From Bacteroidaceae bacterium (GTDB taxonomy: Bacteria > Bacteroidota > Bacteroidia > Bacteroidales > Bacteroidaceae), in contig JAFWXX010000036.1 in NCBI GenBank assembly GCA_017522915.1, positions 1 through 64,000 of the forward strand: 64,000 nucleotides of DNA, given 5' to 3'. Positions 1 to 64,000 of this stretch are shown here, one piece after another. Below the pieces are notes generated by a model, which did not search any database, was not told where the DNA came from, and was given only the letters and a program-made list of their open reading frames with translations. The first letter of the stretch is position 1. Every line of letters starts with the position of its first letter. A program made the position numbers and the translations under genes.

Positions 1-2
1 CA

Positions 3-740
3 GCCACTGTAGAAAGACAGAAAGTTAAAGTAGTTACATCGGGAGAATTGCTTAATGTTGTTGAACCACTGACTCTGGAGATGCTGAACATGGAGAATTC
101 AAATGCATCCAATGTTGTATCTGTGGCTGCAAACAACTATAGAGAACCCGTTCAGCCTCAAATAAACAATAATGTCACAGCAAACCAAAGCCTTGGCAAT
201 TTTGACAGCAGTGCTGAGGTCATTATGTATGGTGTTGATTACTCTAGAGTACAAATTGTAGGCACAAATTCAACACCGCAAGAGCTAGCAAACACTTTTG
301 CAGAAGTCAATGCCACTTTTGCAGCAGAGCCGAACAGGTTTAATTTTACAAAATTGTCTGGCCGACCAACAGCACTATATACCGAACCGACAAACGTATT
401 GATAAATACGATTAACTGGCAAGAAAGTCTTAGCGGATATGGCAAAGAACCGAAATTCTCGATTGAGGATGCAATTATGAAATACAAGCTACCACATACA
501 CATGGTATGGGTATGGTGCTGATTGCATTAATCATTAACAACCGCAAATCGTATTGCAGACACGAACTTGTTTATTTTGATATAAATACCAGAAAGATAC
601 TTTTTAAGCAGAAAATAGACACTAAAGCTAAAGGCGTAAGTTTACGAAATGCTTTGGCAAATTCTGTCTTCGAGATTATTGACAATGACAGATTACGTCT
701 CAAGATTAGGATTATGAGTGTTGTAAAGAAGAAATTCTAG
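3..740 (+). CDS. Uncharacterised protein, 5' end outside the window
   Basis: The reading frame is open from base 3, so the gene starts upstream of the window; the first in-window initiator (TTG at 48) is probably internal. About 245 residues are visible. The first third is low-complexity and rich in Asn, Val and Ser, as in a linker after a signal sequence. The rest is a compact mixed domain with motifs such as PHTHGMG near residue 165 and a basic end (VVKKKF). I do not recognise the family with certainty; it resembles short Bacteroides lipoproteins of unknown function. A terminator follows the stop codon. Function unknown. Confidence 0.6.
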   Translation, partial: ATVERQKVKVVTSGELLNVVEPLTLEMLNMENSNASNVVSVAANNYREPVQPQINNNVTANQSLGNFDSSAEVIMYGVDYSRVQIVGTNSTPQELANTFAEVNATFAAEPNRFNFTKLSGRPTALYTEPTNVLINTINWQESLSGYGKEPKFSIEDAIMKYKLPHTHGMGMVLIALIINNRKSYCRHELVYFDINTRKILFKQKIDTKAKGVSLRNALANSVFEIIDNDRLRLKIRIMSVVKKKF

Positions 741-772
741 AATCCTCGCAGACCTTGCATATAATGAAGAAT

Positions 773-812
773 GAGGGTGACCCAAAAGTAAGATTGGGTT
801 GCCCTCTTTTTT
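773..812 (+). terminator. Rho-independent terminator after the first gene
   Basis: GAGGGTGACCCAA at 773-785 pairs with TTGGGTTGCCCTC at 794-806 (one mismatch and one G-U pair), and a run of T follows to 812. It lies 33 bases after the stop codon of the truncated first gene. Confidence 0.8.
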
Positions 813-842
813 GTTTGCAGGGCTCTCACATACGGTTATCTC

Positions 843-1306
843 GGGTCACCTGCAAACTCTAGGGGGGGGAAGTCTTTTATAAATAATTCTCAACCTTCAC
901 ACGACTGTCTTGTATTCCATTTCTTGTCGTTCTATTCTCTTCTTTCATAACTGAAAGAAGCAAAGGTTCCGCCACAGAACAAAGATGTGATTAAACGAGT
1001 GAAACGTCAAGCTTGCTTGAACGTTTTGTAACGAGTGGTAACATCTTATTTAAAATCAGTCGAAACACCCTTCTGCTTAGGAGTTGGTAAACCAACATCC
1101 TTCGTTTGGTTGTTTCTTGGAGCTACGCTGTGATTTTGACAGTGGCGGGAGTCTTTTTAAAATTACCTATGCTGATGTAATGCTTGTTATATAAATGCTT
1201 TCCTTGACAAGTAAGCTGTGGGTCACAGATGTTCTGATAAGAATAAGTAGTTCAGCCCACATGCTTTTTCTACTGAACCTAGCCCCCCAGACTTTGCAGG
1301 TGAACC
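843..1306. repeat. Nested inverted-repeat element without coding content
   Basis: This is most of the 770-base gap between the first gene and the sugar kinase. The outer arms, 843-867 and 1283-1306, are imperfect inverted copies sharing the core CACCTGCAAA and ending in G and C runs. Inside, CCGCCAC at 969-975 is inverted at 1142-1148. AAGATGT (982-988) pairs with 1041-1047, and AAACGTCAAGC (1002-1012) with 1015-1026. AACGAGTG occurs at 994 and 1030, and GTTGGT/ACCAAC forms a hairpin at 1083-1096. No credible reading frame is present. It could be a MITE-like non-autonomous element, a decayed mobile-element end, or a large structured RNA; the sequence alone does not decide. Confidence 0.6.
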
Positions 1307-1443
1307 CTCCAAAAGCAAGTTCCGGTCTTCTTGGTGATATACTGTTTTTTGGGGTTACCAACAATAGTATGGAGCGAATCAATTGACAATTCCACTGTTA
1401 TTATTATTAACGCCATTCACATCTCGTTTTTCTGCTTTAAACT

Positions 1444-1451
1444 TATATTTG
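1444..1451 (+). promoter_or_regulatory. Candidate -7 box of the sugar kinase gene
   Basis: TATATTTG matches the Bacteroidetes -7 consensus TAnnTTTG, 59 bases before the start codon. No clear -33 TTTG is seen at the usual spacing, so the call is weak. Confidence 0.35.
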
Positions 1452-1510
1452 CACATAAAAGGTAAACAGCTGAGATTGGAACAGATTTCAACCCATTAAA
1501 TCTTCGTTTT

Positions 1511-2503
1511 ATGAAAAAGTTTATTATCGGCATTGGAGAGGCATTGTGGGACAAATTCATCAAAGAGCATCTCCTTATTAGAAAACCTGGTGGTGCACCT
1601 GCCAATTTTGTTTATCACACGACCCAACTTGGTATTGAAGGCTTTGTCGTAAGCGCAGTCGGAGATGATGATTTAGGACGCGAACTTCAAGAATTCCTTG
1701 ACAAAAAAGGAGTTCGTTACATTATGCACATCTCCAATAACAAGACCGGTGAAGTTGAAGCGACACCACTCGCGAATGGTGACAATGAGTATAAAATATT
1801 CAAGAATGTTGCATATGACGACATTCCTTACACCGATGCGCTTGACAAGCTCGTTCCTTATATAGGTGCAATATGTTTCGGCACCTTGGCTCAAAGAGAA
1901 AATGGCACAAGTTCACAGACGATCAGACGCCTGCTAGAGAGCGTAGATGATGAAAGCACATTAAAGATCTACGACATCAACATCCGCCCCACATGCGATA
2001 TATCGAACCTCGAAAGTACAACAGAAGAGGATGCAAGAGTAGAACGCGAAAAGTTGATGGCAATATATACAACAAGCCTTCAACTTGCCAACATCCTTAA
2101 GATAAACCAGACTGAACTGCCTATTTTGGCGGAGTGCCTTGGGATCAAGGGAGAGCACAAACAAATATGCGAAGCCCTGATAGAACGGTTCAAACTGAAT
2201 ATTGTGATATATACCCTTGGGGAAGAAGGTAGCATTGTTTATTACAAGGAAGCAGGGAGTCAAGAACTTCAAGAGAGCTATTGCCGTGTAGATATTGATG
2301 ATATTATCAGTGAACTCAACATTACCAAGGACGAGAACTGTGACACTGTTGGAGCAGGCGACTCTTTTACTGCAGCATTCGTTGCCGGAATAATCAAGGG
2401 GCTCGACATTAAGGATGCACATTATAAAGCGTCAAGGCTTGCCGCTTATGTATGTACAAGACAAGGAGCTATGCCGCAACTTCACAAAAGCATATTATTC
2501 TAA
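1511..2503 (+). CDS. PfkB-family carbohydrate kinase (probable fructokinase)
   Basis: A cytoplasmic ribokinase-family kinase of 330 residues, the usual length. It would phosphorylate a free sugar, most likely fructose, with ATP. The N-terminal sugar-binding motif GGAPANF is at about residues 27-33, and the C-terminal signature DTVGAGDSF at 278-286 holds the anion hole GAGD and the catalytic base Asp284. The start follows the palindromic gap and has a TATATTTG box upstream. It is followed after 120 bases by an exported peptidase in the same direction, so there may be read-through. Substrate is inferred from the family; other hexoses are possible. Confidence 0.88.
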   Translation: MKKFIIGIGEALWDKFIKEHLLIRKPGGAPANFVYHTTQLGIEGFVVSAVGDDDLGRELQEFLDKKGVRYIMHISNNKTGEVEATPLANGDNEYKIFKNVAYDDIPYTDALDKLVPYIGAICFGTLAQRENGTSSQTIRRLLESVDDESTLKIYDINIRPTCDISNLESTTEEDARVEREKLMAIYTTSLQLANILKINQTELPILAECLGIKGEHKQICEALIERFKLNIVIYTLGEEGSIVYYKEAGSQELQESYCRVDIDDIISELNITKDENCDTVGAGDSFTAAFVAGIIKGLDIKDAHYKASRLAAYVCTRQGAMPQLHKSILF

Positions 2504-2623
2504 ATATGAGCCGAAAATAATTCAGAGTAGGCACATATTTAAAACACATTACTATGAAAAAAAGATTTTAACCCTAATTGCATCATGCCCTTGTCACAGA
2601 TTACCCAACACAAATATAGTGCT

Positions 2624-3967
2624 ATGAAAAGATTTTTTATATTAGTTACGCTCAGTTCCATACTAATGAGCACACATACCTTTAATCTTTATGCCCAAAG
2701 TCGTAATGAAAGGGAGATTGCCAAACATGCAATATCGCACGACAAACTGCTGGAGCGTTTGATGAAGTATCTGTCAGTAGAGAGTTACTCAAAATACGAC
2801 AATATAAACAATACTTGGACCATGACGCCCGGTCAAGAAAAGATGGCTACAATGCTTGCGGCAGAGGCCAGGGAACTTGGTGCAGAGGTCTATCACAGTC
2901 CTGACAATTACGTGTATGTTACAGTCCCTTCAAATGTCAATAAAGATATCCCCGTCATGGGCATATGCAGCCACCTCGATTACTCGGAAGAGGCTCCTCA
3001 CATAGGAATAAAGCCATCTGTCACCCGATATCAAGGCGGTGATATCGTACTTAGCCCAGGAGTTGTATTGAGTCCCGAATCCAAAGAGGGACGAGACCTC
3101 AACAACCTTGTAGGCAAGACATTGATACATACCGACGGTACTACGCTCTTGGGCGGAGACTGCAAGAACGGTTGTGCGGTAGCGATGTCAGTACTGGAGA
3201 CATTGATGAAATCGAACATCAAGCATGGCGAGGTGCAGTTTGTATGGTGTCCGAATGAGGACATCGGTAAGTCTGCCGAAAGAATAGACACGACATACTT
3301 TAACCCAGAAATATTCTATGACATTGATGGAGAGGGCAACAAAGAAGTCGGTATTGCAAATTTTACAGCTAGAGGCATATTCATGAAGTTCATCGGCAAG
3401 GACGCGCACCCAGGAGAAGCAAAAGCTATGGGATTGGGCGATGCTATGGCTGCTGCTGCACAATTTGTTGCCGCAATACCATTGGATTGCCGTCCGGAAC
3501 ATTCTGAGGGTACTCAAGGGTATATGCAGGCATACGGATTCACTCAAGAAGGCATTAACTGGATAGTAAAATTGCGTTTGCGATACTTTGATGCCGCGGA
3601 TGGTGAAAAATATGACAAAGTTGTCAAAAATGCTCTTGAATCAATAAAAAGGGACTATCCTAACGTTGGTATTGAAACCATCATGGACAAAATAGAATAT
3701 GAGAACGTGTCATACTCTATTCACCCGGAATGTATTCCTTCACTGCAAAAGGCAGCAGAAAAATGCGGAAAAGAACTTGAACTACTATCGAACAGAGGCG
3801 GCACTACAGCTGCAATGATGGCAGCCAAAGGACTCAGAGGCGGCCTTCTCGTATTCTCCGGACAACATGCTATACACTCTGTATACGAATATTCGGTTCT
3901 TGAAGAAGTACATGAATCATACATGCTCATGTTACACACCATTGATGAAATTTCAAAATTAAAGTAA
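2624..3967 (+). CDS. Exported PepT-like M20 aminopeptidase with altered metal site
   Basis: A 447-residue member of the M20B (tripeptidase T) family. I start at 2624 rather than 2585 because this gives a clean signal peptide ending near YAQ. PepT itself is cytoplasmic, so export is unusual. The metal-binding HLD motif is at 117-119. The usual GADDKAG is GGDCKNG here, keeping the bridging Asp179 but with Cys180 in place of the second Asp. The usual DEE motif reads NED, so the catalytic Glu212 is kept but the adjacent metal ligand is Asp213. Asp235 and a C-terminal His in the QHAIH segment complete the site. It likely removes N-terminal residues from short peptides in the periplasm; activity is not certain. 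Confidence 0.8.
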   Translation: MKRFFILVTLSSILMSTHTFNLYAQSRNEREIAKHAISHDKLLERLMKYLSVESYSKYDNINNTWTMTPGQEKMATMLAAEARELGAEVYHSPDNYVYVTVPSNVNKDIPVMGICSHLDYSEEAPHIGIKPSVTRYQGGDIVLSPGVVLSPESKEGRDLNNLVGKTLIHTDGTTLLGGDCKNGCAVAMSVLETLMKSNIKHGEVQFVWCPNEDIGKSAERIDTTYFNPEIFYDIDGEGNKEVGIANFTARGIFMKFIGKDAHPGEAKAMGLGDAMAAAAQFVAAIPLDCRPEHSEGTQGYMQAYGFTQEGINWIVKLRLRYFDAADGEKYDKVVKNALESIKRDYPNVGIETIMDKIEYENVSYSIHPECIPSLQKAAEKCGKELELLSNRGGTTAAMMAAKGLRGGLLVFSGQHAIHSVYEYSVLEEVHESYMLMLHTIDEISKLK

Positions 3968-3975
3968 CCAAACAT

Positions 3976-4015
3976 AACCACCGGAGGAGGACCCTGAAGC
4001 CCTCCTCCGGTGGTT
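3976..4015. terminator. Bidirectional terminator hairpin
   Basis: A perfect 15-base-pair stem (3976-3990 with 4001-4015, AACCACCGGAGGAGG) with a 10-base loop lies between the convergent peptidase and flavodiiron genes and can serve both. Confidence 0.8.
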
Positions 4016-4028
4016 ATATCAATGTAAT

Positions 4029-5186
4029 TCAGGCAAGCAGTGCTGTAGCCAACTGCTCCATGGCTACAACATCGCTATCCTTCATGCGAGAGCGTATGGT
4101 AACCATAGGCTCTGCTATCTCAACCGACTTCATTCCCTCCAGCATTGAACGCATCACACGACCTGCCGTAGGTGCCCATGAGCCGTTTTCCACAATGGCA
4201 ACCTTGCGTTTCTGGAATGCCTTTATCTTGAGATGATGCAGGAAATCGTGCATAGGCGGGAACACATCGGCATCGTACGATGCAGCACATACGACCATAT
4301 GGCTATAACGGAAAGCATCCTCTACAGCCTCGGCCATGTCGCAACGGGAGAGGTCTGTTACAACGACCTTAGGCGCACCCTTTGCACGCAGTATCTCGGC
4401 AAGCCGGTTGGCTGCAACAGCAGTTCCGCCATGTATCGATGCGTACGCCACAAAGACACCTTCTGTTTCGGGTTCATACTTGCTCCATGTGTCGTACAGA
4501 CCTATATAATGAGCAAGATTATCGGCCAACACCGGACCATGAAGAGGGCATATTGTCTTTATGTCAAGCGTAGCAGCCTTCTTTAGAAGAGTCTGTACCT
4601 GTGTGCCGTACTTGCCGCAGATATTGAAGTAATAGCGTCGTGCCTCGCAATCCCATGAACCGCCATTGCATATTGCACCGAACTTGCCGAATGCGTCGGC
4701 AGAGAAGAGGACCTTCTCGCTCTGTTCGTACGAGACCATCACCTCAGGCCAGTGCACCATTGGCGCAACGAAAAACTGAAGCGTGTGCGTGCCCAGAGAG
4801 AGTGTATCACCCTCTTTGACAGCTATTCCGCAACCGGCAAAATCGACCCCTTCGAAAAACTGCGGCAACATCTTGAGAGCCGCTGCTGTTGCAACAACCT
4901 TTATCGAGGGGTACTTCCCTACTACCTCGGCTATAAGTGATGCATGGTCGGGCTCGGCATGCTGCACGACAAGATAATCGGGCTGACGGCCTGCGAGAGC
5001 ATTCTCTACATTAGCCCACCATTCCGTTCCCTTGCGTGCATCGGCAGTGTCCATTATGGCCACTTTATCATCAAGGATAACGTATGAATTGTATGCAATT
5101 CCATCCGGCACTGCATACTGGCTCTCGAAAAGGTCGATGTCAAGGTCATCGACACCTACATACTTTATTGTTGGTGATATTTCCAT
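4029..5186 (-). CDS. Flavodiiron protein (A-type oxygen/NO reductase)
   Basis: A 385-residue flavodiiron protein that reduces O2 to water, or NO to N2O, using electrons from rubredoxin or a similar donor; it protects anaerobes. The N-terminal metallo-beta-lactamase domain (about 1-240) has all diiron ligands: His76, Glu78, Asp80 and His81 in HAEPDH, then VHWPE, SADAFG and LHGP. The C-terminal flavodoxin domain (about 245-385) begins with VFVAYASIHGGT, the FMN phosphate loop, and has the ENGSWAPTAG segment. There is no C-terminal rubredoxin or flavin reductase domain, so it is class A. It appears monocistronic, converging on the peptidase gene. Confidence 0.9.
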   Translation of the reverse strand: MEISPTIKYVGVDDLDIDLFESQYAVPDGIAYNSYVILDDKVAIMDTADARKGTEWWANVENALAGRQPDYLVVQHAEPDHASLIAEVVGKYPSIKVVATAAALKMLPQFFEGVDFAGCGIAVKEGDTLSLGTHTLQFFVAPMVHWPEVMVSYEQSEKVLFSADAFGKFGAICNGGSWDCEARRYYFNICGKYGTQVQTLLKKAATLDIKTICPLHGPVLADNLAHYIGLYDTWSKYEPETEGVFVAYASIHGGTAVAANRLAEILRAKGAPKVVVTDLSRCDMAEAVEDAFRYSHMVVCAASYDADVFPPMHDFLHHLKIKAFQKRKVAIVENGSWAPTAGRVMRSMLEGMKSVEIAEPMVTIRSRMKDSDVVAMEQLATALLA

Positions 5187-5301
5187 AGTCTAAATATTGT
5201 ATAATACCTTACGAAGGTAACAAAAACTTAGTTCATGCACAACTTGCCGGGAAGGCAGCTGCAACCCGACAAGATTCTTTAACTTAAAATAGCCCCGTTT
5301 A

Positions 5302-5883
5302 TCAGAATTGCACCTCCGGTGCTTTCTCAGCACCCTCCTGCGCCTCGAAATAAGGGCGTTTCTCAAAGCCGAACATACCGGCAAGCAGGTTGCGCGGGAA
5401 TGTACGTATTGAGGTGTTGTAGCTTTTTGCCGCATCATTGAAGTTGCGTCGCTCCACGCTTATACGGTTCTCTGTACCTTCGAGCTGAGCCTGCAGTTCA
5501 AGAAAGTTCTGATTGGCCTTCAATTCGGGGTAAGCCTCTGTAATGGCAAGCAGACGGCCAAGAGCAGAACCGACCTCGCCCTGTGCCTTCTGGAACTCCT
5601 GCAACTTCTCTGGTGTAAGGTTGTCGGCATCGACAGTCACCTGTGTTGCACGTGTACGAGCCGAAATGACAGCATCGAGCGTCTCTTTCTCATGTGCAGC
5701 ATATCCCTTTACCGTATTGACAAGGTTAGGGATAAGGTCGGCACGACGCTGATACTGGTTCTCGACATTGCTCCATGCGGTACTTACAGCCTCATCGGCC
5801 TTTACCATTCCATTATAACCGGTTATACCCCAGATAGCCACAATGGCTACAACTGCAAGGATAATGATTGTTGACTTTTTCAT
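5302..5883 (-). CDS. LemA family protein
   Basis: A 193-residue LemA protein: a short cytoplasmic start, one membrane helix at about 5-25, then a long helical periplasmic domain with the family's motif around VENQYQRRADLIPNL. The start at 5883 (MKKST) is chosen because the upstream extension is the Gly-rich tail of the neighbour read in another frame. The biochemical role of LemA proteins is unknown. The gene follows the TPM protein by 34 bases, a pairing seen widely in bacteria and suggesting joint action in the envelope. An imperfect hairpin at 5243-5273 could end the transcript. Confidence 0.9.
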   Translation of the reverse strand: MKKSTIIILAVVAIVAIWGITGYNGMVKADEAVSTAWSNVENQYQRRADLIPNLVNTVKGYAAHEKETLDAVISARTRATQVTVDADNLTPEKLQEFQKAQGEVGSALGRLLAITEAYPELKANQNFLELQAQLEGTENRISVERRNFNDAAKSYNTSIRTFPRNLLAGMFGFEKRPYFEAQEGAEKAPEVQF

Positions 5884-5917
5884 TGCTTTTGATATTAATT
5901 GATTATTTATTGCTTTA

Positions 5918-6814
5918 TCAGAAACGGCTGCCGGCACCTCCGCCGCCGAAGCTGCCTCCGCCGAAACTGCCGCCACGGAAGCCCCCTCCGAAGCTGCCTC
6001 CGCCAAAACCACGGCCTATAGCCGCACCGCCGCCGAACGAATGACGGCTGTTGTCATCGGCATGCTCTTTACGGGTAAACGTGTAACCGCAGTTAGAACA
6101 ACGGTATGTATTCTCGCGAACTACATAACCGACACAACGCTGCACTATGCGCGAACTCACTCTCACAACCTCATGCTTGCCGCATTTGGGGCAACGGGTA
6201 CTGTACCACACAGCCAATGATATTATTCCAATACCTCCAAATATAAGGGACAGAAATATGACAAGTGCGACAATCTCGTCTTCGTCATCCTCGCCCAAGT
6301 TCTCCATGGAACCGTCAAGAACGCCGCACACGGCACGCACCCCCTCTACCATTCCGCTGTTCCAGTCATCATTGGCAAGATGCTCCACCATATACTTCTG
6401 CTGTATGCGCTTGCATATAGCGTCGGGCATTATACCCTCAAGACCATAGCCGGTTGAGAACTGTACACAGCGTTTATCGGTAGAAAGCAGGATTACAAGA
6501 CCGTTGTCACGCCCTTTCTCACCCACCCCGTTCTCCTTGCCAAGACGGTAGGCAAAGTCGAAACAGTCACCGCCCTCGATGCCGGTAAGAACAACAACAA
6601 TAGCTTGTATGCCGGTTTTCTCTTCCAGGGCATACAGCATGCTGTCCATAACAGCAACCGCCTCTTGGGAAAGGATATTGTCGGGATTGCTCACATAGCG
6701 GGTTCTGTCCATAAGATGAACCATAGGTACATCGCTCACCTTGTACTCTTTCGCCTGAACCATTGATAGTGGCAAAAGAGCAGCAAGCAACAGGATATAC
6801 AGACTTCTTTTCAT
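5918..6814 (-). CDS. TPM-domain membrane protein with zinc ribbon and Gly-rich tail
   Basis: A 298-residue envelope protein with a signal peptide (1-21) and a TPM domain (about 35-175, with YVSNPDNILS near its start). A transmembrane helix follows at about 182-205. Next comes a cytoplasmic zinc-ribbon-like segment with CPKC and CSNC pairs about 30 residues apart, then a C-terminal run of GGGSFGGG repeats. TPM proteins are found with LemA and are linked to envelope upkeep in plants and bacteria; the enzymatic role is not settled. It lies 5 bases downstream of the GH123 gene and 34 before lemA. The Gly tail makes GC-rich repetitive DNA at 5930-6010. Confidence 0.85.
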   Translation of the reverse strand: MKRSLYILLLAALLPLSMVQAKEYKVSDVPMVHLMDRTRYVSNPDNILSQEAVAVMDSMLYALEEKTGIQAIVVVLTGIEGGDCFDFAYRLGKENGVGEKGRDNGLVILLSTDKRCVQFSTGYGLEGIMPDAICKRIQQKYMVEHLANDDWNSGMVEGVRAVCGVLDGSMENLGEDDEDEIVALVIFLSLIFGGIGIISLAVWYSTRCPKCGKHEVVRVSSRIVQRCVGYVVRENTYRCSNCGYTFTRKEHADDNSRHSFGGGAAIGRGFGGGSFGGGFRGGSFGGGSFGGGGAGSRF

Positions 6815-6819
6815 TTGAA

Positions 6820-8499
6820 TTACATTCGGTTAAGCCCCTTGCGGAAGCCATTTACCATTTTCTCGCTATCGGTAGATATCTTCTTTATATCTATGCTCTT
6901 CAGCAATTTCTCAAGTGCCTTTACACGCGAGGCGTTTCCCTTTGCCTTAGCCTCTGCCAAAAGAATCTTGTACTTCTCGAACTGCTGGATTCCCTGCACA
7001 AGACGTTCCCAGCGTATTGAGCTTATGCTGAAAGGATAGATGACGTATGTGTCGCCTGCCGGCCATGCAGTGAAGCGTGAATCGGCCTCCGGAGTAACCG
7101 TCCAGCTGTTATAGGCCCAACGCAGATAGCCGTCGAGGCCTTTTGCAAGTGCCTCAAGAGCAATAAACTCAGCATCAGCAGGAGCTGTAAAGGTAAAAAG
7201 GTTGGGATACTCGGCACTGCAGCATGTGTAGTATGTCGAAACCTTACCCTGCTCTCTGCGCCTTGCTATAAGTTCCTGAGTGTATGCCCCGTATGCGAAT
7301 ATATCAAGGCAATAGTCGTATATATCGGCCTCAATCTCAGGGTGATAGTTTCCTGCCATTGATATCTTCATGCCTGGCGCATACTCCTTTATCACCTTTA
7401 TGGCAGCCTGCATCTGCTGCAAGCTTCGTTCGTCCATTGAGATGAATGTCCTGTCGAACCACCCCTTCTCCTTAAGATGTTTGGCGAAAGCACTCAGCAT
7501 GCCGCCCCAGAACTGTGCATACGCTTCGTCACCGGGTGCGCAGTTGATATACTTGTGCGTATGTGTTGCCTGGTCGTAGTAACGGAAAGAGAGTTTCCAT
7601 GGAATCATCGAGAAGCATGTTATCTCCTTGTCTATGCCGCACGACATCATGAACTCGACCCAGCGGTCGAAGATTGTGAAGTCGTAGAGCCATGTGCCGT
7701 CGGCCTTCTTTATCCATGTTACCATGCTGCCGAACGGGTCATATGTCTGCCCGTCCCAGGGACGGTCTATGAGAGTTGCTGTAATGGCCTTCTGGCCTGC
7801 AGATGCCAGTTTGAGCATGTATGGACGCAGAACCTCGAAGTGCTTGTCGCTCCATACCTCGACATTGTGGACACGGGCCACTGCATAAGGGTTCTGCCAT
7901 AGGTCGAGGTGGAAACTCCACTCCTTTGGAGAAGGCAATGTACGTCCCAGAACCTTGACCGAATAGCTGTATCTTGTCTTCTTGCCTTCACACTCAAGTT
8001 CCACATATCCCTTATACGTACCTGGAGCTGCATCCTGCGGCACCTGCACTGTAAGCCACAAGCCACGATAACCGCCCATGGGTACAATGGAAGGATTTTC
8101 ATCAGTGATACGGTCGGCAACAAGATTCTCGCCATACGCATCCACCTCATGCTTGCCGCAACCTGTAAACTTGTCAGTTATTACATATTGCACAAAACCG
8201 CCGACGACATTTGTCGAAGGTATCACATTGCTTCCGTTCCTAAGTTCGCTGAAACGATAGCCCACCTCCCTGTCGTTCATGGGAGTGGTTGGGATATCCT
8301 GACGGTTTGTTACAAGCAGCTGGAAATTCACACGTTCACCACGCCATGCAGCCGCCGTATTGACGGCAGTCGAGCGGACAGGAGTCCCGAAGTCCGCAGG
8401 ATAACGCTCGTCAATACAGCCCCAGCGAGCTGATAGCTGTGCAACTGACGGCAGCACCGATGCAAGCATCATGGCTGCCACGAAAATCTTCTTTACCAT
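6820..8499 (-). CDS. GH123-like beta-N-acetylgalactosaminidase (DUF4091)
   Basis: A 559-residue exported enzyme with a signal peptide (1-20), an N-terminal beta-sandwich (about 25-185) and a catalytic barrel (about 195-520). Known GH123 enzymes release terminal N-acetylgalactosamine from glycolipids and glycans by substrate-assisted catalysis with an adjacent Asp-Glu pair; here that pair is most likely Asp356-Glu357 in SMDERS. The family's length and domain order fit. The gene lies in a tight minus-strand set after a TonB receptor and a lipoprotein, which suggests host-glycan use, though no SusD partner is present. Substrate is inferred. Confidence 0.8.
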   Translation of the reverse strand: MVKKIFVAAMMLASVLPSVAQLSARWGCIDERYPADFGTPVRSTAVNTAAAWRGERVNFQLLVTNRQDIPTTPMNDREVGYRFSELRNGSNVIPSTNVVGGFVQYVITDKFTGCGKHEVDAYGENLVADRITDENPSIVPMGGYRGLWLTVQVPQDAAPGTYKGYVELECEGKKTRYSYSVKVLGRTLPSPKEWSFHLDLWQNPYAVARVHNVEVWSDKHFEVLRPYMLKLASAGQKAITATLIDRPWDGQTYDPFGSMVTWIKKADGTWLYDFTIFDRWVEFMMSCGIDKEITCFSMIPWKLSFRYYDQATHTHKYINCAPGDEAYAQFWGGMLSAFAKHLKEKGWFDRTFISMDERSLQQMQAAIKVIKEYAPGMKISMAGNYHPEIEADIYDYCLDIFAYGAYTQELIARRREQGKVSTYYTCCSAEYPNLFTFTAPADAEFIALEALAKGLDGYLRWAYNSWTVTPEADSRFTAWPAGDTYVIYPFSISSIRWERLVQGIQQFEKYKILLAEAKAKGNASRVKALEKLLKSIDIKKISTDSEKMVNGFRKGLNRM

Positions 8500-8517
8500 T
8501 GCTGTATCTTCTTATTG

Positions 8518-9360
8518 TTACTTCGCAACCTCTACACCATTGAATACAAATTCCATGCCTGCCAGATATGGTGCAAGGCCACTTGCCATCTTGGCAGAAA
8601 GAAGCAGATTGCTTCCCGAAACAGTACCCTCTACAACTGCGAACATATATGCAGGTGCCGGTTCGGTCTCGCTGTTCATGTATGGCGCGATATTCTCTGC
8701 CTTGAATGTTATAATGCCGTCATACTCGACATAAGGAACGTCCTTAAGCGTAATGTTGAGTGTAAGAGGCATATTTGCTGCAAACTTGACATCATTGAGC
8801 ACGACATCCATTGTAGAAGAGGAGTCGTCCATATCCAGGTCAACCACAATTCCCTTTACAAAATCTCCGGAAAGAAGGTCGCCTTTATAGCTCTTGCCGC
8901 TTACAACCGGTTTGATTTCGACATAGGCATTGCTGAATCCGATAGTTCCCATTGCCGTTACTGTATTAAGCACGAACTTGTCATCGGTGAGTGAAGCATC
9001 GACACTGCTCATCTTATATCTTGTTACAGGAGCTCCCTTTACTGTCGGCACTATATCCTTTCCTTTGATAAAGTATGTACCGTTCTTTTTCTCACAAGCA
9101 AGACCTGGTATAACAATATCCATTGCAGGCATTGCCGGTGCAAAGGATACACCGAACAGCGTCACCGAAGCAGAGTCGCCTACTATATGAAGAGTGCATT
9201 TTGTATCATCGGCGATTGATGAGCCACCGAACAGCAGCTTGCCGAAGAAGACTTCATTCTTTTCTTCCGGCAACTCCGGACCATTTCCACTATCCGAACC
9301 TGAACACGAAACTAACATTGCGAACACCGCAAGAAGAGGAAAAACAACAAATTTATTCAT
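8518..9360 (-). CDS. Calycin-like lipoprotein with two repeated domains
   Basis: A 280-residue lipoprotein: the start at 9360 gives a hydrophobic signal and lipobox (MLVSCSGSD, Cys at about 20). The mature part looks like a duplication of one beta-rich domain of about 115 residues. In the first copy FAPAMPAMDIVI is followed by YFIKGKDIVP; in the second FAANMPLTLNIT is followed by ITFKAENIAP. This fits Bacteroidetes calycin-like (lipocalin-fold) proteins of unknown ligand. It sits 10 bases after the TonB receptor gene, so it may be a surface partner of that receptor. The fold assignment is by resemblance. Confidence 0.65.
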   Translation of the reverse strand: MNKFVVFPLLAVFAMLVSCSGSDSGNGPELPEEKNEVFFGKLLFGGSSIADDTKCTLHIVGDSASVTLFGVSFAPAMPAMDIVIPGLACEKKNGTYFIKGKDIVPTVKGAPVTRYKMSSVDASLTDDKFVLNTVTAMGTIGFSNAYVEIKPVVSGKSYKGDLLSGDFVKGIVVDLDMDDSSSTMDVVLNDVKFAANMPLTLNITLKDVPYVEYDGIITFKAENIAPYMNSETEPAPAYMFAVVEGTVSGSNLLLSAKMASGLAPYLAGMEFVFNGVEVAK

Positions 9361-9370
9361 TTTAAATATC

Positions 9371-11581
9371 TTATAGATTAACATGTACTGAAATACCGAA
9401 CTGCAAAGGCTTGCCTTGTGCAAAGAAGTCGTTGCCTATCGAGCGGAAATAGAATGTATCGAATTCCTCATCAAGCAGATTCTTTCCCCATAATGAAGCA
9501 CCGAAGTGCCCCTTCTCCCAGGCAACAGAAGCCGACCATAGGCCGTAAAAAGGCTGTTCAAGGGAGTTCTCCTCGTTCCAATATATGCGCCCTACACCGT
9601 TCCACCCGATATTCAGAACCAACGAAGAGGCTATTTTTTCGGAGACAGGCAACTTATATGACAAATTGGCCGATACCGTTTCACGCGGGGCAAAAGGCAA
9701 GCGTTTCCCTGAGTAGTCGTTTGTTCCGCTCTCATACTCCTTGAACTCGGCATGCGTATAGCCGTATGCTACATCTATAGCCAAAGGACCGGTCTTGTAG
9801 CTTGCAGCGAGCTCCGCGCCCCAGCTGTACGACTTTCCGGCATTGGACATCATACGCCCGGTGCTCATGCCTTTCGGAAACACCGTAAGCTGCTGATTAC
9901 GGCAATCGATGTAAAACAATGCTGCAGATATGTTCAAGGAGCCGTCTGAGAATGGAGAAACATGTGCTCCCACCTCATAGTTCCAGCTCGTTTCAGGCTT
10001 GTACATTGTAGAGGATGCGTCAATCTCCTGCGCCTTTCCAATCAAATCACCGGTCATCTTGCTCTGGAGAATATCAGAGAAGAGCTGCGTATTGAAACCT
10101 CCGGCCTTGTATCCCTTTCGTACAGAAGCATATATGTTTCCCCATTTACCGCTATATGAAAGCGACAAAGAGGGCTGTAGTTCAAAGGCATCCTGAGACT
10201 TCTTGCCGACAAAGCTTGAATTCAACGGCGTATATGCGGTATGACTCCTGTATGTCTTGTAATGAACCTGCGAATTGCTGTCATAATCCATGGAGGAGCG
10301 TTCATAATCGGTGCGCAGACCGCCGTTTACTTCAAAGTTTCCAATCTTATACCCCAGCTGTATATATGCAGCAATGCCATAAGCCGGTATTACGAAGTCA
10401 TCGTTAATGACAAAATTGTCTTCGGCAAAAGTGAGTTCACGATCGGGACCCAGCATGTGATAATAGTACTTGTTGGCATTGCCGAGTATAAGGTTATCAA
10501 TGCCATACTGCTTGAAGTGTACCGGGGCCGACATGTCGTTATGCTTGTAGAAACCGAACACACCACCCATAAAACTGAACGCACCGGTATTGTCAGAACG
10601 TATAACAAACTCCTGCGTTATTGACGACTCCTTCTGGTTCTGCTCCATAGAGAAATAATCCAGCGGAAGAAAATCGTTGTCGAGACACATGCGGTCGTCC
10701 ATATACTGGATGCCTGTAGCGGACGACAGGGTAGCCCAGTCAAGATAGTGCTTTACTACAAGACCGTTTTGTATTGAGAAACGCTTATAGGAGCAGTTGT
10801 CATTATACGCGACAGGAGCTTTCGTGCCGCCGGCAATGTCATAGGCCCTGTACGCCCAACCGCCTTCATCGGTATATCCTGCCGTAAAGCTGTTGTCGAG
10901 ACTCCATTTCTCACCGATAAGGTACTGCAAGCGCAACCTCATTGAAAGGTTATCGCCGCCATCGCACTTCTCGCCACGAGCCTGATTAGTAAAGAAACCG
11001 TCGCTATGAGTGTAGTTCACGCTTGCCGACCAGCCGAATTTTCCGCCATATCGAGCATAATGGGATGCCTTCAGACGCACATTGTTCTCGTTGCCGTACT
11101 CAAGCATAAGCCTTTTGCCCTGGAACTTGAGAGGTGACAAAGTGCTGATATTTATTGCACCGCCTGAGGTGTTGCGGCCATACAGCAAGCTCTGCGCCCC
11201 ACATATCACCTGAACACGGTCTATGTCGAACAGTTCAAAATCGTAGTTATTCTTGTTCATTACCGGTATCTCGTCGATGTTCATGCCGACAATGGGCTGG
11301 TCTATACGCGAGCCGAAACCACGTACATATATCGACGATGTCATACGTGAACCGTAATCGGGCTGATAGAAGTTAGGTGCTATGGCCGAAAGTTCCTTGA
11401 CGGAATTCACATGGCGCAGTTCCAACTGCCCACGCTCCAGCGTTGTTGAGACGAACTTGCTTCCGGAATCATCGGAAAGCTTGACAGAAGAGACAATATC
11501 GACACTCTGCAACACAACGGAGTCGGCTTGCTCGGCCGACGGAAACAAGAATGCCAATATTGCGACTAAAAGTATCTCCAT
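9371..11581 (-). CDS. TonB-dependent outer-membrane receptor
   Basis: A 736-residue receptor with a signal peptide, a plug domain (about 35-150, with GFGSRIDQPIVG and LYGRNTSGGAI) and a 22-strand barrel to the C terminus. There is no N-terminal carboxypeptidase-like domain, so it is not SusC-like; it is closer to siderophore, cobalamin or metal receptors. The plug carries the usual RNTSGGAINI end motif. It heads the minus-strand set with the calycin-like lipoprotein, GH123 enzyme, TPM protein and LemA. The ligand cannot be read from the sequence. Confidence 0.85.
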   Translation of the reverse strand: MEILLVAILAFLFPSAEQADSVVLQSVDIVSSVKLSDDSGSKFVSTTLERGQLELRHVNSVKELSAIAPNFYQPDYGSRMTSSIYVRGFGSRIDQPIVGMNIDEIPVMNKNNYDFELFDIDRVQVICGAQSLLYGRNTSGGAINISTLSPLKFQGKRLMLEYGNENNVRLKASHYARYGGKFGWSASVNYTHSDGFFTNQARGEKCDGGDNLSMRLRLQYLIGEKWSLDNSFTAGYTDEGGWAYRAYDIAGGTKAPVAYNDNCSYKRFSIQNGLVVKHYLDWATLSSATGIQYMDDRMCLDNDFLPLDYFSMEQNQKESSITQEFVIRSDNTGAFSFMGGVFGFYKHNDMSAPVHFKQYGIDNLILGNANKYYYHMLGPDRELTFAEDNFVINDDFVIPAYGIAAYIQLGYKIGNFEVNGGLRTDYERSSMDYDSNSQVHYKTYRSHTAYTPLNSSFVGKKSQDAFELQPSLSLSYSGKWGNIYASVRKGYKAGGFNTQLFSDILQSKMTGDLIGKAQEIDASSTMYKPETSWNYEVGAHVSPFSDGSLNISAALFYIDCRNQQLTVFPKGMSTGRMMSNAGKSYSWGAELAASYKTGPLAIDVAYGYTHAEFKEYESGTNDYSGKRLPFAPRETVSANLSYKLPVSEKIASSLVLNIGWNGVGRIYWNEENSLEQPFYGLWSASVAWEKGHFGASLWGKNLLDEEFDTFYFRSIGNDFFAQGKPLQFGISVHVNL

Positions 11582-11599
11582 AAATCCTTAATAAGATTA

Positions 11600-11607
11600 C
11601 AAAGTTA
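11600..11607 (-). promoter_or_regulatory. Candidate -7 box for the TonB receptor operon
   Basis: On the minus strand this reads TAACTTTG, an exact match to TAnnTTTG, 19 bases before the receptor start codon. No TTTG is seen at the -33 distance. Confidence 0.4.
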
Positions 11608-11724
11608 TGGAAAAAGAGGATATGGAGAACACTTTATACTATAAAATAAATTAAATTTAAGTATTAAAACGAATAAAGAGACAAAGCATATAAAGAATGG
11701 GAACCAAAGGAATTGCCTGCACGC

Positions 11725-12339
11725 TCAATACCGGCACTCTCCGTTTTCGTCACCGGCCAGTTCATGTATAAGCGGCAGAAGCGCTTTTCTTACAATTTCA
11801 TCATTAAGACGATGCTCGCCATTGAACCAGCGGCAACGCTCTGCACCATACAGTTTAGCCATAAGCGGTTGGAAATGAACAACAGGGTCCTTGTCTCCGA
11901 AGAGACCCATGACAAGCAGTTTCTCTTCATCGGTCACGCCATCGAACTGATTCTTTTCCATGAGCTTGAAACGCTCCACTATCTGTTTGTCTATCTTGAA
12001 TTCGGTTGCCCCGTCCTTACGCTTGGACATATACTTGTTACGCCCCATCTTGCCGAACAGCAAAGAACGCGACATCTCGAACGAAGGGTTAACCACTATG
12101 CGCGGAACACCCCACATCTGCTGTGCATACATTCCGCCCATAGAGGTGCCGACAATAATGTCGGGTTTCTCCTCTTCTATGAGCCTATGCAACAGTTCCA
12201 GAGCCTCAAAAGGATCTACCGGCAGGTCGGGAGCGACCACTTTCCATGCCGGCATGTGCCGACGCAATGCCATTACAGTGCCGGAACTGCCCGATGAGGC
12301 AAAACCATGAATATACAAGAGTTTGCGAGTTCTTTCCAT
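11725..12339 (-). CDS. YqiA/YcfP-like alpha/beta-fold esterase
   Basis: A 204-residue single-domain alpha/beta hydrolase without a signal peptide. It has the oxyanion HGFASSG loop at 11-17, the nucleophile elbow GTSMGG (Ser66), an acid in GDKDPVV and a late His in GEHRLND. Length and motifs match the YqiA/YcfP group of small cytoplasmic esterases, whose natural substrates are unknown. It lies between the TonB receptor and porT with a 46-base gap to the latter and may be transcribed with porT. Confidence 0.8.
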   Translation of the reverse strand: MERTRKLLYIHGFASSGSSGTVMALRRHMPAWKVVAPDLPVDPFEALELLHRLIEEEKPDIIVGTSMGGMYAQQMWGVPRIVVNPSFEMSRSLLFGKMGRNKYMSKRKDGATEFKIDKQIVERFKLMEKNQFDGVTDEEKLLVMGLFGDKDPVVHFQPLMAKLYGAERCRWFNGEHRLNDEIVRKALLPLIHELAGDENGECRY

Positions 12340-12385
12340 GTACTAAAGTGCCGTATTGTCCGATGAAAAGATGGAAAAAGGGAAT

Positions 12386-13087
12386 TTATTCAAAATAGAA
12401 TGTCAAGATAATCATCTTGCTCACAACCTTGTCAACCGACTTGGTAAACTTCTCGTAGTCTTTTTCAAGCAGGTCGTTACGGTTCTTGTCAAGCACGTCA
12501 AGCAAGCTGAATGCAAACTTTATTTCCGGGATAAGTTTGAAGAAAGGAAGATAGAAATCGCAGCCCATTCCGAACTCCAGCATGAAATCGAACTTCTTGA
12601 AAAGCAACTGTTTCTGTTTCTTTACTGTCAAGTTCAGCATAGGACTGACTCCGGCTGTTATATACGGGCGGTAGTTATTGAAACGCTCCGGGGCAAACTT
12701 AACATGCACCGGCAATGCGACATAGGTACTCTTCACCTGCTGGCGTGAAACCTCTCCGCTGTTCTGTTCACGAAAGACAATGGTGTTCTGCCCGAAATGC
12801 AATGTAGGCAACGCACGCAAAGAGAAGTTCTTGTTAAGCCTAAGGTCGGCCAGGACTCCGACACTCAAGCCCGGATTGTAATCGGCAATATCGACATACC
12901 ACGACTCGCCGTTTTCCGTTACAAAGCCGGTATTTGTGAACTCCATGTCCTGAACATGAGTACCCACAAAGAAACCATAGTGCAGACGGCGATAGTCGAT
13001 ATAAGGCTTGTTCTGCACCTTACGCTCCTGTGCCAATAATCCTAAAGGCATCATGAGCAGAAGTATATATGACACAATTTTTCTCAT
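12386..13087 (-). CDS. porT: Type IX secretion protein PorT
   Basis: A 233-residue outer-membrane beta-barrel protein with a signal peptide ending near LLAQ. It closely resembles PorT of Porphyromonas gingivalis: PYIDYRRLHYGFFVGTHVQDMEF near the start, NPGLSVGVLADLRLNKN in the middle, then RFNNYRPYITAG and CDFYLPFFKLIPE. PorT is needed for export of T9SS cargo across the outer membrane; its exact place in the machine is unclear. The match is from memory of the family and not a search. The porU and porV genes lie 40 kb away at 53-58 kb. A -33/-7 promoter is visible upstream. Confidence 0.82.
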   Translation of the reverse strand: MRKIVSYILLLMMPLGLLAQERKVQNKPYIDYRRLHYGFFVGTHVQDMEFTNTGFVTENGESWYVDIADYNPGLSVGVLADLRLNKNFSLRALPTLHFGQNTIVFREQNSGEVSRQQVKSTYVALPVHVKFAPERFNNYRPYITAGVSPMLNLTVKKQKQLLFKKFDFMLEFGMGCDFYLPFFKLIPEIKFAFSLLDVLDKNRNDLLEKDYEKFTKSVDKVVSKMIILTFYFE

Positions 13088-13123
13088 CTTGTATATTATA
13101 ACGTGACAGAGCGTTTATTATTG

Positions 13124-13155
13124 CAAAGTTCGTAAAAAAAATAGAATGGCACAAA
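13124..13155 (-). promoter_or_regulatory. Promoter of porT
   Basis: Read on the minus strand: TTTG (13152-13155), a 20-base spacer, then GAACTTTG (13124-13131), one base off the TAnnTTTG -7 box. It lies 37 bases before the porT start. Confidence 0.5.
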
Positions 13156-13212
13156 CCTGTGTAAAAAAATGTTAAAAACAACACCCGGCACTTGTATATC
13201 TTCAAAAAGCAC

Positions 13213-13220
13213 TATCTTCG
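13213..13220 (+). promoter_or_regulatory. Candidate -7 box of the ferredoxin gene
   Basis: TATCTTCG, a one-base variant of TAnnTTTG, lies 33 bases before the start codon; TTG at 13192-13194 is a weak -33 match. The context AAAAAGCACT just upstream recurs before frr near 18530. Confidence 0.4.
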
Positions 13221-13253
13221 TTGCCGGATAATACAAACTTTAAACTTACAATT

Positions 13254-13421
13254 ATGGCTTACGTAATTTCAGACGACTGCGTTGCTTGCGGTACATGTAT
13301 CGACGAGTGTCCTCAGGGTGCAATCTCAGAGGGTGAGAAGTATTCAATCGACCCAGAACTTTGCATAGATTGCGGTACTTGTGCAAGCGTTTGTCCTTCA
13401 GAGGCTATCCACGAGGGTTAA
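13254..13421 (+). CDS. 2[4Fe-4S] ferredoxin
   Basis: A 55-residue clostridial-type ferredoxin with two intact CxxCxxCxxxCP clusters (CVACGTCIDECP and CIDCGTCASVCP). It carries low-potential electrons between cytoplasmic redox enzymes, for example pyruvate:ferredoxin oxidoreductase. The start at 13254 (MAYVIS) matches the family; an in-frame ATG at 13221 would add 11 unrelated residues just after the -7 box and is rejected. A terminator follows. Confidence 0.95.
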   Translation: MAYVISDDCVACGTCIDECPQGAISEGEKYSIDPELCIDCGTCASVCPSEAIHEG

Positions 13422-13443
13422 TACGCAGGACAACAGGCATTAC

Positions 13444-13477
13444 AGAGAGGGCTTTCTAAATTGCCCTCTCTTTTTTT
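13444..13477 (+). terminator. Terminator of the ferredoxin gene
   Basis: AGAGAGGGC (13444-13452) pairs perfectly with GCCCTCTCT (13463-13471), followed by a run of T. Confidence 0.9.
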
Positions 13478-13491
13478 AGACAAGAGAACAG

Positions 13492-13584
13492 ATGAAGACA
13501 TTATTGCACATAATAGTAAAGAGCATTGTAATAATAGCCATGGGAGTTATATGCTACTATATCTACACCGGGCTTATAGCATAA
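13492..13584 (+). CDS. Possible 30-residue single-pass membrane microprotein
   Basis: An ATG frame of 30 codons between two strong terminators. It encodes Met-Lys, then a continuous hydrophobic stretch (IIVKSIVIIAMGVICYYIY) and ends GLIA. The layout of a short transcript unit bounded by hairpins and a single helix fits small membrane proteins, but a frame this short can arise by chance. No family is recognised. Confidence 0.4.
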   Translation: MKTLLHIIVKSIVIIAMGVICYYIYTGLIA

Positions 13585-13598
13585 ACGACACAGATACA

Positions 13599-13631
13599 GA
13601 ACGGGCTGCAATGTGATGTTGCAGCCCGTTC
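13599..13631. terminator. Bidirectional terminator hairpin
   Basis: A perfect 13-base-pair stem GAACGGGCTGCAA/TTGCAGCCCGTTC with a 7-base loop, 14 bases beyond the end of the minus-strand thioredoxin gene. Confidence 0.8.
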
Positions 13632-13644
13632 CTATATTAGATAT

Positions 13645-14721
13645 CTACTTCATTTTCTCCTCAACAAGTGCCTTCATCTCACTGCCGCGCAAATCACGCT
13701 GAACGATTGTACCATCGGGCGCAAAAAGGATAATCTGAGGAATTCCCTTGATTCCATACATCTCAGTTGCATTGTCCTTGTTGTCACGAGGTATATATAT
13801 CTGCGGATATGTGATGCCCTCAGCAGGAATTGCAGCCTTGAACTTCTCTTCCTCGTCCCAGACGTTCACGCCCAGTACCATGAACTTGTCACCGCCGAAC
13901 CTGTTCTGCAGCTCTATGAGGTTTGGTATCTCACCTTTGCAGGGGCCGCACCATGAAGCCCAGAAATCGACAAGCACATACTTGCCTTTGCCTACATAGT
14001 CGGAGAGCTTTGACACTGAGCCATCAACAGAGAGTCCGCTGAAATCGACAAACATCTTGCCTGCCTGGGTTGCAGCAGCTTTGAGATAGCCTTCGCGCTC
14101 ATATCGGATTCTGAACACCTTATCGGCATACTTCACCTTTGACATTGCCTCATCAAGTTTTTCGAAAGAGTCATAGAACTGGTTTATAACCATACCCATT
14201 ACATATGCACCCACCATATTATCGGCATTGTCATCAATGGCTTTTTGATAAATCGCATATATCGCTTCTATGTCAGCATTCAACGCAGCATATATTTCAT
14301 CGCGGCTCTTTCCGGCAGCCTGCATCTCACGTATCTTTGCATTTACAGCGTTTCCGGCAGTTGCAACAGCCGTCTCAACAGCAATCATCTTATCTGTAAG
14401 GCCACCGTTGTCGGTCACCTTTGCAGGCTGCGAAGTAAGGTCAACCTCAACATTTGAACCCGGCTCCACGATTACATACACCTTATGTCTGCTTCTTTGT
14501 CCGTACTTCAATTCAAACAGAAGCTGGTCCTGCGCAGTGCCTTCGAACTTGAACAGACCGTCCTTTACAACGCATGAATCGGCAAAAGCCATGCTGTTCT
14601 GGTCAACCAGATATATTGTATTACCTTCTGCCTGTGCTCCGGCAGTTCCTTTGATTGTATAGCTCTGAGCCATTGCAGTAAGTGCAAATGCCGAAAGAGC
14701 AAAAACTGACACAAATCTCAT
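13645..14721 (-). CDS. TlpA-like thioredoxin-fold protein (DUF4369), copy 1
   Basis: A 358-residue exported protein. A signal peptide (1-18) is followed by a DUF4369 beta domain (about 20-110), a helical segment (about 110-220), and a C-terminal TlpA/AhpC thioredoxin domain (about 225-358) with the active site WCGPC in FWASWCGPC. It probably reduces periplasmic disulfides. It follows the paralogous gene at 14804 with an 82-base gap; a CAAAGATA (minus TATCTTTG) at 14762-14769 could be its own -7 box. A 59-base block around the active site is identical in both copies. Confidence 0.88.
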   Translation of the reverse strand: MRFVSVFALSAFALTAMAQSYTIKGTAGAQAEGNTIYLVDQNSMAFADSCVVKDGLFKFEGTAQDQLLFELKYGQRSRHKVYVIVEPGSNVEVDLTSQPAKVTDNGGLTDKMIAVETAVATAGNAVNAKIREMQAAGKSRDEIYAALNADIEAIYAIYQKAIDDNADNMVGAYVMGMVINQFYDSFEKLDEAMSKVKYADKVFRIRYEREGYLKAAATQAGKMFVDFSGLSVDGSVSKLSDYVGKGKYVLVDFWASWCGPCKGEIPNLIELQNRFGGDKFMVLGVNVWDEEEKFKAAIPAEGITYPQIYIPRDNKDNATEMYGIKGIPQIILFAPDGTIVQRDLRGSEMKALVEEKMK

Positions 14722-14761
14722 ATTTTTTTATATTTTATGTTAATAATCCCCACAAACAGTA

Positions 14762-14769
14762 CAAAGATA
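14762..14769 (-). promoter_or_regulatory. Candidate -7 box of the first TlpA-like gene
   Basis: On the minus strand this reads TATCTTTG, an exact TAnnTTTG match, 40 bases before the start codon. A TTTG at 14785-14788 is closer than usual (15-base spacer). Confidence 0.45.
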
Positions 14770-14803
14770 TATCGTTTTGTCTAACAAATGCCAACAGTTT
14801 ACA

Positions 14804-15886
14804 TTATTTAAGACACTCCTTTACCCTGCTTTCAATCTCCTCTTCTCCTAATCCGCGTTCAAGAATAGTTCCATCGGGAGCAAAAAGTATCAAGTGCGGA
14901 ATTGTCTCAACGTTATACAGCAGCACGGCATTATTCTCGTCATTGCTGTTCTTTGGCACGAAGATTTGAGGGTATGGAATACCGAGTCCGGTAACAGCCG
15001 CCCTGAACTTCTCCTCTACATCACTTATGTTAATGCCTATTGTCATGAAATTGTCACCGCGGAATTTATTATCAAGATCGATAATCTTCGGCATAGCAGC
15101 CTTGCACGGTCCGCACCATGAAGCCCAGAAATCGACAAGCACATACTTGCCTTTGCCTACATAGTCGGAAAGCCTGGATGCCGAGCCATCAAGAGAAAAG
15201 CCACTGAAATCGATGAACATATTGCCGGGCGTTGTCTTCTCACCGTAATACAAGGCAGTGCGTATCTTCTTCAATGAGTTGAACTTCGCGGAATACTTCA
15301 CTTCAGCCATAACCGAATCAAGTTCCGCTGAGGATGCATATACCTTACGGGCCGCAAGGCTAAGGAGATACGCGCCCAACATATTATTGCGATTCTCCTT
15401 TATTGCATTGCGGTAGATGTCATAAAGCGATTCTGTGTCGTCCTTCATAATTTCAAGAACCTCTTTCTCGCTCTTACCCTCATCATACAGCTGTTTTGCA
15501 CGTGCGCCCAAACGCCCAGAAGCCTCCTTCACACTCAAGATAATTGCAGCAAGCCTGTCGTTGAGCCCGCCTTCGTCACTTACCTTTGCCGGACGGGTTG
15601 TCATATCAACAGCTATCTTCGTGCCCTTTTCGGCAAGCACAGTCGCAGCAACCCCCTTGACACGGTTGACAACAACATCGAGAAGTGCCCCGCCATCGAG
15701 CTTGCCGCTGAAGCTGAAAGCACCGTCGGCTATTATGCACGAAGAGATTGTGTCACCGTCATTCTTGTTGACAAGATATGCACTTTTTCCATTATAGTCG
15801 GCACTGACATTGCAGGAAATTGTATAGTCCTGAGCCACTGCACACGACACAACTGCAGTAAAAAGAATCGTTATAAGAGTTCTCAT
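14804..15886 (-). CDS. TlpA-like thioredoxin-fold protein (DUF4369), copy 2
   Basis: A 360-residue paralogue of the downstream gene with the same plan: signal peptide, DUF4369 domain, helical linker, and thioredoxin domain with WCGPC. The two differ widely in the N-terminal part but share the segment SDYVGKGKYVLVDFWASWC at protein level and 59 identical bases at DNA level. That points to a tandem duplication with later gene conversion. It is 23 bases downstream of the metallophosphatase gene and may share its transcript. Confidence 0.88.
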   Translation of the reverse strand: MRTLITILFTAVVSCAVAQDYTISCNVSADYNGKSAYLVNKNDGDTISSCIIADGAFSFSGKLDGGALLDVVVNRVKGVAATVLAEKGTKIAVDMTTRPAKVSDEGGLNDRLAAIILSVKEASGRLGARAKQLYDEGKSEKEVLEIMKDDTESLYDIYRNAIKENRNNMLGAYLLSLAARKVYASSAELDSVMAEVKYSAKFNSLKKIRTALYYGEKTTPGNMFIDFSGFSLDGSASRLSDYVGKGKYVLVDFWASWCGPCKAAMPKIIDLDNKFRGDNFMTIGINISDVEEKFRAAVTGLGIPYPQIFVPKNSNDENNAVLLYNVETIPHLILFAPDGTILERGLGEEEIESRVKECLK

Positions 15887-15909
15887 TTTCTATGTTATTT
15901 AAATTATTC

Positions 15910-16719
15910 CTATTTGAACGACATGTTCACTATGCCAACAAAACGGCCGTTCTTGCCCATCTGCTGCATGACGACATCCTTGCCCTCTTTATTCTTGTAT
16001 ATCAACGGAGTCTCGAAATAGTCATGCGAATGACCGCCTAATATAACATCTATACCTGATGTTTCAGCAACAAGTTTTTCATCATTGAACTCATTGCCGA
16101 TTTTCCAGCCAAGATGTGACAGGCACACTATGACATCGCAGTTCTCTTTCTTGAGCGCAGCAACCGCATTTTCGGCAGCGAGAATGGGCGAAATGAACCT
16201 TACCCCTTCATAATTTTCCTTCAGAACCAGCCCTTCGGGATTAGGCGAGAGACCAAAGACACCTACACGTACCCCAGCCCTCTCTATTACTGCATATGGC
16301 TTCACCAGGTCATCACATAGAGTGCCGGAAAAGTCGTAGTTCGCACAAAGCACCGGGAATTCGGCCAATCTGAAGATACGGGCCATATTCTCCATGCCGA
16401 AGTCGAACTCATGATTGCCTATCGCACATGCATCGTAGCCCATTGCATTCATAAGTTCAATCTCTATTGCACCTTTGAAAGCATTGTAGTAAAGCGAACC
16501 TTGAGAAAAATCACCGCAGTCGAACAGCAGCACGTTTTCTGCTCCTATGGAATCACGAAGTTCTTCGAGAAGAGCAGCTCTGTTCAACACGCCTGCCCCA
16601 CCGTTCTTTTCCGGTTCAATGCAGCTATGGGTATCGTTCGTGTGCAGTATCGTAAGCCTCTCCTGTGCACCCGCCAATGCGGCAAAGGCGACAGCTATTA
16701 TAAAAATCACTCTTTTCAT
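15910..16719 (-). CDS. Metallophosphatase half of a split 5'-nucleotidase
   Basis: A 269-residue exported protein equal to the N-terminal metal-binding domain of UshA-type 5'-nucleotidases. After a signal peptide (1-17) it has HTNDTHSC, FDCGDFSQGS, GNHEFD, CLSHLGWK and GGHSHDYF, all the usual dimetal ligands. The C-terminal nucleotide-binding domain is missing from this protein and is encoded by the gene 4 bases upstream. The two proteins probably act together to hydrolyse nucleotides in the periplasm. Separate genes for the two halves are known in Bacteroidetes. Confidence 0.88.
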   Translation of the reverse strand: MKRVIFIIAVAFAALAGAQERLTILHTNDTHSCIEPEKNGGAGVLNRAALLEELRDSIGAENVLLFDCGDFSQGSLYYNAFKGAIEIELMNAMGYDACAIGNHEFDFGMENMARIFRLAEFPVLCANYDFSGTLCDDLVKPYAVIERAGVRVGVFGLSPNPEGLVLKENYEGVRFISPILAAENAVAALKKENCDVIVCLSHLGWKIGNEFNDEKLVAETSGIDVILGGHSHDYFETPLIYKNKEGKDVVMQQMGKNGRFVGIVNMSFK

Positions 16720-16723
16720 CGGG

Positions 16724-17485
16724 TTATTCCTTTATTGTTATACGTCCGTCACATTCTGCCGACACCGCCTTGCCGACCTTTGCCAAGGACTTTATATACT
16801 GCAACATGAGGTCGCGTATCGTTATTTCGTTCCTTATTTCCCGCTCCGTACCCAAAGCAAGGGCCGTCATCTTGTCGTTGCCCTGTGCAAGGTAATCGGA
16901 TGTCGCTATGCGATAACTGCCGGCCTTGTCAACAGGTTTTCCCGCAACTGAGGCACTCAAGAGCTCTCCATCTTTTGTAATAACCAGCTCCAAGCCCGAA
17001 ATTGCCTCGCCGCCGACCGATGCGATTTCGGCACACAGCTGCAGAAGCTGTTCACCGTTCAATGTAAGCAATGCTAGAGTGTTCTCAAAAGGAAAGACAT
17101 TGTACACATCACCGAAGGTTATCTCTCCCTCTGCAATATTGCTCCTTAAACCGCCTTTGTTCGTTATTGCTATATCGACCCGCTGACCGGTAAGCTCCCT
17201 TGCCGTTGTCAAGAGTGCGTCTGCCGCGAAATTCATAAGCGGGCTTTCAGGAATATACTTATCAAGAGCGTGCGCAGCACTGCCTATTACCGGCTTCCTT
17301 ATGCTGTCAACGGCCAGACGGCCACGTTCGAGTATCGCCCTTACCTTGACAGCCTTGCCTTCGGAAGATTGGGCCGCAACCTTTACGTTTCCGCCCTCAA
17401 TGGATACTATTTTCTTTTTGTTGCCGCAAGCCAATGCGCAGACAATCAGCACAGAGAGGGCCAATGTTCTAAAAAAGATTTTCAT
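16724..17485 (-). CDS. 5'-nucleotidase C-terminal domain lipoprotein
   Basis: A 253-residue lipoprotein equal to the C-terminal substrate-binding domain of 5'-nucleotidase. The start at 17485 gives a lipobox (VCALACGNK, Cys at about 20); the longer frame from 17545 begins upstream of a good promoter and is rejected. Family motifs include NFAADALL, NKGGLRSNIAEGEIT and VFPFENTL. It precedes the metallophosphatase half by 4 bases, so order in the operon is reversed with respect to the fused enzyme. It would anchor the complex to a membrane. Confidence 0.88.
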   Translation of the reverse strand: MKIFFRTLALSVLIVCALACGNKKKIVSIEGGNVKVAAQSSEGKAVKVRAILERGRLAVDSIRKPVIGSAAHALDKYIPESPLMNFAADALLTTARELTGQRVDIAITNKGGLRSNIAEGEITFGDVYNVFPFENTLALLTLNGEQLLQLCAEIASVGGEAISGLELVITKDGELLSASVAGKPVDKAGSYRIATSDYLAQGNDKMTALALGTEREIRNEITIRDLMLQYIKSLAKVGKAVSAECDGRITIKE

Positions 17486-17507
17486 TGTGTCAAAATAATT
17501 TACGCCC

Positions 17508-17539
17508 CAAAAGTAGTATAAGGAAGCGAAAAAAGCAAT
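17508..17539 (-). promoter_or_regulatory. Promoter of the split 5'-nucleotidase operon
   Basis: On the minus strand: ATTG (17536-17539), a 20-base spacer, then TACTTTTG (17508-17515), an exact TAnnTTTG box 22 bases before the chosen start codon. It supports the start at 17485. Confidence 0.55.
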
Positions 17540-17575
17540 TTTCACCTTAAATAAAAGAAGTTAAGCCCTTCAACA

Positions 17576-17607
17576 TTTGGCAGAATGAGAATTTTGGCAT
17601 AACTTTG
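17576..17607 (+). promoter_or_regulatory. Promoter of rplS
   Basis: TTTG (17576-17579), a 20-base spacer, and TAACTTTG (17600-17607) fit the Bacteroidetes housekeeping promoter exactly. The leader to the start codon is about 80 bases. Confidence 0.7.
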
Positions 17608-17691
17608 CCCCGCTTTCGGCGTAATCGCTGTCAAGGAAGAGTAACTTGATAAGTTGCGTTTGAATGATTGAACAATTTAACAAATCAGAAA

Positions 17692-18042
17692 ATGGATTTA
17701 ATTAAAATTGCTAAAGAAGCATTTGCTACTGACGTAAAGCGCGAAATGGAGTTTCACCCAGGTGACACTATCACAGTAGCTTACAAGATCATCGAGGGAA
17801 CAAAAGAGCGTATCCAGATGTACCGTGGCGTTGTTATCCGCATCAGCGGTCATGGCAACGAGAAGCGTTTCACTGTACGCAAGATGTCAGGCACCGTAGG
17901 TGTTGAGCGTATTTTCCCTTTGAACTCACCGGCTATCGACAGCATCACTGTCAACAAGCGTGGTCGTGTTCGTCGTGCTAAACTTTACTACTTGCGCGCC
18001 CTCACAGGTAAGAAGGCTCGTATCAAGGAGATCAAGGCCTAA
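17692..18042 (+). CDS. rplS: 50S ribosomal protein L19
   Basis: A 116-residue ribosomal protein at the interface of the two subunits. It has the family's [16 protein letters not shown], the [10 protein letters not shown] strand and the end [25 protein letters not shown]. The start at 17692 ([11 protein letters not shown]) fits; the ATG at 17668 adds eight residues not seen in the family. It is followed by a strong terminator and is preceded by a consensus promoter, so it is a single-gene unit, unlike the rimM-trmD-rplS order of many bacteria. Confidence 0.95.
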
Positions 18043-18063
18043 GCACCTAAGAGATCAAGAAAT

Positions 18064-18095
18064 AAAAAAATGCAGCCAAACGGCTGCATTTTTTT
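18064..18095 (+). terminator. Terminator of rplS
   Basis: AAAAAAATGCAGCC pairs with GGCTGCATTTTTTT around the loop AAAC; usable in both directions, also ending the DUF2007 gene. Confidence 0.9.
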
Positions 18096-18109
18096 ATTTT
18101 CCGGACCAT

Positions 18110-18358
18110 TTACTCCTGCGGAGCATCAGGGACTGTATTGTTTTCGATAATCTCACGTGCACGCACCTCGTCAGCCTCGTTCACAACCACATAGACATCC
18201 GCATCTACGGCTGCATACGATGAGGTTACCGCACCTATTGAATCATCCTCAATCACACATGGTACCGCATTCGCATCAAGCAGTCCCTTTACAAGTTCGG
18301 CCTGCCACAAGGTACCGCAAAAGACCTTTACCAGTTTCTCTTCATAAGTGCCGGACAT
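18110..18358 (-). CDS. DUF2007 domain protein
   Basis: An 82-residue cytoplasmic protein of the DUF2007 (putative signal-transducing) family, a ferredoxin-like fold resembling the PII fold. Typical features are FCGTLWQAELVKGLLDANAVPCVIED at 14-39 and a second strand pair YVVVNEADEVRAREII. These proteins are thought to bind a small ligand, but none is established. It converges on rplS. A perfect 16-base palindrome lies 25 bases upstream of its start. Confidence 0.75.
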   Translation of the reverse strand: MSGTYEEKLVKVFCGTLWQAELVKGLLDANAVPCVIEDDSIGAVTSSYAAVDADVYVVVNEADEVRAREIIENNTVPDAPQE

Positions 18359-18382
18359 AGTTACCTCCTTTTTTAAATGTTA

Positions 18383-18398
18383 GACAATATATATTGTC
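18383..18398. promoter_or_regulatory. Perfect 16-base palindrome upstream of DUF2007 gene
   Basis: GACAATATATATTGTC is a perfect two-fold palindrome in the divergent region between the DUF2007 gene and frr, the form expected of an operator for a dimeric regulator. It is followed at 18401-18429 by a TTGCCG/GGTTG hairpin with a three-base bulge. The binding protein is unknown. Confidence 0.4.
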
Positions 18399-18557
18399 CT
18401 TTGCCGGGTTGTTTTCAACCGGACGGCAAGGCAAATTCAGTCTTATTGCACATTCTTTCAGTGCGAATATACCCATTCGTCATATAGATTCAAAAGCATT
18501 AAGGATTTTTTAATTATTAAAATTTCTTAAAAAGCACTCATCTTCGCTGTTAATAGC

Positions 18558-18565
18558 TATTTTTG
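18558..18565 (+). promoter_or_regulatory. Candidate -7 box of frr
   Basis: TATTTTTG is an exact match to TAnnTTTG, 58 bases before the frr start codon. No -33 TTTG is evident. The rest of the 265-base gap holds only the palindrome and hairpin at 18383-18429. Confidence 0.45.
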
Positions 18566-18623
18566 TAAAAGAGGTGGCGCAGAGCAGAACCTCACGAATA
18601 TGAACAATTTAAAATTCCAGACT

Positions 18624-19184
18624 ATGATAGACGTTAAAGCTTGTTTGAGAGATGCCGAGGAGATGATGCAGATGAGTATCATGCACCTCGAAGAGGAGTA
18701 TTCACACATACGCGCAGGAAAGGCCAATGTACACCTGCTCGACTGCGTGAGGGTAAGTTCATACGGTTCTGAGATGCCGCTCAACAATGTAGCGACAATC
18801 ACTACCCCCGACTTGCGCACAATCGCCATCAAACCCTGGGACAAGAACATGATTGCTCCAATAGAAAAGGCCATCATCGATTCTCCGGTAGGAATCATGC
18901 CTACCAACAACGGTGAGGTTATCATCATTGCCATCCCGCCACTTACAGGCGAACGCCGCAAGGACCTTGTAAAGCAGTGCTCACACGAACTTGAGACAGC
19001 AAAGATAAGCATCCGCAATGCACGCCGTGACGGCATTGACAGCATGAAGAAGTCGGTAAAGGAGGGCACTCCCGAAGACGTTGCAAAGGACGGAGAGGAG
19101 AGCTTGCAGAAGATACACGACAAGTATATCAAGAAAGCCGAAGAGGTGTTCGCTGCCAAGGAAAAGGAGATTATGACTGTATAA
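18624..19184 (+). CDS. frr: Ribosome recycling factor
   Basis: A 186-residue RRF, the family's length, which with EF-G splits the ribosome after termination. Conserved pieces include HIRAGKANVHLLD, IKPWDKNMIAPIEKAI, GEVIIIAIPPLTGERRKDL and IRNARRDGID. The start at 18624 (MIDVKACL) aligns with Bacteroides RRF; the ATG at 18600 adds eight extra residues. It is followed after 13 bases by rsgA, so the two ribosome-related genes form an operon. Confidence 0.95.
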   Translation: MIDVKACLRDAEEMMQMSIMHLEEEYSHIRAGKANVHLLDCVRVSSYGSEMPLNNVATITTPDLRTIAIKPWDKNMIAPIEKAIIDSPVGIMPTNNGEVIIIAIPPLTGERRKDLVKQCSHELETAKISIRNARRDGIDSMKKSVKEGTPEDVAKDGEESLQKIHDKYIKKAEEVFAAKEKEIMTV

Positions 19185-19197
19185 GCCGAGGAGAGAG

Positions 19198-20130
19198 GTG
19201 CAAGGAACAGTTGTCAAGAGTTCAGGAAGCGTATATGGAGTACGTGCCGTTGACGGCACGCTCGTCGATTGCAGGGTAAAGGGCAACTTTCGACTGAAAG
19301 GCATCAGAAGCACCAACCCTGTCGCAGTAGGCGACCATGTTGTATTCGACGTGCGCAGTGACGGCACTGCATATATCGTGGAGATTCTTGAACGCAAGAA
19401 CTACATTGTGCGCAAGGCTTCGAACCTGTCGAAACAGTCGCACATACTTGCAGCGAACCTCGACCTATGCTTCCTGACAGTTACAATAAGCCACCCGGCT
19501 ACAGCCACGACCTTTATCGACAGGTTCCTCGCAGCAGCAGAAGCCTACCGCGTGCCGGTAGTGCTGGTGTTCAACAAGAGCGACCTCTACAACGAAGCGG
19601 AGACCGAAGAACTGGAATACCTTACAGCTTTGTACCGAAGCATCGGTTACCGATGCCTGCACACAAGCGCAACCAGGGGAAAGGGGATTGAGGAGCTTAA
19701 AGAGATGATGCGCGGCAAGGTGTCTCTGCTTGCCGGAAACTCAGGTGTAGGAAAATCAAGTCTTGTGAATGCAATTGCACCTGAAATCGCGGCACGAGTA
19801 GGAGAGATTTCAAAGACACACGACACCGGCATGCATACGACAACATACACCGAAATGTTCGAATTCATGCCCGGAAGCTATATTGTAGATACTCCAGGAG
19901 TAAAGGGATTCGGCACATACGACATGGAGATTGAGGAGATATCCCACTACTTTGTAGAGTTCTTCAAGCTGTCAAAAGACTGCAAGTACGGCAACTGCAC
20001 CCACACCCACGAACCTGGATGCGCCGTACTCGAAGCACTTGAGAGAGGAGAAATCGCACCGTCGCGCTACCAATCGTATCTAAGCATCCTTGAAGACAAG
20101 GAGGAGGGGAAATACCGGGCACCGGAGTAA
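19198..20130 (+). CDS. rsgA: Small-subunit biogenesis GTPase RsgA
   Basis: A 310-residue circularly permuted GTPase that acts in late 30S maturation. It has an N-terminal OB fold (about 1-65), the G4 motif NKSD (about 122), the P loop GNSGVGKSSLVN (about 180), G2/G3 with DTPGVKGFG, and the zinc-binding end CKYGNCTHTHEPGC. The start is GTG at 19198, 13 bases after frr and preceded by GAGGAGAG, a fair ribosome binding site. It may be translated with frr. Confidence 0.93.
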   Translation: MQGTVVKSSGSVYGVRAVDGTLVDCRVKGNFRLKGIRSTNPVAVGDHVVFDVRSDGTAYIVEILERKNYIVRKASNLSKQSHILAANLDLCFLTVTISHPATATTFIDRFLAAAEAYRVPVVLVFNKSDLYNEAETEELEYLTALYRSIGYRCLHTSATRGKGIEELKEMMRGKVSLLAGNSGVGKSSLVNAIAPEIAARVGEISKTHDTGMHTTTYTEMFEFMPGSYIVDTPGVKGFGTYDMEIEEISHYFVEFFKLSKDCKYGNCTHTHEPGCAVLEALERGEIAPSRYQSYLSILEDKEEGKYRAPE

Positions 20131-20143
20131 TCAGTCATATACA

Positions 20144-20187
20144 TAAAAGCATCTGAGCGAACCGAACGGTTCGCTCAGATGCTTTTA
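20144..20187. terminator. Bidirectional terminator between rsgA and asd
   Basis: A perfect 20-base-pair stem (TAAAAGCATCTGAGCGAACC with its complement at 20168-20187) and a GAAC loop; the T and A flanks make it work both ways. Confidence 0.9.
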
Positions 20188-20199
20188 TATCAAGGTACA

Positions 20200-21207
20200 T
20201 TACTTGTTCGGATGCTTTATAAGATACTCGGCAATCTGCACAGCATTGAGCGCAGCACCCTTCTTTATCTGGTCGCCTACAATCCACATAAGGATACCGT
20301 TCGGATTTGTTATATCCTTACGTATGCGGCCGACATATACAGGGTCCTGGCCAGCAAGGAAAAGAGGCATAGGATATACCTTTTCCTCCGGATTGTCCAT
20401 AAGTATGAGACCTTCGCCTTCGGCAACAGCACAGCGCACCTCCTCAACAGACAAAGGACGCTCTGTCTCAATCCAAAGCGACTGTGAGTGCGAGCGCAAA
20501 GCAGGAACACGCACACACTGCGCGCTTACCTCTATGTCGCTATGCATAATCTTGCGTGTCTCGTTGTACATCTTCATCTCCTCCTTTGTGTAACCGTTAT
20601 CGGTGAACACATCAATCTGAGGAATTACGTTGAATGCCAGCTGATAAGCGAACTTCTCAACTGTAGGCTCTTCACCGGCCAGCACCTGACGGTACTGCTC
20701 ATAGAGCTCTGCCATAGCTGCTGCACCTGCACCGCTGGCTGCCTGATATGTTGATGAGTGAACACGCGTAATGTGCGAAAGGCCCTCAATGGCCTTGAGT
20801 GCGACCACCATCTGTATTGTAGTACAGTTAGGGTTTGCTATGATGTTGCGCGGACGATTGTATGCATCGGCAGGGTTCACCTCAGGAACCACCAGCGGAA
20901 CATCCCTGTCCATGCGGAACGCGCTGGAGTTGTCTATCATAACCGCGCCATGCTTGGTTATAGTCTCGGCAAACTCCTTGGAAACACCGCCACCGGCCGA
21001 TACAAAGGCATAGTCAATACCCATGAAATCGTCATTGTGCTTAAGCTCCTTCACTACATAGTCCACACCTCTGAAATTATATACCTGCCCTGCACTGCGA
21101 GCCGAGCCGAAAAGCACCAGCTCGTCAAGAGGGAAATTTCTCTCGTCAAGGACGCGAAGGAACTCCTGCCCTACCGCACCGCTTACACCTACGATTGCTA
21201 TTCTCAT
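20200..21207 (-). CDS. asd: Aspartate-semialdehyde dehydrogenase
   Basis: A 335-residue NADPH enzyme that reduces aspartyl phosphate to aspartate semialdehyde, the branch point to lysine, diaminopimelate, threonine and methionine. The N-terminal nucleotide fold starts with [11 protein letters not shown]; the catalytic Cys is in [20 protein letters not shown] and the late HSQSLWIE follow. Length and motifs fit the Bacteroidetes form. It is transcribed alone, divergent from tcdA. Confidence 0.94.
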
Positions 21208-21373
21208 TGTTTATCCAAAATTAGTTTAGTACATGAGCCGTACACCTTTAAAACGGAAATACGGATTCAGGCGCAAAATTACTTAAAAATTATCTATATA
21301 TACTCTTCAATGGCTATTTTTTTGTACTTTAGCCATTTGAAAAGCCGTTCAGGCAAAAGAAAAGAGGATTATA

Positions 21374-22081
21374 ATGACAGATAATTGGCTGCAACGTGGA
21401 AGGCTGTTGCTCGGTGAAGAGAAACAGGAAAGGCTAAAGAATGCCCACTTGCTTATAGTAGGATTAGGCGGAGTCGGCTCATGGGCCGCAGAGATGCTAT
21501 GCCGTGCCGGCGTAGGCGAATTCACCATTATAGATGCCGACGTCGTGGACATCACGAATATAAACCGCCAGATGCCTGCACTTGCAAGCACGGTAGGGAA
21601 GCCCAAATGCGAAGTCGTAGCCGAACGCATGCGAGCCATAAACCCATGCGCAAGAATAAATGTAAAGCGTCTGTTTGTTGACCCGGAGAATATCGAGGCC
21701 ATAATGAATGAGGCTGATTTTGACTTTGTGGTAGATGCGATTGATACGCTTGAGCCCAAAGGGGCACTGATAAGGGAGTGCTGGAAACGCGGAACAAGAA
21801 TCGTATCAAGCATGGGAGCAGGAGCGAAATGCAACCTTGCCGACATACGTACCGGCGACCTTTGGAAAAGCGAACATTGCACACTTGCCAAGAACATGCG
21901 CCGGCTCCTGCGCGAGTGGCGCGGACAATATAAACTGCCGGTAATTTACAGCATGGAGCAGCCACGGAAAAGTGCCATAATGCCCAACCCCGATGGAGGC
22001 AAGCCTATTATCGGCTCCCTTGCATACTTTACTGCAACATTCGGATGCTATATGGCTGAATATGTAATTAAGGAGATATGA
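21374..22081 (+). CDS. tcdA: tRNA threonylcarbamoyladenosine dehydratase
   Basis: A 235-residue E1-like (ThiF/MoeB family) enzyme that uses ATP to close t6A37 of tRNA into its cyclic form. It has the nucleotide motif [13 protein letters not shown] (about 30-42), D-x(n)-NRQ (TNINRQ), the conserved AIDTLEPK and C-terminal [11 protein letters not shown]. It lacks the two Cys pairs of zinc-bearing E1 relatives, as TcdA does. Its stop overlaps the start of the ABC ATPase gene (ATGA at 22078-22081), so the two are translated together. Confidence 0.9.
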
Positions 22082-22737
22082 TAAGGATAGAGAACCTGAC
22101 AAAGAGTTTCGGAGACCTCAAGGTGTTAAAGGGAGTAAACCTGGAAATCAACCGTGGCGAGGTCATAAGCATCGTAGGACCGAGCGGAGCCGGAAAGACA
22201 ACCCTGTTGCAACTTATAGGAACACTTGACAAGCCCGACAGCGGCAGCATATACTTCAATGGAGAAGAGCTTGGCAGGATGAGCAGCAGAAAACTTGCCT
22301 CCTTCCGCAACAAGCATATCGGATTTGTATTCCAGTTCCACCAGCTGCTTCCGGAGTTCACAGCCATAGAGAACATAATAATTCCGGCTCTGATAGCAGG
22401 ACGTAAAAGAGAAGAGGCCGAGAAGGAGGCTATGGAACTGCTCGACATAATGGGGCTGAAGGAGCGTGCACAGCATAAGCCGGCAGAGTTGTCGGGAGGA
22501 GAAAACCAGCGCGTGGCTGTTGCCCGTGCACTGATAAACAAGCCCGATGTCATTCTTGCAGATGAGCCATCGGGAAGCCTCGACAGCAAGAACAAGGAAG
22601 AGCTTCACCGGCTTTTCTTCGACCTTCGTGACAAGTTCGGACAGACATTTGTCATTGTAACCCACGACGAGGGGCTGGCGTCATATACCGACCGTACAAT
22701 ACGCATGATTGACGGCAACATAGAGCCGCAATGTTAA
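22078..22737 (+). CDS. LolD-like ABC transporter ATPase
   Basis: A 219-residue ATPase of the LolD/MacB group, which powers membrane extraction of lipoproteins or export of other substrates. It has Walker [11 protein letters not shown] (about 36-45), the Q loop [14 protein letters not shown], the signature LSGGENQR, Walker [13 protein letters not shown] and the switch His in VTHDEG. No permease follows it; a LolC/E-type permease is encoded on the other strand at 23420, ending 0.7 kb away, and is the likely partner. Lipoprotein transport is inferred. Confidence 0.82.
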
Positions 22738-22804
22738 ATATTGTTAAATTAAAAGACGACCTATTTTACTTTTCCGATATAGCATTGTCAAAATAACGGA
22801 TGAT

Positions 22805-22827
22805 GAGCTGTAAGGCTCGTTGTTTTT
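22805..22827 (+). terminator. Weak terminator after the LolD-like gene
   Basis: GAGC (22805-22808) and GCTC (22815-22818) flank a short loop, followed by GTTGTTTTT. The stem is short, so the call is tentative. Confidence 0.35.
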
Positions 22828-22828
22828 C

Positions 22829-22900
22829 AATGTTTGTCTCTACGGCTTCTGCTTATGCAGGAGCCGTACTGGTAAAGAGCACAATGATTGACAAAACATT
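22829..22900 (+). other. Structured leader upstream of the Spy-like gene
   Basis: A 12-base-pair hairpin (22841-22852 with 22857-22868, ACGGCTTCTGC with one G-U pair, loop TTAT) lies inside an outer stem formed by AATGTTTGTC (22829-22838) and GACAAAACATT (22890-22900). It ends 14 bases before the start codon at 22915, so it is either a leader that controls translation or a small RNA. No known riboswitch is recognised. Confidence 0.4.
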
Positions 22901-22914
22901 ATAACACAATTAAT

Positions 22915-23409
22915 ATGAATGCTACAAGAAAAATCCTATTCATTGCCTTTTTATTCCTGACAATAACCGGAGCCGATGCCCAGGAAGGAGCGAGACGACA
23001 GCACAAGCCCCGCGAATTCAATCCGGAAGAGTTTGCAGCACGCCAGACATACATGCTGCATCAGGCACTTCAGCTCGACAGTGTACAGTTCCAGGCCATC
23101 ATGCTCATGAACTACGCCGACGCGCTCACAATGCAGGACAGCATGAAAGTGCGCCGCGAACGCTTTGAGAAGATGCGTGCAAACGGAGAAAGGCCTAAAA
23201 GACAACAGCCTAGCGAGGAGGAAAGAAAAGCCCGCATGGAACTTGAAAAGCAGCGTCGTGAAATAAAGAACCAGCAGATGAAGCAGATTCTCAACGCTGA
23301 GCAGTACGAAAAATACATTAAGCTGCAGGAAGAGAACAGAGAACGTATGCGGAACAGAAAAGAAGGCCCCGGAAGAATGCGCAGAGATGGAAGAGGTCCT
23401 GGAATTTGA
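22915..23409 (+). CDS. Spy/CpxP-like periplasmic protein
   Basis: A 164-residue exported protein. The start at 22915 gives a signal peptide ending ADAQ. The mature part is nearly all charged helix with two LTxxQ-like elements (LQLDSVQFQAI near 50, QILNAEQYEKYIKLQEE near 130), as in Spy/CpxP chaperones and the Bacteroidetes DUF4890 group. A Pro-Arg-Lys rich loop lies between, and the tail is basic and Gly-rich (GRMRRDGRG). It may bind unfolded envelope proteins or a sensor. A structured leader precedes it. Confidence 0.65.
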   Translation: MNATRKILFIAFLFLTITGADAQEGARRQHKPREFNPEEFAARQTYMLHQALQLDSVQFQAIMLMNYADALTMQDSMKVRRERFEKMRANGERPKRQQPSEEERKARMELEKQRREIKNQQMKQILNAEQYEKYIKLQEENRERMRNRKEGPGRMRRDGRGPGI

Positions 23410-23419
23410 CAGAAACAGC

Positions 23420-24643
23420 TTAGACAAACCTTCTTGTCAACAGCCTTACCGGAAGCCAGACTGCAGCAAAGCCCACCAGAAGTACTGTAACGAATACAGC
23501 AAGGATATCACCGGCCTCGACCGCTACCGGGTAATCTTGTATAGCCCAATCCCTTGCACCCATTGAAAGAAGGCCGAACTCCTGCTGCAACAGACACAGC
23601 AACAAGCCTATAACAACTCCCGCAACAGCACCGATGAACGACACCATGCAACCTTCGAACACAAAGATGTTTGCAATGGTATGATTCTCGGCCCCCATGC
23701 TGCGAAGCGTATTCATGTTGTCACGTTTCTCAATAATAAGCATCGCCAAAGAACCTATGATATTGAAGCATGCCACAAGAAGTATGAACGACAGAAATAT
23801 ATATGAGACAAGTTTCTCTATCTGCATAACTTTATATACGTCTTCCTGTTGCTCATACCGGTCCTGAACATTGAAGTCTTCTCCCAAAACAGATTCAAGC
23901 TGCTTCTTGGCCTTGGCAACATCATAGCCCTCGCTGAGGCGCATTTCCATTGATGTGGCTTCGTCTCCGGCCCTACGGAACAGCCTGCGCGCGAACTCCG
24001 ACGATACAAGTATATAGTTCGCATCGTACTCGGGCTGGTTAAGGGCGAACACTAAGCCCGATGAAAAAAGCACGCCTTTATTGAAATTATTCGATGGGAT
24101 GGTCATATTTACCTTTCCTCCACGCTTAGGAGCATAGACCTCAAGAGGCGATGTGAAAAGGATTCCGCAGTTCAGCATCTGCATCAGTTCACCGCCCATG
24201 ACCGCATAACTGTTCATGCCGTCATCAAGAACAAATTCACCGTTGCCATACAAGATATTGTCTATAGCAGCGACCTTGGTGAAATTGTCATCTACCCCCT
24301 TAATGGTTGCCATAACCTGTTTGCCGCCATACTGCACCATAGCTCTGTCCTCAACGCAGAACGACACGGCAGAAACGCACGGCAACTGTATTGCCTGCAC
24401 AACAGCAGGGGATGAGGTACTGAATACCTTGCCTAAGGATGCTGTCACCTTAATTTCCGGGTCCATGGCTGTAAACTGCTCCGCAACGACAGCACGGAAG
24501 CCATTGAAGACCGAAAGTACACACACCATCGCTGCCGCAGCCAATGCCACACCTGAAATAGCCACAGCAGAGATGATGTTTATCACCTGATGGCTCTTTC
24601 TGGAAAACATGTATCGCCTGGCTATGTACAGCGACAGATTCAT
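23420..24643 (-). CDS. LolC/LolE-like ABC transporter permease
   Basis: A 407-residue integral membrane protein with four helices (about 18-45, 275-300, 320-345 and 365-390) and a large periplasmic MacB/PCD domain between the first and second. The N-terminal LYIARRYMFSRKSHQVINIIS motif and the FtsX-type end are typical of lipoprotein-releasing permeases. Only one such gene is seen, so a homodimer with the LolD-like ATPase at 22078 is likely. It follows rbfA by 23 bases in the minus-strand operon O-methyltransferase, rbfA, permease. Confidence 0.85.
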   Translation of the reverse strand: MNLSLYIARRYMFSRKSHQVINIISAVAISGVALAAAAMVCVLSVFNGFRAVVAEQFTAMDPEIKVTASLGKVFSTSSPAVVQAIQLPCVSAVSFCVEDRAMVQYGGKQVMATIKGVDDNFTKVAAIDNILYGNGEFVLDDGMNSYAVMGGELMQMLNCGILFTSPLEVYAPKRGGKVNMTIPSNNFNKGVLFSSGLVFALNQPEYDANYILVSSEFARRLFRRAGDEATSMEMRLSEGYDVAKAKKQLESVLGEDFNVQDRYEQQEDVYKVMQIEKLVSYIFLSFILLVACFNIIGSLAMLIIEKRDNMNTLRSMGAENHTIANIFVFEGCMVSFIGAVAGVVIGLLLCLLQQEFGLLSMGARDWAIQDYPVAVEAGDILAVFVTVLLVGFAAVWLPVRLLTRRFV

Positions 24644-24666
24644 GGCTGTTGCAAGGATTTTAGCTG

Positions 24667-25002
24667 TTAGTCTTTCAACAGTTTGTCTATATTTTCTATA
24701 TAGTCGAGAGAATCGTCGATGTAGAATCTTATCTCCGGGATAATGCGGAGCTGATGACGCACCCTGTTGCCGAGTTCAAAGCGTATGGCCTTGATATTCT
24801 CGTTGAGGTGGTTCACCACTTCGGTTCCCTTTTCCGAGGGGAAGACGCTCAGGTATGCCTTTGCTACACCTAAGTCGGGGCTTACCCTTACTATGCTTAC
24901 CGACACCATTATGCCACGTGTCTCCTTTGCCAGCTTGAGCAGTATGTTGCTCAGTTCCTTCTGTATGAGACGCGAAATCTTATTCTGTCTTGTACTGTCC
25001 AT
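24667..25002 (-). CDS. rbfA: 30S ribosome-binding factor RbfA
   Basis: A 111-residue KH-fold protein that binds the 30S subunit during maturation and cold adaptation. Family motifs: RQNKISRLIQKELSNIL at the start, VSVSIVRVSPDLGVAKAYLSVFP, and LRIIPEIRFYIDDSLDY near the end. It lies between the O-methyltransferase and the LolE-like permease with 18- and 23-base gaps, the order seen in related genomes. Confidence 0.92.
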   Translation of the reverse strand: MDSTRQNKISRLIQKELSNILLKLAKETRGIMVSVSIVRVSPDLGVAKAYLSVFPSEKGTEVVNHLNENIKAIRFELGNRVRHQLRIIPEIRFYIDDSLDYIENIDKLLKD

Positions 25003-25020
25003 ATATCATTCAATTTATTA

Positions 25021-25656
25021 TCATTTCTTGCGTATTATCGTAAGGCCGTCGCGCAAAGGCAGCATCACCACCTCTACCCTCTCGTCGTTACGTACCAGGT
25101 CGTTGAAGGCCCTTACTCCGTTTGTCTGGGCGTCCTGTCTTTCCTGTTCAATGACATGCCCGTCCCACAATGTATTGTCGGCCAGAATCCAGCCTCCGTC
25201 ATTGAGGTACTCCATTGCCAGCTCATAATACTTTATGTATTCGCGCTTGTTTCCGTCTATGAACACCATATCGAAACGCTCGCCCATGCCTGGCACTATC
25301 TCAAGCGCATCACCTATTATGAATTCCACCTTAGAGGCATGTTCGGAACCCTCTATCCAACGGCGGGTGAAATCCTCCAGCTCGTCCTCGACCTCAAAAG
25401 TCATTATCTTGGAACCCTCATCAAGCCCCTCGGCCATACACAACGCCGAATATCCTGTAAAAGTACCTATCTCAAGGATACGCTTAGGACGTATCATCTT
25501 GACGATGAACTTCAGCAAGCGGCCTTGTATGTGCCCCGAAGCCATCTGCGGAGCAAGTATCTCTACATGAGTAGCACGGAAGAGACGGTACAGATAGTCG
25601 CCCTCAGGGCTGCTGTGGGCTGCAATGTAGTCATCAAAAGGTGTTGTAAGGCTCAT
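25021..25656 (-). CDS. O-methyltransferase, class I SAM-dependent
   Basis: A 211-residue methyltransferase of the caffeoyl-CoA/catechol O-methyltransferase type (family 3). It has motif I LEIGTFTGYSALCMAEGL, MVFIDGNKREYIKYYE with the metal-binding Asp, and LADNTLWDG. Substrate unknown. The start at 25656 (MSLTTPFDD) follows a promoter by 23 bases; the in-frame ATG at 25692 would lie in the promoter. First gene of an operon with rbfA and the permease. Confidence 0.88.
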   Translation of the reverse strand: MSLTTPFDDYIAAHSSPEGDYLYRLFRATHVEILAPQMASGHIQGRLLKFIVKMIRPKRILEIGTFTGYSALCMAEGLDEGSKIMTFEVEDELEDFTRRWIEGSEHASKVEFIIGDALEIVPGMGERFDMVFIDGNKREYIKYYELAMEYLNDGGWILADNTLWDGHVIEQERQDAQTNGVRAFNDLVRNDERVEVVMLPLRDGLTIIRKK

Positions 25657-25678
25657 AACAAAAATTAAGTTCCGGCTG

Positions 25679-25710
25679 CGAAGATACAACAATTTGGGCT
25701 AATAATCAAT
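25679..25710 (-). promoter_or_regulatory. Promoter of the O-methyltransferase-rbfA operon
   Basis: On the minus strand: ATTG (25707-25710), a 20-base spacer and TATCTTCG (25679-25686), a one-base variant of the -7 box. It decides the start of the O-methyltransferase at 25656. Confidence 0.5.
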
Positions 25711-25821
25711 TGTTGCAGCCTTTACGGCCAACGATTAAAGCATTAAAAAGAGAAGCTGTAGAACGGAATTGCTTTCATCCATCTTTTTTCTTATTTTCGC
25801 AGAAGAAAGGGAAATGCAACA

Positions 25822-26751
25822 ATGAACAAGGGAAACGGCAGAAAAGGGAACATGAATTCTCCTCAAATGAGGTTCAGGATGTACCTGCAGCTCGAAAAGG
25901 CATTGCAGCCCAACAGTGTGGAAGCATATCTGGGTGATATCGACAAACTGTTGGGTTACTTTGACGGGGAGAGCAGCAGGCTGCTGACAGCTACCCTCGA
26001 AGAGTTGCGCGGTTTCCTTGTGTCGCTCAGCGAGATTGGCATACAGGCACGTTCGCAGGCCAGGATAATGTCATCACTGCGGGCATTCTATGGATTTCTG
26101 AAGCTTGACGGCTTTATCGGGAACGACCCCACAAGGCTTCTGGAATCGCCAAAGACCGCAATGCGGCTGCCCGACGTACTCACCTTGCAGGAGATTGACG
26201 ATATCATCAACGTGATTGACCTCTCGAAAAAAGAAGGGCAACGCAACAGAGCCATGATTGAGGTGCTGTACAGCTGCGGATTGCGCGTATCGGAACTGTG
26301 CGGGCTGCGTATGTCCGACCTTTACAAGGACGAGCAGTTCATACGTGTAACCGGAAAGGGCGACAAACAGCGGCTTGTGCCAATATCTCCGCGTGCCATT
26401 GCCGAACTGGAGGCTTATTTCACCGACCGCAGTTTCATTGCAATAAAACAGGGATACGAGGATTACATATTCATAAGCGAAAGGCTGAAGAAACCGCTTT
26501 CACGCATAATGGTATTCCACATGATAAAACAGTTTGTCGCTGAAGCCGGAATCAAGAAGAATGTAAGCCCACACACCTTCCGCCACTCCTTTGCCACACA
26601 CTTGCTCGAAGGAGGCGCGAACCTCCGTGTGATACAGGCAATGTTAGGGCATGAAAGCATCGCTACGACAGAGATTTATACACATATCGACCGCACTCGG
26701 ATGAGAGAAGAGATAATAATGCACCATCCACGTAATAAAAGAAGCAAATAA
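25822..26751 (+). CDS. xerD: Site-specific tyrosine recombinase XerD
   Basis: A 309-residue tyrosine recombinase that, with XerC, resolves chromosome dimers at dif. It has an N-terminal core-binding SAM-like domain (about 15-100) and a catalytic domain with all six residues: Arg in GLRVSEL, Lys in GKGDKQR, HTFRHS (His, Arg), His in LGHESIATTEIY and the Tyr nucleophile. A TATTTTCG box at 25792-25799 fits transcription starting just before. An in-frame ATG at 25852 would give a slightly shorter, also typical protein. No mobile-element genes are nearby, so a housekeeping role is likely. Confidence 0.9.
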   Translation: MNKGNGRKGNMNSPQMRFRMYLQLEKALQPNSVEAYLGDIDKLLGYFDGESSRLLTATLEELRGFLVSLSEIGIQARSQARIMSSLRAFYGFLKLDGFIGNDPTRLLESPKTAMRLPDVLTLQEIDDIINVIDLSKKEGQRNRAMIEVLYSCGLRVSELCGLRMSDLYKDEQFIRVTGKGDKQRLVPISPRAIAELEAYFTDRSFIAIKQGYEDYIFISERLKKPLSRIMVFHMIKQFVAEAGIKKNVSPHTFRHSFATHLLEGGANLRVIQAMLGHESIATTEIYTHIDRTRMREEIIMHHPRNKRSK

Positions 26752-26768
26752 TGCTGAAAAAAACAAAA

Positions 26769-26794
26769 ATAAATGCCTGCTGCACGGCATTTAT
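26769..26794 (+). terminator. Terminator of xerD
   Basis: ATAAATGCC (26769-26777) pairs perfectly with GGCATTTAT (26786-26794), followed by ATTTTG; its end overlaps the next promoter. Confidence 0.7.
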
Positions 26795-26796
26795 AT

Positions 26797-26827
26797 TTTG
26801 TCAATTGGATTAGTAAGCTTAACTTTG
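26797..26827 (+). promoter_or_regulatory. Promoter of the TPR lipoprotein gene
   Basis: TTTG (26797-26800), a 19-base spacer, and TAACTTTG (26820-26827) match the Bacteroidetes promoter exactly. It supports the start codon at 26872. Confidence 0.7.
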
Positions 26828-26871
26828 TAAAAGTTATCAAAAACGGCAAAACAAAATCTAATTCTATATCT

Positions 26872-28575
26872 ATGTTGAAAAAAATCTATCTGCTGCTCAC
26901 CATTGCAGCAACAGTTGTGTTGGGCTCGTGCAGCTCAAAAATGGGTGATATGAAGCAGGAGTTCTTTACTGTAACTCCAAGCATACTCGAAGTTATCGGC
27001 AGCCAGGTTCCTGTAACAATCGACGGCAAGTTCCCGGCAAAGGTATTCGACAAGAAGTCGGTACTGACCGTCACTCCTGTACTCAAGTACAACGGCGGAG
27101 AGGCTATTGCCGAGTCCATGACATTCCAAGGTTCCAAGGTTCGCGGCAACGACCGCACGATATCATACGAGAACGGCGGTACATTCAAGATGAAGATGAC
27201 ATTCGACTATGTTCCCGAAATGGAGAAGTCGGAACTCTATCTCCGCTTTTCCGTAAACAGAGGCAAGAAAACATATACTCTTCCAGAGGTAAAGGTTGCC
27301 GACGGCTGCATAGCAACCTCGCAGCTCTATTGCAACACAGTAAAGAGCGCGAACATAGCCATTGGCGAGGATGCATTCCAGCGTGTAATCAAGCAGGCTA
27401 AGGAAGCCAACATCATGTTCCTCATACAGCAGACAAACCTGCGTTCATCGGAGCTGAACTCAACAGAGATGAAGGAGCTTACAGCAGCATTGGCCGATGT
27501 GGCACAGGACTATGAGAACAAGGTGCTCGAAGATATTCAGGTATCGGCATACGCATCACCGGACGGTGGATATATCCTCAACGACGGTATTGCTACAGGA
27601 CGTGGCGACAACGCTGCAAAGCACATGAAAAACGAAATGAAGAAGGCAAAGATAGACGGCTTCATTGACAACAGATATACCGCTGAGGACTGGGATGGAT
27701 TCCAGGAACTCGTATCAAGGTCAAATCTTCCCGACAAGGAGCTTATTCTGCGTGTTCTTTCAATGTACACCGACCCGGAAGAGCGTGAGGAGCAGATAAA
27801 GAACATATCATCGGTTTACGGCGAGCTTGCAGACGAGATTCTTCCAAAGCTCCGCAGAGCACGCATCACTCTCAACTATCAGCTTATAGGACGTTCGGAC
27901 GACCAGATAATCGAGCAGTATGCAGCAAACCCGAAAGAGCTTACACTGGAGGAGATTCTTTACGCTTCTATCCTTACCGATGACGCAGCGAAGAAAGAGG
28001 AAATTTTCAAGACTGCTGTCAAGATTTATCCTAATGACTACCGCGCATACAACAACCTTGGCGTGCTTGCATACAAGAAGGGTGACTACACTACAGCAAA
28101 GAACTACTTCAATGCAGCATCAAAGATAGACGGTTCTGCTCCTGAGGTAAAGGTAAACCTGGGATATATGGAGCTTCTTGAGGGCAACGCAGCTGCTGCA
28201 GAGCCATACATCACAATGGGTGCAGACGCGAAGGCTGGCGACGAGGCTCTCGGCAACCTCTACATAGCACAGGGCGAGTACGGCCGTGCAGCCGCAAAGC
28301 TAAGAGGCAATAATTCGAACAGCGCAGCGTTGGCACAGCTTCTCAACAAGGACTACAGCAGTTCAAGAAGCACACTTGAGAGCATCAAGGAGCCGGATGC
28401 AATGACATATTACATCAAGGCCGTGCTCGGTGCCAGAACAGCGAATGTATCTCTGCTGTACGACGGACTGAAGAATGCCGTAAAGCTTGACCCGTCCTTG
28501 GCTAAGAAGGCTGCGAGCGACCTCGAATTCTTCAAGTACACACAGGACGCCACATTCCAGAATATCATAAAGTAA
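26872..28575 (+). CDS. TPR lipoprotein with OmpA-like segment
   Basis: A 567-residue lipoprotein (VVLGSCSSK, Cys at about 18), start set by the promoter just upstream. The N-terminal part (about 25-140) is a beta-rich domain with TVTPSILEVIGSQVPVTIDG. The middle (about 200-320) includes VSAYASPDGGYILN, which resembles the start of OmpA peptidoglycan-binding domains. The C-terminal third has TPR-like repeats (YRAYNNLGVLAYKKGDYTTAKNYFN). It is likely held at the outer membrane; the function is not known, but the family is conserved in Bacteroidales. The dprA gene follows after 4 bases. Confidence 0.7.
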   Translation: MLKKIYLLLTIAATVVLGSCSSKMGDMKQEFFTVTPSILEVIGSQVPVTIDGKFPAKVFDKKSVLTVTPVLKYNGGEAIAESMTFQGSKVRGNDRTISYENGGTFKMKMTFDYVPEMEKSELYLRFSVNRGKKTYTLPEVKVADGCIATSQLYCNTVKSANIAIGEDAFQRVIKQAKEANIMFLIQQTNLRSSELNSTEMKELTAALADVAQDYENKVLEDIQVSAYASPDGGYILNDGIATGRGDNAAKHMKNEMKKAKIDGFIDNRYTAEDWDGFQELVSRSNLPDKELILRVLSMYTDPEEREEQIKNISSVYGELADEILPKLRRARITLNYQLIGRSDDQIIEQYAANPKELTLEEILYASILTDDAAKKEEIFKTAVKIYPNDYRAYNNLGVLAYKKGDYTTAKNYFNAASKIDGSAPEVKVNLGYMELLEGNAAAAEPYITMGADAKAGDEALGNLYIAQGEYGRAAAKLRGNNSNSAALAQLLNKDYSSSRSTLESIKEPDAMTYYIKAVLGARTANVSLLYDGLKNAVKLDPSLAKKAASDLEFFKYTQDATFQNIIK

Positions 28576-28579
28576 CCCT

Positions 28580-29710
28580 GTGGGTACTTCAATCATAAGC
28601 GAGCAAGTTGCGATGCTTGCGCTCTCAAGAGTGCAGGTAACGCAACTTGCTCTTATTCGTGAACTCATAGAAATTACAGGCGGCGCAAAGATACTGCTTG
28701 AGAATGCAGGCAACATTCAGGACATACTGCCAGGCGCAAGCCCGAAACTGACAGCTATACTGACCGACAAATCGCTCATAGAGCTTGCCGAACGGGAGAT
28801 GGAGTTCATAGACAAGAACGGAATCAGGCTCATTTGCATAGGAGACGATGCGTACCCTTACCGCCTGGCCGAATGCACTGACGCGCCATTGGTCCTGCAC
28901 TCAATGGGAAACGCCGACCTTAACGCCAAACATATCGTATCGATTGTCGGAACACGCCATGCAAGCGAGTATGGCAAAGAGCTGTGTGCTAACTTTGTCG
29001 CAGACCTTGCAAGGTTTGTACCTGATACACTCATCATAAGCGGTCTGGCCTATGGCATTGATATCTGCGCACACCGTTCAGCATTAAAGGAAGGTCTTCC
29101 CACCATAGGAGTGCTTGCCCACGGACTTGACCATATTTACCCGAATTCACACCGTTCTACTGCAAAGAGCATGCTTGAGAACGGTGGATTGCTGACAGAA
29201 TTCATGAGTGGCACGAACCCTTTTCCGCAATTCTTCGTACAGCGCAACAGGATTGTTGCCGGTATGGCTGATGCGACAGTTGTAGTAGAATCGGCATCCA
29301 AAGGCGGTTCTTTAATCACAGCATCGCTGGCAAACAGCTATGCACGTGACTGTTTTGCTTTCCCTGGCAGAACAAATGACCGCTACTCGCAAGGATGCAA
29401 TGAACTTGTCAGCCGAAATAAGGCTGCACTGATAACATGTGCCTACGATTTTGTAGAGGCCATGAACTGGGATACAGCAACAGCCAAAGATGCAACAGGG
29501 ATTCAAACAGAACTATTTCCTGAACTGGCTCAGGAAGAAAAAACAATAATTTCATTACTACGTGAAAACAGCGACGGACTGCAGGTAAACCAACTGACCG
29601 TTGCGCTGGACATTCCTATAAGCAGACTGCTGCCGTTGCTTTTCGAAATGGAGATGAAAGGCCTTGTCAAGGCCGTTGCAGGTGGTTGCTACCGAGTGAC
29701 AGCGTTATAG
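28580..29710 (+). CDS. dprA: DNA processing protein DprA
   Basis: A 376-residue protein that loads RecA on incoming single-stranded DNA in natural transformation. It has an N-terminal SAM-like domain (about 1-75), the extended Rossmann fold (about 80-300) with SIVGTRHASEYG, ISGLAYGIDICAHRSAL, FVQRNRIVAGM and ESASKGGSLITA, and a C-terminal winged helix. The start is probably GTG at 28580, 4 bases after the lipoprotein gene; ATG at 28613 is an alternative. It converges on the frameshifted regulator at the edge of the AT-rich island. Confidence 0.9.
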   Translation: MGTSIISEQVAMLALSRVQVTQLALIRELIEITGGAKILLENAGNIQDILPGASPKLTAILTDKSLIELAEREMEFIDKNGIRLICIGDDAYPYRLAECTDAPLVLHSMGNADLNAKHIVSIVGTRHASEYGKELCANFVADLARFVPDTLIISGLAYGIDICAHRSALKEGLPTIGVLAHGLDHIYPNSHRSTAKSMLENGGLLTEFMSGTNPFPQFFVQRNRIVAGMADATVVVESASKGGSLITASLANSYARDCFAFPGRTNDRYSQGCNELVSRNKAALITCAYDFVEAMNWDTATAKDATGIQTELFPELAQEEKTIISLLRENSDGLQVNQLTVALDIPISRLLPLLFEMEMKGLVKAVAGGCYRVTAL

Positions 29711-29725
29711 CCTTTTGATTCAGCC

Positions 29726-30733
29726 CTATTGTTGCTTGGCACGCTTTATCCTGTCAAACACGGTCTGGCGTGGATAACCTGTTAGATTTGCAATCTGTGG
29801 TGCCGAAAGACCAATCTTTAAAAGATAACACACGCGTAGCATTGGTTCGTTTATCCTTTTGAATTTTGCCTGAACCTCATATGTAAACTCTGGGAACAGC
29901 CTATCTATTGCGCCAAGAAGTTCTTTCCATCCGTCATCGTTGAGATGATATTTGCCTTTGGACGTTTTTTTGACTTTCTCAATTATGTCACCGTCCTCAC
30001 CTGCTATATCATTCATCAGCATCAATCTTGTAAGTTCGCGATTCTGTGCAACAAGTAATTTGAAATCCTCCTCAGCGCCCTGCAACTGTTTCGCTAGCCT
30101 TGAATTGGTAGCATTCAAGCCTTTAAGTTCTTGGGTCTTTTGCTCAATCTCTTGTTTCTCTTTTGCAATTTCAAAATCCTTTTTGGCTGCCAAAGCCTTT
30201 ACCTGCTTAATATTCTCTTCTTTGCTCAAAATCACATCAAGCAACTGTTTTTTGCGCCAAAAATAGAACATAGCACCACCAAGTAGCAGAATGACAGTAA
30301 CAGAGACTGCCAACATAGAGTTATACCTAAACTTTGTCGCCCTTTGCATCACCAAAGCCTCCTCTTCTTTGTCACGCCGGTATTGGAAGAAGTTCTTTGC
30401 GTTAGTTGTATGCTCAAGGTTTATTTTGTTTATTACAGTCTTGTTAGCATCAATGAATTTTATTGCATATTCTGCAGCCTTTTCATAATATTTTTGTGAA
30501 ACATAATATTGCGTCAACCATTGAGCAGCATCATATTGGGATTCTATACGAGAGGTGGTATTAAAATGCTTTCGCATTATGATTGCTGCGCTATCGACAG
30601 AAATAATCTGTTCATAATAGATTGCAAGATTAACAAGATAGTTGAACGGTAGTTCCTCATTGCGTAGTCTTGTTAGTGAATTATAACATGCTGTCGCTTC
30701 ATCTCTGTGCCCCAACAAAGCGTAATCTCCCAT
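29726..30733 (-). CDS. C-terminal part of a TPR-membrane-HTH regulator
   Basis: The downstream part of a gene broken by one base at 30786-30790. The frame is open upstream of this ATG, back into the break. It carries the last TPR-like helices (1-110), a membrane helix (about 137-158), a long cytoplasmic coiled coil (about 160-240) and a C-terminal helix-turn-helix (about 300-335, with LSAPQIANLTGYPRQTVFDRI). With the upstream part it makes a lipoprotein-like periplasmic TPR sensor with a cytoplasmic DNA-binding end, a plan found in Bacteroidetes. It is AT-rich like its island and divergent from the secreted-protein genes it may control. The exact family name is not known to me. Confidence 0.7.
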   Translation of the reverse strand: MGDYALLGHRDEATACYNSLTRLRNEELPFNYLVNLAIYYEQIISVDSAAIIMRKHFNTTSRIESQYDAAQWLTQYYVSQKYYEKAAEYAIKFIDANKTVINKINLEHTTNAKNFFQYRRDKEEEALVMQRATKFRYNSMLAVSVTVILLLGGAMFYFWRKKQLLDVILSKEENIKQVKALAAKKDFEIAKEKQEIEQKTQELKGLNATNSRLAKQLQGAEEDFKLLVAQNRELTRLMLMNDIAGEDGDIIEKVKKTSKGKYHLNDDGWKELLGAIDRLFPEFTYEVQAKFKRINEPMLRVCYLLKIGLSAPQIANLTGYPRQTVFDRIKRAKQQ

Positions 30734-30780
30734 TGCTGCTGCTATTATGTCGGAATTGCTTTTATCTATGTTTGTATAGT

Positions 30781-31422
30781 TTAAATTTTTGTAACATAGC
30801 TATAATATTTTATTGCATTAGCAGTATCGTTTGTTGCAATATAACAACTTGCTATATTCATATATGTTCTTTCATTTGCAGTACCATTCTTTTCTGCTAT
30901 ATCGAGCTGTTTAAGTGCGGCATTTAAGGCCTCGGTATAATCAAGTTGTGTTCCATACAAATAGCTTAATTGAGAGTATGTATTTTGTAATAGCGTTTTG
31001 TCCGTGTTTTCATTTTTCTCTGCAATTTCAGCAGATTCAAGAAATTTGGATACAGCATTTGGATAGTCATTAAGATCCCTGTAAACACTACCCATATAGT
31101 AATAGACCTCTTGTTTCTCAATCTCTGTACCGCTCTTCTCAAAGAAGTTGCAAACCATTTTAATGGTGTCATCAGATGTGTGCATAATATACGCTTTATC
31201 ACGTAGTCTTATTTCAAGCAGCGCTAGTTTATTGCACATGTACTCAGTTTCATTATCAAACAATGGCTTTATGGAGTCGAGTTTTTGCATTGCAACATTT
31301 GGCAAAGTATCACCCATTAGCTTTATGTCGTCTAACCGCATTAGAAGAACTTTGTTTTCTTGCTTGAAACACGAAGCAAAAAATAGCGATGAAAACATTA
31401 AAATCTGTATAAGATATTTCAT
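30781..31422 (-). CDS. N-terminal part of the same TPR regulator
   Basis: A 213-residue frame with a signal and lipobox (FFASCFKQ, Cys at about 18) followed by TPR-like helices (EKQEVYYYMGSVYRDLNDYPNAVSKF, ERTYMNIASCYIATNDTANAIKYY). It stops at TAA just after an A5 run (30786-30790 on the minus strand). Adding one A would give YVTKNLNYTNIDKSNSD and join it smoothly to the downstream frame. The break may be a true mutation, a phase-variable tract, ribosomal slippage on AAA, or a sequence error. If real, this part alone would be a periplasmic lipoprotein without DNA-binding domain. Confidence 0.7.
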   Translation of the reverse strand: MKYLIQILMFSSLFFASCFKQENKVLLMRLDDIKLMGDTLPNVAMQKLDSIKPLFDNETEYMCNKLALLEIRLRDKAYIMHTSDDTIKMVCNFFEKSGTEIEKQEVYYYMGSVYRDLNDYPNAVSKFLESAEIAEKNENTDKTLLQNTYSQLSYLYGTQLDYTEALNAALKQLDIAEKNGTANERTYMNIASCYIATNDTANAIKYYSYVTKI

Positions 31423-31621
31423 AATAGTTTGTCTGCATTTTACTTAAATGCTAAAATAGTATAAATATTGAATACAAGTAATCTTTTTTGTCCGAATGCA
31501 TCCGACATTATTTTGTTTTTTATTACCTAATAAACTGCAGCTTGCTTAATATATTAAAATACCGTAAAGTAAAAAATGGTAATTCCTTGAAAATCTTCGG
31601 ATACAGTCGGACAAGATTTTC

Positions 31622-31652
31622 TTTGATGAATATAACGCCACTTCTACTTTTG
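31622..31652 (+). promoter_or_regulatory. Promoter of the exported-protein operon
   Basis: TTTG (31622-31625), a 19-base spacer, and TACTTTTG (31645-31652) match the consensus exactly. The upstream in-frame ATG at 31626 lies inside this promoter, which argues that the real start codon is further down (ATG at 31675). Confidence 0.6.
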
Positions 31653-32093
31653 CAAAAAACCAAAACAAAAAACTATGAAGTTTTTTTCAACAAGGCGTCT
31701 TTATGCTTCTCTTTACTATTGTTAAGTGGTGCTGTTTATGCACAATCTGATGACACAAAACAAGTTGTGTTGGAGAAAAAAATGAAAGGAAATGATTTTA
31801 TTGATAAAAAAGGAAAGGCTGAAAGAAACTTAGATATTTATCCTATTTTGCCTACGGTATTATATAATGCAACGAATAGTTACATATTAATAACTAGTCA
31901 TTATGTAACATTTGAATCGGTTACATATTATATAGTGGATGAATTGGGTTTTGTACAACAGCAAGGTGAAATGACATTGCAAAAAGGTGATGAGATTGGG
32001 TTGCATCTATCACAGTTATCTATTGGCTCGTATAAAATAGCACTTGATTTCTGTGGAGATTGCTTTCAAGGTGAATTTAAAATTGAACAGTAG
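31626..32093 (+). CDS. DUF3244-like exported protein with possible frame break at its start
   Basis: First gene of the AT-rich cargo operon. As it stands the frame from ATG 31626 gives 155 residues with an odd N terminus before a good signal peptide (LCFSLLLLSGAVYAQ). The ATG at 31675, just after the promoter, is in another frame but would read Met-Lys-Phe-Phe-Phe-Asn-Lys into the same signal peptide if the T7 run at 31681-31687 had eight T. The mature domain (about 100 residues) is beta-rich with GDEIGLHLSQLSIGSYKIAL, like Bacteroidetes DUF3244 proteins, small exported beta-sandwiches of unknown role. The true start is uncertain. Confidence 0.6.
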   Translation: MNITPLLLLQKTKTKNYEVFFNKASLCFSLLLLSGAVYAQSDDTKQVVLEKKMKGNDFIDKKGKAERNLDIYPILPTVLYNATNSYILITSHYVTFESVTYYIVDELGFVQQQGEMTLQKGDEIGLHLSQLSIGSYKIALDFCGDCFQGEFKIEQ

Positions 32094-32118
32094 TTTTTAA
32101 TAATAAAAATTTATAGCT

Positions 32119-33318
32119 ATGAAAAAAGTTAATTTGTTTTTACTTTTTATATTAATCCCATTTATGGGTTCGTTCGCACAATTCCGCGTTTCTGCAGACG
32201 GAACAGCAAATGTTTCAACCACTAGTGGCACAAGCGCATTTACTGGGACTCACAATTCGATAGGAATTAAAGGAATCCGTACAAGTTATAATACAGACTG
32301 GGGATATGGTATTTACGGAGAAAGTCAGAACTTTTATACTTTGTATAGCGTTGGTGTTGCCGGCGTAGCAACTACCTCTAGCGGCAATAGTTATAATTAT
32401 GGTCGTGCATACGGTGTCCTGGGAGAAGCCCAATTGGCTGAAAATGGTTATAACTATGGTGTCTTTGGTAGGCTTGGTGGAGACGAATTTGGAGCTGCGA
32501 TATACGGAACAACAATAAAATCTGATAATGGAGTTCAAATAGGTGGGCAATATGCTGGATATTTTAATGGAAATGTATATGTGACTGGTGAACTTACAAG
32601 CACTATAATGTACGCTTCGCATATTTCTTGTAATTCTCTGTATGTAGCGTCATCAGACACAGAGACCTCTTCCAATATGGCGCTAACAAATAATGAAACA
32701 GAAAATGTCTCTAACAAAATTGCGACATTGAGTGCTATCAGGACGCATTCAGAGAATGAAGTTTCAGTGGTTAAATCAGAAAATCCTGCTGCATCCTCCT
32801 CATTCTCGATACAGCAAATGGGCGATATTCACTATTCACTCTCCGCTGAACAAATGGAAGCGGTTTATCCGGAATTGGTTTATGCAGACAATGAAGGGAG
32901 AAAAATGGTAAATTATACAGACTTAATTCCTCTTTTAGTACAAAGCATTGCAGAATTAAAAGCTGAAATTGCAGTGCTTAAAGGAACTATGTCCAAAGAT
33001 GTCATTAGCAAATCACGATCTAATTCAACAGAAATCATGTCTAACTTTGATACGGAAACTGAATATTTGTTGCAGAATGTTCCAAACCCATGGAGTACTA
33101 GTACAGATATAACTGTAAATGTGCCAAAAGATGTTGTTAATGCAGAACTATGTATTTATGATTTGAACGGTACTTTGATTTATTCTAAAAATATACTGCA
33201 ATGTGGTGTATCCTGTTTGTCGCTTTCGGCTTCAGACTTTGAACCGGGGATATACATATACGCTCTAATAGCGGATGGCTATATTGTTGATACTAAAAGG
33301 ATGATTGTAGAAAAATAG
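32119..33318 (+). CDS. S74-like/tail-fibre-like protein with T9SS sorting domain
   Basis: A 399-residue exported protein with a signal peptide (ending SFAQ). Residues about 25-165 are short Gly-Tyr repeats (GYGIYGES, GVAGVA, YGVLGEA, YGVFGRL, YAGYFNGNVYVTG), as in phage tail-fibre stalks. Residues 238-288 resemble the distal part of the S74 chaperone domain (AVYPELVYADNEGRKMVNYTD, then a helix). The catalytic Ser-Lys pair region is not conserved, so self-cleavage is unlikely. Residues 316-399 are a type A T9SS sorting domain (NVPNPW, IYDLNGTLIY, PGIYIYAL). It is probably a surface-attached trimer; partner genes lie 25 bases upstream and 48 downstream. Confidence 0.75.
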   Translation: MKKVNLFLLFILIPFMGSFAQFRVSADGTANVSTTSGTSAFTGTHNSIGIKGIRTSYNTDWGYGIYGESQNFYTLYSVGVAGVATTSSGNSYNYGRAYGVLGEAQLAENGYNYGVFGRLGGDEFGAAIYGTTIKSDNGVQIGGQYAGYFNGNVYVTGELTSTIMYASHISCNSLYVASSDTETSSNMALTNNETENVSNKIATLSAIRTHSENEVSVVKSENPAASSSFSIQQMGDIHYSLSAEQMEAVYPELVYADNEGRKMVNYTDLIPLLVQSIAELKAEIAVLKGTMSKDVISKSRSNSTEIMSNFDTETEYLLQNVPNPWSTSTDITVNVPKDVVNAELCIYDLNGTLIYSKNILQCGVSCLSLSASDFEPGIYIYALIADGYIVDTKRMIVEK

Positions 33319-33366
33319 AATTCTATTTTTTATCTCAGTCAATGTTATATATAACATCGGTATGTT

Positions 33367-35274
33367 ATGAAAAAAAATTTAAATGTGATAATTGGGCTTA
33401 TTATTATGTTGCCAACAGCACTGTTTGCAAGCAATGAGTTCAACATGTTCGCTCCTATGCATAAACTATCTCGCAGTATATCGCATAATTTGGTCTTGCA
33501 AGGCAGTGATACCATAATCATTGATAACGGAAAGATTGCTATAAAAGGATTTTCAATAACGGCAGATATAATACAAAAGACAGAACGTAGTTTTGTAAGA
33601 GTTATCTTAGAAGATATAGCCGGTCAGGAATTTCTTGTTGGTGAGTGTTCTCGAATCTTTAATGATAAAGATACGGTTTCTTGGAGTAATTATAGCGAAG
33701 AAACATGTAACTTAGATAGCATTTTCCCAAAGTTCTTGAAAATAATAGCCATAGAAGCTAGTGTCATTCTGCACAATGTGAATATATTTGAATCAACCGA
33801 ATCCTCACCTCAAAAAGCATTGACTTTGAATCGTGATTCATTGCAACTTATGCAAATAGAGAAAAAAGTTGAAGCGATAAATCGCTATAATATTAATCAT
33901 AATTTATTATGGAGAGCCGGAATTACTAGTGTTGCTATGAAACCATACGCAGAAAGGAAACAACTTCTTGGTATAACAAATGACAGTTGTAATACAGCAG
34001 GCTTTGAATATTATAAGTCTGGAATTTTTGTTATGCCGGGAAGTTTTGATAATGATACACTTGAAACGAGAAGTCTCAATGATACCAATGTCTATGTAGA
34101 AAGTTTTGATTGGCGTAACAGACATGGCAAAAACTGGATTACACCATCTAAAACACAAATAAGACTTACTTGCTGGGCTTTTGCGGCTGCTAGCGTTGTG
34201 GAAAGTTATATTAATTTGTATTTTAATAGGAACTTAAATTATGATTTATCAGAACTGGATTTTGTCATGAATGCAAGTGCAAATTCTGGATTAGAAGGTG
34301 GATTTGTCAATGATGCATTATATTATACAAAAAATTGCGGAGTGGTTAAAGAAGATTGCTATCCATTTGTAGTATCATACGACACAATAGAAAAGTGTTT
34401 TGACCCGGAAGAGATAATCAAAATTGAGGATTATAATATAAAATATTACGTAAGTGATAATGAGATTAAACAGAAACTAATAAAACATCCAGTAAGTTTA
34501 GATCTTTTTTGGCAGGATGGTGCTGGGCATAGTGTATTATTTGTAGGATATAATAAAATTGCCGCAGGAGACAGTATAATGCTTAAATCATATTTAGATA
34601 TTAATCCTGTTTGGACTATTGTTAATGAAAATAGCGATTATGTCGATAAAACGATGTGGATTATAAAAAATTCTTATGGCAAAGACTGGGGTATTGATGG
34701 CTACGCATATATCATTACAAACAATTTGAAGAAAAATATAAGAATGTGCTCATTGAATGGTGCAATAAGCAGTCTTTTGTACAATGATAATGATATATTA
34801 TGTACTGATAACGATGGTGACGGTTATTATTATTGGGGAGTAGGAGAAAAACCTGAACACTGTCCTGCATGGGCTTTGGAAGAAGCAGATGGAGATGATA
34901 ATGATTATACAAAGGGTCCAATGAATAAGTATGGATATTGCCAGGAAAATTTACCACATAATGATACTATATTTGTTACTACTGATACTACTTGGGATGA
35001 ACGGATATATTTGTATAAAAATGTTGTAATTTGCAAGAATGCAACCCTTTTAATATCCAATATTGTCACATTCTATAAAGGAACTTCTATAACAATTGCT
35101 GATGGTGGACAATTGATTGCTGATAATTGTAGTATTGATAATGTTATACTAAAAACAGAACCAGGTTCTAAAATTTTATTAAAAAATAATGGAATTATAA
35201 AACATAATAAAGAAATTTGTTTTACTTTATCGAACGGTTCAGAACTGGAAATAATCAGTGGAATGATTGAATAG
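33367..35274 (+). CDS. Papain-like (C1) protease with beta-helix end, exported
   Basis: A 635-residue protein with a signal peptide (1-20), an N-terminal region of unknown fold (about 25-240) that may be a propeptide, and a C1A papain domain (about 248-465). The active site is complete: oxyanion Gln264, Cys269 in TCWAF, His388 in GAGHSVL and Asn435 in KNSYGKDWG. A Ca-binding-like segment rich in Asp and Gly follows (CTDNDGDGYYYWG, about 478-530), then one to two turns of a beta-helix. It ends without the T9SS sorting domain usual in such proteases, so it is either periplasmic or uses another route. AT-rich, in the cargo operon. Confidence 0.82.
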   Translation: MKKNLNVIIGLIIMLPTALFASNEFNMFAPMHKLSRSISHNLVLQGSDTIIIDNGKIAIKGFSITADIIQKTERSFVRVILEDIAGQEFLVGECSRIFNDKDTVSWSNYSEETCNLDSIFPKFLKIIAIEASVILHNVNIFESTESSPQKALTLNRDSLQLMQIEKKVEAINRYNINHNLLWRAGITSVAMKPYAERKQLLGITNDSCNTAGFEYYKSGIFVMPGSFDNDTLETRSLNDTNVYVESFDWRNRHGKNWITPSKTQIRLTCWAFAAASVVESYINLYFNRNLNYDLSELDFVMNASANSGLEGGFVNDALYYTKNCGVVKEDCYPFVVSYDTIEKCFDPEEIIKIEDYNIKYYVSDNEIKQKLIKHPVSLDLFWQDGAGHSVLFVGYNKIAAGDSIMLKSYLDINPVWTIVNENSDYVDKTMWIIKNSYGKDWGIDGYAYIITNNLKKNIRMCSLNGAISSLLYNDNDILCTDNDGDGYYYWGVGEKPEHCPAWALEEADGDDNDYTKGPMNKYGYCQENLPHNDTIFVTTDTTWDERIYLYKNVVICKNATLLISNIVTFYKGTSITIADGGQLIADNCSIDNVILKTEPGSKILLKNNGIIKHNKEICFTLSNGSELEIISGMIE

Positions 35275-35303
35275 TTTTGCAAAACTTGAAATAAAACAAT
35301 ATT

Positions 35304-36101
35304 ATGAAAAAGTTATTTGCTTTATTGTTTTTACTCGCATTTTTCACAAATGTGATGTCTCAACACCATCCTGTTTTTGAAGAAGGAAAATGCTGGAGTG
35401 TAGATATGACTAAATGGGGCGAGGAAGTGCTATATACAAGTACATTTGTTGTTCGTGGTGATTCAGTTGTGAACGGTAAAAGATACAAGAAAGTTTATGT
35501 TACCCATAAAGATGATTTAAAGGATTTAGAGCTCTACTATTTGGGACGCGATGAGAAAGGTGTTGCATACATACTTGAAGATGAAATTGAATATTGCTTT
35601 TTTGATTTCAACCTTCGGGCAGGTGACGAATTTGTATATGAATTGGGAACACGTAGCTCTGCAGCAGATGACTGCAAATGGATTGTGACTGATGTCTCTT
35701 CGATAGAAACCGCCGATGGATTGATTCGGAAATGCTTTGATGTTGAAGTGTATGAGTACTGGTCAGATGCAGAAGAACCAGGATGGTACAAAGCACCATA
35801 TCCTTTTACATATATCGAGGGGATTGGAGAGGCTGACAACGGGCTTTTTGTTGATTATTGCATAAGCTGCACGGGCGGTGGCATTCGCAAGTTACGTTGT
35901 CTGCACAACGTCTACGGCAATCACATCTACGGCACTGGCGAAAATTGCAATAAACTGTCGGTTGATGCAACCAAAGGAGAGCAAGAAAACGAAGGAGCCT
36001 TGTACGACCTTAAAGGAAATAAGTTGAATATTAAACCGCAAAACGGAGTATATATACAGGCTGGTAAAAAGTATCTGAAAAAAAGAGGCAGTTCATTCTA
36101 A
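35304..36101 (+). CDS. Exported protein with short T9SS-like C terminus
   Basis: A 265-residue protein with a signal peptide (1-19, ending VMSQ). The body (about 20-225) is beta-rich with scattered Cys (FEEGKCWSVD, CISCTGGGIRKLRC). The end (about 234-260) has the pattern YDLKGNKLNIKPQNGVYIQAGKKYLKK, which resembles the last strands of a type A sorting domain and is common at the ends of secreted Prevotella-type proteins, but is shorter than a full domain. Function unknown. Last gene of the AT-rich operon. Confidence 0.65.
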   Translation: MKKLFALLFLLAFFTNVMSQHHPVFEEGKCWSVDMTKWGEEVLYTSTFVVRGDSVVNGKRYKKVYVTHKDDLKDLELYYLGRDEKGVAYILEDEIEYCFFDFNLRAGDEFVYELGTRSSAADDCKWIVTDVSSIETADGLIRKCFDVEVYEYWSDAEEPGWYKAPYPFTYIEGIGEADNGLFVDYCISCTGGGIRKLRCLHNVYGNHIYGTGENCNKLSVDATKGEQENEGALYDLKGNKLNIKPQNGVYIQAGKKYLKKRGSSF

Positions 36102-36147
36102 TGAAATAAGTGTCGATATCCAACTTGGGAATCACTTGAATATTTGC

Positions 36148-36183
36148 ACTTAACCCCGAAGTCCACCGACCTCGGGGTTAAGT
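36148..36183. terminator. Bidirectional terminator at the end of the island
   Basis: ACTTAACCCCGA (36148-36159) pairs perfectly with TCGGGGTTAAGT (36172-36183); TTTT follows at 36187-36190. It separates the cargo operon from the converging microprotein gene. Confidence 0.75.
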
Positions 36184-36219
36184 TGATTTTAGGGCCTCTT
36201 GTATGTCCAGATTCTTTGT

Positions 36220-36378
36220 CTACCTTTTCTTCTTGTTCTCCAGGTAAATACGGACAAAGAGAAGTATCAGAGACACAAGTATGACAAGAGCCGCAACATA
36301 GGTTTTGTCATCACCTTCAAATTCTTCAAGCAGTCGGCGACCGACAGTGCAATGTATACGGATGATATTTGTTATCAT
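36220..36378 (-). CDS. 52-residue single-pass membrane protein
   Basis: A short minus-strand frame that is easily missed. ATG at 36378 gives MITNIIRIHC, a charged helix (GRRLLEEFEGDDKTY), one hydrophobic helix (about 28-45, VAALVILVSLILLFVRIYL) and a basic end ENKKKR before the stop. The clear hydrophilic-helix-positive layout (type with Lys-rich cytoplasmic end) and the terminator just beyond its stop make it likely real. No family recognised. It is the only gene in the 450 bases between the cargo operon and hflX. Confidence 0.6.
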   Translation of the reverse strand: MITNIIRIHCTVGRRLLEEFEGDDKTYVAALVILVSLILLFVRIYLENKKKR

Positions 36379-36491
36379 AGTAGTCCAATCGGGTTAATAC
36401 AATGCAATGATAACTATTTTCTGCGAAATATTACTATCATTCACCTTTGATGTAGCTAAATCCTGCACTTGCAGTAAAAAAACAGAGCAGT

Positions 36492-36523
36492 TTTGTTTTT
36501 TCGCACGTTTATAATTATCTTCG
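36492..36523 (+). promoter_or_regulatory. Promoter of hflX
   Basis: TTTG (36492-36495), a 20-base spacer and TATCTTCG (36516-36523), one base from the -7 consensus, 27 bases before the start codon. Confidence 0.6.
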
Positions 36524-36550
36524 CGTAAATTTGGATAGGACTATATTTGG

Positions 36551-37813
36551 ATGAAAGAATTTGTTATATCGACAACTAAGAAAGAGACCGCTATACTGGT
36601 GGGTCTCATAACCTCTACTCAGAACGAGCGCAAGACAAACGAATATCTCGATGAGCTTGAATTCCTTGCACAGACTGCAGGTGCAGAGGTGGTGAAACGC
36701 TTTACACAGCGCATAGATCACCCTCACCCCGTAACATACGTGGGCACCGGAAAACTTACAGAAATAGCCGGATACATAGAAATGCTTAAAGACAGCGACG
36801 ACGAGATAGGAATGGTAATCTTCGACGACGAACTGTCGGCCAAGCAACTGCGTAATATCGAAAAGGAGCTGAAAATAAAGATTCTCGACCGTACATCGCT
36901 CATTCTTGATATCTTTGCCATGCGCGCACAGACTGCGCATGCCAAGGTACAAGTAGAGCTCGCGCAATACAAATACATGCTCCCCCGTTTGCAACGTCTA
37001 TGGACTCACCTTGAACGACAAGGCGGAGGTTCGGGCAGCGGCAGCGGAAAAGGAGGAAGCGTGGGATTGCGCGGACCTGGTGAGACCCAGCTGGAGATGG
37101 ACCGCCGTATTATCCTCGGACGCATGTCTCTTCTAAAGGAACAGCTTTCGCAGATTGACCGTCAGAAGAGCATACAGCGCAAGAACCGCGGACGACTGAT
37201 AAGAGTTGCACTGGTAGGTTACACCAATGTGGGAAAATCGACACTCATGAACCTGCTTGCAAAAAGCGAGGTATTTGCCGAAAACAAGCTGTTTGCCACA
37301 CTGGACACCACAGTACGCAAGGTGATAATTGAAAACCTGCCGTTCCTGCTTTCGGACACGGTAGGTTTCATACGCAAACTTCCTACAGACCTTGTGGAGT
37401 CGTTCAAATCGACACTCGACGAGGTACGTGAAGCCGATCTGCTGCTGCATGTTGTCGATGTATCACACCCCGAATTCGAAGAGCAGATAGCAGTTGTAGA
37501 GAAGACACTTGCCGACCTTAACTGCGGCGACAAACCTATAATGGTGATATTCAACAAGATTGACGCATTCACATACGTTCAGAAGGAGGAAGATGACCTC
37601 ACGCCTAAGACACGCGAGAACATCACCCTTGACGAGCTCAAAGAGACATGGATGAACAAGCTTGCCGAAAACTGCCTGTTCATATCGGCACGCGAGAAAC
37701 AGAACATAGACAACCTGAAGGATATAATATACAAGAGGGTATGCGAACTGCATGTGCAGAAATACCCGTATAACGACTTCCTCTACCAGACATACGAGGA
37801 AACAGAAGAGTAA
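36551..37813 (+). CDS. hflX: Ribosome-associated GTPase HflX
   Basis: A 420-residue GTPase that splits stalled or heat-damaged ribosomes. It has an N-terminal nucleotide-binding domain (about 10-180) with YVGTGKLTE, a Gly-rich linker (GGGSGSGSGKGG at about 158-170), the GPGETQLE helix, the P loop GYTNVGKSTLMN (about 223-234), G3 DTVGF and G4 NKID. A C-terminal extension ends YEETEE. Upstream promoter is clear; fumarase follows after 46 bases. Confidence 0.94.
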   Translation: MKEFVISTTKKETAILVGLITSTQNERKTNEYLDELEFLAQTAGAEVVKRFTQRIDHPHPVTYVGTGKLTEIAGYIEMLKDSDDEIGMVIFDDELSAKQLRNIEKELKIKILDRTSLILDIFAMRAQTAHAKVQVELAQYKYMLPRLQRLWTHLERQGGGSGSGSGKGGSVGLRGPGETQLEMDRRIILGRMSLLKEQLSQIDRQKSIQRKNRGRLIRVALVGYTNVGKSTLMNLLAKSEVFAENKLFATLDTTVRKVIIENLPFLLSDTVGFIRKLPTDLVESFKSTLDEVREADLLLHVVDVSHPEFEEQIAVVEKTLADLNCGDKPIMVIFNKIDAFTYVQKEEDDLTPKTRENITLDELKETWMNKLAENCLFISAREKQNIDNLKDIIYKRVCELHVQKYPYNDFLYQTYEETEE

Positions 37814-37859
37814 AGGACAATACACTAATCATAAAACAAATTAAAACAGCTTCTTAATT

Positions 37860-39506
37860 ATGGCAGCAATTCCCGAATTCAAGTATGCCCACATGTTCCA
37901 GCATGGAAAGGATACTACAGAGTACTATCTCCTCACAAAGGAGGGGGTTTCAGTTGGCGAGTTCGAGGGCAAACCGATGCTTAAGGTTACCCCGGAAGCC
38001 TTGACACTTCTTTCACGCACAGCGTTCCGCGATGTATCGTTCATGCTGCGCCGTGCCCACAATGAACAGGTCGCAAAGATACTGACCGACCCCGAAGCAA
38101 GCGACAATGACAAGTATGTAGCCCTGACATTCCTCCGCAATGCAGAGGTTGCATGCAAAGGACAGCTTCCTCTATGCCAGGATACCGGTACAGCAATCAT
38201 ACATGGCGAAAAGGGACAGCAGGTGTGGACAGGCTTCTGCGACGAAGAGGCCCTCTCACGCGGAGTTTTTGACACATACACACAGGAGAACCTGCGCTAC
38301 AGCCAGAACGCTCCTTTGAACATGTACGACGAGGTGAACACAAAATGCAACCTTCCTGCACAGATTGACATAGAGGCAACAGAAGGCATGGAGTACAAGT
38401 TCCTCATGGTGACTAAGGGCGGCGGCTCGGCAAACAAGACATATCTCTACCAGGAGACAAAGGCACTGCTTAACCCGGCGACACTCGTTCCGTTCCTCGT
38501 TGAGAAGATGAAGAGCCTGGGAACAGCGGCTTGTCCTCCATATCATATTGCATTCGTGATAGGCGGTACATCGGCCGAGAAAAACCTCCTTACAGTAAAG
38601 CTCGCTTCGACACACTACTACGACGACCTGCCTACAACAGGCGACGAGACAGGACGCGCATTCCGCGACATTGAGTTGGAGAAGCAGCTGCTTGACGAGG
38701 CTCACCGCATTGGTTTGGGTGCACAGTTCGGAGGAAAATATCTTGCACACGACATCCGTGTTGTACGCTTGCCACGCCACGGCGCAAGCTGCCCGGTAGG
38801 TATGGGTGTAAGCTGCTCTGCAGACCGTAACATCAAGGCAAAGATAAACAAAGACGGTATATGGATTGAGAAGCTCGATGACCAGCCGGCAACACTCATT
38901 CCAGAGGAATTGCGCAATGCAGGCGAAGGCGAGATTGTACGCGTTGACCTCAACCGCCCGATGAAGGAGGTTTGTGCACAGTTGTCTCAGTATCCTATAG
39001 CTACACGTCTCTCATTGAACGGTACAATCATTGTAGGCCGTGACATTGCACACGCAAAGCTGAAAGAGCGCATTGACCGCGGTGAGGGCCTTCCGCAGTA
39101 CATCAAGGACCACCCTATCTATTATGCAGGCCCTGCAAAGACTCCTGCCGGCATGCCTTGCGGCTCAATGGGCCCCACAACAGCCGGACGCATGGACTCA
39201 TACGTTGACCTGTTCCAGGAGAACGGCGGTTCAATGATTATGCTTGCAAAGGGCAACCGTAGCCAGCAGGTAACTGATGCCTGCCAGAAGCATGGCGGAT
39301 TCTACCTCGGCTCAATAGGCGGCCCTGCGGCTATTCTTGCTCAGAACAACATCAAGAGCATTGAGTGCGTAGAATACCCCGAACTGGGCATGGAGGCAAT
39401 ATGGAAGATTGAAGTCGAGGACTTCCCTGCATTCATCCTCGTTGATGACAAGGGCAATGACTTTTTCAAGCAGATTAAGCCACGTTGCCCAGGCAGCTGC
39501 AAATAA
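37860..39506 (+). CDS. Class I fumarate hydratase
   Basis: A 548-residue iron-sulfur fumarase that hydrates fumarate to malate in the incomplete citric acid cycle of anaerobic Bacteroidales. The N-terminal alpha domain has [12 protein letters not shown] with one cluster Cys and later CNLPAQID; the C-terminal beta domain has [23 protein letters not shown] and ends with CPGSC. Both domains are fused as in FumA/FumB. The oxygen-sensitive 4Fe-4S cluster suits an anaerobe. It is followed by a strong terminator. Confidence 0.93.
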
Positions 39507-39541
39507 AGCAAGATACAGTCTGCAATAGCAGCAAAATAACA

Positions 39542-39575
39542 GACAGCACCCCAAAGCCAGTTTTGGGGTGCTGTC
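39542..39575 (+). terminator. Terminator of the fumarase gene
   Basis: GACAGCACCCCAAA (39542-39555) pairs with TTTTGGGGTGCTGTC (39561-39575); also usable on the other strand for the thioesterase gene. Confidence 0.85.
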
Positions 39576-39626
39576 GTATTTTAAATCAATATTTAACGCA
39601 AATCATTCCTGACTTCTGCAACAGAC

Positions 39627-40373
39627 TTACTCTATCGGCATGAATTTGAGCTCACACCTTGATGCCGCGACACCGTTCTCCTTTGTCACTTGTACAAGAT
39701 AATGGTTTTCGGCAAGTTCCTTGATACCGAACGAGAGTTCTTCATCAGCATCACCCTCATGCATATAGGCAACTGTAAAATCGCAAAGGTTATGGCTGTT
39801 CATATACTCCATAGGCAGTGAATCGAGTATATGGTCGAGATACCGTATGCTGTTCATATGACCGTTTATGTCAACATCGCTGTACCTCGGACGGAGCCTG
39901 AAAGAGACATCCTCAACCGGGACACGGCTCAAAGAGGGCACACGGCGGATAGCAAGAGGCTCGTCAGGCTCCATACACTCGTTAAGGCGAACGCCTAAAT
40001 CGCCATTGAGGTCAACGGAACTCCTGGTCTTCAGGTCAAGCAGAGCAAATGTCGCTATCATCGAAGCTATTTCGGCTCCGTTCTCGTCAACGACGCGTAT
40101 GCAACGGTCGGTAAAGCCATGATAGAGGTTACGTACCCATGTCTCGACATAGAATCTTTCACGCCACATAGGCACTCTTTCTATATGCAGAGCCATACGC
40201 GCGAGTACCCAACCTAAGGAGTCGGTAGCACCGAAACCACGTGTCTCGGCATGACGTCCTGCGCAGCTCAGCATATAATTGCACAATGTCGTGGGACGGA
40301 CACGCCCCATCTTGTCAACAAGGAAAGTTTCCGCCATAAAAGGGAAACGGTCAATTCTTCTATTTTTTTCCAT
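39627..40373 (-). CDS. Acyl-ACP thioesterase
   Basis: A 248-residue double hotdog protein of the acyl-ACP thioesterase family (PF01643), which releases free fatty acids from acyl carrier protein. The first domain has PTTLCNYMLSCAGRHAETRGFG and GWVLARMALHIERVP; the second has RPRYSDVDINGHMNSIRYLDHIL with the catalytic Asn-His pair. Start 40373 (MEKNRRIDRF) is preferred over 40397. A TTTG and a TAAATTTG box lie just upstream. Confidence 0.88.
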   Translation of the reverse strand: MEKNRRIDRFPFMAETFLVDKMGRVRPTTLCNYMLSCAGRHAETRGFGATDSLGWVLARMALHIERVPMWRERFYVETWVRNLYHGFTDRCIRVVDENGAEIASMIATFALLDLKTRSSVDLNGDLGVRLNECMEPDEPLAIRRVPSLSRVPVEDVSFRLRPRYSDVDINGHMNSIRYLDHILDSLPMEYMNSHNLCDFTVAYMHEGDADEELSFGIKELAENHYLVQVTKENGVAASRCELKFMPIE

Positions 40374-40422
40374 TTTATAACAAACTGTACCCCGCACAGG
40401 ATTCTACCCTATTGCAGGTTTG

Positions 40423-40452
40423 CAAATTTAAGAAATAAGAGACCTGTACAAA
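40423..40452 (-). promoter_or_regulatory. Promoter of the acyl-ACP thioesterase gene
   Basis: On the minus strand: TTTG (40449-40452), an 18-base spacer, and TAAATTTG (40423-40430), an exact -7 match. The leader is about 50 bases. Confidence 0.5.
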
Positions 40453-40506
40453 AACATCATTCAGCCATTTGTCAAACATCCCTGATTTTGGAATGTTTTC
40501 TATCGG

Positions 40507-42381
40507 TTATGCAAATTCGCTCAGTTCGAGCCATCGCATGCTTTTCTCATCGATGAGCTCTATAAGCTGCTGTATGCGCATGGATTTCTGCAGAAGCATG
40601 TTGTTATCGAGCGTCCCGCTGGACATTTCCTGTTCTATCGATGACTTTTCTGCCTCAAGCTCCATTATTTCAGATTCAAGGGTTTCGTACTCTTTCCTCT
40701 CCTTGAAAGTGAGCTTACGCCTTGAATCGGCTGCACGGTAGCTCTGCTTTGGCTGTTGGGCCCTTGATGCCTTTTCGGCCTGTTCCTTTGCTGCGGCAGC
40801 CTTCTCTTCCTCGCGCCAGTCGCGGTACTCGGTATAGTTGCCCGGAAAGTCCTTTATATCACCTTCCCCGTTGAACACGAATACATGATCGACAACTTTA
40901 TCCATGAAATAGCGGTCGTGGCTTACTACAATGACACACCCCTTGAAATCGCAGAGATACTCTTCAAGTATCTGAAGAGTTTCGATATCCAAATCATTCG
41001 TAGGCTCGTCAAGAACCAGGAAATTCGGATTCGCCATAAGCACAGTACATAGATATAGACGACGTTTCTCTCCACCGCTGAGCTTATATACATAATTATG
41101 CTGTTTTTCGGGCGAGAACAGGAAATGTTGAAGGAACTGCGACGCTGTAAGCATCCTGCCGGCAACAGGAATTACATCGGCAATGTTCTTTACAACATCT
41201 ATAACCTTCATCTGCTCGTTGAAAGAGAGCCCGTCCTGGCTATAATAGCCCCATTTGACAGTTTCACCTACCTCAATGACACCACTGTCGGGAGCAACAT
41301 GCCCAAGAAGCATCTTTATGAAGGTTGACTTGCCTGTACCGTTGTTGCCGACTATGCCCAATTTCTCGTAGCGCGCAAATGTGTAGTACATATCCATTGT
41401 GATGACTTTATCGCCAAAGGACTTGCACAGAGCCTTCATCACAAATATCTTATTGCCTATGTACCGGGACTTTATCTCAAGGGACACCTTGCTGTCGTCA
41501 CGCATGGCTGCCGCCTTCTCCTCAAGCTTGTAGAAAGCGTCGATACGGTACTTTGCCTTGTGGGCACGCGCCTGAGGCTGACGGCGCATCCAATCGAGTT
41601 CCTTGCGCATCAGATTACGTGCTTTGGCAGTCTCGGCCGCAAGGTTCTGCAGACGCTCCTCCCTCCGTTGCAGGAAGCAGCTGTAGTTCCCTTTATAACG
41701 ATATACCTGAAAATCGTCAATCTCTATGATTGTATTGCATACGTTATCGAGGAAATAACGGTCGTGGGTAACCATCAGCAGACTGCTGCTCATGCGCCCC
41801 AGAAATTCCTCAAGCCACTCTACCATCTCAATGTCGAGGTGGTTTGTAGGCTCGTCAAGAATCATCAGGTCGGGCTGTTCTATAAGCACAGCAGCCAATG
41901 CCACACGTTTCTTCTGACCACCGGAAAGCTGGCTTACCTGTTGAGAGAAGTTGTTTATCTTAAGCTTTGACAGCACTTGTTTCGCACGTGTCTCATAGTC
42001 CCATGCCTCAAGGCGGTCCATCTCCTCCATGAGGAACTGCAGCTGTTTATCATCACCGTTTGCCAAAGCCTCTTCATAACGTGCTATAACATCCGCCTTC
42101 TCGCTATTTCTCTGCAGGCAAGCTTCCATAACCGTAAGCCCGACTGCAAAGTCTGGTTCCTGTTCAAGATAACCGACTTTAATGCCATTACGCAGCGTTA
42201 TCTTTCCGTTATCGAGAGGCTCCTCCCCTGCAATAATTCTAAGAAGCGTGCTCTTTCCCTTTCCGTTTCGCGCTATGAGACCGACACGCTGACGTTCCTC
42301 CACAACAAACGACACATCGTTGAAGAGAGACAGGTCGCCATAGCTTTTGGAAATATTCTCTACTTGAAGATCTATTGCCAT
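40507..42381 (-). CDS. ABC-F family ATPase (Uup-like)
   Basis: A 624-residue soluble protein with two ABC domains and no membrane helices. Domain 1 has Walker A GLIARNGKGKSTL, signature LSGGQKKR and Walker B LMILDEPTNHLD; domain 2 has GIVGNNGTGKSTF, LSGGEKRR and FLVLDEPTNDLD. An interdomain arm lies about 235-310 (RREERLQN and a WMRRQPQARAHKAKYRID segment), and a C-terminal coiled coil follows (about 530-624). ABC-F proteins act at the ribosome; the C-terminal coil suggests Uup, which also binds branched DNA. Minus-strand gene 21 bases after murI. Confidence 0.9.
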   Translation of the reverse strand: MAIDLQVENISKSYGDLSLFNDVSFVVEERQRVGLIARNGKGKSTLLRIIAGEEPLDNGKITLRNGIKVGYLEQEPDFAVGLTVMEACLQRNSEKADVIARYEEALANGDDKQLQFLMEEMDRLEAWDYETRAKQVLSKLKINNFSQQVSQLSGGQKKRVALAAVLIEQPDLMILDEPTNHLDIEMVEWLEEFLGRMSSSLLMVTHDRYFLDNVCNTIIEIDDFQVYRYKGNYSCFLQRREERLQNLAAETAKARNLMRKELDWMRRQPQARAHKAKYRIDAFYKLEEKAAAMRDDSKVSLEIKSRYIGNKIFVMKALCKSFGDKVITMDMYYTFARYEKLGIVGNNGTGKSTFIKMLLGHVAPDSGVIEVGETVKWGYYSQDGLSFNEQMKVIDVVKNIADVIPVAGRMLTASQFLQHFLFSPEKQHNYVYKLSGGEKRRLYLCTVLMANPNFLVLDEPTNDLDIETLQILEEYLCDFKGCVIVVSHDRYFMDKVVDHVFVFNGEGDIKDFPGNYTEYRDWREEEKAAAAKEQAEKASRAQQPKQSYRAADSRRKLTFKERKEYETLESEIMELEAEKSSIEQEMSSGTLDNNMLLQKSMRIQQLIELIDEKSMRWLELSEFA

Positions 42382-42402
42382 ATATTATTGGAGATGACAG
42401 GG

Positions 42403-43251
42403 TCAAACCAGAGTTACATTCTTAACCTCAACAGGGTAGTTCAGGAAGAGCGATGCCTGTGTACAGAATTTTCCGTCCGACTCAGTTGTACAGAAAACGG
42501 TCTTGCCGCCTTTTGTACAAAGACGTTCCATTTCGGGATGCCGTTGCAGATACTCGGCAAGGGATGCTGCAACTGCAGCACCTTGTGTAAGCAGCGTTAT
42601 CCCATCAGGGGTATATTTTCTTATCTTCTCCATGAGTATGGGATAATGCGTACAGCCCAATATTATCGTATCTATCTCTGGGTCACGGGCCAGAAGATTG
42701 TCTATGTGCCGCTTCACAAAGAAATCGGCACCTTCACTCTCATATTCATTTGTCTCCACAAGAGGGACCCACATGGGACAAGACTCACCGACAACCTCTA
42801 TTTCGGGATACAGCTTCCTTATTTCCAAAGGGTAGGAATGTGACTTTATCGTTCCTTCGGTAGCCAATACACCTACATGCCCGCTCTTTGTCACCTCGCC
42901 GACATGCTCGACTGTAGGGCGTATTATACCCAGCACCCTACGATTAGGGTCCAACGCCGGAAGGTCGGCCTGCTGTATGGTACGGAGAGCCTTGGCTGAA
43001 GCCGTATTGCATGCAAGGATGACCAGCTGGCACCCTTGTTGGAAAAGATAGCGGACAGCCTGCCTTGTAAACTCGCACACCACATCAAAGGAACGTGTAC
43101 CGTATGGTGTCCTGGCATTGTCGCCAAGATAGAGATAATCGTACTGAGGCAAGAGCTTCTGTATCTCGTTGTATATGGTAAGCCCGCCATAGCCGGAATC
43201 GAAGACACCTATCGGGCCGGCATCCTTTGAAAGCTGTATGAAGCCGTTCAT
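42403..43251 (-). CDS. murI: Glutamate racemase
   Basis: A 282-residue cofactor-free racemase that makes D-glutamate for peptidoglycan. It has the motif GVFDSGYGGLT (about 15-25) and the two catalytic Cys in LACNTASA and GCTHYPI, with the YLGDNARTPYG loop. It follows the third Skp-like gene by 23 bases, so it is likely in the long envelope-assembly operon. Confidence 0.93.
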   Translation of the reverse strand: MNGFIQLSKDAGPIGVFDSGYGGLTIYNEIQKLLPQYDYLYLGDNARTPYGTRSFDVVCEFTRQAVRYLFQQGCQLVILACNTASAKALRTIQQADLPALDPNRRVLGIIRPTVEHVGEVTKSGHVGVLATEGTIKSHSYPLEIRKLYPEIEVVGESCPMWVPLVETNEYESEGADFFVKRHIDNLLARDPEIDTIILGCTHYPILMEKIRKYTPDGITLLTQGAAVAASLAEYLQRHPEMERLCTKGGKTVFCTTESDGKFCTQASLFLNYPVEVKNVTLV

Positions 43252-43274
43252 CTGATTATGAAATTAAATAAATA

Positions 43275-43892
43275 CTATTCAGCGGAATTATATTCTATTG
43301 TATCGGTAGCGACCTTGACATTGTCTGTTGCAACAGCCTTGGTTGCCGCATCATTGAGAGGAACGCCATCGGGGGCATCACTCTTCAAAGAAGAAGGCGT
43401 AATGACTGCATCTATCAGGTATCCTGTTATATCAATGCCTATTCGAGGGTTTATATACTTGTAAACAGCCTCATCCGTATCTATTGCATATGCAAGAGAA
43501 AGCGCATCGCAGACTCTCTGCAAAGCCAAATCGACAATTCCATAGCTTGGCTTGAACAGTGAATCGCGTGCCTCGGAAAGCCAAGACTTCAGCTGATCGC
43601 GGAAAACGACACTGTTGTCAATCATCTGCTGCAGTTCATTCTGACGCTTGCGCAATATCGGTTCCGGAAAATCGCGCTGACCGTCAAGGAAAGCCACATA
43701 GTAACGTGTCAGTTCCTCTTCGTTGCGTTCTATCTCCTTGTCGCAACGCTGTTTCAGGAGATTGTAGTCTTCTTCAGCATCCTTATATTGCGGCACCGCC
43801 TCAAGGACCTTGCTATAACTGAAATAGCCGAATTTGGTTTGGGCTGCAAGAACAAGCGGTAACAGCATCAGGAATAATGAAATCTTTCGCAT
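43275..43892 (-). CDS. Skp/OmpH-like periplasmic chaperone, copy 1
   Basis: A 205-residue exported protein of the OmpH/Skp family, which holds unfolded outer-membrane proteins during transit. A signal peptide ends at AAQ; the N-terminal FGYFSYSKVLEAVPQYKDAEEDYN is the family's KxGYVdtekil pattern, followed by a helical tentacle (about 45-120). The C-terminal 50 residues are an unusual Ala-Thr-Ser-Asp rich tail absent from the two upstream copies. It is the most divergent of three tandem paralogues, all after bamA. Confidence 0.82.
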   Translation of the reverse strand: MRKISLFLMLLPLVLAAQTKFGYFSYSKVLEAVPQYKDAEEDYNLLKQRCDKEIERNEEELTRYYVAFLDGQRDFPEPILRKRQNELQQMIDNSVVFRDQLKSWLSEARDSLFKPSYGIVDLALQRVCDALSLAYAIDTDEAVYKYINPRIGIDITGYLIDAVITPSSLKSDAPDGVPLNDAATKAVATDNVKVATDTIEYNSAE

Positions 43893-43951
43893 AGTCCTAA
43901 TATATAAAGAGCGGGGGAATATTGCTATTCCCCCACTTCAGTTATTGTCTG

Positions 43952-44482
43952 TTACTTTGAAACTGCAGGAACAGCATTAGCAGGAATACCTAGCTTTGCC
44001 TTTACCTTTGCTGAGAGGTCCTCGCACAATGTTGTGCTGATGTAGGGCATACCGCCGGCAAGGTCGAAGATACATACATAACCGCCATCACGGCCAATTG
44101 CATTCAATGCATCCATGAGAATCTTGTGAATAGCCATCAGCTTCTCCTGCTGCGCCTTCTGAAGGTTCTGGTTTACCTCCTGGCCATACTGCTGAAGACG
44201 CTCCTGGAGCTGCATAAGCTGCTCATATCGGCTCTTGAGGATATTCTCAGGAACTGAATCCTTCTGCATCTTCTCGAACTCAGTACCCTTCTTCTCAAGT
44301 TCAGTGCGCATGCTGTTGAACTCTTCTGTGTACATCTTCTCCAAATCCTGAAGTTCCTTCTGAGACTTAGCATACTCAGGCATCACCTTTACTATCTCCT
44401 CAGAGTTTACATAACCGAACTTCTGTTGTGCAAGCAAGCTCATTGGAGCTACAAGCAAAAGTAGAATCAAAATCTTTTTCAT
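43952..44482 (-). CDS. Skp/OmpH-like periplasmic chaperone, copy 2
   Basis: A 176-residue Skp-family chaperone: signal peptide (ending LLAQ), KFGYVNSEEIVKVMPEYAKSQKELQ, helical coiled-coil arms (about 40-120), then the beta strands YVCIFDLAGGMPYIS and the end of the trimer core. It lies between copies 1 and 3 with gaps of 59 and 43 bases. It is closest in plan to Bacteroides OmpH genes beside bamA. Confidence 0.88.
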   Translation of the reverse strand: MKKILILLLLVAPMSLLAQQKFGYVNSEEIVKVMPEYAKSQKELQDLEKMYTEEFNSMRTELEKKGTEFEKMQKDSVPENILKSRYEQLMQLQERLQQYGQEVNQNLQKAQQEKLMAIHKILMDALNAIGRDGGYVCIFDLAGGMPYISTTLCEDLSAKVKAKLGIPANAVPAVSK

Positions 44483-44525
44483 TTTTCTGGATTTTAGTTA
44501 TTGAACGTATTAATTATTATCTGTA

Positions 44526-45041
44526 TTACTCTCCGTAACCAAGCTTTGTAAGTACCATGTTGCTTATATCTATTGACGGTGCAGAATATATAAGACCTGC
44601 AGTGGAAGACTTGTCTATTACCATTGTGTATTTTCTTGAGTTGCACACTTCCTTAACGGCATTAAAAACTTCTTCCTGTATAGGAGCCATAAGGCTCTCA
44701 CGCTTCTTGAAAAGTTCTCCTTGAGGACCGAAATACTTACGTTTGAGTTCTGCGGCTTCCTTCTCCTTCAGCAGAATCTCCTCTTCGCGTACAACACGCT
44801 GTTCATCGGAAAGGAATGCCGATTCTCCCTGATATTTCTTGTACAAAGTCTCTGCCTCTTCAAGCAGCAGTTCTATCTCTCCTTGCCAACGCTTTGACTG
44901 TTGGTTCAATTGCTCATTGGCACGCTCATAGGCAGGAATATTCTTCAATATGTAAGCCATATCAACCGTTGCATACTTCTGAGCCGATGCGAATGCAAAA
45001 GATACCAAAGCAATAACAGCTGTTATAAACACTCTCTTCAT
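44526..45041 (-). CDS. Skp/OmpH-like periplasmic chaperone, copy 3
   Basis: A 171-residue Skp-family chaperone. The start at 45041 (MKRVFITAV) gives a signal peptide ending ASAQ; the longer frame to 45143 overlaps the end of bamA and is rejected. It has KYATVDMAYILKNIPAYERANEQL, a long helical region, then KYTMVIDKSSTAGLIYSAPSIDIS. It is 13 bases downstream of bamA and probably translated in proportion with it. Confidence 0.9.
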   Translation of the reverse strand: MKRVFITAVIALVSFAFASAQKYATVDMAYILKNIPAYERANEQLNQQSKRWQGEIELLLEEAETLYKKYQGESAFLSDEQRVVREEEILLKEKEAAELKRKYFGPQGELFKKRESLMAPIQEEVFNAVKEVCNSRKYTMVIDKSSTAGLIYSAPSIDISNMVLTKLGYGE

Positions 45042-45054
45042 AGTCGCGTCATTT

Positions 45055-47694
45055 TTAGAATTCACGGCCAAGTATAAAGTGGAAGTGGCTTCCGCTATAC
45101 TGTGACGAACCGAACACATTATCGAAGCCGTAAGCCCAGTCAAGACCTACAAGACCGATCATCTGCAAGAATATACGGACACCGACACCGGCACTTCTCT
45201 TGAGGTCAAAGATATTGAACTTTGACATATCGCTCCATGCATTACCGCCCTCAACGAACGCAAGACCGTAGATAGTAGTCGTGTTCTGCATCATGAACGG
45301 ATAACGCAGTTCAAGACCTAAACGGGCATAAGCATAGCCTTCATATCCATAAGGGGTCAAAGAGCCGTTCTCGTAACCGCGGAGAGCAACCATGTCGGTA
45401 GCATAGTTATATGACTGACCGCTCATGCCGTCACCTCCCATATAGAATGTCTCGAACGGAGACTTCTTGTTGCTGTCGTAACTGCCCAACAGACCGAAGT
45501 CGGCACGTGTTGCAAGCACCAGATTGTACTTGCCTGATGTCAATGAAGTATATGTTTTGCTTGAGAACTTTATCTTATAGTACTCTATCCATTTGTGTTT
45601 CTCGCGCAGCTCCTGTTTATATGTAGGTTTCTTGTAATCTGTTGCAAGATTTGCATAGTCCTTACCGTCCCAAAGTGAATATGGAGGCGTGAATGTTGCA
45701 GACAGAGATACATCTGAACCAGAACGCGGGAATATCGGATGATTCACCGAATTTCGGCTAAGTGTCAATGCGAGATTTATGTTATTGCACTTTCCATCTG
45801 TTATAATAAAGTACTGCCAGTCCTTCAATGAGTACAACGTATAGTTCAACTCAGCCATGAATGAGAAGTTGTCATCAGGCCACCTCAGACGACGTCCCCA
45901 GCCTACAGATACACCATACATCCTGATATACTTGTCCGGGTCATAATATGAAGACATATTGTTATATCCATATCCTCCGCCATAGTAGTTTCCGTATCCG
46001 TACATATAATTGTTGTAATTATTGTAGAAGGCGGAATTGTAATAGCTGTCGGCCACATCGGTCTGGATTGAAAGGAATGCCGAAACCGAGAAAGAGTTAG
46101 GACGCTTCCTGCCAAGCCATGGATCGTAGAACGATATACTGTACGACTGATAGTACTTTCCGTTGGTCTGTGCACTGAGACTCAATGTCTGTCCGTCACC
46201 CTGAGGAATTATGCCACGACGAACACCATCCTTACGGAAAATATTACGTATGGAGAAGTTTGTAAACCTCAACGATACCTTACCTATTACACCTGTATGT
46301 CCATAACCGGCAGAGAGTTCTATCTGGTCACTGCTCTTTGTCTCAAGTTTCCAGTTCATATCAACTGTTCCGGTCTCTTCATTAGGCACGACTCCCGGAT
46401 CTATCTTCTCCGGGTCGAAATGTCCCATGGTTGCTATTTGGCGGAATGTACGCTCAAGCGCATCCATTGAGAACAGATTGCCAGGCAACGTATAGAGTTC
46501 ACGGCGCACAACCTCTTCATATAGACGGTCGTTTCCGCTAATGGTGACACGGTTTATTGTAGCCTGTACACCTTCAACCATACGTATTTCAAGATCAACC
46601 GAATCATTCTCTACGCTTGTCTCTATCGGCAATAGCTTGAGGAATACATAACCGTCATTGAAATACTGGTTCTTTACAGCATCCTCATCGTTGAAGAGAC
46701 GTTTCTCCAACTCATTCTGATTATAGACGTCACCGGCCTTAAGGCGCAATACACGGTCGAGCCAAGAGGTAGAGAAGACACTGTTGCCTACCCATTTTAT
46801 GCTACGGATATAATACTTGTTTCCTTCTTCAATAGTCAAATAGATATCCACACTGCTGTCGTCATACATTACAACACTATCCTTTACAATGCGGGCATCG
46901 CGGTAACCGTTCTCATAGTAACGTGAGAGGATTTTCTCCTTATCCTCTTCGTAACGCTCCTTTGTAAACTTCTTGGAACGGAAAATTGCATGCCAGAAGT
47001 TATCAACGCGTGTCTTTTCACGAGTCTTCTTCATCGCATACTTTATCTTCTTCAAAGGGAAGGCTTCGACTCCGTCGATATGAATGCGGTGAACCTTAAT
47101 TTTATCTTTCTTATCGATATCAATATCCACTATAACACGATTGTCTGCGGTAATGTCGGGACGTTGAAGAACATTCACTTCGGCATTCTTGTAACCTTTG
47201 GCATCGAAATAGTTCTTTATGATACGTTTTGCGCGGTTGACAATATCAGGAGTTATCTGGTTACCCTTTATGATGCCTATTTTAGACTCAATATCCTCGC
47301 GCTCGCCTTTCTTTACACCTGAGATATTCAGTTCTGACACACGCGGACGCTGTTTAAGGGCAATACCTATATATATGTTGTTGCCGACGATACTGTCTGC
47401 AGTAATTACAACATCTTCGAACAAGCCATGTTTCCAATACCTTTTTATGGCATTGGTAATATCCTCACCGGGAACTGTTACAACATCGCCGACGGCCAGA
47501 CCGGAGATACCTATCACCACTGCCGGTTCGAGGTTATCTACTCCCGAAAGGTTTATACCCCCTATTGTATATTTCTGCGCGGCGTTGTTATAGAGTATCG
47601 TAGGCTTTACAATAGTCTTCTGAGCCGACACACCTATAGCATAGGCTATAAGTGCAAGCAATAGAAAAATCCTATGGATGCTGAAATATCTCAT
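45055..47694 (-). CDS. bamA: Outer-membrane assembly factor BamA
   Basis: An 879-residue Omp85 protein that inserts beta-barrel proteins in the outer membrane. A signal peptide (1-24, ending VSAQ) is followed by five POTRA domains (about 25-430) and a 16-strand barrel with a C-terminal FHFILGREF, the expected aromatic end. The barrel (around residues 545-610) has a long Tyr-Asn-Gly-rich insertion (for example YNNYNNYMYGYGNYYGGGYGYN), probably an external loop. It is placed 1 base after uppS and 13 before the first skp gene. Confidence 0.93.
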   Translation of the reverse strand: MRYFSIHRIFLLLALIAYAIGVSAQKTIVKPTILYNNAAQKYTIGGINLSGVDNLEPAVVIGISGLAVGDVVTVPGEDITNAIKRYWKHGLFEDVVITADSIVGNNIYIGIALKQRPRVSELNISGVKKGEREDIESKIGIIKGNQITPDIVNRAKRIIKNYFDAKGYKNAEVNVLQRPDITADNRVIVDIDIDKKDKIKVHRIHIDGVEAFPLKKIKYAMKKTREKTRVDNFWHAIFRSKKFTKERYEEDKEKILSRYYENGYRDARIVKDSVVMYDDSSVDIYLTIEEGNKYYIRSIKWVGNSVFSTSWLDRVLRLKAGDVYNQNELEKRLFNDEDAVKNQYFNDGYVFLKLLPIETSVENDSVDLEIRMVEGVQATINRVTISGNDRLYEEVVRRELYTLPGNLFSMDALERTFRQIATMGHFDPEKIDPGVVPNEETGTVDMNWKLETKSSDQIELSAGYGHTGVIGKVSLRFTNFSIRNIFRKDGVRRGIIPQGDGQTLSLSAQTNGKYYQSYSISFYDPWLGRKRPNSFSVSAFLSIQTDVADSYYNSAFYNNYNNYMYGYGNYYGGGYGYNNMSSYYDPDKYIRMYGVSVGWGRRLRWPDDNFSFMAELNYTLYSLKDWQYFIITDGKCNNINLALTLSRNSVNHPIFPRSGSDVSLSATFTPPYSLWDGKDYANLATDYKKPTYKQELREKHKWIEYYKIKFSSKTYTSLTSGKYNLVLATRADFGLLGSYDSNKKSPFETFYMGGDGMSGQSYNYATDMVALRGYENGSLTPYGYEGYAYARLGLELRYPFMMQNTTTIYGLAFVEGGNAWSDMSKFNIFDLKRSAGVGVRIFLQMIGLVGLDWAYGFDNVFGSSQYSGSHFHFILGREF

Positions 47695-47695
47695 T

Positions 47696-48448
47696 TTATA
47701 ATGTTTTATCGTTGTTTGTTACTTGTTCACCGGTGAGACCGTAACGGCGTTGACGACGCTGATATTCATATACAGCCTTACACAACTCGTTGTTGTCGAA
47801 GTCCGGCCACAGCACTTCTGTAAAATAGAGCTCGGCATATGCAGCTTGCCAAAGAAGATAGTTGCTCAAACGGATCTCCTTGCCTGTACGTATAAGCAAG
47901 TCGGGATCGGGCATGAATGAAGTCTCAAGTTCACCCGATACTACATCTTCATCAATATCATCTACAGCAATGTCGCCGCTCTTTACCTTAGCAGAGATCT
48001 TACGCACCGCCTCGGTAATTTCCCATTTTGACGAATAGCTGAGTGCAAGGACCAGAGTCATACAGTTGTCACCTGCAGTACGAGCTACACATGCGTTCAA
48101 TCGGTCACGCACATTCACCGGGATACGGCTCATATCGCCAATAATGCGAAAACCCACATTATTCTTGATAAATATTTCCTCTTCGACCTGCTCGAACAAG
48201 AGAGCCATCAAAGCAGCCACTTCTGCCTGAGGACGTTTCCAGTTCTCGGTAGAAAAGGTATAAAGAGTCAAATACTTCACGCCTAATTTCAAAGCATTCT
48301 CGACGAGCTGCCGGACAGCTGCTGCCCCTGCCTGATGACCTTGAGAACGGTCAAGACCGCGCTCCTGCGCCCATCGTCCGTTGCCGTCCATTATTATGGC
48401 CACATGCTGCGGTATATTTGTCTTGTCTATCTGTTCTGTGTAATCCAT
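47696..48448 (-). CDS. uppS: Isoprenyl transferase (undecaprenyl diphosphate synthase)
   Basis: A 250-residue cis-prenyltransferase that builds the C55 lipid carrier for cell-wall and surface polymers. It has the phosphate-binding motif [34 protein letters not shown], and the late [23 protein letters not shown] and WPDF. Between DUF6089 and bamA, the standard Bacteroidales arrangement. Confidence 0.95.
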
Positions 48449-48459
48449 AACATTAGGAA

Positions 48460-49161
48460 TTAATTGTTACATTTCCTGAACTTAGGCGAAAAATCATAGG
48501 TCACCGAAATAGTGAGGAAAGAGTAACTGTCCTTATTTTTCAAGCCACCGCTCTTTATGCCATAAGGGTCATTGAGTATCGGTGCTGTTTCATTAGTAAC
48601 ATCCAGTTCATCGCTCATCGTAAAACGGAACGATAGTTCGCAGCCCACATTTATACGTGGTGCAATCTTGTACTTCACTCCGACTCCAATCGGTATATTC
48701 GGAGCAAAGACATTCTTGGCAGGTTCGGGAGCAAAAGTAACTCCAATACCTGCAAAAATATATGGTGATAGCCTGTGAGTGCTCTTATATCCCGAAGCGT
48801 CACCATAAGGAAATAGATTGCATTCGAACTGTGCACCCAAATCATAGATTGTACGCGAGAACTCTACATCGCCTCCTGGGAAACGGTTATCGAAGTCGGC
48901 AGTACTGCCCGATATCCTTGCCATAGCAAGACTGGCCTTGACAGCCATTCGGGGGTTAATGTTATAGCGACCGACAATACCGCCCATAACGTTCAGGTTC
49001 TTCATTACAGAACTGTAGTTAGCATCACCATAATAACTGCTGCCTCCTACCATTGCGCCTATCTCAAATCGGTATTCAAGTTCGTCGGCACGCACGCTGC
49101 CAGAAAGGCACAACAGCATTGCACCCGCCAGCAGACCATATATGAACCTCTTGTGACGCAT
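48460..49161 (-). CDS. DUF6089-family outer-membrane beta-barrel protein
   Basis: A 233-residue protein with a signal peptide (ending VRAD) and eight-strand barrel character ([30 protein letters not shown], a C-terminal [14 protein letters not shown]). It belongs to the DUF6089 group that sits beside uppS and bamA in many Bacteroidetes; its role is not known but the place suggests envelope assembly. The gene is 1 base from the DUF6242 lipoprotein gene upstream. Confidence 0.8.
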
Positions 49162-49162
49162 A

Positions 49163-50536
49163 TTATTTCTTGAATCCCAAACGGTTTATTATACACTTAC
49201 GAACAGCCCCTTCTGCTCCGGAATTGATTATCCAGATGAAGTTCCTGGAGTCAACCGCAACCGCAAAGGGCGAATCATTGCCTGCAAGCTCTTCATTCAT
49301 ACGTTGATAGAAGTCCGAAGGCTTTTTCCATGTAATTCCGTTATCTCTGGATATGAAGAAAGAGCTGAATGCAGGTACATCAACGCCATCGGCCTTCCCT
49401 GAGCCACCCAGAGCATATAGGAAATTATCGAAGCGTACAACAGAAAGGCCCTTCAACGACGGGCATGCATAGCTGCTGCCGTCGTTTTCGTAGTCAACCC
49501 ATTCTGACTCGTTTGAAAGCCTGCTCCAAACTCTGGCTTTTCCATCCATAGCCGGAGTATCATAACCTACAGTAATGTAACGGATAATATTTCTGTTATG
49601 GCTCAATGGGTAAGAAAGTGCTGAAACACCATACACAGGAAAACCTTCGGGAAGCGCACCGGCCTCGACAAAAGAGGCTCCGTCATTGCTGCTCAAGAAA
49701 CCATCCTTGCCGACAAGTACAAGTTCTCCGGCATCATCGGATGCAACAACTATTGAAACAAGAGCCTTGCCCTCAAGTACCAAAGACCAATTTACCGCAT
49801 CTACAGAAGCATAAAGATTCCCGTTTGCTATTGCATACAAAGAGCTACCGTACATCTGCACTGTTGAGAAATCGGCTGCGGCAGGAAGACCTGCAACATC
49901 GGCAACAACCCACAAAGGCTCCCCTCTTATTTCGCTCTTTGCAACAACAGGATTGCCGTTCTTTGAGCCGAACAGACACATCTGTCCGTCAAGTTCTATG
50001 GCACGTACCGGCTCAACACCTTCAACGGCATCCCATTCACTCCAGACCATCTTATCCGGATTGACCTGGTGTACATTTATTGTTATCGTATAATCTTTAT
50101 AGAACTGACCGTCAAACGAATGCACTCGCATCTTTCGCGGGGTTGAGAAATCGACAGAATCCCCGTTGCTATACGCCACATAGTCGGCAATGCTGTCAAC
50201 ATACAGCGACAACAACCCGTCGGCCGTAATGTTTGTCACAACCTTTGTAACATTTGTAGAAAAGAGCAAAGAATCGTTGTTGTAGATTTCACCTGTTGCC
50301 TGGTCTATTGTAAACAGGAAACTTGACATATCAACAGTCTTGACCGAGACCGTATCCTTGCCATCAGAAGTAAAAGCCGGATATGCAGACCTGATATTTC
50401 CCAAGCTGAAAGACCGCACCAATGCATATGGTGTAAGCTCTACATCACTGCCACCGTCATCACTCTTGCTGCACGACACAAATCCCGCACACAAAAAAGA
50501 GAAAACCGCCAAATATGTTGCCAAATATTTTTTCAT
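49163..50536 (-). CDS. DUF6242-like lipoprotein with repeat-propeller region
   Basis: A 457-residue lipoprotein (FVSCSKSDD, Cys at about 22). The start at 50536 gives the lipobox at the right distance. The first part (about 25-160) is an Ig-like region (FLFTIDQATGEIYNNDSLL); the rest (about 165-440) has repeats of the form W-x-V-A-D with GSSLYAIANGNLYASVDAVNW and FISRDNGITWKK, like BNR/sialidase-type blades, without sialidase catalytic residues that I can see. Probably a surface or periplasmic scaffold. A TAAATTTG box at 50562-50569 precedes it. Confidence 0.7.
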   Translation of the reverse strand: MKKYLATYLAVFSFLCAGFVSCSKSDDGGSDVELTPYALVRSFSLGNIRSAYPAFTSDGKDTVSVKTVDMSSFLFTIDQATGEIYNNDSLLFSTNVTKVVTNITADGLLSLYVDSIADYVAYSNGDSVDFSTPRKMRVHSFDGQFYKDYTITINVHQVNPDKMVWSEWDAVEGVEPVRAIELDGQMCLFGSKNGNPVVAKSEIRGEPLWVVADVAGLPAAADFSTVQMYGSSLYAIANGNLYASVDAVNWSLVLEGKALVSIVVASDDAGELVLVGKDGFLSSNDGASFVEAGALPEGFPVYGVSALSYPLSHNRNIIRYITVGYDTPAMDGKARVWSRLSNESEWVDYENDGSSYACPSLKGLSVVRFDNFLYALGGSGKADGVDVPAFSSFFISRDNGITWKKPSDFYQRMNEELAGNDSPFAVAVDSRNFIWIINSGAEGAVRKCIINRLGFKK

Positions 50537-50561
50537 ACGTTTGCATATTAAATTCAAACTG

Positions 50562-50569
50562 CAAATTTA
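50562..50569 (-). promoter_or_regulatory. Candidate -7 box of the envelope-assembly operon
   Basis: On the minus strand this reads TAAATTTG, an exact -7 match 25 bases before the DUF6242 gene. The -33 is not clear. Transcription could run through DUF6089, uppS, bamA, skp genes and murI. Confidence 0.4.
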
Positions 50570-50624
50570 GCAACATTTTTCGGTTTGCCCACTAATTCGC
50601 GTGTTATTTATAATATTTTAAACC

Positions 50625-51692
50625 TTAAAGGCTCATTTTGCGGTCAAAAAACAGTATTTCGTTTCCATCCAAACGGCACCTCCGGGATTCATGCATAAAA
50701 TCCGATGAGGGAGCAGGGACACCGGAACCCAGACAGAGAGAGGCATTAACCTCAACTCGAGCTACATCCCAAAATGAAGAGCACATAAATGAACGCAGAA
50801 GAGCTGCACCACCCTCAACCAGAAGAGCATTGACTTTTATCGAATGAAGATGCTCTAATATCTGATGAATTACATCACGATTGAAGTCCAGCACAACCTG
50901 TTCAATATTTTTACCATACAAATCATCCCTTTCAGCAGCCGTATAGACCACTGTAGGCAAAGTTCCATCAAAAAGACGGAGCGATGCCGGAAGCACCCCA
51001 GCTCTATCCAGCACAAGACGCAAAGGAGCCCTGCCAGCCCAACACCGCACATCCAGCGAAGGGTTGTCAAGAAGTGCCGTGCGCGTGCCTACAAGGATTG
51101 CATCATGTTCTGCACGCAACTTATGTACTGCCACTTGTGACAAAGGCGTCGATATTGCCACCGGAGTTCCGCAACTCCGCTCAACATCGATATACCCATC
51201 GGCACTTTGGGCCCATTTGAGCGTAACAAAAGGCCTGCTTTTCTCATGGGATGTAAAAAAAGCACGATTCAATCGGCAACATTCTTCCTCCAGTACCCCG
51301 ACAACAACTTCAATTCCGGCTGCACGCATACGGGAAATGCCTGTTCCGTTTACCAGAGCATTGGTATCGGCAACACCTATCACCACTCTAGGAATACCGC
51401 AGGAAATTATCATGTCGCAACAGGGAGGTGTCTTTCCGTAATGCGAGCAAGGCTCTAAAGTCACATATATTGTTGACTTGCTCAACAGGTGTCTGTCGCA
51501 CTCTTTTACAGAGTTCACAGCATTGACTTCGGCATGATGTTCACCGGCTCTGACATGATAACCCTCGCCTATTATACGGCCGCCATGCACTATAACCGCA
51601 CCCACCATTGGATTAGGCGATGTACTTCCGCTGCCGCAACGTGCAAGCTGCAGACAACGGCGCATATATTGGACATCAGACTGCGAGTACAT
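50625..51692 (-). CDS. ribD: Riboflavin biosynthesis protein RibD
   Basis: A 355-residue bifunctional enzyme of riboflavin synthesis. The N-terminal deaminase (about 1-145) has the zinc ligands in HAEVNA and PCSHYGKTPPCC; the C-terminal reductase (about 150-350) has VTLKWAQSADGYID, the GTRTALLDNPSLDVR loop and VEGGAALL. Length fits. It follows the metallophosphoesterase on the same strand after 88 bases and precedes the DUF6242 lipoprotein gene. Confidence 0.93.
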   Translation of the reverse strand: MYSQSDVQYMRRCLQLARCGSGSTSPNPMVGAVIVHGGRIIGEGYHVRAGEHHAEVNAVNSVKECDRHLLSKSTIYVTLEPCSHYGKTPPCCDMIISCGIPRVVIGVADTNALVNGTGISRMRAAGIEVVVGVLEEECCRLNRAFFTSHEKSRPFVTLKWAQSADGYIDVERSCGTPVAISTPLSQVAVHKLRAEHDAILVGTRTALLDNPSLDVRCWAGRAPLRLVLDRAGVLPASLRLFDGTLPTVVYTAAERDDLYGKNIEQVVLDFNRDVIHQILEHLHSIKVNALLVEGGAALLRSFMCSSFWDVARVEVNASLCLGSGVPAPSSDFMHESRRCRLDGNEILFFDRKMSL

Positions 51693-51780
51693 TGTATTTG
51701 TAAATTATTTTTACCCAATAAACATAAAAACCATACAGAATACTAAGATATAAAAAAGCCAGATAGATACAAAGCCTTTA

Positions 51781-52602
51781 TTAATTTAGTTTGCGTAGAG
51801 TCACTATCACAACTTCACTTGGTACACAGAAGCGCAATTTCTTGCGCGAAGTTCCTACGCCATTGGTAGTGATGACCGTTGTGCCTTGTGAGGTATGGTT
51901 AAGACCGCGCAGGAAACGAGAACCGTAAACACTATTCTTTACAGGAGTATATAGCCCGAAAAGCGTTACCTGCCCACCGTGAGTATGCCCGGACAGCACA
52001 AGATCGGCTGTAGAAGAAGTGCGCTCGGCGTAGTCAGGGGTATGGCATAGAAGTATAGTGTAAACCGAATCGGAAAGAGCCTTGACGCGCCTTGCAGCCA
52101 ACGTATCATAGACAAAACTGTCCTCCACTCCAAACAAGGCTATTGCAGAGCCATCCTCAACAATCGGCACCGCCTCGTCAAGGAGAAGCTTTATTCCGAA
52201 CTTTGACATAGAAGCAGATATCTTTTCCGTGTTCCTCTTTTCGTGGTTTCCAATCACTGCAAATATTCCGTCTGCAGGCTGCACCATTGACAAAGAATCG
52301 AAAAGTTCATTGATGTATGAATCATCTGTCACATAATCTCCTCCCAGAAGAAGCATCGAAAGTTTCTCCTTACGCAGTTTATTCACCAGCCTACCCAATC
52401 TGCCGCGAGTGAAAAGACTGGGATAATGAATATCCGAAACAAATGCAAACGTATAACCGTCAAAGACAGCCGGCAACCTCTCGCTCTCCACGACATAACG
52501 CTTTATCCGCCCCACACCGCTTGACGAAAGAGATGCACAAGACAAAATCAGCAGCATAACTGCTGCTGACAATACAATCCTGGTTATAATACTATTCTGC
52601 AT
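51781..52602 (-). CDS. Metallophosphoesterase lipoprotein (YaeI/YkuE-like)
   Basis: A 273-residue calcineurin-like phosphoesterase. The N terminus is a signal with a Cys at about residue 22 (LILSCASL), so it is likely a lipoprotein. All five metal motifs are present: SDIH, GGDY, GNHE, CHTPDY and GHTHGGQ. The YaeI/YkuE group acts on membrane lipids or phosphodiesters; here the substrate is unknown. Five bases after ispF. Confidence 0.88.
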   Translation of the reverse strand: MQNSIITRIVLSAAVMLLILSCASLSSSGVGRIKRYVVESERLPAVFDGYTFAFVSDIHYPSLFTRGRLGRLVNKLRKEKLSMLLLGGDYVTDDSYINELFDSLSMVQPADGIFAVIGNHEKRNTEKISASMSKFGIKLLLDEAVPIVEDGSAIALFGVEDSFVYDTLAARRVKALSDSVYTILLCHTPDYAERTSSTADLVLSGHTHGGQVTLFGLYTPVKNSVYGSRFLRGLNHTSQGTTVITTNGVGTSRKKLRFCVPSEVVIVTLRKLN

Positions 52603-52607
52603 CCTAT

Positions 52608-53084
52608 TCAGGATTTCTCTATAAGTACTGTTGCGTATGCAGTAATTCCCTCTTTCCGGCCCTCAAACCCAAGCCTTTCGGTGGTCGTAGCCTTTATTGA
52701 GAGGTTCTCCGGGTCGATACCCAACACAGCAGCCATAGTCTTCTGCATTGAAGGTATATGAGGATTAAGTTTAGGGGCTTGTGCCGCAACTGTGGCATCA
52801 ATATTGCCTATCCTGTAACCTTTTTCGTTGAGAAGTTCACCGGTACGTCGAAGCAGAATCTTGCTGTCGATATTCAGGAATTCATCCGAAGTGTCGGGGA
52901 ACTGGTAGCCGATATCACGCAAATTGGCTGCACCAAGCAAAGCATCGCATATAGCATGAATAAGCACATCTGCATCAGAATGGCCATCCAGGCCAAATTC
53001 ATAAGGGATTCTGATTCCTCCTATCCACAAATCACGCCCCTCTGCAAAGCGGTGTACATCAATGCCGAAACCTACTCTTATCAT
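52608..53084 (-). CDS. ispF: 2-C-methyl-D-erythritol 2,4-cyclodiphosphate synthase
   Basis: A 158-residue trimeric zinc enzyme of the MEP isoprenoid pathway. It has GFGIDVHRF at the start, HSDADVLIHAICDALLG, the zinc His, and the late ATTTERLGFEGRKEGI motif. The start is set at 53084 (MIRVGFG), the usual N terminus, not 53093. Between porV and the metallophosphoesterase with a 47-base gap to porV. It does not share a pathway with its neighbours. Confidence 0.94.
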   Translation of the reverse strand: MIRVGFGIDVHRFAEGRDLWIGGIRIPYEFGLDGHSDADVLIHAICDALLGAANLRDIGYQFPDTSDEFLNIDSKILLRRTGELLNEKGYRIGNIDATVAAQAPKLNPHIPSMQKTMAAVLGIDPENLSIKATTTERLGFEGRKEGITAYATVLIEKS

Positions 53085-53131
53085 ATAACACAATTATTCT
53101 AATGCAACACTTAACGGCACATGACGGTTCA

Positions 53132-54313
53132 TCAACGTCTGAAGAGGTCCTTAAGACCATCCATATCAAACGACAACGAGAATCTCAATGTCTGGTCAAG
53201 AGGATTGCTCTGAGCCGCAGAGATAAGATAAGCTGCATCAAGCGAGAAGACGCTCATCTTGAAACCGGCACCGAGCGTATAATATTTTCTATTACCCTTG
53301 AACTCGTTCTCATAATGATAGCCGCCACGCAAAGTAAACTTCTGGTTATAACAATACTCAACACCGATACCGCCGTAGATCTCCTTCAACTCCTCACCCA
53401 TTCCGCCTGGTGCATCATTGAAAGACTTAAAGATACCGGAGATTGGAGAGACATCATTATATCCTGTACTCTCAAGCCATGCCTGATACTCGGAGAAGTA
53501 TGAGTTGTCTCCTTCTTCATAACCGTTCTCTTCAAGGAACTGGCTATATGTAGGACGAGTCGGCACAAGAAGCTTGTTCAAATCGGCACTGACAGAGATT
53601 GTATTGAACTCATCAATCGGGATCAGCAAAGAAGCGCCTATACGCAAATTAGTCGGAAGAAACTCATTTGTCGCACCGCCATCATACGAAATCTTTGTAC
53701 CTATATTGGATATATTAACACCCAATCCCAAAAGGCATTCGCGACTGCCTAGCATCAGATACTTGTTATAATACATCGCGATATCCGCAGCATATGCACT
53801 ACCGGGCGACATATCCTCGGCATAATCATACTTCAAGTCACTGCGGATATAGCGTAATGCAATGGCTGCCGACAGACGCTCAGACAGCATTCTTGAATAT
53901 GCTATGTCGAGAGCCATTTCATAAGGCTTGATTGTTATATCATCTACAAAAACCTCACCTAAGGAGAAATATGTCAATGAAGCACTTACCGCAGAATAAT
54001 CTCCGATACGGTAGAAACCGGCAAGGTTTATAAGAGCAATGTCATCAACAATCTTCCTAAGCCAAGGCGTATATGACATTGCAGCACCTGCACGAGCTAC
54101 ATTGAAAGGATATTTTGCAGGATTCCAGTACTGCGAGAAGACATCGGCTTCTGTAGCAACACCCACATCACCCAAACCGCCTCCTCGTGCATCGGGAGCG
54201 ATTGTCAAAGAGGTAACACCTGTATATACCGGATTAAACAGGTCTTTCTGGGCAGCAGCAGGAACTGCCAACACTGCAGAAAGAAGAATTACAAGAAAAC
54301 GGTTCTTTATCAT
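53132..54313 (-). CDS. porV: Type IX secretion outer-membrane protein PorV
   Basis: A 393-residue FadL-type barrel with a signal peptide ending AAAQ. In Porphyromonas PorV (LptO) binds the sorting domain of cargo and passes it to PorU. Here DLFNPVYTGVTSLTIAPDARGGGLGDVGVATEADVFSQYWNPAKYPF gives the family's start, and the barrel ends in an aromatic strand near RFSLSFDMDGLKDLF. It directly follows porU (78-base gap), the same pairing as in P. gingivalis. That neighbourhood is strong support. Confidence 0.93.
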   Translation of the reverse strand: MIKNRFLVILLSAVLAVPAAAQKDLFNPVYTGVTSLTIAPDARGGGLGDVGVATEADVFSQYWNPAKYPFNVARAGAAMSYTPWLRKIVDDIALINLAGFYRIGDYSAVSASLTYFSLGEVFVDDITIKPYEMALDIAYSRMLSERLSAAIALRYIRSDLKYDYAEDMSPGSAYAADIAMYYNKYLMLGSRECLLGLGVNISNIGTKISYDGGATNEFLPTNLRIGASLLIPIDEFNTISVSADLNKLLVPTRPTYSQFLEENGYEEGDNSYFSEYQAWLESTGYNDVSPISGIFKSFNDAPGGMGEELKEIYGGIGVEYCYNQKFTLRGGYHYENEFKGNRKYYTLGAGFKMSVFSLDAAYLISAAQSNPLDQTLRFSLSFDMDGLKDLFRR

Positions 54314-54391
54314 CTTAGCAAGTTTTATCGTTTTATGAGAAATGCATCAGCACTCAAATATACTATGCACATTATATAACTTAAAAAAATT

Positions 54392-57300
54392 CTATTTATT
54401 GTTTACGACTATTATTTTTATTGTCTTGGAAGAGGAGACAGCACCTCCTGTTGCCATATATGCACGGGCAAGATAAACGCCTGCAGGCAACGGTTGCCCG
54501 CCTTGAGCCACTCCACTCCACTCATATTCGAAGACAAAACCATCACTTACACCCTTCTGTGTATTGCTCCATAGTATCTGTCCTTGCAAATTGAACACAT
54601 CCAAAGTAACTTCCATTTCACTCAACGGACGGTTGTGGGTCAAGACAAACTTAGCAGGACTTCCGCTGACTATCGGAGAACCGGTCACCTTCAAATCAAT
54701 GAAATCGGGAGCCAAAGTCGGTTCAACAAAGAATGTCAGATTTGCAACAGACGAGTTGTTATAGAGGTCCCATGCGCGCAGCATCAGAGTATGCTCGCCA
54801 GCAGAGAGTTCTCTCAACGGCATCATTATAGTACCCCGTGTATAATCACCCACAACCGGGATATAAGCATCGTTCAGATTGTATGTATGCTCCGGGTTAT
54901 TATCCACAACAGCAACAATATCATGACCGATTCCTGTACCGACAGTATTTATTCCATTCTCGTCATAAAGTTCAGCCCACAGGCATGGAGTAGCATTTAC
55001 TTCATCGCCGTCAACAAAAGAAGGGGTATTGAGATAGAGTTTTATTTCGGGACCGCTGCCATCGTTCACTATATTGTCAGCCGTACCGGAAACCAGGAAA
55101 TTATCGTAGTGACCCTGAGCCGAGCATGTATAGGAAGAGTCAACAGCAAACAGATTAAGCATTCCGTTGGCATCGGCATAGCTTATATCCATAGGAACAG
55201 GTATGGAAACTGAGAACTTGCCTGCAACTATAGAGTCGCTTCCCGAGAACAGGGTCTTATTATATGCCGTGTACTTATAACAGCCAAGACCTGTATTGTC
55301 ACGAGTCTCAACCTCTTCGGCACAGTCGAACAAAGTTGTCGATAACGTACCGGCAAAGCCCTCGGCAACATTGCCATTGCGGTCAACCACATATCCCTCG
55401 ACTTTCAGGAGACCGCCGGCAGAGACCTTGCCTACAGCTGTCGCATCCGAATCATTGAAGCGGTCAACAACAATTCTGTATTCAGGAGTCTTCAGGCGAA
55501 GAGCCGGGTCACCGAGAAGAATGAACTGCAGTTTATTTTCGCTAAGGTCGCTTGAATGCGCAATTACGCCACATTTAGCCAAACGTACCGCATCACCTAC
55601 AGCAACAGGTTTTCCGCTGTTCACCGAAGACAAAAGATGCTTTGAGAACTCCTTGTTAATGACTGAGTTATAGCTCTGCAGCACCGTTCTTGTAGTAGTA
55701 AACAATCCTATGGCACCGCCATTAGGGTTCAATATGGCAGCTTCTGCAACAGAATTGTCTAGCATGTCGAAAGGACCTATGTCACATGAGGCTGTAACCC
55801 AGAAAGGAATGCGAGGAGAGTTAACAACTGCCATATCAGAGGCTTTCCACACCATCTCGTGCGACAAGAGATTGGCGCTTCCGTGACCGGAATAGTTGAC
55901 AACCAACGCACCCTTCTCCAACCTGTCGTATATTGCCTCTGTAACAACCGGATAACGGTTTCCTGTTGAAGAGGCCTCTACCGGATAATCGTCCCAATAT
56001 ATACGCTCCACCATATACGATGGAAAAGTCTGCTCCATGACAGCTGCAATGACATCGGCATCCTTCATGTGCTGATTCGGCATATTGGGGTCACCGTCAT
56101 CGCCAAGCAGCACAACAAGATTCTGCCATGCACCGGCATTCCTGTTCTGCATGTATGCTATCAGCTTGTCAACCACAGCATTGGCATCAGCAACAGTCTG
56201 AGCTGGAATGCGCCCGACACCAATATCGACCTTGTCACGCAAATGGTCACCGCCTTCATTGTCATCGAGATATCCCATATAGTCCTCCAGGACATACGAT
56301 TTTATGGCATCAACAGAATTCAAAGACTCATAGCAAAGGAGATAATCCTCCTGATTGCGTCCCTGGAATGTTATAAGACGGTTATCATACCACGCATCGC
56401 CGAACAGAAGAAGATACCTTGGAGCCTCTTCGGCTGTAGTGGCCTTGTCGTAAAGCATCTTCATCAGTCTGCGATATGCAGTAACATCGGGAGTTCCCGA
56501 AGAGAACTCGTTATAAACCTGCTGTGCAGTTACTACAGCAACTGTAAGGCTGTCCATAGAACGATGTGCCTCGGCCAGACGTTCTGCCGCAGCCATAAAC
56601 TTGCCGTTAGACGGAACTATTATCACCATATCGGTCTGTCCTAAGGAATGAAGATTCTGATTAGGGACATCTCCCAGCACCTTTACCTTAGGAAAATCGC
56701 CCTTAACATTCACAGCGATATAATTTTCATTATAATTTGCAGAAGCGACGACCTTATACACCGAACCGTCAAGAGTTCCCGGCAATTCCTTTATTGCCGA
56801 AGCATCACCGACAGACCACACTTTTGTATCGGCATTGCAGTTTTCAATCCTGAACGTCGCATAACCGCTGTATTGCGAACCACGGAATTCGGTCTGCGAG
56901 CCACGGAGAGCAAGCTTCCTTGTAACATTAAGACGTATATAATCGAGATAACCGGCAACAGCCTGGTTTGCAACATTATGAGTTAATTTGATAACCGGGT
57001 CATCGGCCAGGCCCGTGATATCAAAACGGCCGGACACGATTTTGCCGACCTCACCCGACACGGCCCTTGTAACAGTAAGCGTACCTACCTGCTCGCTTCC
57101 CAATCCAATGCTTACACGGCTGATTTCTTCGCCGCTCGTAGCAAAGGAAAGGTCTATGGTTCCTTTTTCACCGGAAACACCGGCAACAGGCATCTTGTAA
57201 CTCACAGCACGTCCTTTGGAGTAATCGTATTTATCAACCAGAACACGTCCGTAAGGACAGAGAGCCTTCGACTCTTCCTCATGAAGGATGTAATCGGGAT

Positions 57301-58132
57301 AAGTGTCATATTCACGCGAGGGAGACGACTCTACACTCTCTTTCGGGAATGACATCGGAGTCTCATCGCTTTCTGTCAGGAAATAACAGCCATATTCGGA
57401 ATATACATTCCGGGAATGCACGAAACGCCCGCCGCTATACTCCCAGCTGATTGTTCCGTTAGCATAGAACAGCACATAGTTGCTTTCGCGCCACAAAGGT
57501 ACCTCGCAAAGGTCATCGACAAGAGTCTCTATATTCTTTTCGGGCAGGATATGCCCGCCATAGCCATAAAGACGCACTTTTGCCGGATTGCCGAAACCCA
57601 TACGTTTCAATTCGTCATTCGTTATCTTATGTACCCCGTTCTCAGTTACGGCAACACGAACCCATTTGCCAGATGCAAGCAGAGAGTTGTCGGCATATCT
57701 CACGTCCTCGCTTCCGGCCGATGCCTTTGCCCTCTGAGGAAGCAATTTCCTGTCAACGACAATCTTGTATGAGTTTATGCGGTAATAGCAGCCGTTCTTC
57801 ATCACAACAGGCCAGAATGCCACATCGAGTTGGGGCTTTTTTGCCTGCACAGCCACATAGCACTCCACTTCGGGGAATTCAGGCAACTCACCGTACTTTT
57901 CTTTTATGGAATATGCTTTCAGCTCTTCGGCCGTCATCTTCTGGAATTCGGGATATTCAACGTGTGCCGAATAGCTGTAGCTTGCATAATCGGCCGGGAG
58001 GTCTATCACATCGGTGCACAACGGAAGTATCGTATCTCCTTTTTGCCTTGTCCAGTCAACCGAAACGAACTGGGCATGTACCGTCGTCGCACATGCCAGC
58101 AATGCACAGAATATAAATCTTGTCATCTTCAT
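54392..58132 (-). CDS. porU: Type IX secretion sortase PorU
   Basis: A 1246-residue exported Cys protease of the C25 (gingipain) family. PorU removes the sorting domain of T9SS cargo on the cell surface and attaches the protein to lipopolysaccharide. A signal peptide ends VHAQ; a long beta N-terminal part (about 25-500) precedes the C25 domain (about 510-860), with the catalytic His in NYSGHGSAN and the Cys in VTASCDIGPFD. Ig-like repeats follow, and a C-terminal sorting-like domain (PLPAGVYLARAYM ... KTIKIIVV). Slightly longer than the P. gingivalis protein. Just upstream is the FAH-family gene. Confidence 0.93.
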   Translation of the reverse strand: MKMTRFIFCALLACATTVHAQFVSVDWTRQKGDTILPLCTDVIDLPADYASYSYSAHVEYPEFQKMTAEELKAYSIKEKYGELPEFPEVECYVAVQAKKPQLDVAFWPVVMKNGCYYRINSYKIVVDRKLLPQRAKASAGSEDVRYADNSLLASGKWVRVAVTENGVHKITNDELKRMGFGNPAKVRLYGYGGHILPEKNIETLVDDLCEVPLWRESNYVLFYANGTISWEYSGGRFVHSRNVYSEYGCYFLTESDETPMSFPKESVESSPSREYDTYPDYILHEEESKALCPYGRVLVDKYDYSKGRAVSYKMPVAGVSGEKGTIDLSFATSGEEISRVSIGLGSEQVGTLTVTRAVSGEVGKIVSGRFDITGLADDPVIKLTHNVANQAVAGYLDYIRLNVTRKLALRGSQTEFRGSQYSGYATFRIENCNADTKVWSVGDASAIKELPGTLDGSVYKVVASANYNENYIAVNVKGDFPKVKVLGDVPNQNLHSLGQTDMVIIVPSNGKFMAAAERLAEAHRSMDSLTVAVVTAQQVYNEFSSGTPDVTAYRRLMKMLYDKATTAEEAPRYLLLFGDAWYDNRLITFQGRNQEDYLLCYESLNSVDAIKSYVLEDYMGYLDDNEGGDHLRDKVDIGVGRIPAQTVADANAVVDKLIAYMQNRNAGAWQNLVVLLGDDGDPNMPNQHMKDADVIAAVMEQTFPSYMVERIYWDDYPVEASSTGNRYPVVTEAIYDRLEKGALVVNYSGHGSANLLSHEMVWKASDMAVVNSPRIPFWVTASCDIGPFDMLDNSVAEAAILNPNGGAIGLFTTTRTVLQSYNSVINKEFSKHLLSSVNSGKPVAVGDAVRLAKCGVIAHSSDLSENKLQFILLGDPALRLKTPEYRIVVDRFNDSDATAVGKVSAGGLLKVEGYVVDRNGNVAEGFAGTLSTTLFDCAEEVETRDNTGLGCYKYTAYNKTLFSGSDSIVAGKFSVSIPVPMDISYADANGMLNLFAVDSSYTCSAQGHYDNFLVSGTADNIVNDGSGPEIKLYLNTPSFVDGDEVNATPCLWAELYDENGINTVGTGIGHDIVAVVDNNPEHTYNLNDAYIPVVGDYTRGTIMMPLRELSAGEHTLMLRAWDLYNNSSVANLTFFVEPTLAPDFIDLKVTGSPIVSGSPAKFVLTHNRPLSEMEVTLDVFNLQGQILWSNTQKGVSDGFVFEYEWSGVAQGGQPLPAGVYLARAYMATGGAVSSSKTIKIIVVNNK

Positions 58133-58136
58133 AATC

Positions 58137-58751
58137 TCATCTGATTTGGAAATCCAGCACTTTCTCCTCGCCTATGTACCCCTTCATCCTTGTACCGATA
58201 GGGGCCGGACCGCTTCCAGCCGGAGTTCCTGTAAATATCAAGTCACCTGTTTTCAGAGTACAGAAACGGCTTATGTATGCAATTATCTCATCAACGGAGA
58301 AAAGCATCTGCGAGCTGTTTGCACTCTGCACAACCTTGTCGTCTATCGTAAGCGAGAAATCGATGTTCTTCATATCAAGGCCTTCAACCGGACGGAAATC
58401 GCCCAATGTTGCCGAACCGTCGAAACCCTTGCTGAGGTCCCAAGGCTCACCGGCCTCAATGAGGCGGCGTTGCATGTCGCGTGCCGTGAAATCGATTCCC
58501 ACAGTCACTGCATCGTAATACCTGTATGCGAAACGGGCCGGAATGCTCTTTCCCAGCTTGCATATACGCACGACAAGTTCCGCTTCGTAGTCTATGCATC
58601 CCATGAAATCTGGTACATAGAAATGTTTGCCGTTCTTTATGATAGCAGAATCGGGCTTCATGAATATCATAGGAACAGCAGGCTTGACAGATGTACCGTC
58701 AAACTCCATTGCATGGTCGGCATAATTCTTTCCTACAGCTATAATCTTCAT
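58137..58751 (-). CDS. Fumarylacetoacetate hydrolase family enzyme (YcgM-like)
   Basis: A 204-residue FAH-family protein. The start at 58751 (MKIIAVGKNYADHA) is the family's usual N terminus; the longer frame overlaps rex and is rejected. Metal-binding residues are in YEAELVV and the following acidic turn; substrate-lining residues appear in GKNYADH and AVTVGIDFTARDMQ. These enzymes cleave acylpyruvates or decarboxylate oxaloacetate. Reaction here unknown. One base after rex and 4 before porU. Confidence 0.82.
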   Translation of the reverse strand: MKIIAVGKNYADHAMEFDGTSVKPAVPMIFMKPDSAIIKNGKHFYVPDFMGCIDYEAELVVRICKLGKSIPARFAYRYYDAVTVGIDFTARDMQRRLIEAGEPWDLSKGFDGSATLGDFRPVEGLDMKNIDFSLTIDDKVVQSANSSQMLFSVDEIIAYISRFCTLKTGDLIFTGTPAGSGPAPIGTRMKGYIGEEKVLDFQIR

Positions 58752-58752
58752 T

Positions 58753-59415
58753 CTAATCCTTCTTATTGCTGTTGCACTCAAGTTCCTCAAGCCGGTTGAA
58801 CATGAGCGACAGATGTGCATAAAGTGACGTATTCTGTACCACAATATTCTCCGGCACACGTATTCTCAAAGGGGTAAAGTTCCATATAGCCTTTATGCCC
58901 CAGACCACCATTTTGTCAGCGACCTCCTGCGCACGGTCTATTGGAACCGTCAGCACACCAATCTTGACATTATAGCGGCGCATCTTCGCTTCCAGTTCGT
59001 TTATATGATATACCGGAATGCCGGCAATATTATGCCCCACTACCTTCGGGCTAGTATCAAAAGCCGCGACTACCTCAAGGCCGAACTGTTTCAAGCCCGA
59101 ATCGTTCAGCAATGCGCTGCCAAGACGGCCGGCGCCGAAAAGAAAAGCCTTATGCATACGTGTAAATCCGAGAAAATCCTCAAGCACTTCGAGCAGATTG
59201 TCTATATCATACCCAACGCGGGTACGACCTACGATATTCACGCACGACAGGTCTTTTGCTATCTGCGAGGCAACTATATTGGTCTCTTTCGAAAGCCCTG
59301 TTGACGAAACATACTGCTCGCCCCTCTGCTTGAGCAGACGGCACACCGAAAGATACCATGGCAAACGACGCAGGGTAGGTTCGGGAACTTTGTCAATTCT
59401 TGTTGTTTGGGCCAT
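58753..59415 (-). CDS. rex: Redox-sensing transcriptional repressor Rex
   Basis: A 220-residue NADH-sensing repressor that leaves DNA when NADH is high. The N-terminal winged helix (about 1-80) has the TLRRLPWYLSVCRLLKQRG start and STGLSKETNIVASQIAKDL; the Rossmann domain has FLFGAGRLGSALL and AFDTSPKVVG, and the C-terminal domain-swapped helix follows. First gene of the series rex, FAH enzyme, porU, porV, ispF, metallophosphoesterase. A promoter is visible upstream; no clear Rex operator is seen in it. Confidence 0.92.
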   Translation of the reverse strand: MAQTTRIDKVPEPTLRRLPWYLSVCRLLKQRGEQYVSSTGLSKETNIVASQIAKDLSCVNIVGRTRVGYDIDNLLEVLEDFLGFTRMHKAFLFGAGRLGSALLNDSGLKQFGLEVVAAFDTSPKVVGHNIAGIPVYHINELEAKMRRYNVKIGVLTVPIDRAQEVADKMVVWGIKAIWNFTPLRIRVPENIVVQNTSLYAHLSLMFNRLEELECNSNKKD

Positions 59416-59447
59416 TATAAGACGCGTGTGTGCTTTATATAACGTAG

Positions 59448-59478
59448 CAAAAATAAGGTTATTTTATGAGAGGATAAA
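59448..59478 (-). promoter_or_regulatory. Promoter of the rex operon
   Basis: On the minus strand: TTTA (59475-59478, one base off TTTG), a 19-base spacer and TATTTTTG (59448-59455), an exact -7 match. It lies 33 bases before the rex start. Confidence 0.5.
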
Positions 59479-59539
59479 ATTTGTAATCAAAAAGTTGTAT
59501 CTTAGCAACCGATTACTCACACTGCAGAAAGTAAGAACA

Positions 59540-59878
59540 ATGAAGAACAACGACTGGAAAGACAGACTCAATATTGTATATTCCACAAACCCGGACTTTG
59601 CCTATACCACCGATGAAAAGGAGGAAAACGAGACATTGCCGAAGCAACAGCAGAAGCTTCGAGTAAGCATCGAAAAGAACCACAGGGGCGGAAAAACAGT
59701 TACCATAGTTAGAAATTTCGTAGGCACCGAAAACGACATGAAGGAATTGGGAAAACTGCTTAAGACAAAATGCGGAGTCGGCGGAAGCGTCAAGGAGGGA
59801 GAAGTTCTCGTACAGGGCGATTTCAAGGAAAAAGTCATTGAACTGCTGAAAAAAGAGGGATACACACAAACAAAATAG
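59540..59878 (+). CDS. SUI1/YciH-family translation initiation factor-like protein
   Basis: A 112-residue protein of the eIF1/SUI1 fold as in E. coli YciH. It has an N-terminal extension with Thr-Asp-Glu (about 1-35), then RVSIEKNHRGGKTVTIVRNFVG and the C-terminal KLLKTKCGVGGSVKEGEVLVQGD pattern of SUI1. The family can act on start-site choice in bacteria. The ATG at 59540 is chosen as it opens a normal N terminus; longer frames extend through the promoter region. Divergent from rex. Confidence 0.85.
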   Translation: MKNNDWKDRLNIVYSTNPDFAYTTDEKEENETLPKQQQKLRVSIEKNHRGGKTVTIVRNFVGTENDMKELGKLLKTKCGVGGSVKEGEVLVQGDFKEKVIELLKKEGYTQTK

Positions 59879-59992
59879 CCGCGCAAGAGCACAAACGCGA
59901 ACTATTTTTGTATATTCGCATTATTATTCGGAACAACCGACACAAGAATCAGAAGTAACTTAATTTATAAAACTCAAAACAGTTTAAAAACC

Positions 59993-60637
59993 ATGGTAAA
60001 CAAATCAAAACTGTTGCTTGCAGCCGAGCTGCTCAAAATCAAGGCCGTAAAGTTACAGCCCGAACAGCCATTCACATGGGCATCGGGTTGGAAGTCTCCA
60101 TTCTATTGCGACAACCGCAAGACATTGTCATTCCCAAGTTTGCGTACAAGAGTAAAGTTAGGGCTTGCCAACCTCATCCTTGAGGAGTTCCCGGAAGCTG
60201 ACACTGTTGCAGGAGTCGCTACAGGCGCCATCGCTCAAGGTGCACTTGTTGCCGAAGAGCTTGCAAAACCGTTCGTATATGTACGTTCATCGGCAAAGGA
60301 CCACGGATTGGGCAACCTCATCGAAGGTGACATCCAGCCCGGCGCAAAGGTAGTTGTTGTCGAGGACCTCGTTTCCACTGGCCTCAGCAGCCTCCGTGCC
60401 GTTGATGCGCTCCGCGCAGCAGGCGTTGAGGTTGTCGGCATGGTAGCTTCATTCACATACGGCTTCAATGTTGCAGCCGAAGCCTTTGAGAAAGCAGGCG
60501 TCAAGCTCATCACCCTCACCGACTATGAGGCTGTACTCGAAGCTGCAAAGGAGACCGGTTACATAACAGAAGAGGTTATGCCTACACTCAAGGAGTGGCG
60601 TGCCAACCCTTCGGAGTGGAGAAACGACTTGAAGTGA
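59993..60637 (+). CDS. pyrE: Orotate phosphoribosyltransferase
   Basis: A 214-residue enzyme that makes orotidine 5'-phosphate from orotate and PRPP in pyrimidine synthesis. It has FTWASGWKSPFYCDNRKTLSFP, the KDHGLGNLIEG dimer loop and the PRPP motif VVVVEDLVSTGLSS. The gene leads a series with SRPBCC, argH and a transporter gene. A TATATTCG box at 59911-59918 could be its -7 element. Confidence 0.93.
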   Translation: MVNKSKLLLAAELLKIKAVKLQPEQPFTWASGWKSPFYCDNRKTLSFPSLRTRVKLGLANLILEEFPEADTVAGVATGAIAQGALVAEELAKPFVYVRSSAKDHGLGNLIEGDIQPGAKVVVVEDLVSTGLSSLRAVDALRAAGVEVVGMVASFTYGFNVAAEAFEKAGVKLITLTDYEAVLEAAKETGYITEEVMPTLKEWRANPSEWRNDLK

Positions 60638-60641
60638 CAAG

Positions 60642-61052
60642 ATGAGCCAGTACGAAAGCAGCGTAAAGAACATACCCTATCCGCAGGAGAGGGTATATGC
60701 GAAGCTTGAAGACCTGAGCAACCTTGAAGCACTCAAGGAGAAGCTTCCTGAGGACAAGGTAAAGGATTTCAGCTGCAGCCGTGACGAGGCTACGGTAAAT
60801 GTACCCTCTTTCGGCAACCTCACCATTAGGGTCGTAGAGCGCGAAGCTCCTAAATGCGTAAAGCTGGAAGCCGTAAACTCACCGCTTCCCTTGACTCTTT
60901 GGATACAGGTTATCCCCGACGGCGAAGAGGCGTCAAAGATGCGTGTTGTAGCCAAGGCGGAAATAAACTTCATGCTACGCGCCATGATTGAAAAGCCCTT
61001 GAAAGAGGGACTTGAAAAGATTGCAGAGACACTCTCCCTTGTGGCTTACTGA
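60642..61052 (+). CDS. SRPBCC-fold (START-like) protein
   Basis: A 136-residue cytoplasmic protein of the polyketide cyclase/SRPBCC type. It starts with YESSVKNIPYPQERVYAKLEDLSNLEAL, the usual first strand and helix of these small ligand-binding cups, and ends in a long C-terminal helix. Its ligand and role are unknown. It is 4 bases after pyrE; the RBS overlaps the pyrE end, so it is co-translated. Confidence 0.78.
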   Translation: MSQYESSVKNIPYPQERVYAKLEDLSNLEALKEKLPEDKVKDFSCSRDEATVNVPSFGNLTIRVVEREAPKCVKLEAVNSPLPLTLWIQVIPDGEEASKMRVVAKAEINFMLRAMIEKPLKEGLEKIAETLSLVAY

Positions 61053-61131
61053 GACAATCCGCAAGAGAATAACGACACTGATGCGTGGATGGTGACTGAG
61101 TGCACTGTCCACGCAAACAATAATAGACGAT

Positions 61132-62472
61132 ATGGCAAAGAAACTTTGGGAAAAGAGCACAACGGTAAACCCTGAGATAGAACGGTTCACGATAGGTAAG
61201 GACAGGGAGCTTGACCTGCTGCTGGCACGTTACGACATACTTGGCAGCATAGCGCACAGCACAATGCTCCGGAGTATTGGCATGCTCACAACAGAAGAGA
61301 TGGAGAATCTTCATAATGAGCTTCGTTCGATATATGAGGAGACAGAGCACGGGAACTTCGTTATTGAAGAGGGTGTCGAAGATGTGCATTCGCAAGTAGA
61401 GCTGATGCTGACACGCAAGTTGGGCGATACCGGCAAGAAGATTCATAGCGGACGCTCACGCAACGACCAGGTGCTTGTTGACCTGAAGCTTTTCACACGT
61501 AACGGGCTACAGGAGATTTGCGAAGGCGTAATGACGCTGTTCGGTTCTCTTATAGAGCAAAGCGAGAAGCACAAGGATGTGCTGATGCCCGGATACACGC
61601 ACCTTCAGGTAGCAATGCCCTCTTCGTTCGGGCTTTGGTTCGGAGCGTATGCCGAAAGCCTTGCCGACGACATGCTATTTCTAAAGGCAGCCTATAGCAT
61701 GTGTAACCGCAACCCATTAGGGTCGGCTGCCGGCTACGGCTCGTCGTTCCCGTTGAACCGCACGATGACAACAGAGCTGCTTGGTTTCGACAGCATGAAT
61801 TACAATGTGGTTTATGCACAGATGGGACGCGGGAAATGCGAAAGGAACGTAGCATACGCACTTGCATCCGTTGCCGGAACCTTGGCTAAACTCGCATTCG
61901 ATGCATGCATGTTCAATTCTCAGAACTTCGGTTTCATCAAGTTGCCGGCTCAGTGTACAACAGGCAGCAGCATCATGCCGCATAAGAAGAACCCAGATGT
62001 ATTTGAGCTGCTTCGTGCAAAATGCAATCGTTTGCAAGCCTTGCCAACCGATATCATACTCATTATGAACAACCTGCCGAGCGGATATTTCCGTGACTTG
62101 CAGATTATAAAAGAACTCTTCCTGCCGGCATTCTCCGAGTTGAAAGAGTGCATAGGGATGGCAACATACATTGTTCAGCGCATCGAAGCCAACCGTGACA
62201 TACTGAGCGACCAACGTTATGATGCCATGTTCAGCGTCGAGGAGGTCAACCGCCTTGCCTTGGAAGGGATGCCTTTCCGCGATGCATACAAGAAGGTAGG
62301 CCTTGATATCGAGGCCGGCAACTTTGCACCGGACAAGAATATAAGGCACACCCACGAAGGAAGCATAGGTAATCTTTGCAACGAAAAGATTACAGAATTG
62401 ATGCATGAGACATTCTGCTCAATGGATTTCGAAAAGGCAAGAAGTGCCGAAAGAGCCTTATTGAAGAGATAA
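61132..62472 (+). CDS. argH: Argininosuccinate lyase
   Basis: A 446-residue enzyme that splits argininosuccinate to arginine and fumarate. It has the conserved RSRNDQVLVD with catalytic-site residues, PGYTHLQVAMPSSFG and the family signature GSSIMPHKKNPD. The fumarate formed could feed the fumarase coded in the same window, but the genes are not linked. Slightly shorter than the E. coli enzyme; this is the norm in Bacteroidetes. Confidence 0.94.
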   Translation: MAKKLWEKSTTVNPEIERFTIGKDRELDLLLARYDILGSIAHSTMLRSIGMLTTEEMENLHNELRSIYEETEHGNFVIEEGVEDVHSQVELMLTRKLGDTGKKIHSGRSRNDQVLVDLKLFTRNGLQEICEGVMTLFGSLIEQSEKHKDVLMPGYTHLQVAMPSSFGLWFGAYAESLADDMLFLKAAYSMCNRNPLGSAAGYGSSFPLNRTMTTELLGFDSMNYNVVYAQMGRGKCERNVAYALASVAGTLAKLAFDACMFNSQNFGFIKLPAQCTTGSSIMPHKKNPDVFELLRAKCNRLQALPTDIILIMNNLPSGYFRDLQIIKELFLPAFSELKECIGMATYIVQRIEANRDILSDQRYDAMFSVEEVNRLALEGMPFRDAYKKVGLDIEAGNFAPDKNIRHTHEGSIGNLCNEKITELMHETFCSMDFEKARSAERALLKR

Positions 62473-62484
62473 CAAATCAGAAAG

Positions 62485-63444
62485 ATGCACAAGTTCCTGC
62501 GTAACTGGTCATTGCCGATAGCCATGATTGGCGGAGTCGTTGCCTACTTTCTCTACAGAGCATTGCCTTTAACCGAAGAGACCAATAATCTTGCCTCTTC
62601 GGCAGTATCAGTCGTTCAGCCGATGTTCATTTTCGCCATGCTCTTTGTTGCCTTCTGCAAGGTACGCGTCAGCGAACTCAAGCCCTCACGGTGGCATCTG
62701 TGGCTGTTGGCATTCCAGTTGCTTCCGTTCATAACGCTTTCACTGTCGATAACGTTCGTCAGCGACATGCCGTATAGCATACAGATTCTTGTTGAGACCG
62801 CCATGCTCTGTCTCCTATGCCCTACGGCCACGGCTGCATCGGTAATAACGGCAAGGCTTGGCGGAAATTCGGCTTCACTCATATCATATACAATACAGAT
62901 AAATCTTGCTGTAGCACTCCTGGCACCGCTGCTGCTTGCTTTCTCACACCCGGTCGAGGGGATGTCGCTAAGCGGTTCATTTCTTGTTATAACAGCAAAA
63001 GTCTTTCCATTGCTGCTTTGTCCCTTGCTATGCTCAGAACTGGTGCGCAGGATTGTCCCCGGATTCCACTGCTGGCTGGCCACAAAGGGACGCAACATTC
63101 CATTCTACCTATGGCTGGTATCACTAGCCATTGCCATTGCCATGTCAACAAGAGCCATAGTGCATGCACGTCTCTCACTGCTTGTAATGGCAGGTATAGC
63201 AGCTGTCTCGCTTGCCTGCTGCCTATTGCAATTCTACATCGGACGCCGTATAGGAGCACGCTACAGCGACACCGTTACCGGAGGCCAGGCAATGGGCCAG
63301 AAGAACACAGTCTTTGCAATATGGTTCGCCTATACGTTCCTTACACCTGTTACGGCCATTGCCGGAGGATTCTATTCCGTGTGGCATAACCTTGTGAACA
63401 CCTGGCAACTACAGAAGAAAGAGCGCAGACAGGATACCCTCTAA
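62485..63444 (+). CDS. BASS-like transporter, 9-10 membrane helices
   Basis: A 319-residue membrane protein with nine or ten helices. It fits the bile acid:sodium symporter (BASS) fold: CPTATAASVITARLGGNSASLISYTIQINLAV in the first half and QAMGQKNTVFAIWFAYTFLTPVTAIAGG in the second, the two crossover helices of the family. Substrate unknown; organic acids or amino acid-like molecules are typical. 12 bases after argH, so it may move an arginine-pathway compound, which is a guess. Confidence 0.7.
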   Translation: MHKFLRNWSLPIAMIGGVVAYFLYRALPLTEETNNLASSAVSVVQPMFIFAMLFVAFCKVRVSELKPSRWHLWLLAFQLLPFITLSLSITFVSDMPYSIQILVETAMLCLLCPTATAASVITARLGGNSASLISYTIQINLAVALLAPLLLAFSHPVEGMSLSGSFLVITAKVFPLLLCPLLCSELVRRIVPGFHCWLATKGRNIPFYLWLVSLAIAIAMSTRAIVHARLSLLVMAGIAAVSLACCLLQFYIGRRIGARYSDTVTGGQAMGQKNTVFAIWFAYTFLTPVTAIAGGFYSVWHNLVNTWQLQKKERRQDTL

Positions 63445-63480
63445 CGTAGTAGTCTTACCGGAGTCAACCATTTATAGACA

Positions 63481-63515
63481 AATCGGTTGCACTGTAAATA
63501 CCAGTGCAACCGATT
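63481..63515. terminator. Bidirectional terminator hairpin
   Basis: AATCGGTTGCACTG (63481-63494) pairs perfectly with CAGTGCAACCGATT (63502-63515), between the transporter gene and the converging gene at the window end. Confidence 0.85.
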
Positions 63516-63535
63516 ATGTATTCAGTAAAAGATTA

Positions 63536-64000
63536 TTATCTTCTGACGAATTTGAAGCTCTTGAAATATACCTTCTGCTCCTCACCGCTCTTGTTTGTGA
63601 TGCGGAGCTTTGTTGCTGTCATGCCGCCAAGTTCGTTACCGGTATGTATGACAGGGTCGGTTTCATTGTAATGTAACAGCGAAACCTCTTTCCATGCACC
63701 GTCAACAAAGAGTTCAAGCGTGAAGTGCTTTGCTACATTGTTCACGCCGAAGTTGAAGTCCATACCCTGGAAAGTAACCGGTTTCTCGCTCTCAAGAAGG
63801 AGCTCGCCGCCGGCCTGCCAGTTGATTACCTCCAACGCAGGAGTAATCTCTACTACATCACCATTCAACTTTACCGGCAACAGTGCAAGCTGTGCAACGG
63901 TCGATGTCAGCTTGTATGGGTTGTATTCTGCTGTTGTGTCAAGATTCTTGCCCTGAACAGTATTATAAGTTTCTGTTGCCTTTGCAAACAACTTGTTAAG
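63536..64000 (-). CDS. C-terminal part of a probable carbohydrate-active enzyme
   Basis: The frame is open to the window edge, so the start lies beyond base 64000; about 154 C-terminal residues are visible. They form a beta-rich region with AEYNPYKLTSTVAQLALLP, a galactose-binding-like module (FTLELFVDGAWKEVSLLHYN, IHTGNELGGMTATKLRI) and end KFVRR. The pattern resembles C-terminal modules of secreted Bacteroidales hexosaminidases (GH84-like or GH20-like), but with the catalytic part missing this is a guess. Converges on the transporter gene. Confidence 0.55.
   Translation of the reverse strand, partial: LNKLFAKATETYNTVQGKNLDTTAEYNPYKLTSTVAQLALLPVKLNGDVVEITPALEVINWQAGGELLLESEKPVTFQGMDFNFGVNNVAKHFTLELFVDGAWKEVSLLHYNETDPVIHTGNELGGMTATKLRITNKSGEEQKVYFKSFKFVRR

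Follow-up and report, generated by a model that had tools for sequence, protein, structure and literature searches.

A lineage-specific cassette in a Bacteroidaceae genome, with a TPR-membrane-HTH regulator predicted to control its own gene and an operon of exported proteins

Introduction

In Bacteroides thetaiotaomicron, the head of a MACPF cluster (BT_3442/BT_3441) is formed by a TPR protein adjoining a homologue of BVU_0276 (structure 3d33), after which exported proteins are encoded (PMC2954219, excerpt). The cassette described here has the same elements, namely a TPR protein (the B. thetaiotaomicron one is the namesake of BT3442_fam), a DUF3244 homologue and exported proteins; however, the B. 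thetaiotaomicron cargo consists of MACPF proteins and lipoproteins, and the excerpt gives no HTH, operator or regulatory role. ToxR/ToxS and VtrA/VtrC are similar in another respect, as the genes of a membrane-spanning DNA-binding regulator and its periplasmic partner lie close together in cassettes that evolve fast (PMC9214523, in the part available). By contrast, our regulator has a C-terminal HTH and a TPR array as sensor, and the candidate for the partner's role, an Ig-like DUF3244 protein, is encoded first in the target operon. In the PorA/PorXY-SigP control of the T9SS of P. gingivalis a small exported protein is likewise proposed to relay envelope signals to a membrane sensor, but through a two-component system and a sigma factor, and PorA combines a true T9SS tail domain with a different N-domain (PMC7712824, excerpt). 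Finally, TPR-domain genes occur in two RiPP clusters of Bacteroidales, although the available part of that text names no operator and never uses the term 'DUF' (PMC10352776).

Here we analyse a window of 64,000 nucleotides, the whole stretch studied, from contig JAFWXX010000036.1 of a Bacteroidaceae bacterium.

Results

An AT-rich block inserted between dprA and hflX

The sharp turn to AT-rich DNA between dprA and hflX, described in an earlier note on this sequence, was confirmed by a sliding profile: the block at 29726-36101 (about 6.4 kb) has 34.9% GC versus 46.8% in the remaining window, and none of 225 other stretches of the same size fell below 44.4%. The features of the region are as follows:

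29710: left insertion edge, directly behind dprA
29726-30733, minus strand: C-terminal piece of the regulator, with the end of the TPR part, a membrane helix, a coiled coil and an HTH (recognition helix PRQTVFDR); ORF, regulator profile E 4e-127
30781-31422, minus strand: N-terminal piece of the regulator, with a lipoprotein-type signal and TPR repeats; ORF, Pfam TPR_12 E 4.8e-10, regulator profile E 1e-92
31451-31458, minus strand: -7-like box of the regulator promoter, TATTTTAG, one mismatch to TAnnTTTG, 30 bp from the regulator-side repeat pair
31489-31505, plus strand: putative regulator-side operator TGTCCGA-ATG-CATCCGA, half-sites 10 bp apart (z 6.8, 0 of 300 shuffles)
31597-31613, minus strand: putative operon-side operator TGTCCGA-CTG-TATCCGA, half-sites 10 bp apart
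31622-31652, plus strand: operon promoter, with TTTG (31622-31625), 19 bp and TACTTTTG (31645-31652)
31675-32093, plus strand: DUF3244-type exported protein, first gene of the operon; Pfam PF11589, family profile E 2e-48, model fit
32119-33318, plus strand: P4, exported, with a T9SS type A sorting domain (NCBIfam TIGR04183)
33367-35274, plus strand: P5, exported papain-family (C1) protease with an Asp-rich and a C-terminal repeat-like part (PF00112, E 2e-22)
35304-36101, plus strand: P6, exported, with a short T9SS-like tail seen by eye; ORF, profile of P6-like proteins
36148-36183, no strand: inverted repeat with 16-nt arms (94% complementary) and 4 nt between, a possible operon end
36216-36550, no strand: native spacer before hflX, common to relatives and marking the right insertion edge (blastn against the gaps of G039 and G011)

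The gap between dprA and hflX measured 74-2228 bp in all 34 readable relatives, i.e., those with both genes on one contig, and protein searches of these contigs revealed no homologue of P4, P5 or the regulator between the two genes. Elsewhere, the set of regulator, DUF3244 protein, P4, P5 and P6 recurs in other genera and at other sites; it is complete in L022, L219 and L224, and runs up to the contig end in L025 and L218. Since the block is absent from all 34 gaps and the set co-occurs elsewhere, neither of the two outcomes that the earlier note named as speaking against its proposal (the same genes in all relatives; genes not found together in other genomes) was observed, and the idea of a lineage-specific regulator-plus-cargo module is supported. 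On the other hand, the neighbourhood of DprA, to which meaning had been attached, has no special significance, because related cassettes occupy other sites.

The regulator and DUF3244 genes are interrupted

The lipobox, TPR repeats, membrane helix and HTH previously assigned to a regulator were all found on the minus strand, but not as a single intact gene: the regulator consists of two ORFs in different frames, broken near a T run at 30786-30790, which reads as A on the coding strand. Similarly, the plus strand has four consecutive genes for exported proteins, as proposed, but the first has a frame break between its ATG (31675) and the DUF3244 part, which begins at 31743; this ATG, the first after the predicted transcription start, is out of frame with the DUF3244 coding sequence. 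Both breaks, the DUF3244 identity and the role of the pair as a head before other cargo had escaped the earlier note.

Each break may be genuine or reflect a local error of the assembly. If they are real, the regulator and DUF3244 genes could be true pseudogenes in a decaying cassette, with the cargo either silent or leaky, irrespective of what happens in the rest of the family. We rate this reading somewhat short of even odds. Two separate breaks in adjoining genes speak for it, and none of the 19 ORFs of congener G030 matching the window (one being an hflX shadow ORF) matches in two frames; moreover, the regulator L107 of a congener is likewise split and regulator remnants occur in G042 and G016. 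However, both regulator pieces are well conserved (the C-terminal one is 80% identical to L101 over 308 columns), neither the frames of P4, P5 and P6 nor either of the repeat pairs is damaged, another contig (C32) of the genome has an unbroken paralogue that shares helix residues 2 and 7, and AT-rich runs are places where assembly can also err.

The TPR, membrane helix and HTH layout was read from the predicted model of the intact paralogue L095, in which sensor, membrane helix and DNA-binding domain lie in one chain, as in ToxR/CadC-type regulators. The latter have an N-terminal winged HTH, which was not found in our regulator, for which the model shows a helical HTH at the C-terminus. Thus, the model suggests that it works like these one-component regulators without being one of them. 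As for BT3442_fam (NF053779), the cassette regulators score far below the family cut-off of 940 bits: 30.8 for the N-terminal piece in the window (E 1.2e-7), 43.3 for L144 and 130.5 for the intact relative L154 (E 7.7e-38).

The window DUF3244 protein scored 21.4 bits with PF11589 (E 2.6e-4; cut-off 25), while the L095 paralogue passed the cut-off with 29.2 and L152 reached 21.8. Its predicted model fits the Ig-like sandwich of solved DUF3244 proteins (3d33, 4g5a, 3sd2). Among 2380 ORFs, 22 of the 24 matches to the DUF3244 profile are divergent neighbours of a regulator, 10 of these 22 being seeds of the profile. Counted from the other side, a regulator adjoins 23 of the 25 stand-alone DUF3244 genes that could be read; this count omits 5 of 30 loci, at contig ends (L190, L193) or with the domain inside larger ORFs (L194, L195, L197), of which L194 does have a regulator neighbour. 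We found no function for DUF3244 in the open-access literature.

Tandem repeats at both promoters covary with the recognition helix

The consensus promoter noted earlier before the operon is indeed of the Bacteroides type, according to the consensus in the available part of PMC7366714. At both divergent promoters, paired 7-bp half-sites with a spacing of 10 bp lie 30-31 bp before the -7 box. Of 52 regions upstream of regulator genes, 32 had such a repeat pair plus an inverted pair at z>3, versus 6 of 144 control regions, and a period of 10 was the best one in 35/52 versus 25/144. Among the 20 upstream regions below this threshold, L101, L107 and L138 failed only through a wrong automatic start; within the 52, no such sites were seen in the distant HTH classes and the PRSSAHRL class. 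A reversed operator pattern had 3 matches in the genome, equal to the count of the true pattern.

The half-sites vary together with the recognition helix. Residue 2 fits half-site base 2 in all 38 homologous loci and residue 7 fits base 6 in 37 of them, L143 being the exception; in the 34 automatic loci this fit was reached in none of 5000 shuffles. In two sister pairs (window/L101 and L099/L107) helix and site differ together, and the predicted model places both residues where the recognition helix begins. Because the supported independent pairs are too few (4, 2, 3 and 2, partly overlapping), no covariation test reaches 0.05. Neither the operator nor the residue-to-base code was found in the open-access literature.

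The control of the operon by the regulator, previously guessed from the layout, is thus supported at the sequence level by the agreement of the repeat pairs between the two promoters and by the helix/half-site covariation, which argues for binding but not for its sign. The regulator could therefore sit on its sites as a repressor, holding the cargo off until a signal arrives, and the geometry differs in seven loci of the WRW class, where 41-43 bp separate the regulator-side pair from the -7 box. Against this stands the target-side pair, just upstream of the -33/-7 elements at a nearly fixed distance: in 31 of 35 loci a TAnnTTTG-like box follows 31 or 32 bp after its end (7.5% of shuffles placed the pair within 29-33 bp). 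A position just upstream of the promoter elements is the usual place of an activator, and we consider repression unlikely.

Cargo proteins and their variation

P4 has the T9SS sorting domain noted earlier, since TIGR04183 gave 26.9 bits (cut-off 23), although PF18962 remained below its cut-off (24.8 versus 27). With SprA and PorU in the genome, it has the attributes of T9SS type A cargo; SprA was found in 44/44 congeners and PorU in 42/44. The P4 homologues of L025 and L029 have a Peptidase_S74 domain (chaperone of endosialidase; E 1.6e-12 and 8.4e-14), which was matched neither in the window P4 nor in that of L022, the latter being free of Pfam matches at E 0.1. By profile and Cys-His-Asn triad, P5 is a member of papain family C1 and, as already proposed, looks active, with C269, H388 and N435 in place and invariant in 12 aligned rows, two of them identical. 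It has no recognised T9SS tail. The short T9SS-like end of P6 is visible by eye, but no sorting-domain profile recognises it, and P6 matched nothing in Pfam or NCBIfam.

The regulator-DUF3244 pair is a recurring head, and behind it stand proteases (C1, C25 or C10), RHS proteins or RiPP-like clusters, depending on the locus. L098 joins the regulator to RiPP-type genes, and L137 and L147 do so by their neighbours. The swappable slot between P4 and P6 holds a protease (C1, or C25 in L111) and the named carriers come from the herbivore gut; both facts would suit a nutritional set, secreted for the digestion of dietary or host protein and no weapon. We give this reading a little less than half the weight, as the same head precedes RHS proteins and RiPP-like clusters and, in B. 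thetaiotaomicron, MACPF proteins (PMC2954219, excerpt).

The counts leave out P5 loci outside the family (L026, L027, L028, L030), a partial one (L210) and same-contig duplicates (L198, L200, L213, L214). Of 11 readable loci with P4-P5, 5 lack the regulator and the DUF3244 gene. This could mean that the island merely gathers unrelated genes, with the regulator acting elsewhere, but such an accident is very improbable in view of the repeat pairs shared by both promoters, the helix covariation and the finding of the entire set in other genera.

Discussion

The reading we prefer, with a probability of about 0.65, is that of a lineage-specific cassette in which the TPR-TM-HTH regulator is predicted to bind the repeats of both promoters, activating itself and the operon of exported surface cargo. 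The regulator would recognise the 10-bp-spaced tandem repeats and, once bound, would switch on its own gene and that of the DUF3244 protein, P4, P5 and P6; activation is suggested by the position just before the -33/-7 elements. The TPR domain would lie outside and monitor the condition of the envelope, and the exported DUF3244 protein would act either as a partner or as a feedback signal. P4, P5 and P6 are likely to act at the cell surface, where they may serve to compete with neighbouring cells or proteins, or to digest them. If the frame breaks are real, the operon would be silent, or driven by the C32 paralogue, whose residues 2 and 7 are identical.

A broader and more tentative view, against which we judge the odds to lean slightly, is that of a co-component switch: the exported DUF3244 protein would be the signal for the TPR sensor, and the pair a mobile plug-in head commanding interchangeable antagonism cargo, such as T9SS-borne cysteine proteases, RHS proteins, RiPPs and pore formers, with two to three helix residues spelling the operator. 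The wiring of uncultured genomes would therefore be readable from their sequence, including cross-talk among paralogous cassettes, such as that predicted here for C32.

If true, this would assign a role both to DUF3244, for which structures are already available, and to a TPR-membrane-HTH family of gut Bacteroidaceae that appears to be the command unit of swappable exported cargo. The residue-to-base code would make operators and targets predictable in unculturable genomes, naming the promoters and genes concerned.

The AT-rich block is an insertion in a variable spot

The genome carrying the window consists of 2.41 Mb in 60 contigs and is 92% complete. As the earlier note had observed, base composition turns sharply AT-rich between dprA and hflX: GC content is 34.9% in 29726-36101, compared to 46.8% across the remaining window, and none of the 225 other window stretches of the same size falls below 44.4%.

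Features of the block, and the PorU gene elsewhere in the window
29726-30733 and 30781-31422, minus strand: regulator (TPR-membrane-HTH protein), in two pieces
31675-32093, plus strand: DUF3244-type gene
32119-33318, plus strand: P4, with a T9SS tail
33367-35274, plus strand: P5, papain family
35304-36101, plus strand: P6
54407-57679, minus strand: PorU, T9SS sortase (NF033707, 1042 bits)

The block begins immediately behind dprA and ends at about 36216, the start of a spacer common to two congeners (G039 and G011). In the 34 congeners with both genes on one contig the dprA-hflX gap measures 74-2228 bp (under 450 bp in 20 of them), which leaves no room for the set. Protein searches placed no homologue of P5, P4 or the regulator in these 34 gaps, and synteny agreed with the acquisition proposed earlier, the set being absent from the gap in all 34 readable congeners. 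The dprA-hflX interval is a variable spot, occupied by other single genes in several relatives. By eye, we noted there an exported protein with a similar start (loci L031-L033, L035, L036, L038 and L040), a sigma-factor-like gene (L048), a membrane protein (L052) and a long lipoprotein (L058, L061 and L064). In the window, a short minus-strand frame before hflX (about 36216-36450) contains a hydrophobic segment and is rich in Lys at its end; by eye it is similar to a frame in the G011 gap (L035) and perhaps encodes a small native membrane protein.

Two genes of the block each read in two frames: the regulator changes frame near 30786-30790, and the DUF3244 gene between ATG 31675, the first after the promoter, and its DUF3244 part. 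Each is one open frame in the related locus L022, and the regulator is split as well in congener locus L107. No two-frame match was found among 19 ORFs of congener G030 matching the window, one of which is a shadow ORF of hflX; this argues against general assembly noise, though the breaks may still be local faults. In L108 and L109 (congeners G042 and G016) the regulator is reduced to C-terminal remnants (74% identity over 76 residues and 69% over 52, respectively), consistent with a loss of cassettes there.

A regulator-DUF3244 head recurs with and without the set

The four genes had been proposed to co-occur as a unit, and the full order (regulator, DUF3244 gene, P4, P5, P6) was found again in L022 (same coordinates as G007:C14), from a Bacteroidaceae assembly of goat cecum origin, flanked by antiporter-like and uvrB-like genes (names by eye). 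A P5 profile matched in 14 of 399 family genomes, own counted. The comparison covered 17 distinct P5 loci of the family, two of them partial (L023 and L065). P4-like genes lie directly upstream of P5 in 13 of the 15 readable loci (exceptions L216 and L221) and P6-like genes directly downstream in 14 (exception L024); the regulator and DUF3244 gene precede them in 6/11 (window, L022, L025, L218, L219 and L224) and are missing in 5/11 (L024, L029, L215, L217 and L221). In L111 (3518-8462, minus strand), P4-like and P6-like genes surround a Peptidase C25 (gingipain family) gene in place of the C1 papain-type one.

The regulator itself matched in 21 of 44 genus genomes (E 1e-3) and 45 of 399 family genomes (E 1e-30), own counted in both, and 56 regulator loci were inspected (window, L022, L095-L107, L114 and L125-L164). 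A DUF3244 profile seeded from 10 of them yielded 24 matches among 2380 ORFs of 67 loci; 22 adjoin a regulator divergently, the remaining two being in L155 (same strand as the regulator) and L161 (weak). Conversely, 30 DUF3244 loci were taken from 251 family genomes; of the 25 genes that stand alone in a readable context, 23 (all except L180 and L183) have a neighbour matching the regulator profile. In many of the fetched DUF3244 loci both genes lie on one strand, regulator first. The same pair, BT_3442 and BT_3441, occurs within a MACPF cluster, presented without a regulatory reading in the excerpted text of PMC2954219. BT_1867, a DUF3244 protein of solved structure, has by locus number the TPR protein BT1868 as neighbour (excerpted text of PMC10434189).

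L110 (4086-5132) and L113 (7798-8844) carry a shorter variant of the regulator, 348 aa long and with an HTH of the same type. It faces a 1014-aa gene whose end is receptor-like, and a DUF3244 gene was not seen there.

Paired half-sites at both divergent promoters

Upstream of the regulators lie two 7-bp half-sites at 10-bp spacing, with an inverted pair at the opposite promoter. A score that rates the half-site arrangement, with no sequence supplied, exceeded z 3 in 32/52 regulator regions vs 6/144 control regions, and period 10 was the best among 8-13 in 35/52 vs 25/144; the window reached z 6.8. Four half-sites were present in 35 loci; there the end of the target-side pair lies 31 bp (27 loci) or 32 bp (4 loci) upstream of a TAnnTTTG-like box (≤1 mismatch), and 7.5% of shuffles fell within 29-33 bp; the regulator-side pair lies at 30-32 bp in 22 loci and 41-43 bp in 7. 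In the WRW helix class (L129, L131 and L133-L136) the regulator-side pair is 41-48 bp from the -7 box, not 31, about one helical turn farther. The pattern (≤1 mismatch) matched three times in the whole genome, at both window promoters and the paralogous cassette on contig C32; since a reversed control likewise gave three matches, only placement is informative.

Recognition helix and half-site change together

The recognition-helix octamer (PRQTVWDR and variants) was recognisable in 44 loci, and half-sites were obtained from 38: 34 automatically, L096, L097 and L130 by template and L022 by hand, but not from L132, L137, L147, L151, L157 and L160. Frames were fixed on bases 3 and 7, both outside the covariation test. 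Residue 2 pairs with base 2 (R-G 25, K-G 4, P-A 4, I-C 5), residue 7 with base 6 (D-G 9, D-A 1 in L143, V-A 4, F-A 1, Y-A 1, N-C 6, R-C 16) and residue 3 with base 5 (V or A with T in 6/6, T with C in 8/8, Q with C in 19/22), while base 4 is tracked by residue 8. None of 5000 shuffles matched the mutual information of any of the four pairs in the 34 automatic loci, a result inflated by kinship among loci. On a tree built without the recognition helix, supported independent pairs numbered 4, 2, 3 and 2 (rows partly shared), too few for significance; the base co-moves in 3, 2, 3 and 2, and never in the opposite sense. Co-change is clearest in two sister pairs: window/L101, 80% identical over 308 columns (D with CCGA vs V with CTAA), and L099/L107 (V with CCAA vs D with CCGA). 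Residues 2 and 7 correspond to positions 541 and 546 of the intact paralogue, whose model places both where the recognition helix (541-555) begins.

Among 19 readable loci added once the hypothesis had been formed (L145-L158 and L160-L164), z>3 was found in 6, and half-sites came from 5 of 9 with a recognised octamer. The sequences thus indicate a code valid for part of the regulator family, not for distant HTH classes. The link between regulator and operon, previously guessed from layout, is supported by the repeat pairs at both promoters and by this covariation. One-component regulators that span the membrane and have a small partner are an established kind; searches of an open-access library did not find the operator, helix code and DUF3244 pairing of this family in print.

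Proposed mechanism and cargo

As modelled (mean pLDDT 88), the intact paralogue starts like a lipoprotein and continues with a TPR solenoid, a single long helix (membrane plus coiled coil) and a C-terminal HTH; the TPR part would lie outside the cell membrane and the HTH inside. The regulator is predicted to bind both promoters and, judged by operator position, to activate them. The DUF3244 protein shares its fold with DUF3244 proteins of known structure and, as the recurring first gene product, is the best candidate partner or feedback signal, in which role it may be comparable to ToxS or PorA. P4, and perhaps P6, would be exported via the T9SS, of which SprA is on contig C13 and PorU in the window; in P5 the triad is complete and no tail was recognised.

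Elsewhere the head precedes other cargo. An RHS-repeat protein gene follows it in L099 (Pfam), L107 and L105 (both by eye), P4-like genes in L150 and L152 (by eye), and a C10 protease with a Spi-type inhibitor domain in L101. L098 (4140-8495, minus strand) holds a RiPP-like cluster of a DUF3244 gene, a C39-VKOR(-thioredoxin) protein, an outer-membrane barrel and a LanC-like protein, to which inspection by eye adds a glycosyltransferase-like gene and a peptide of 91 aa whose leader is of the GG type. The genome's own paralogous cassette (L095 5577-17947, contig C32), tail to tail with a folK-like gene, carries after its DUF3244 gene a HATPase/PocR-domain protein, a response-regulator-like gene and a KAP NTPase; L096 and L105 have a regulator at the same kind of site. 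In L100 and L106 the operator is present and the DUF3244 gene absent. Between attack on neighbours and protein digestion as the role of the cargo, the company that the head keeps elsewhere leans towards antagonism.
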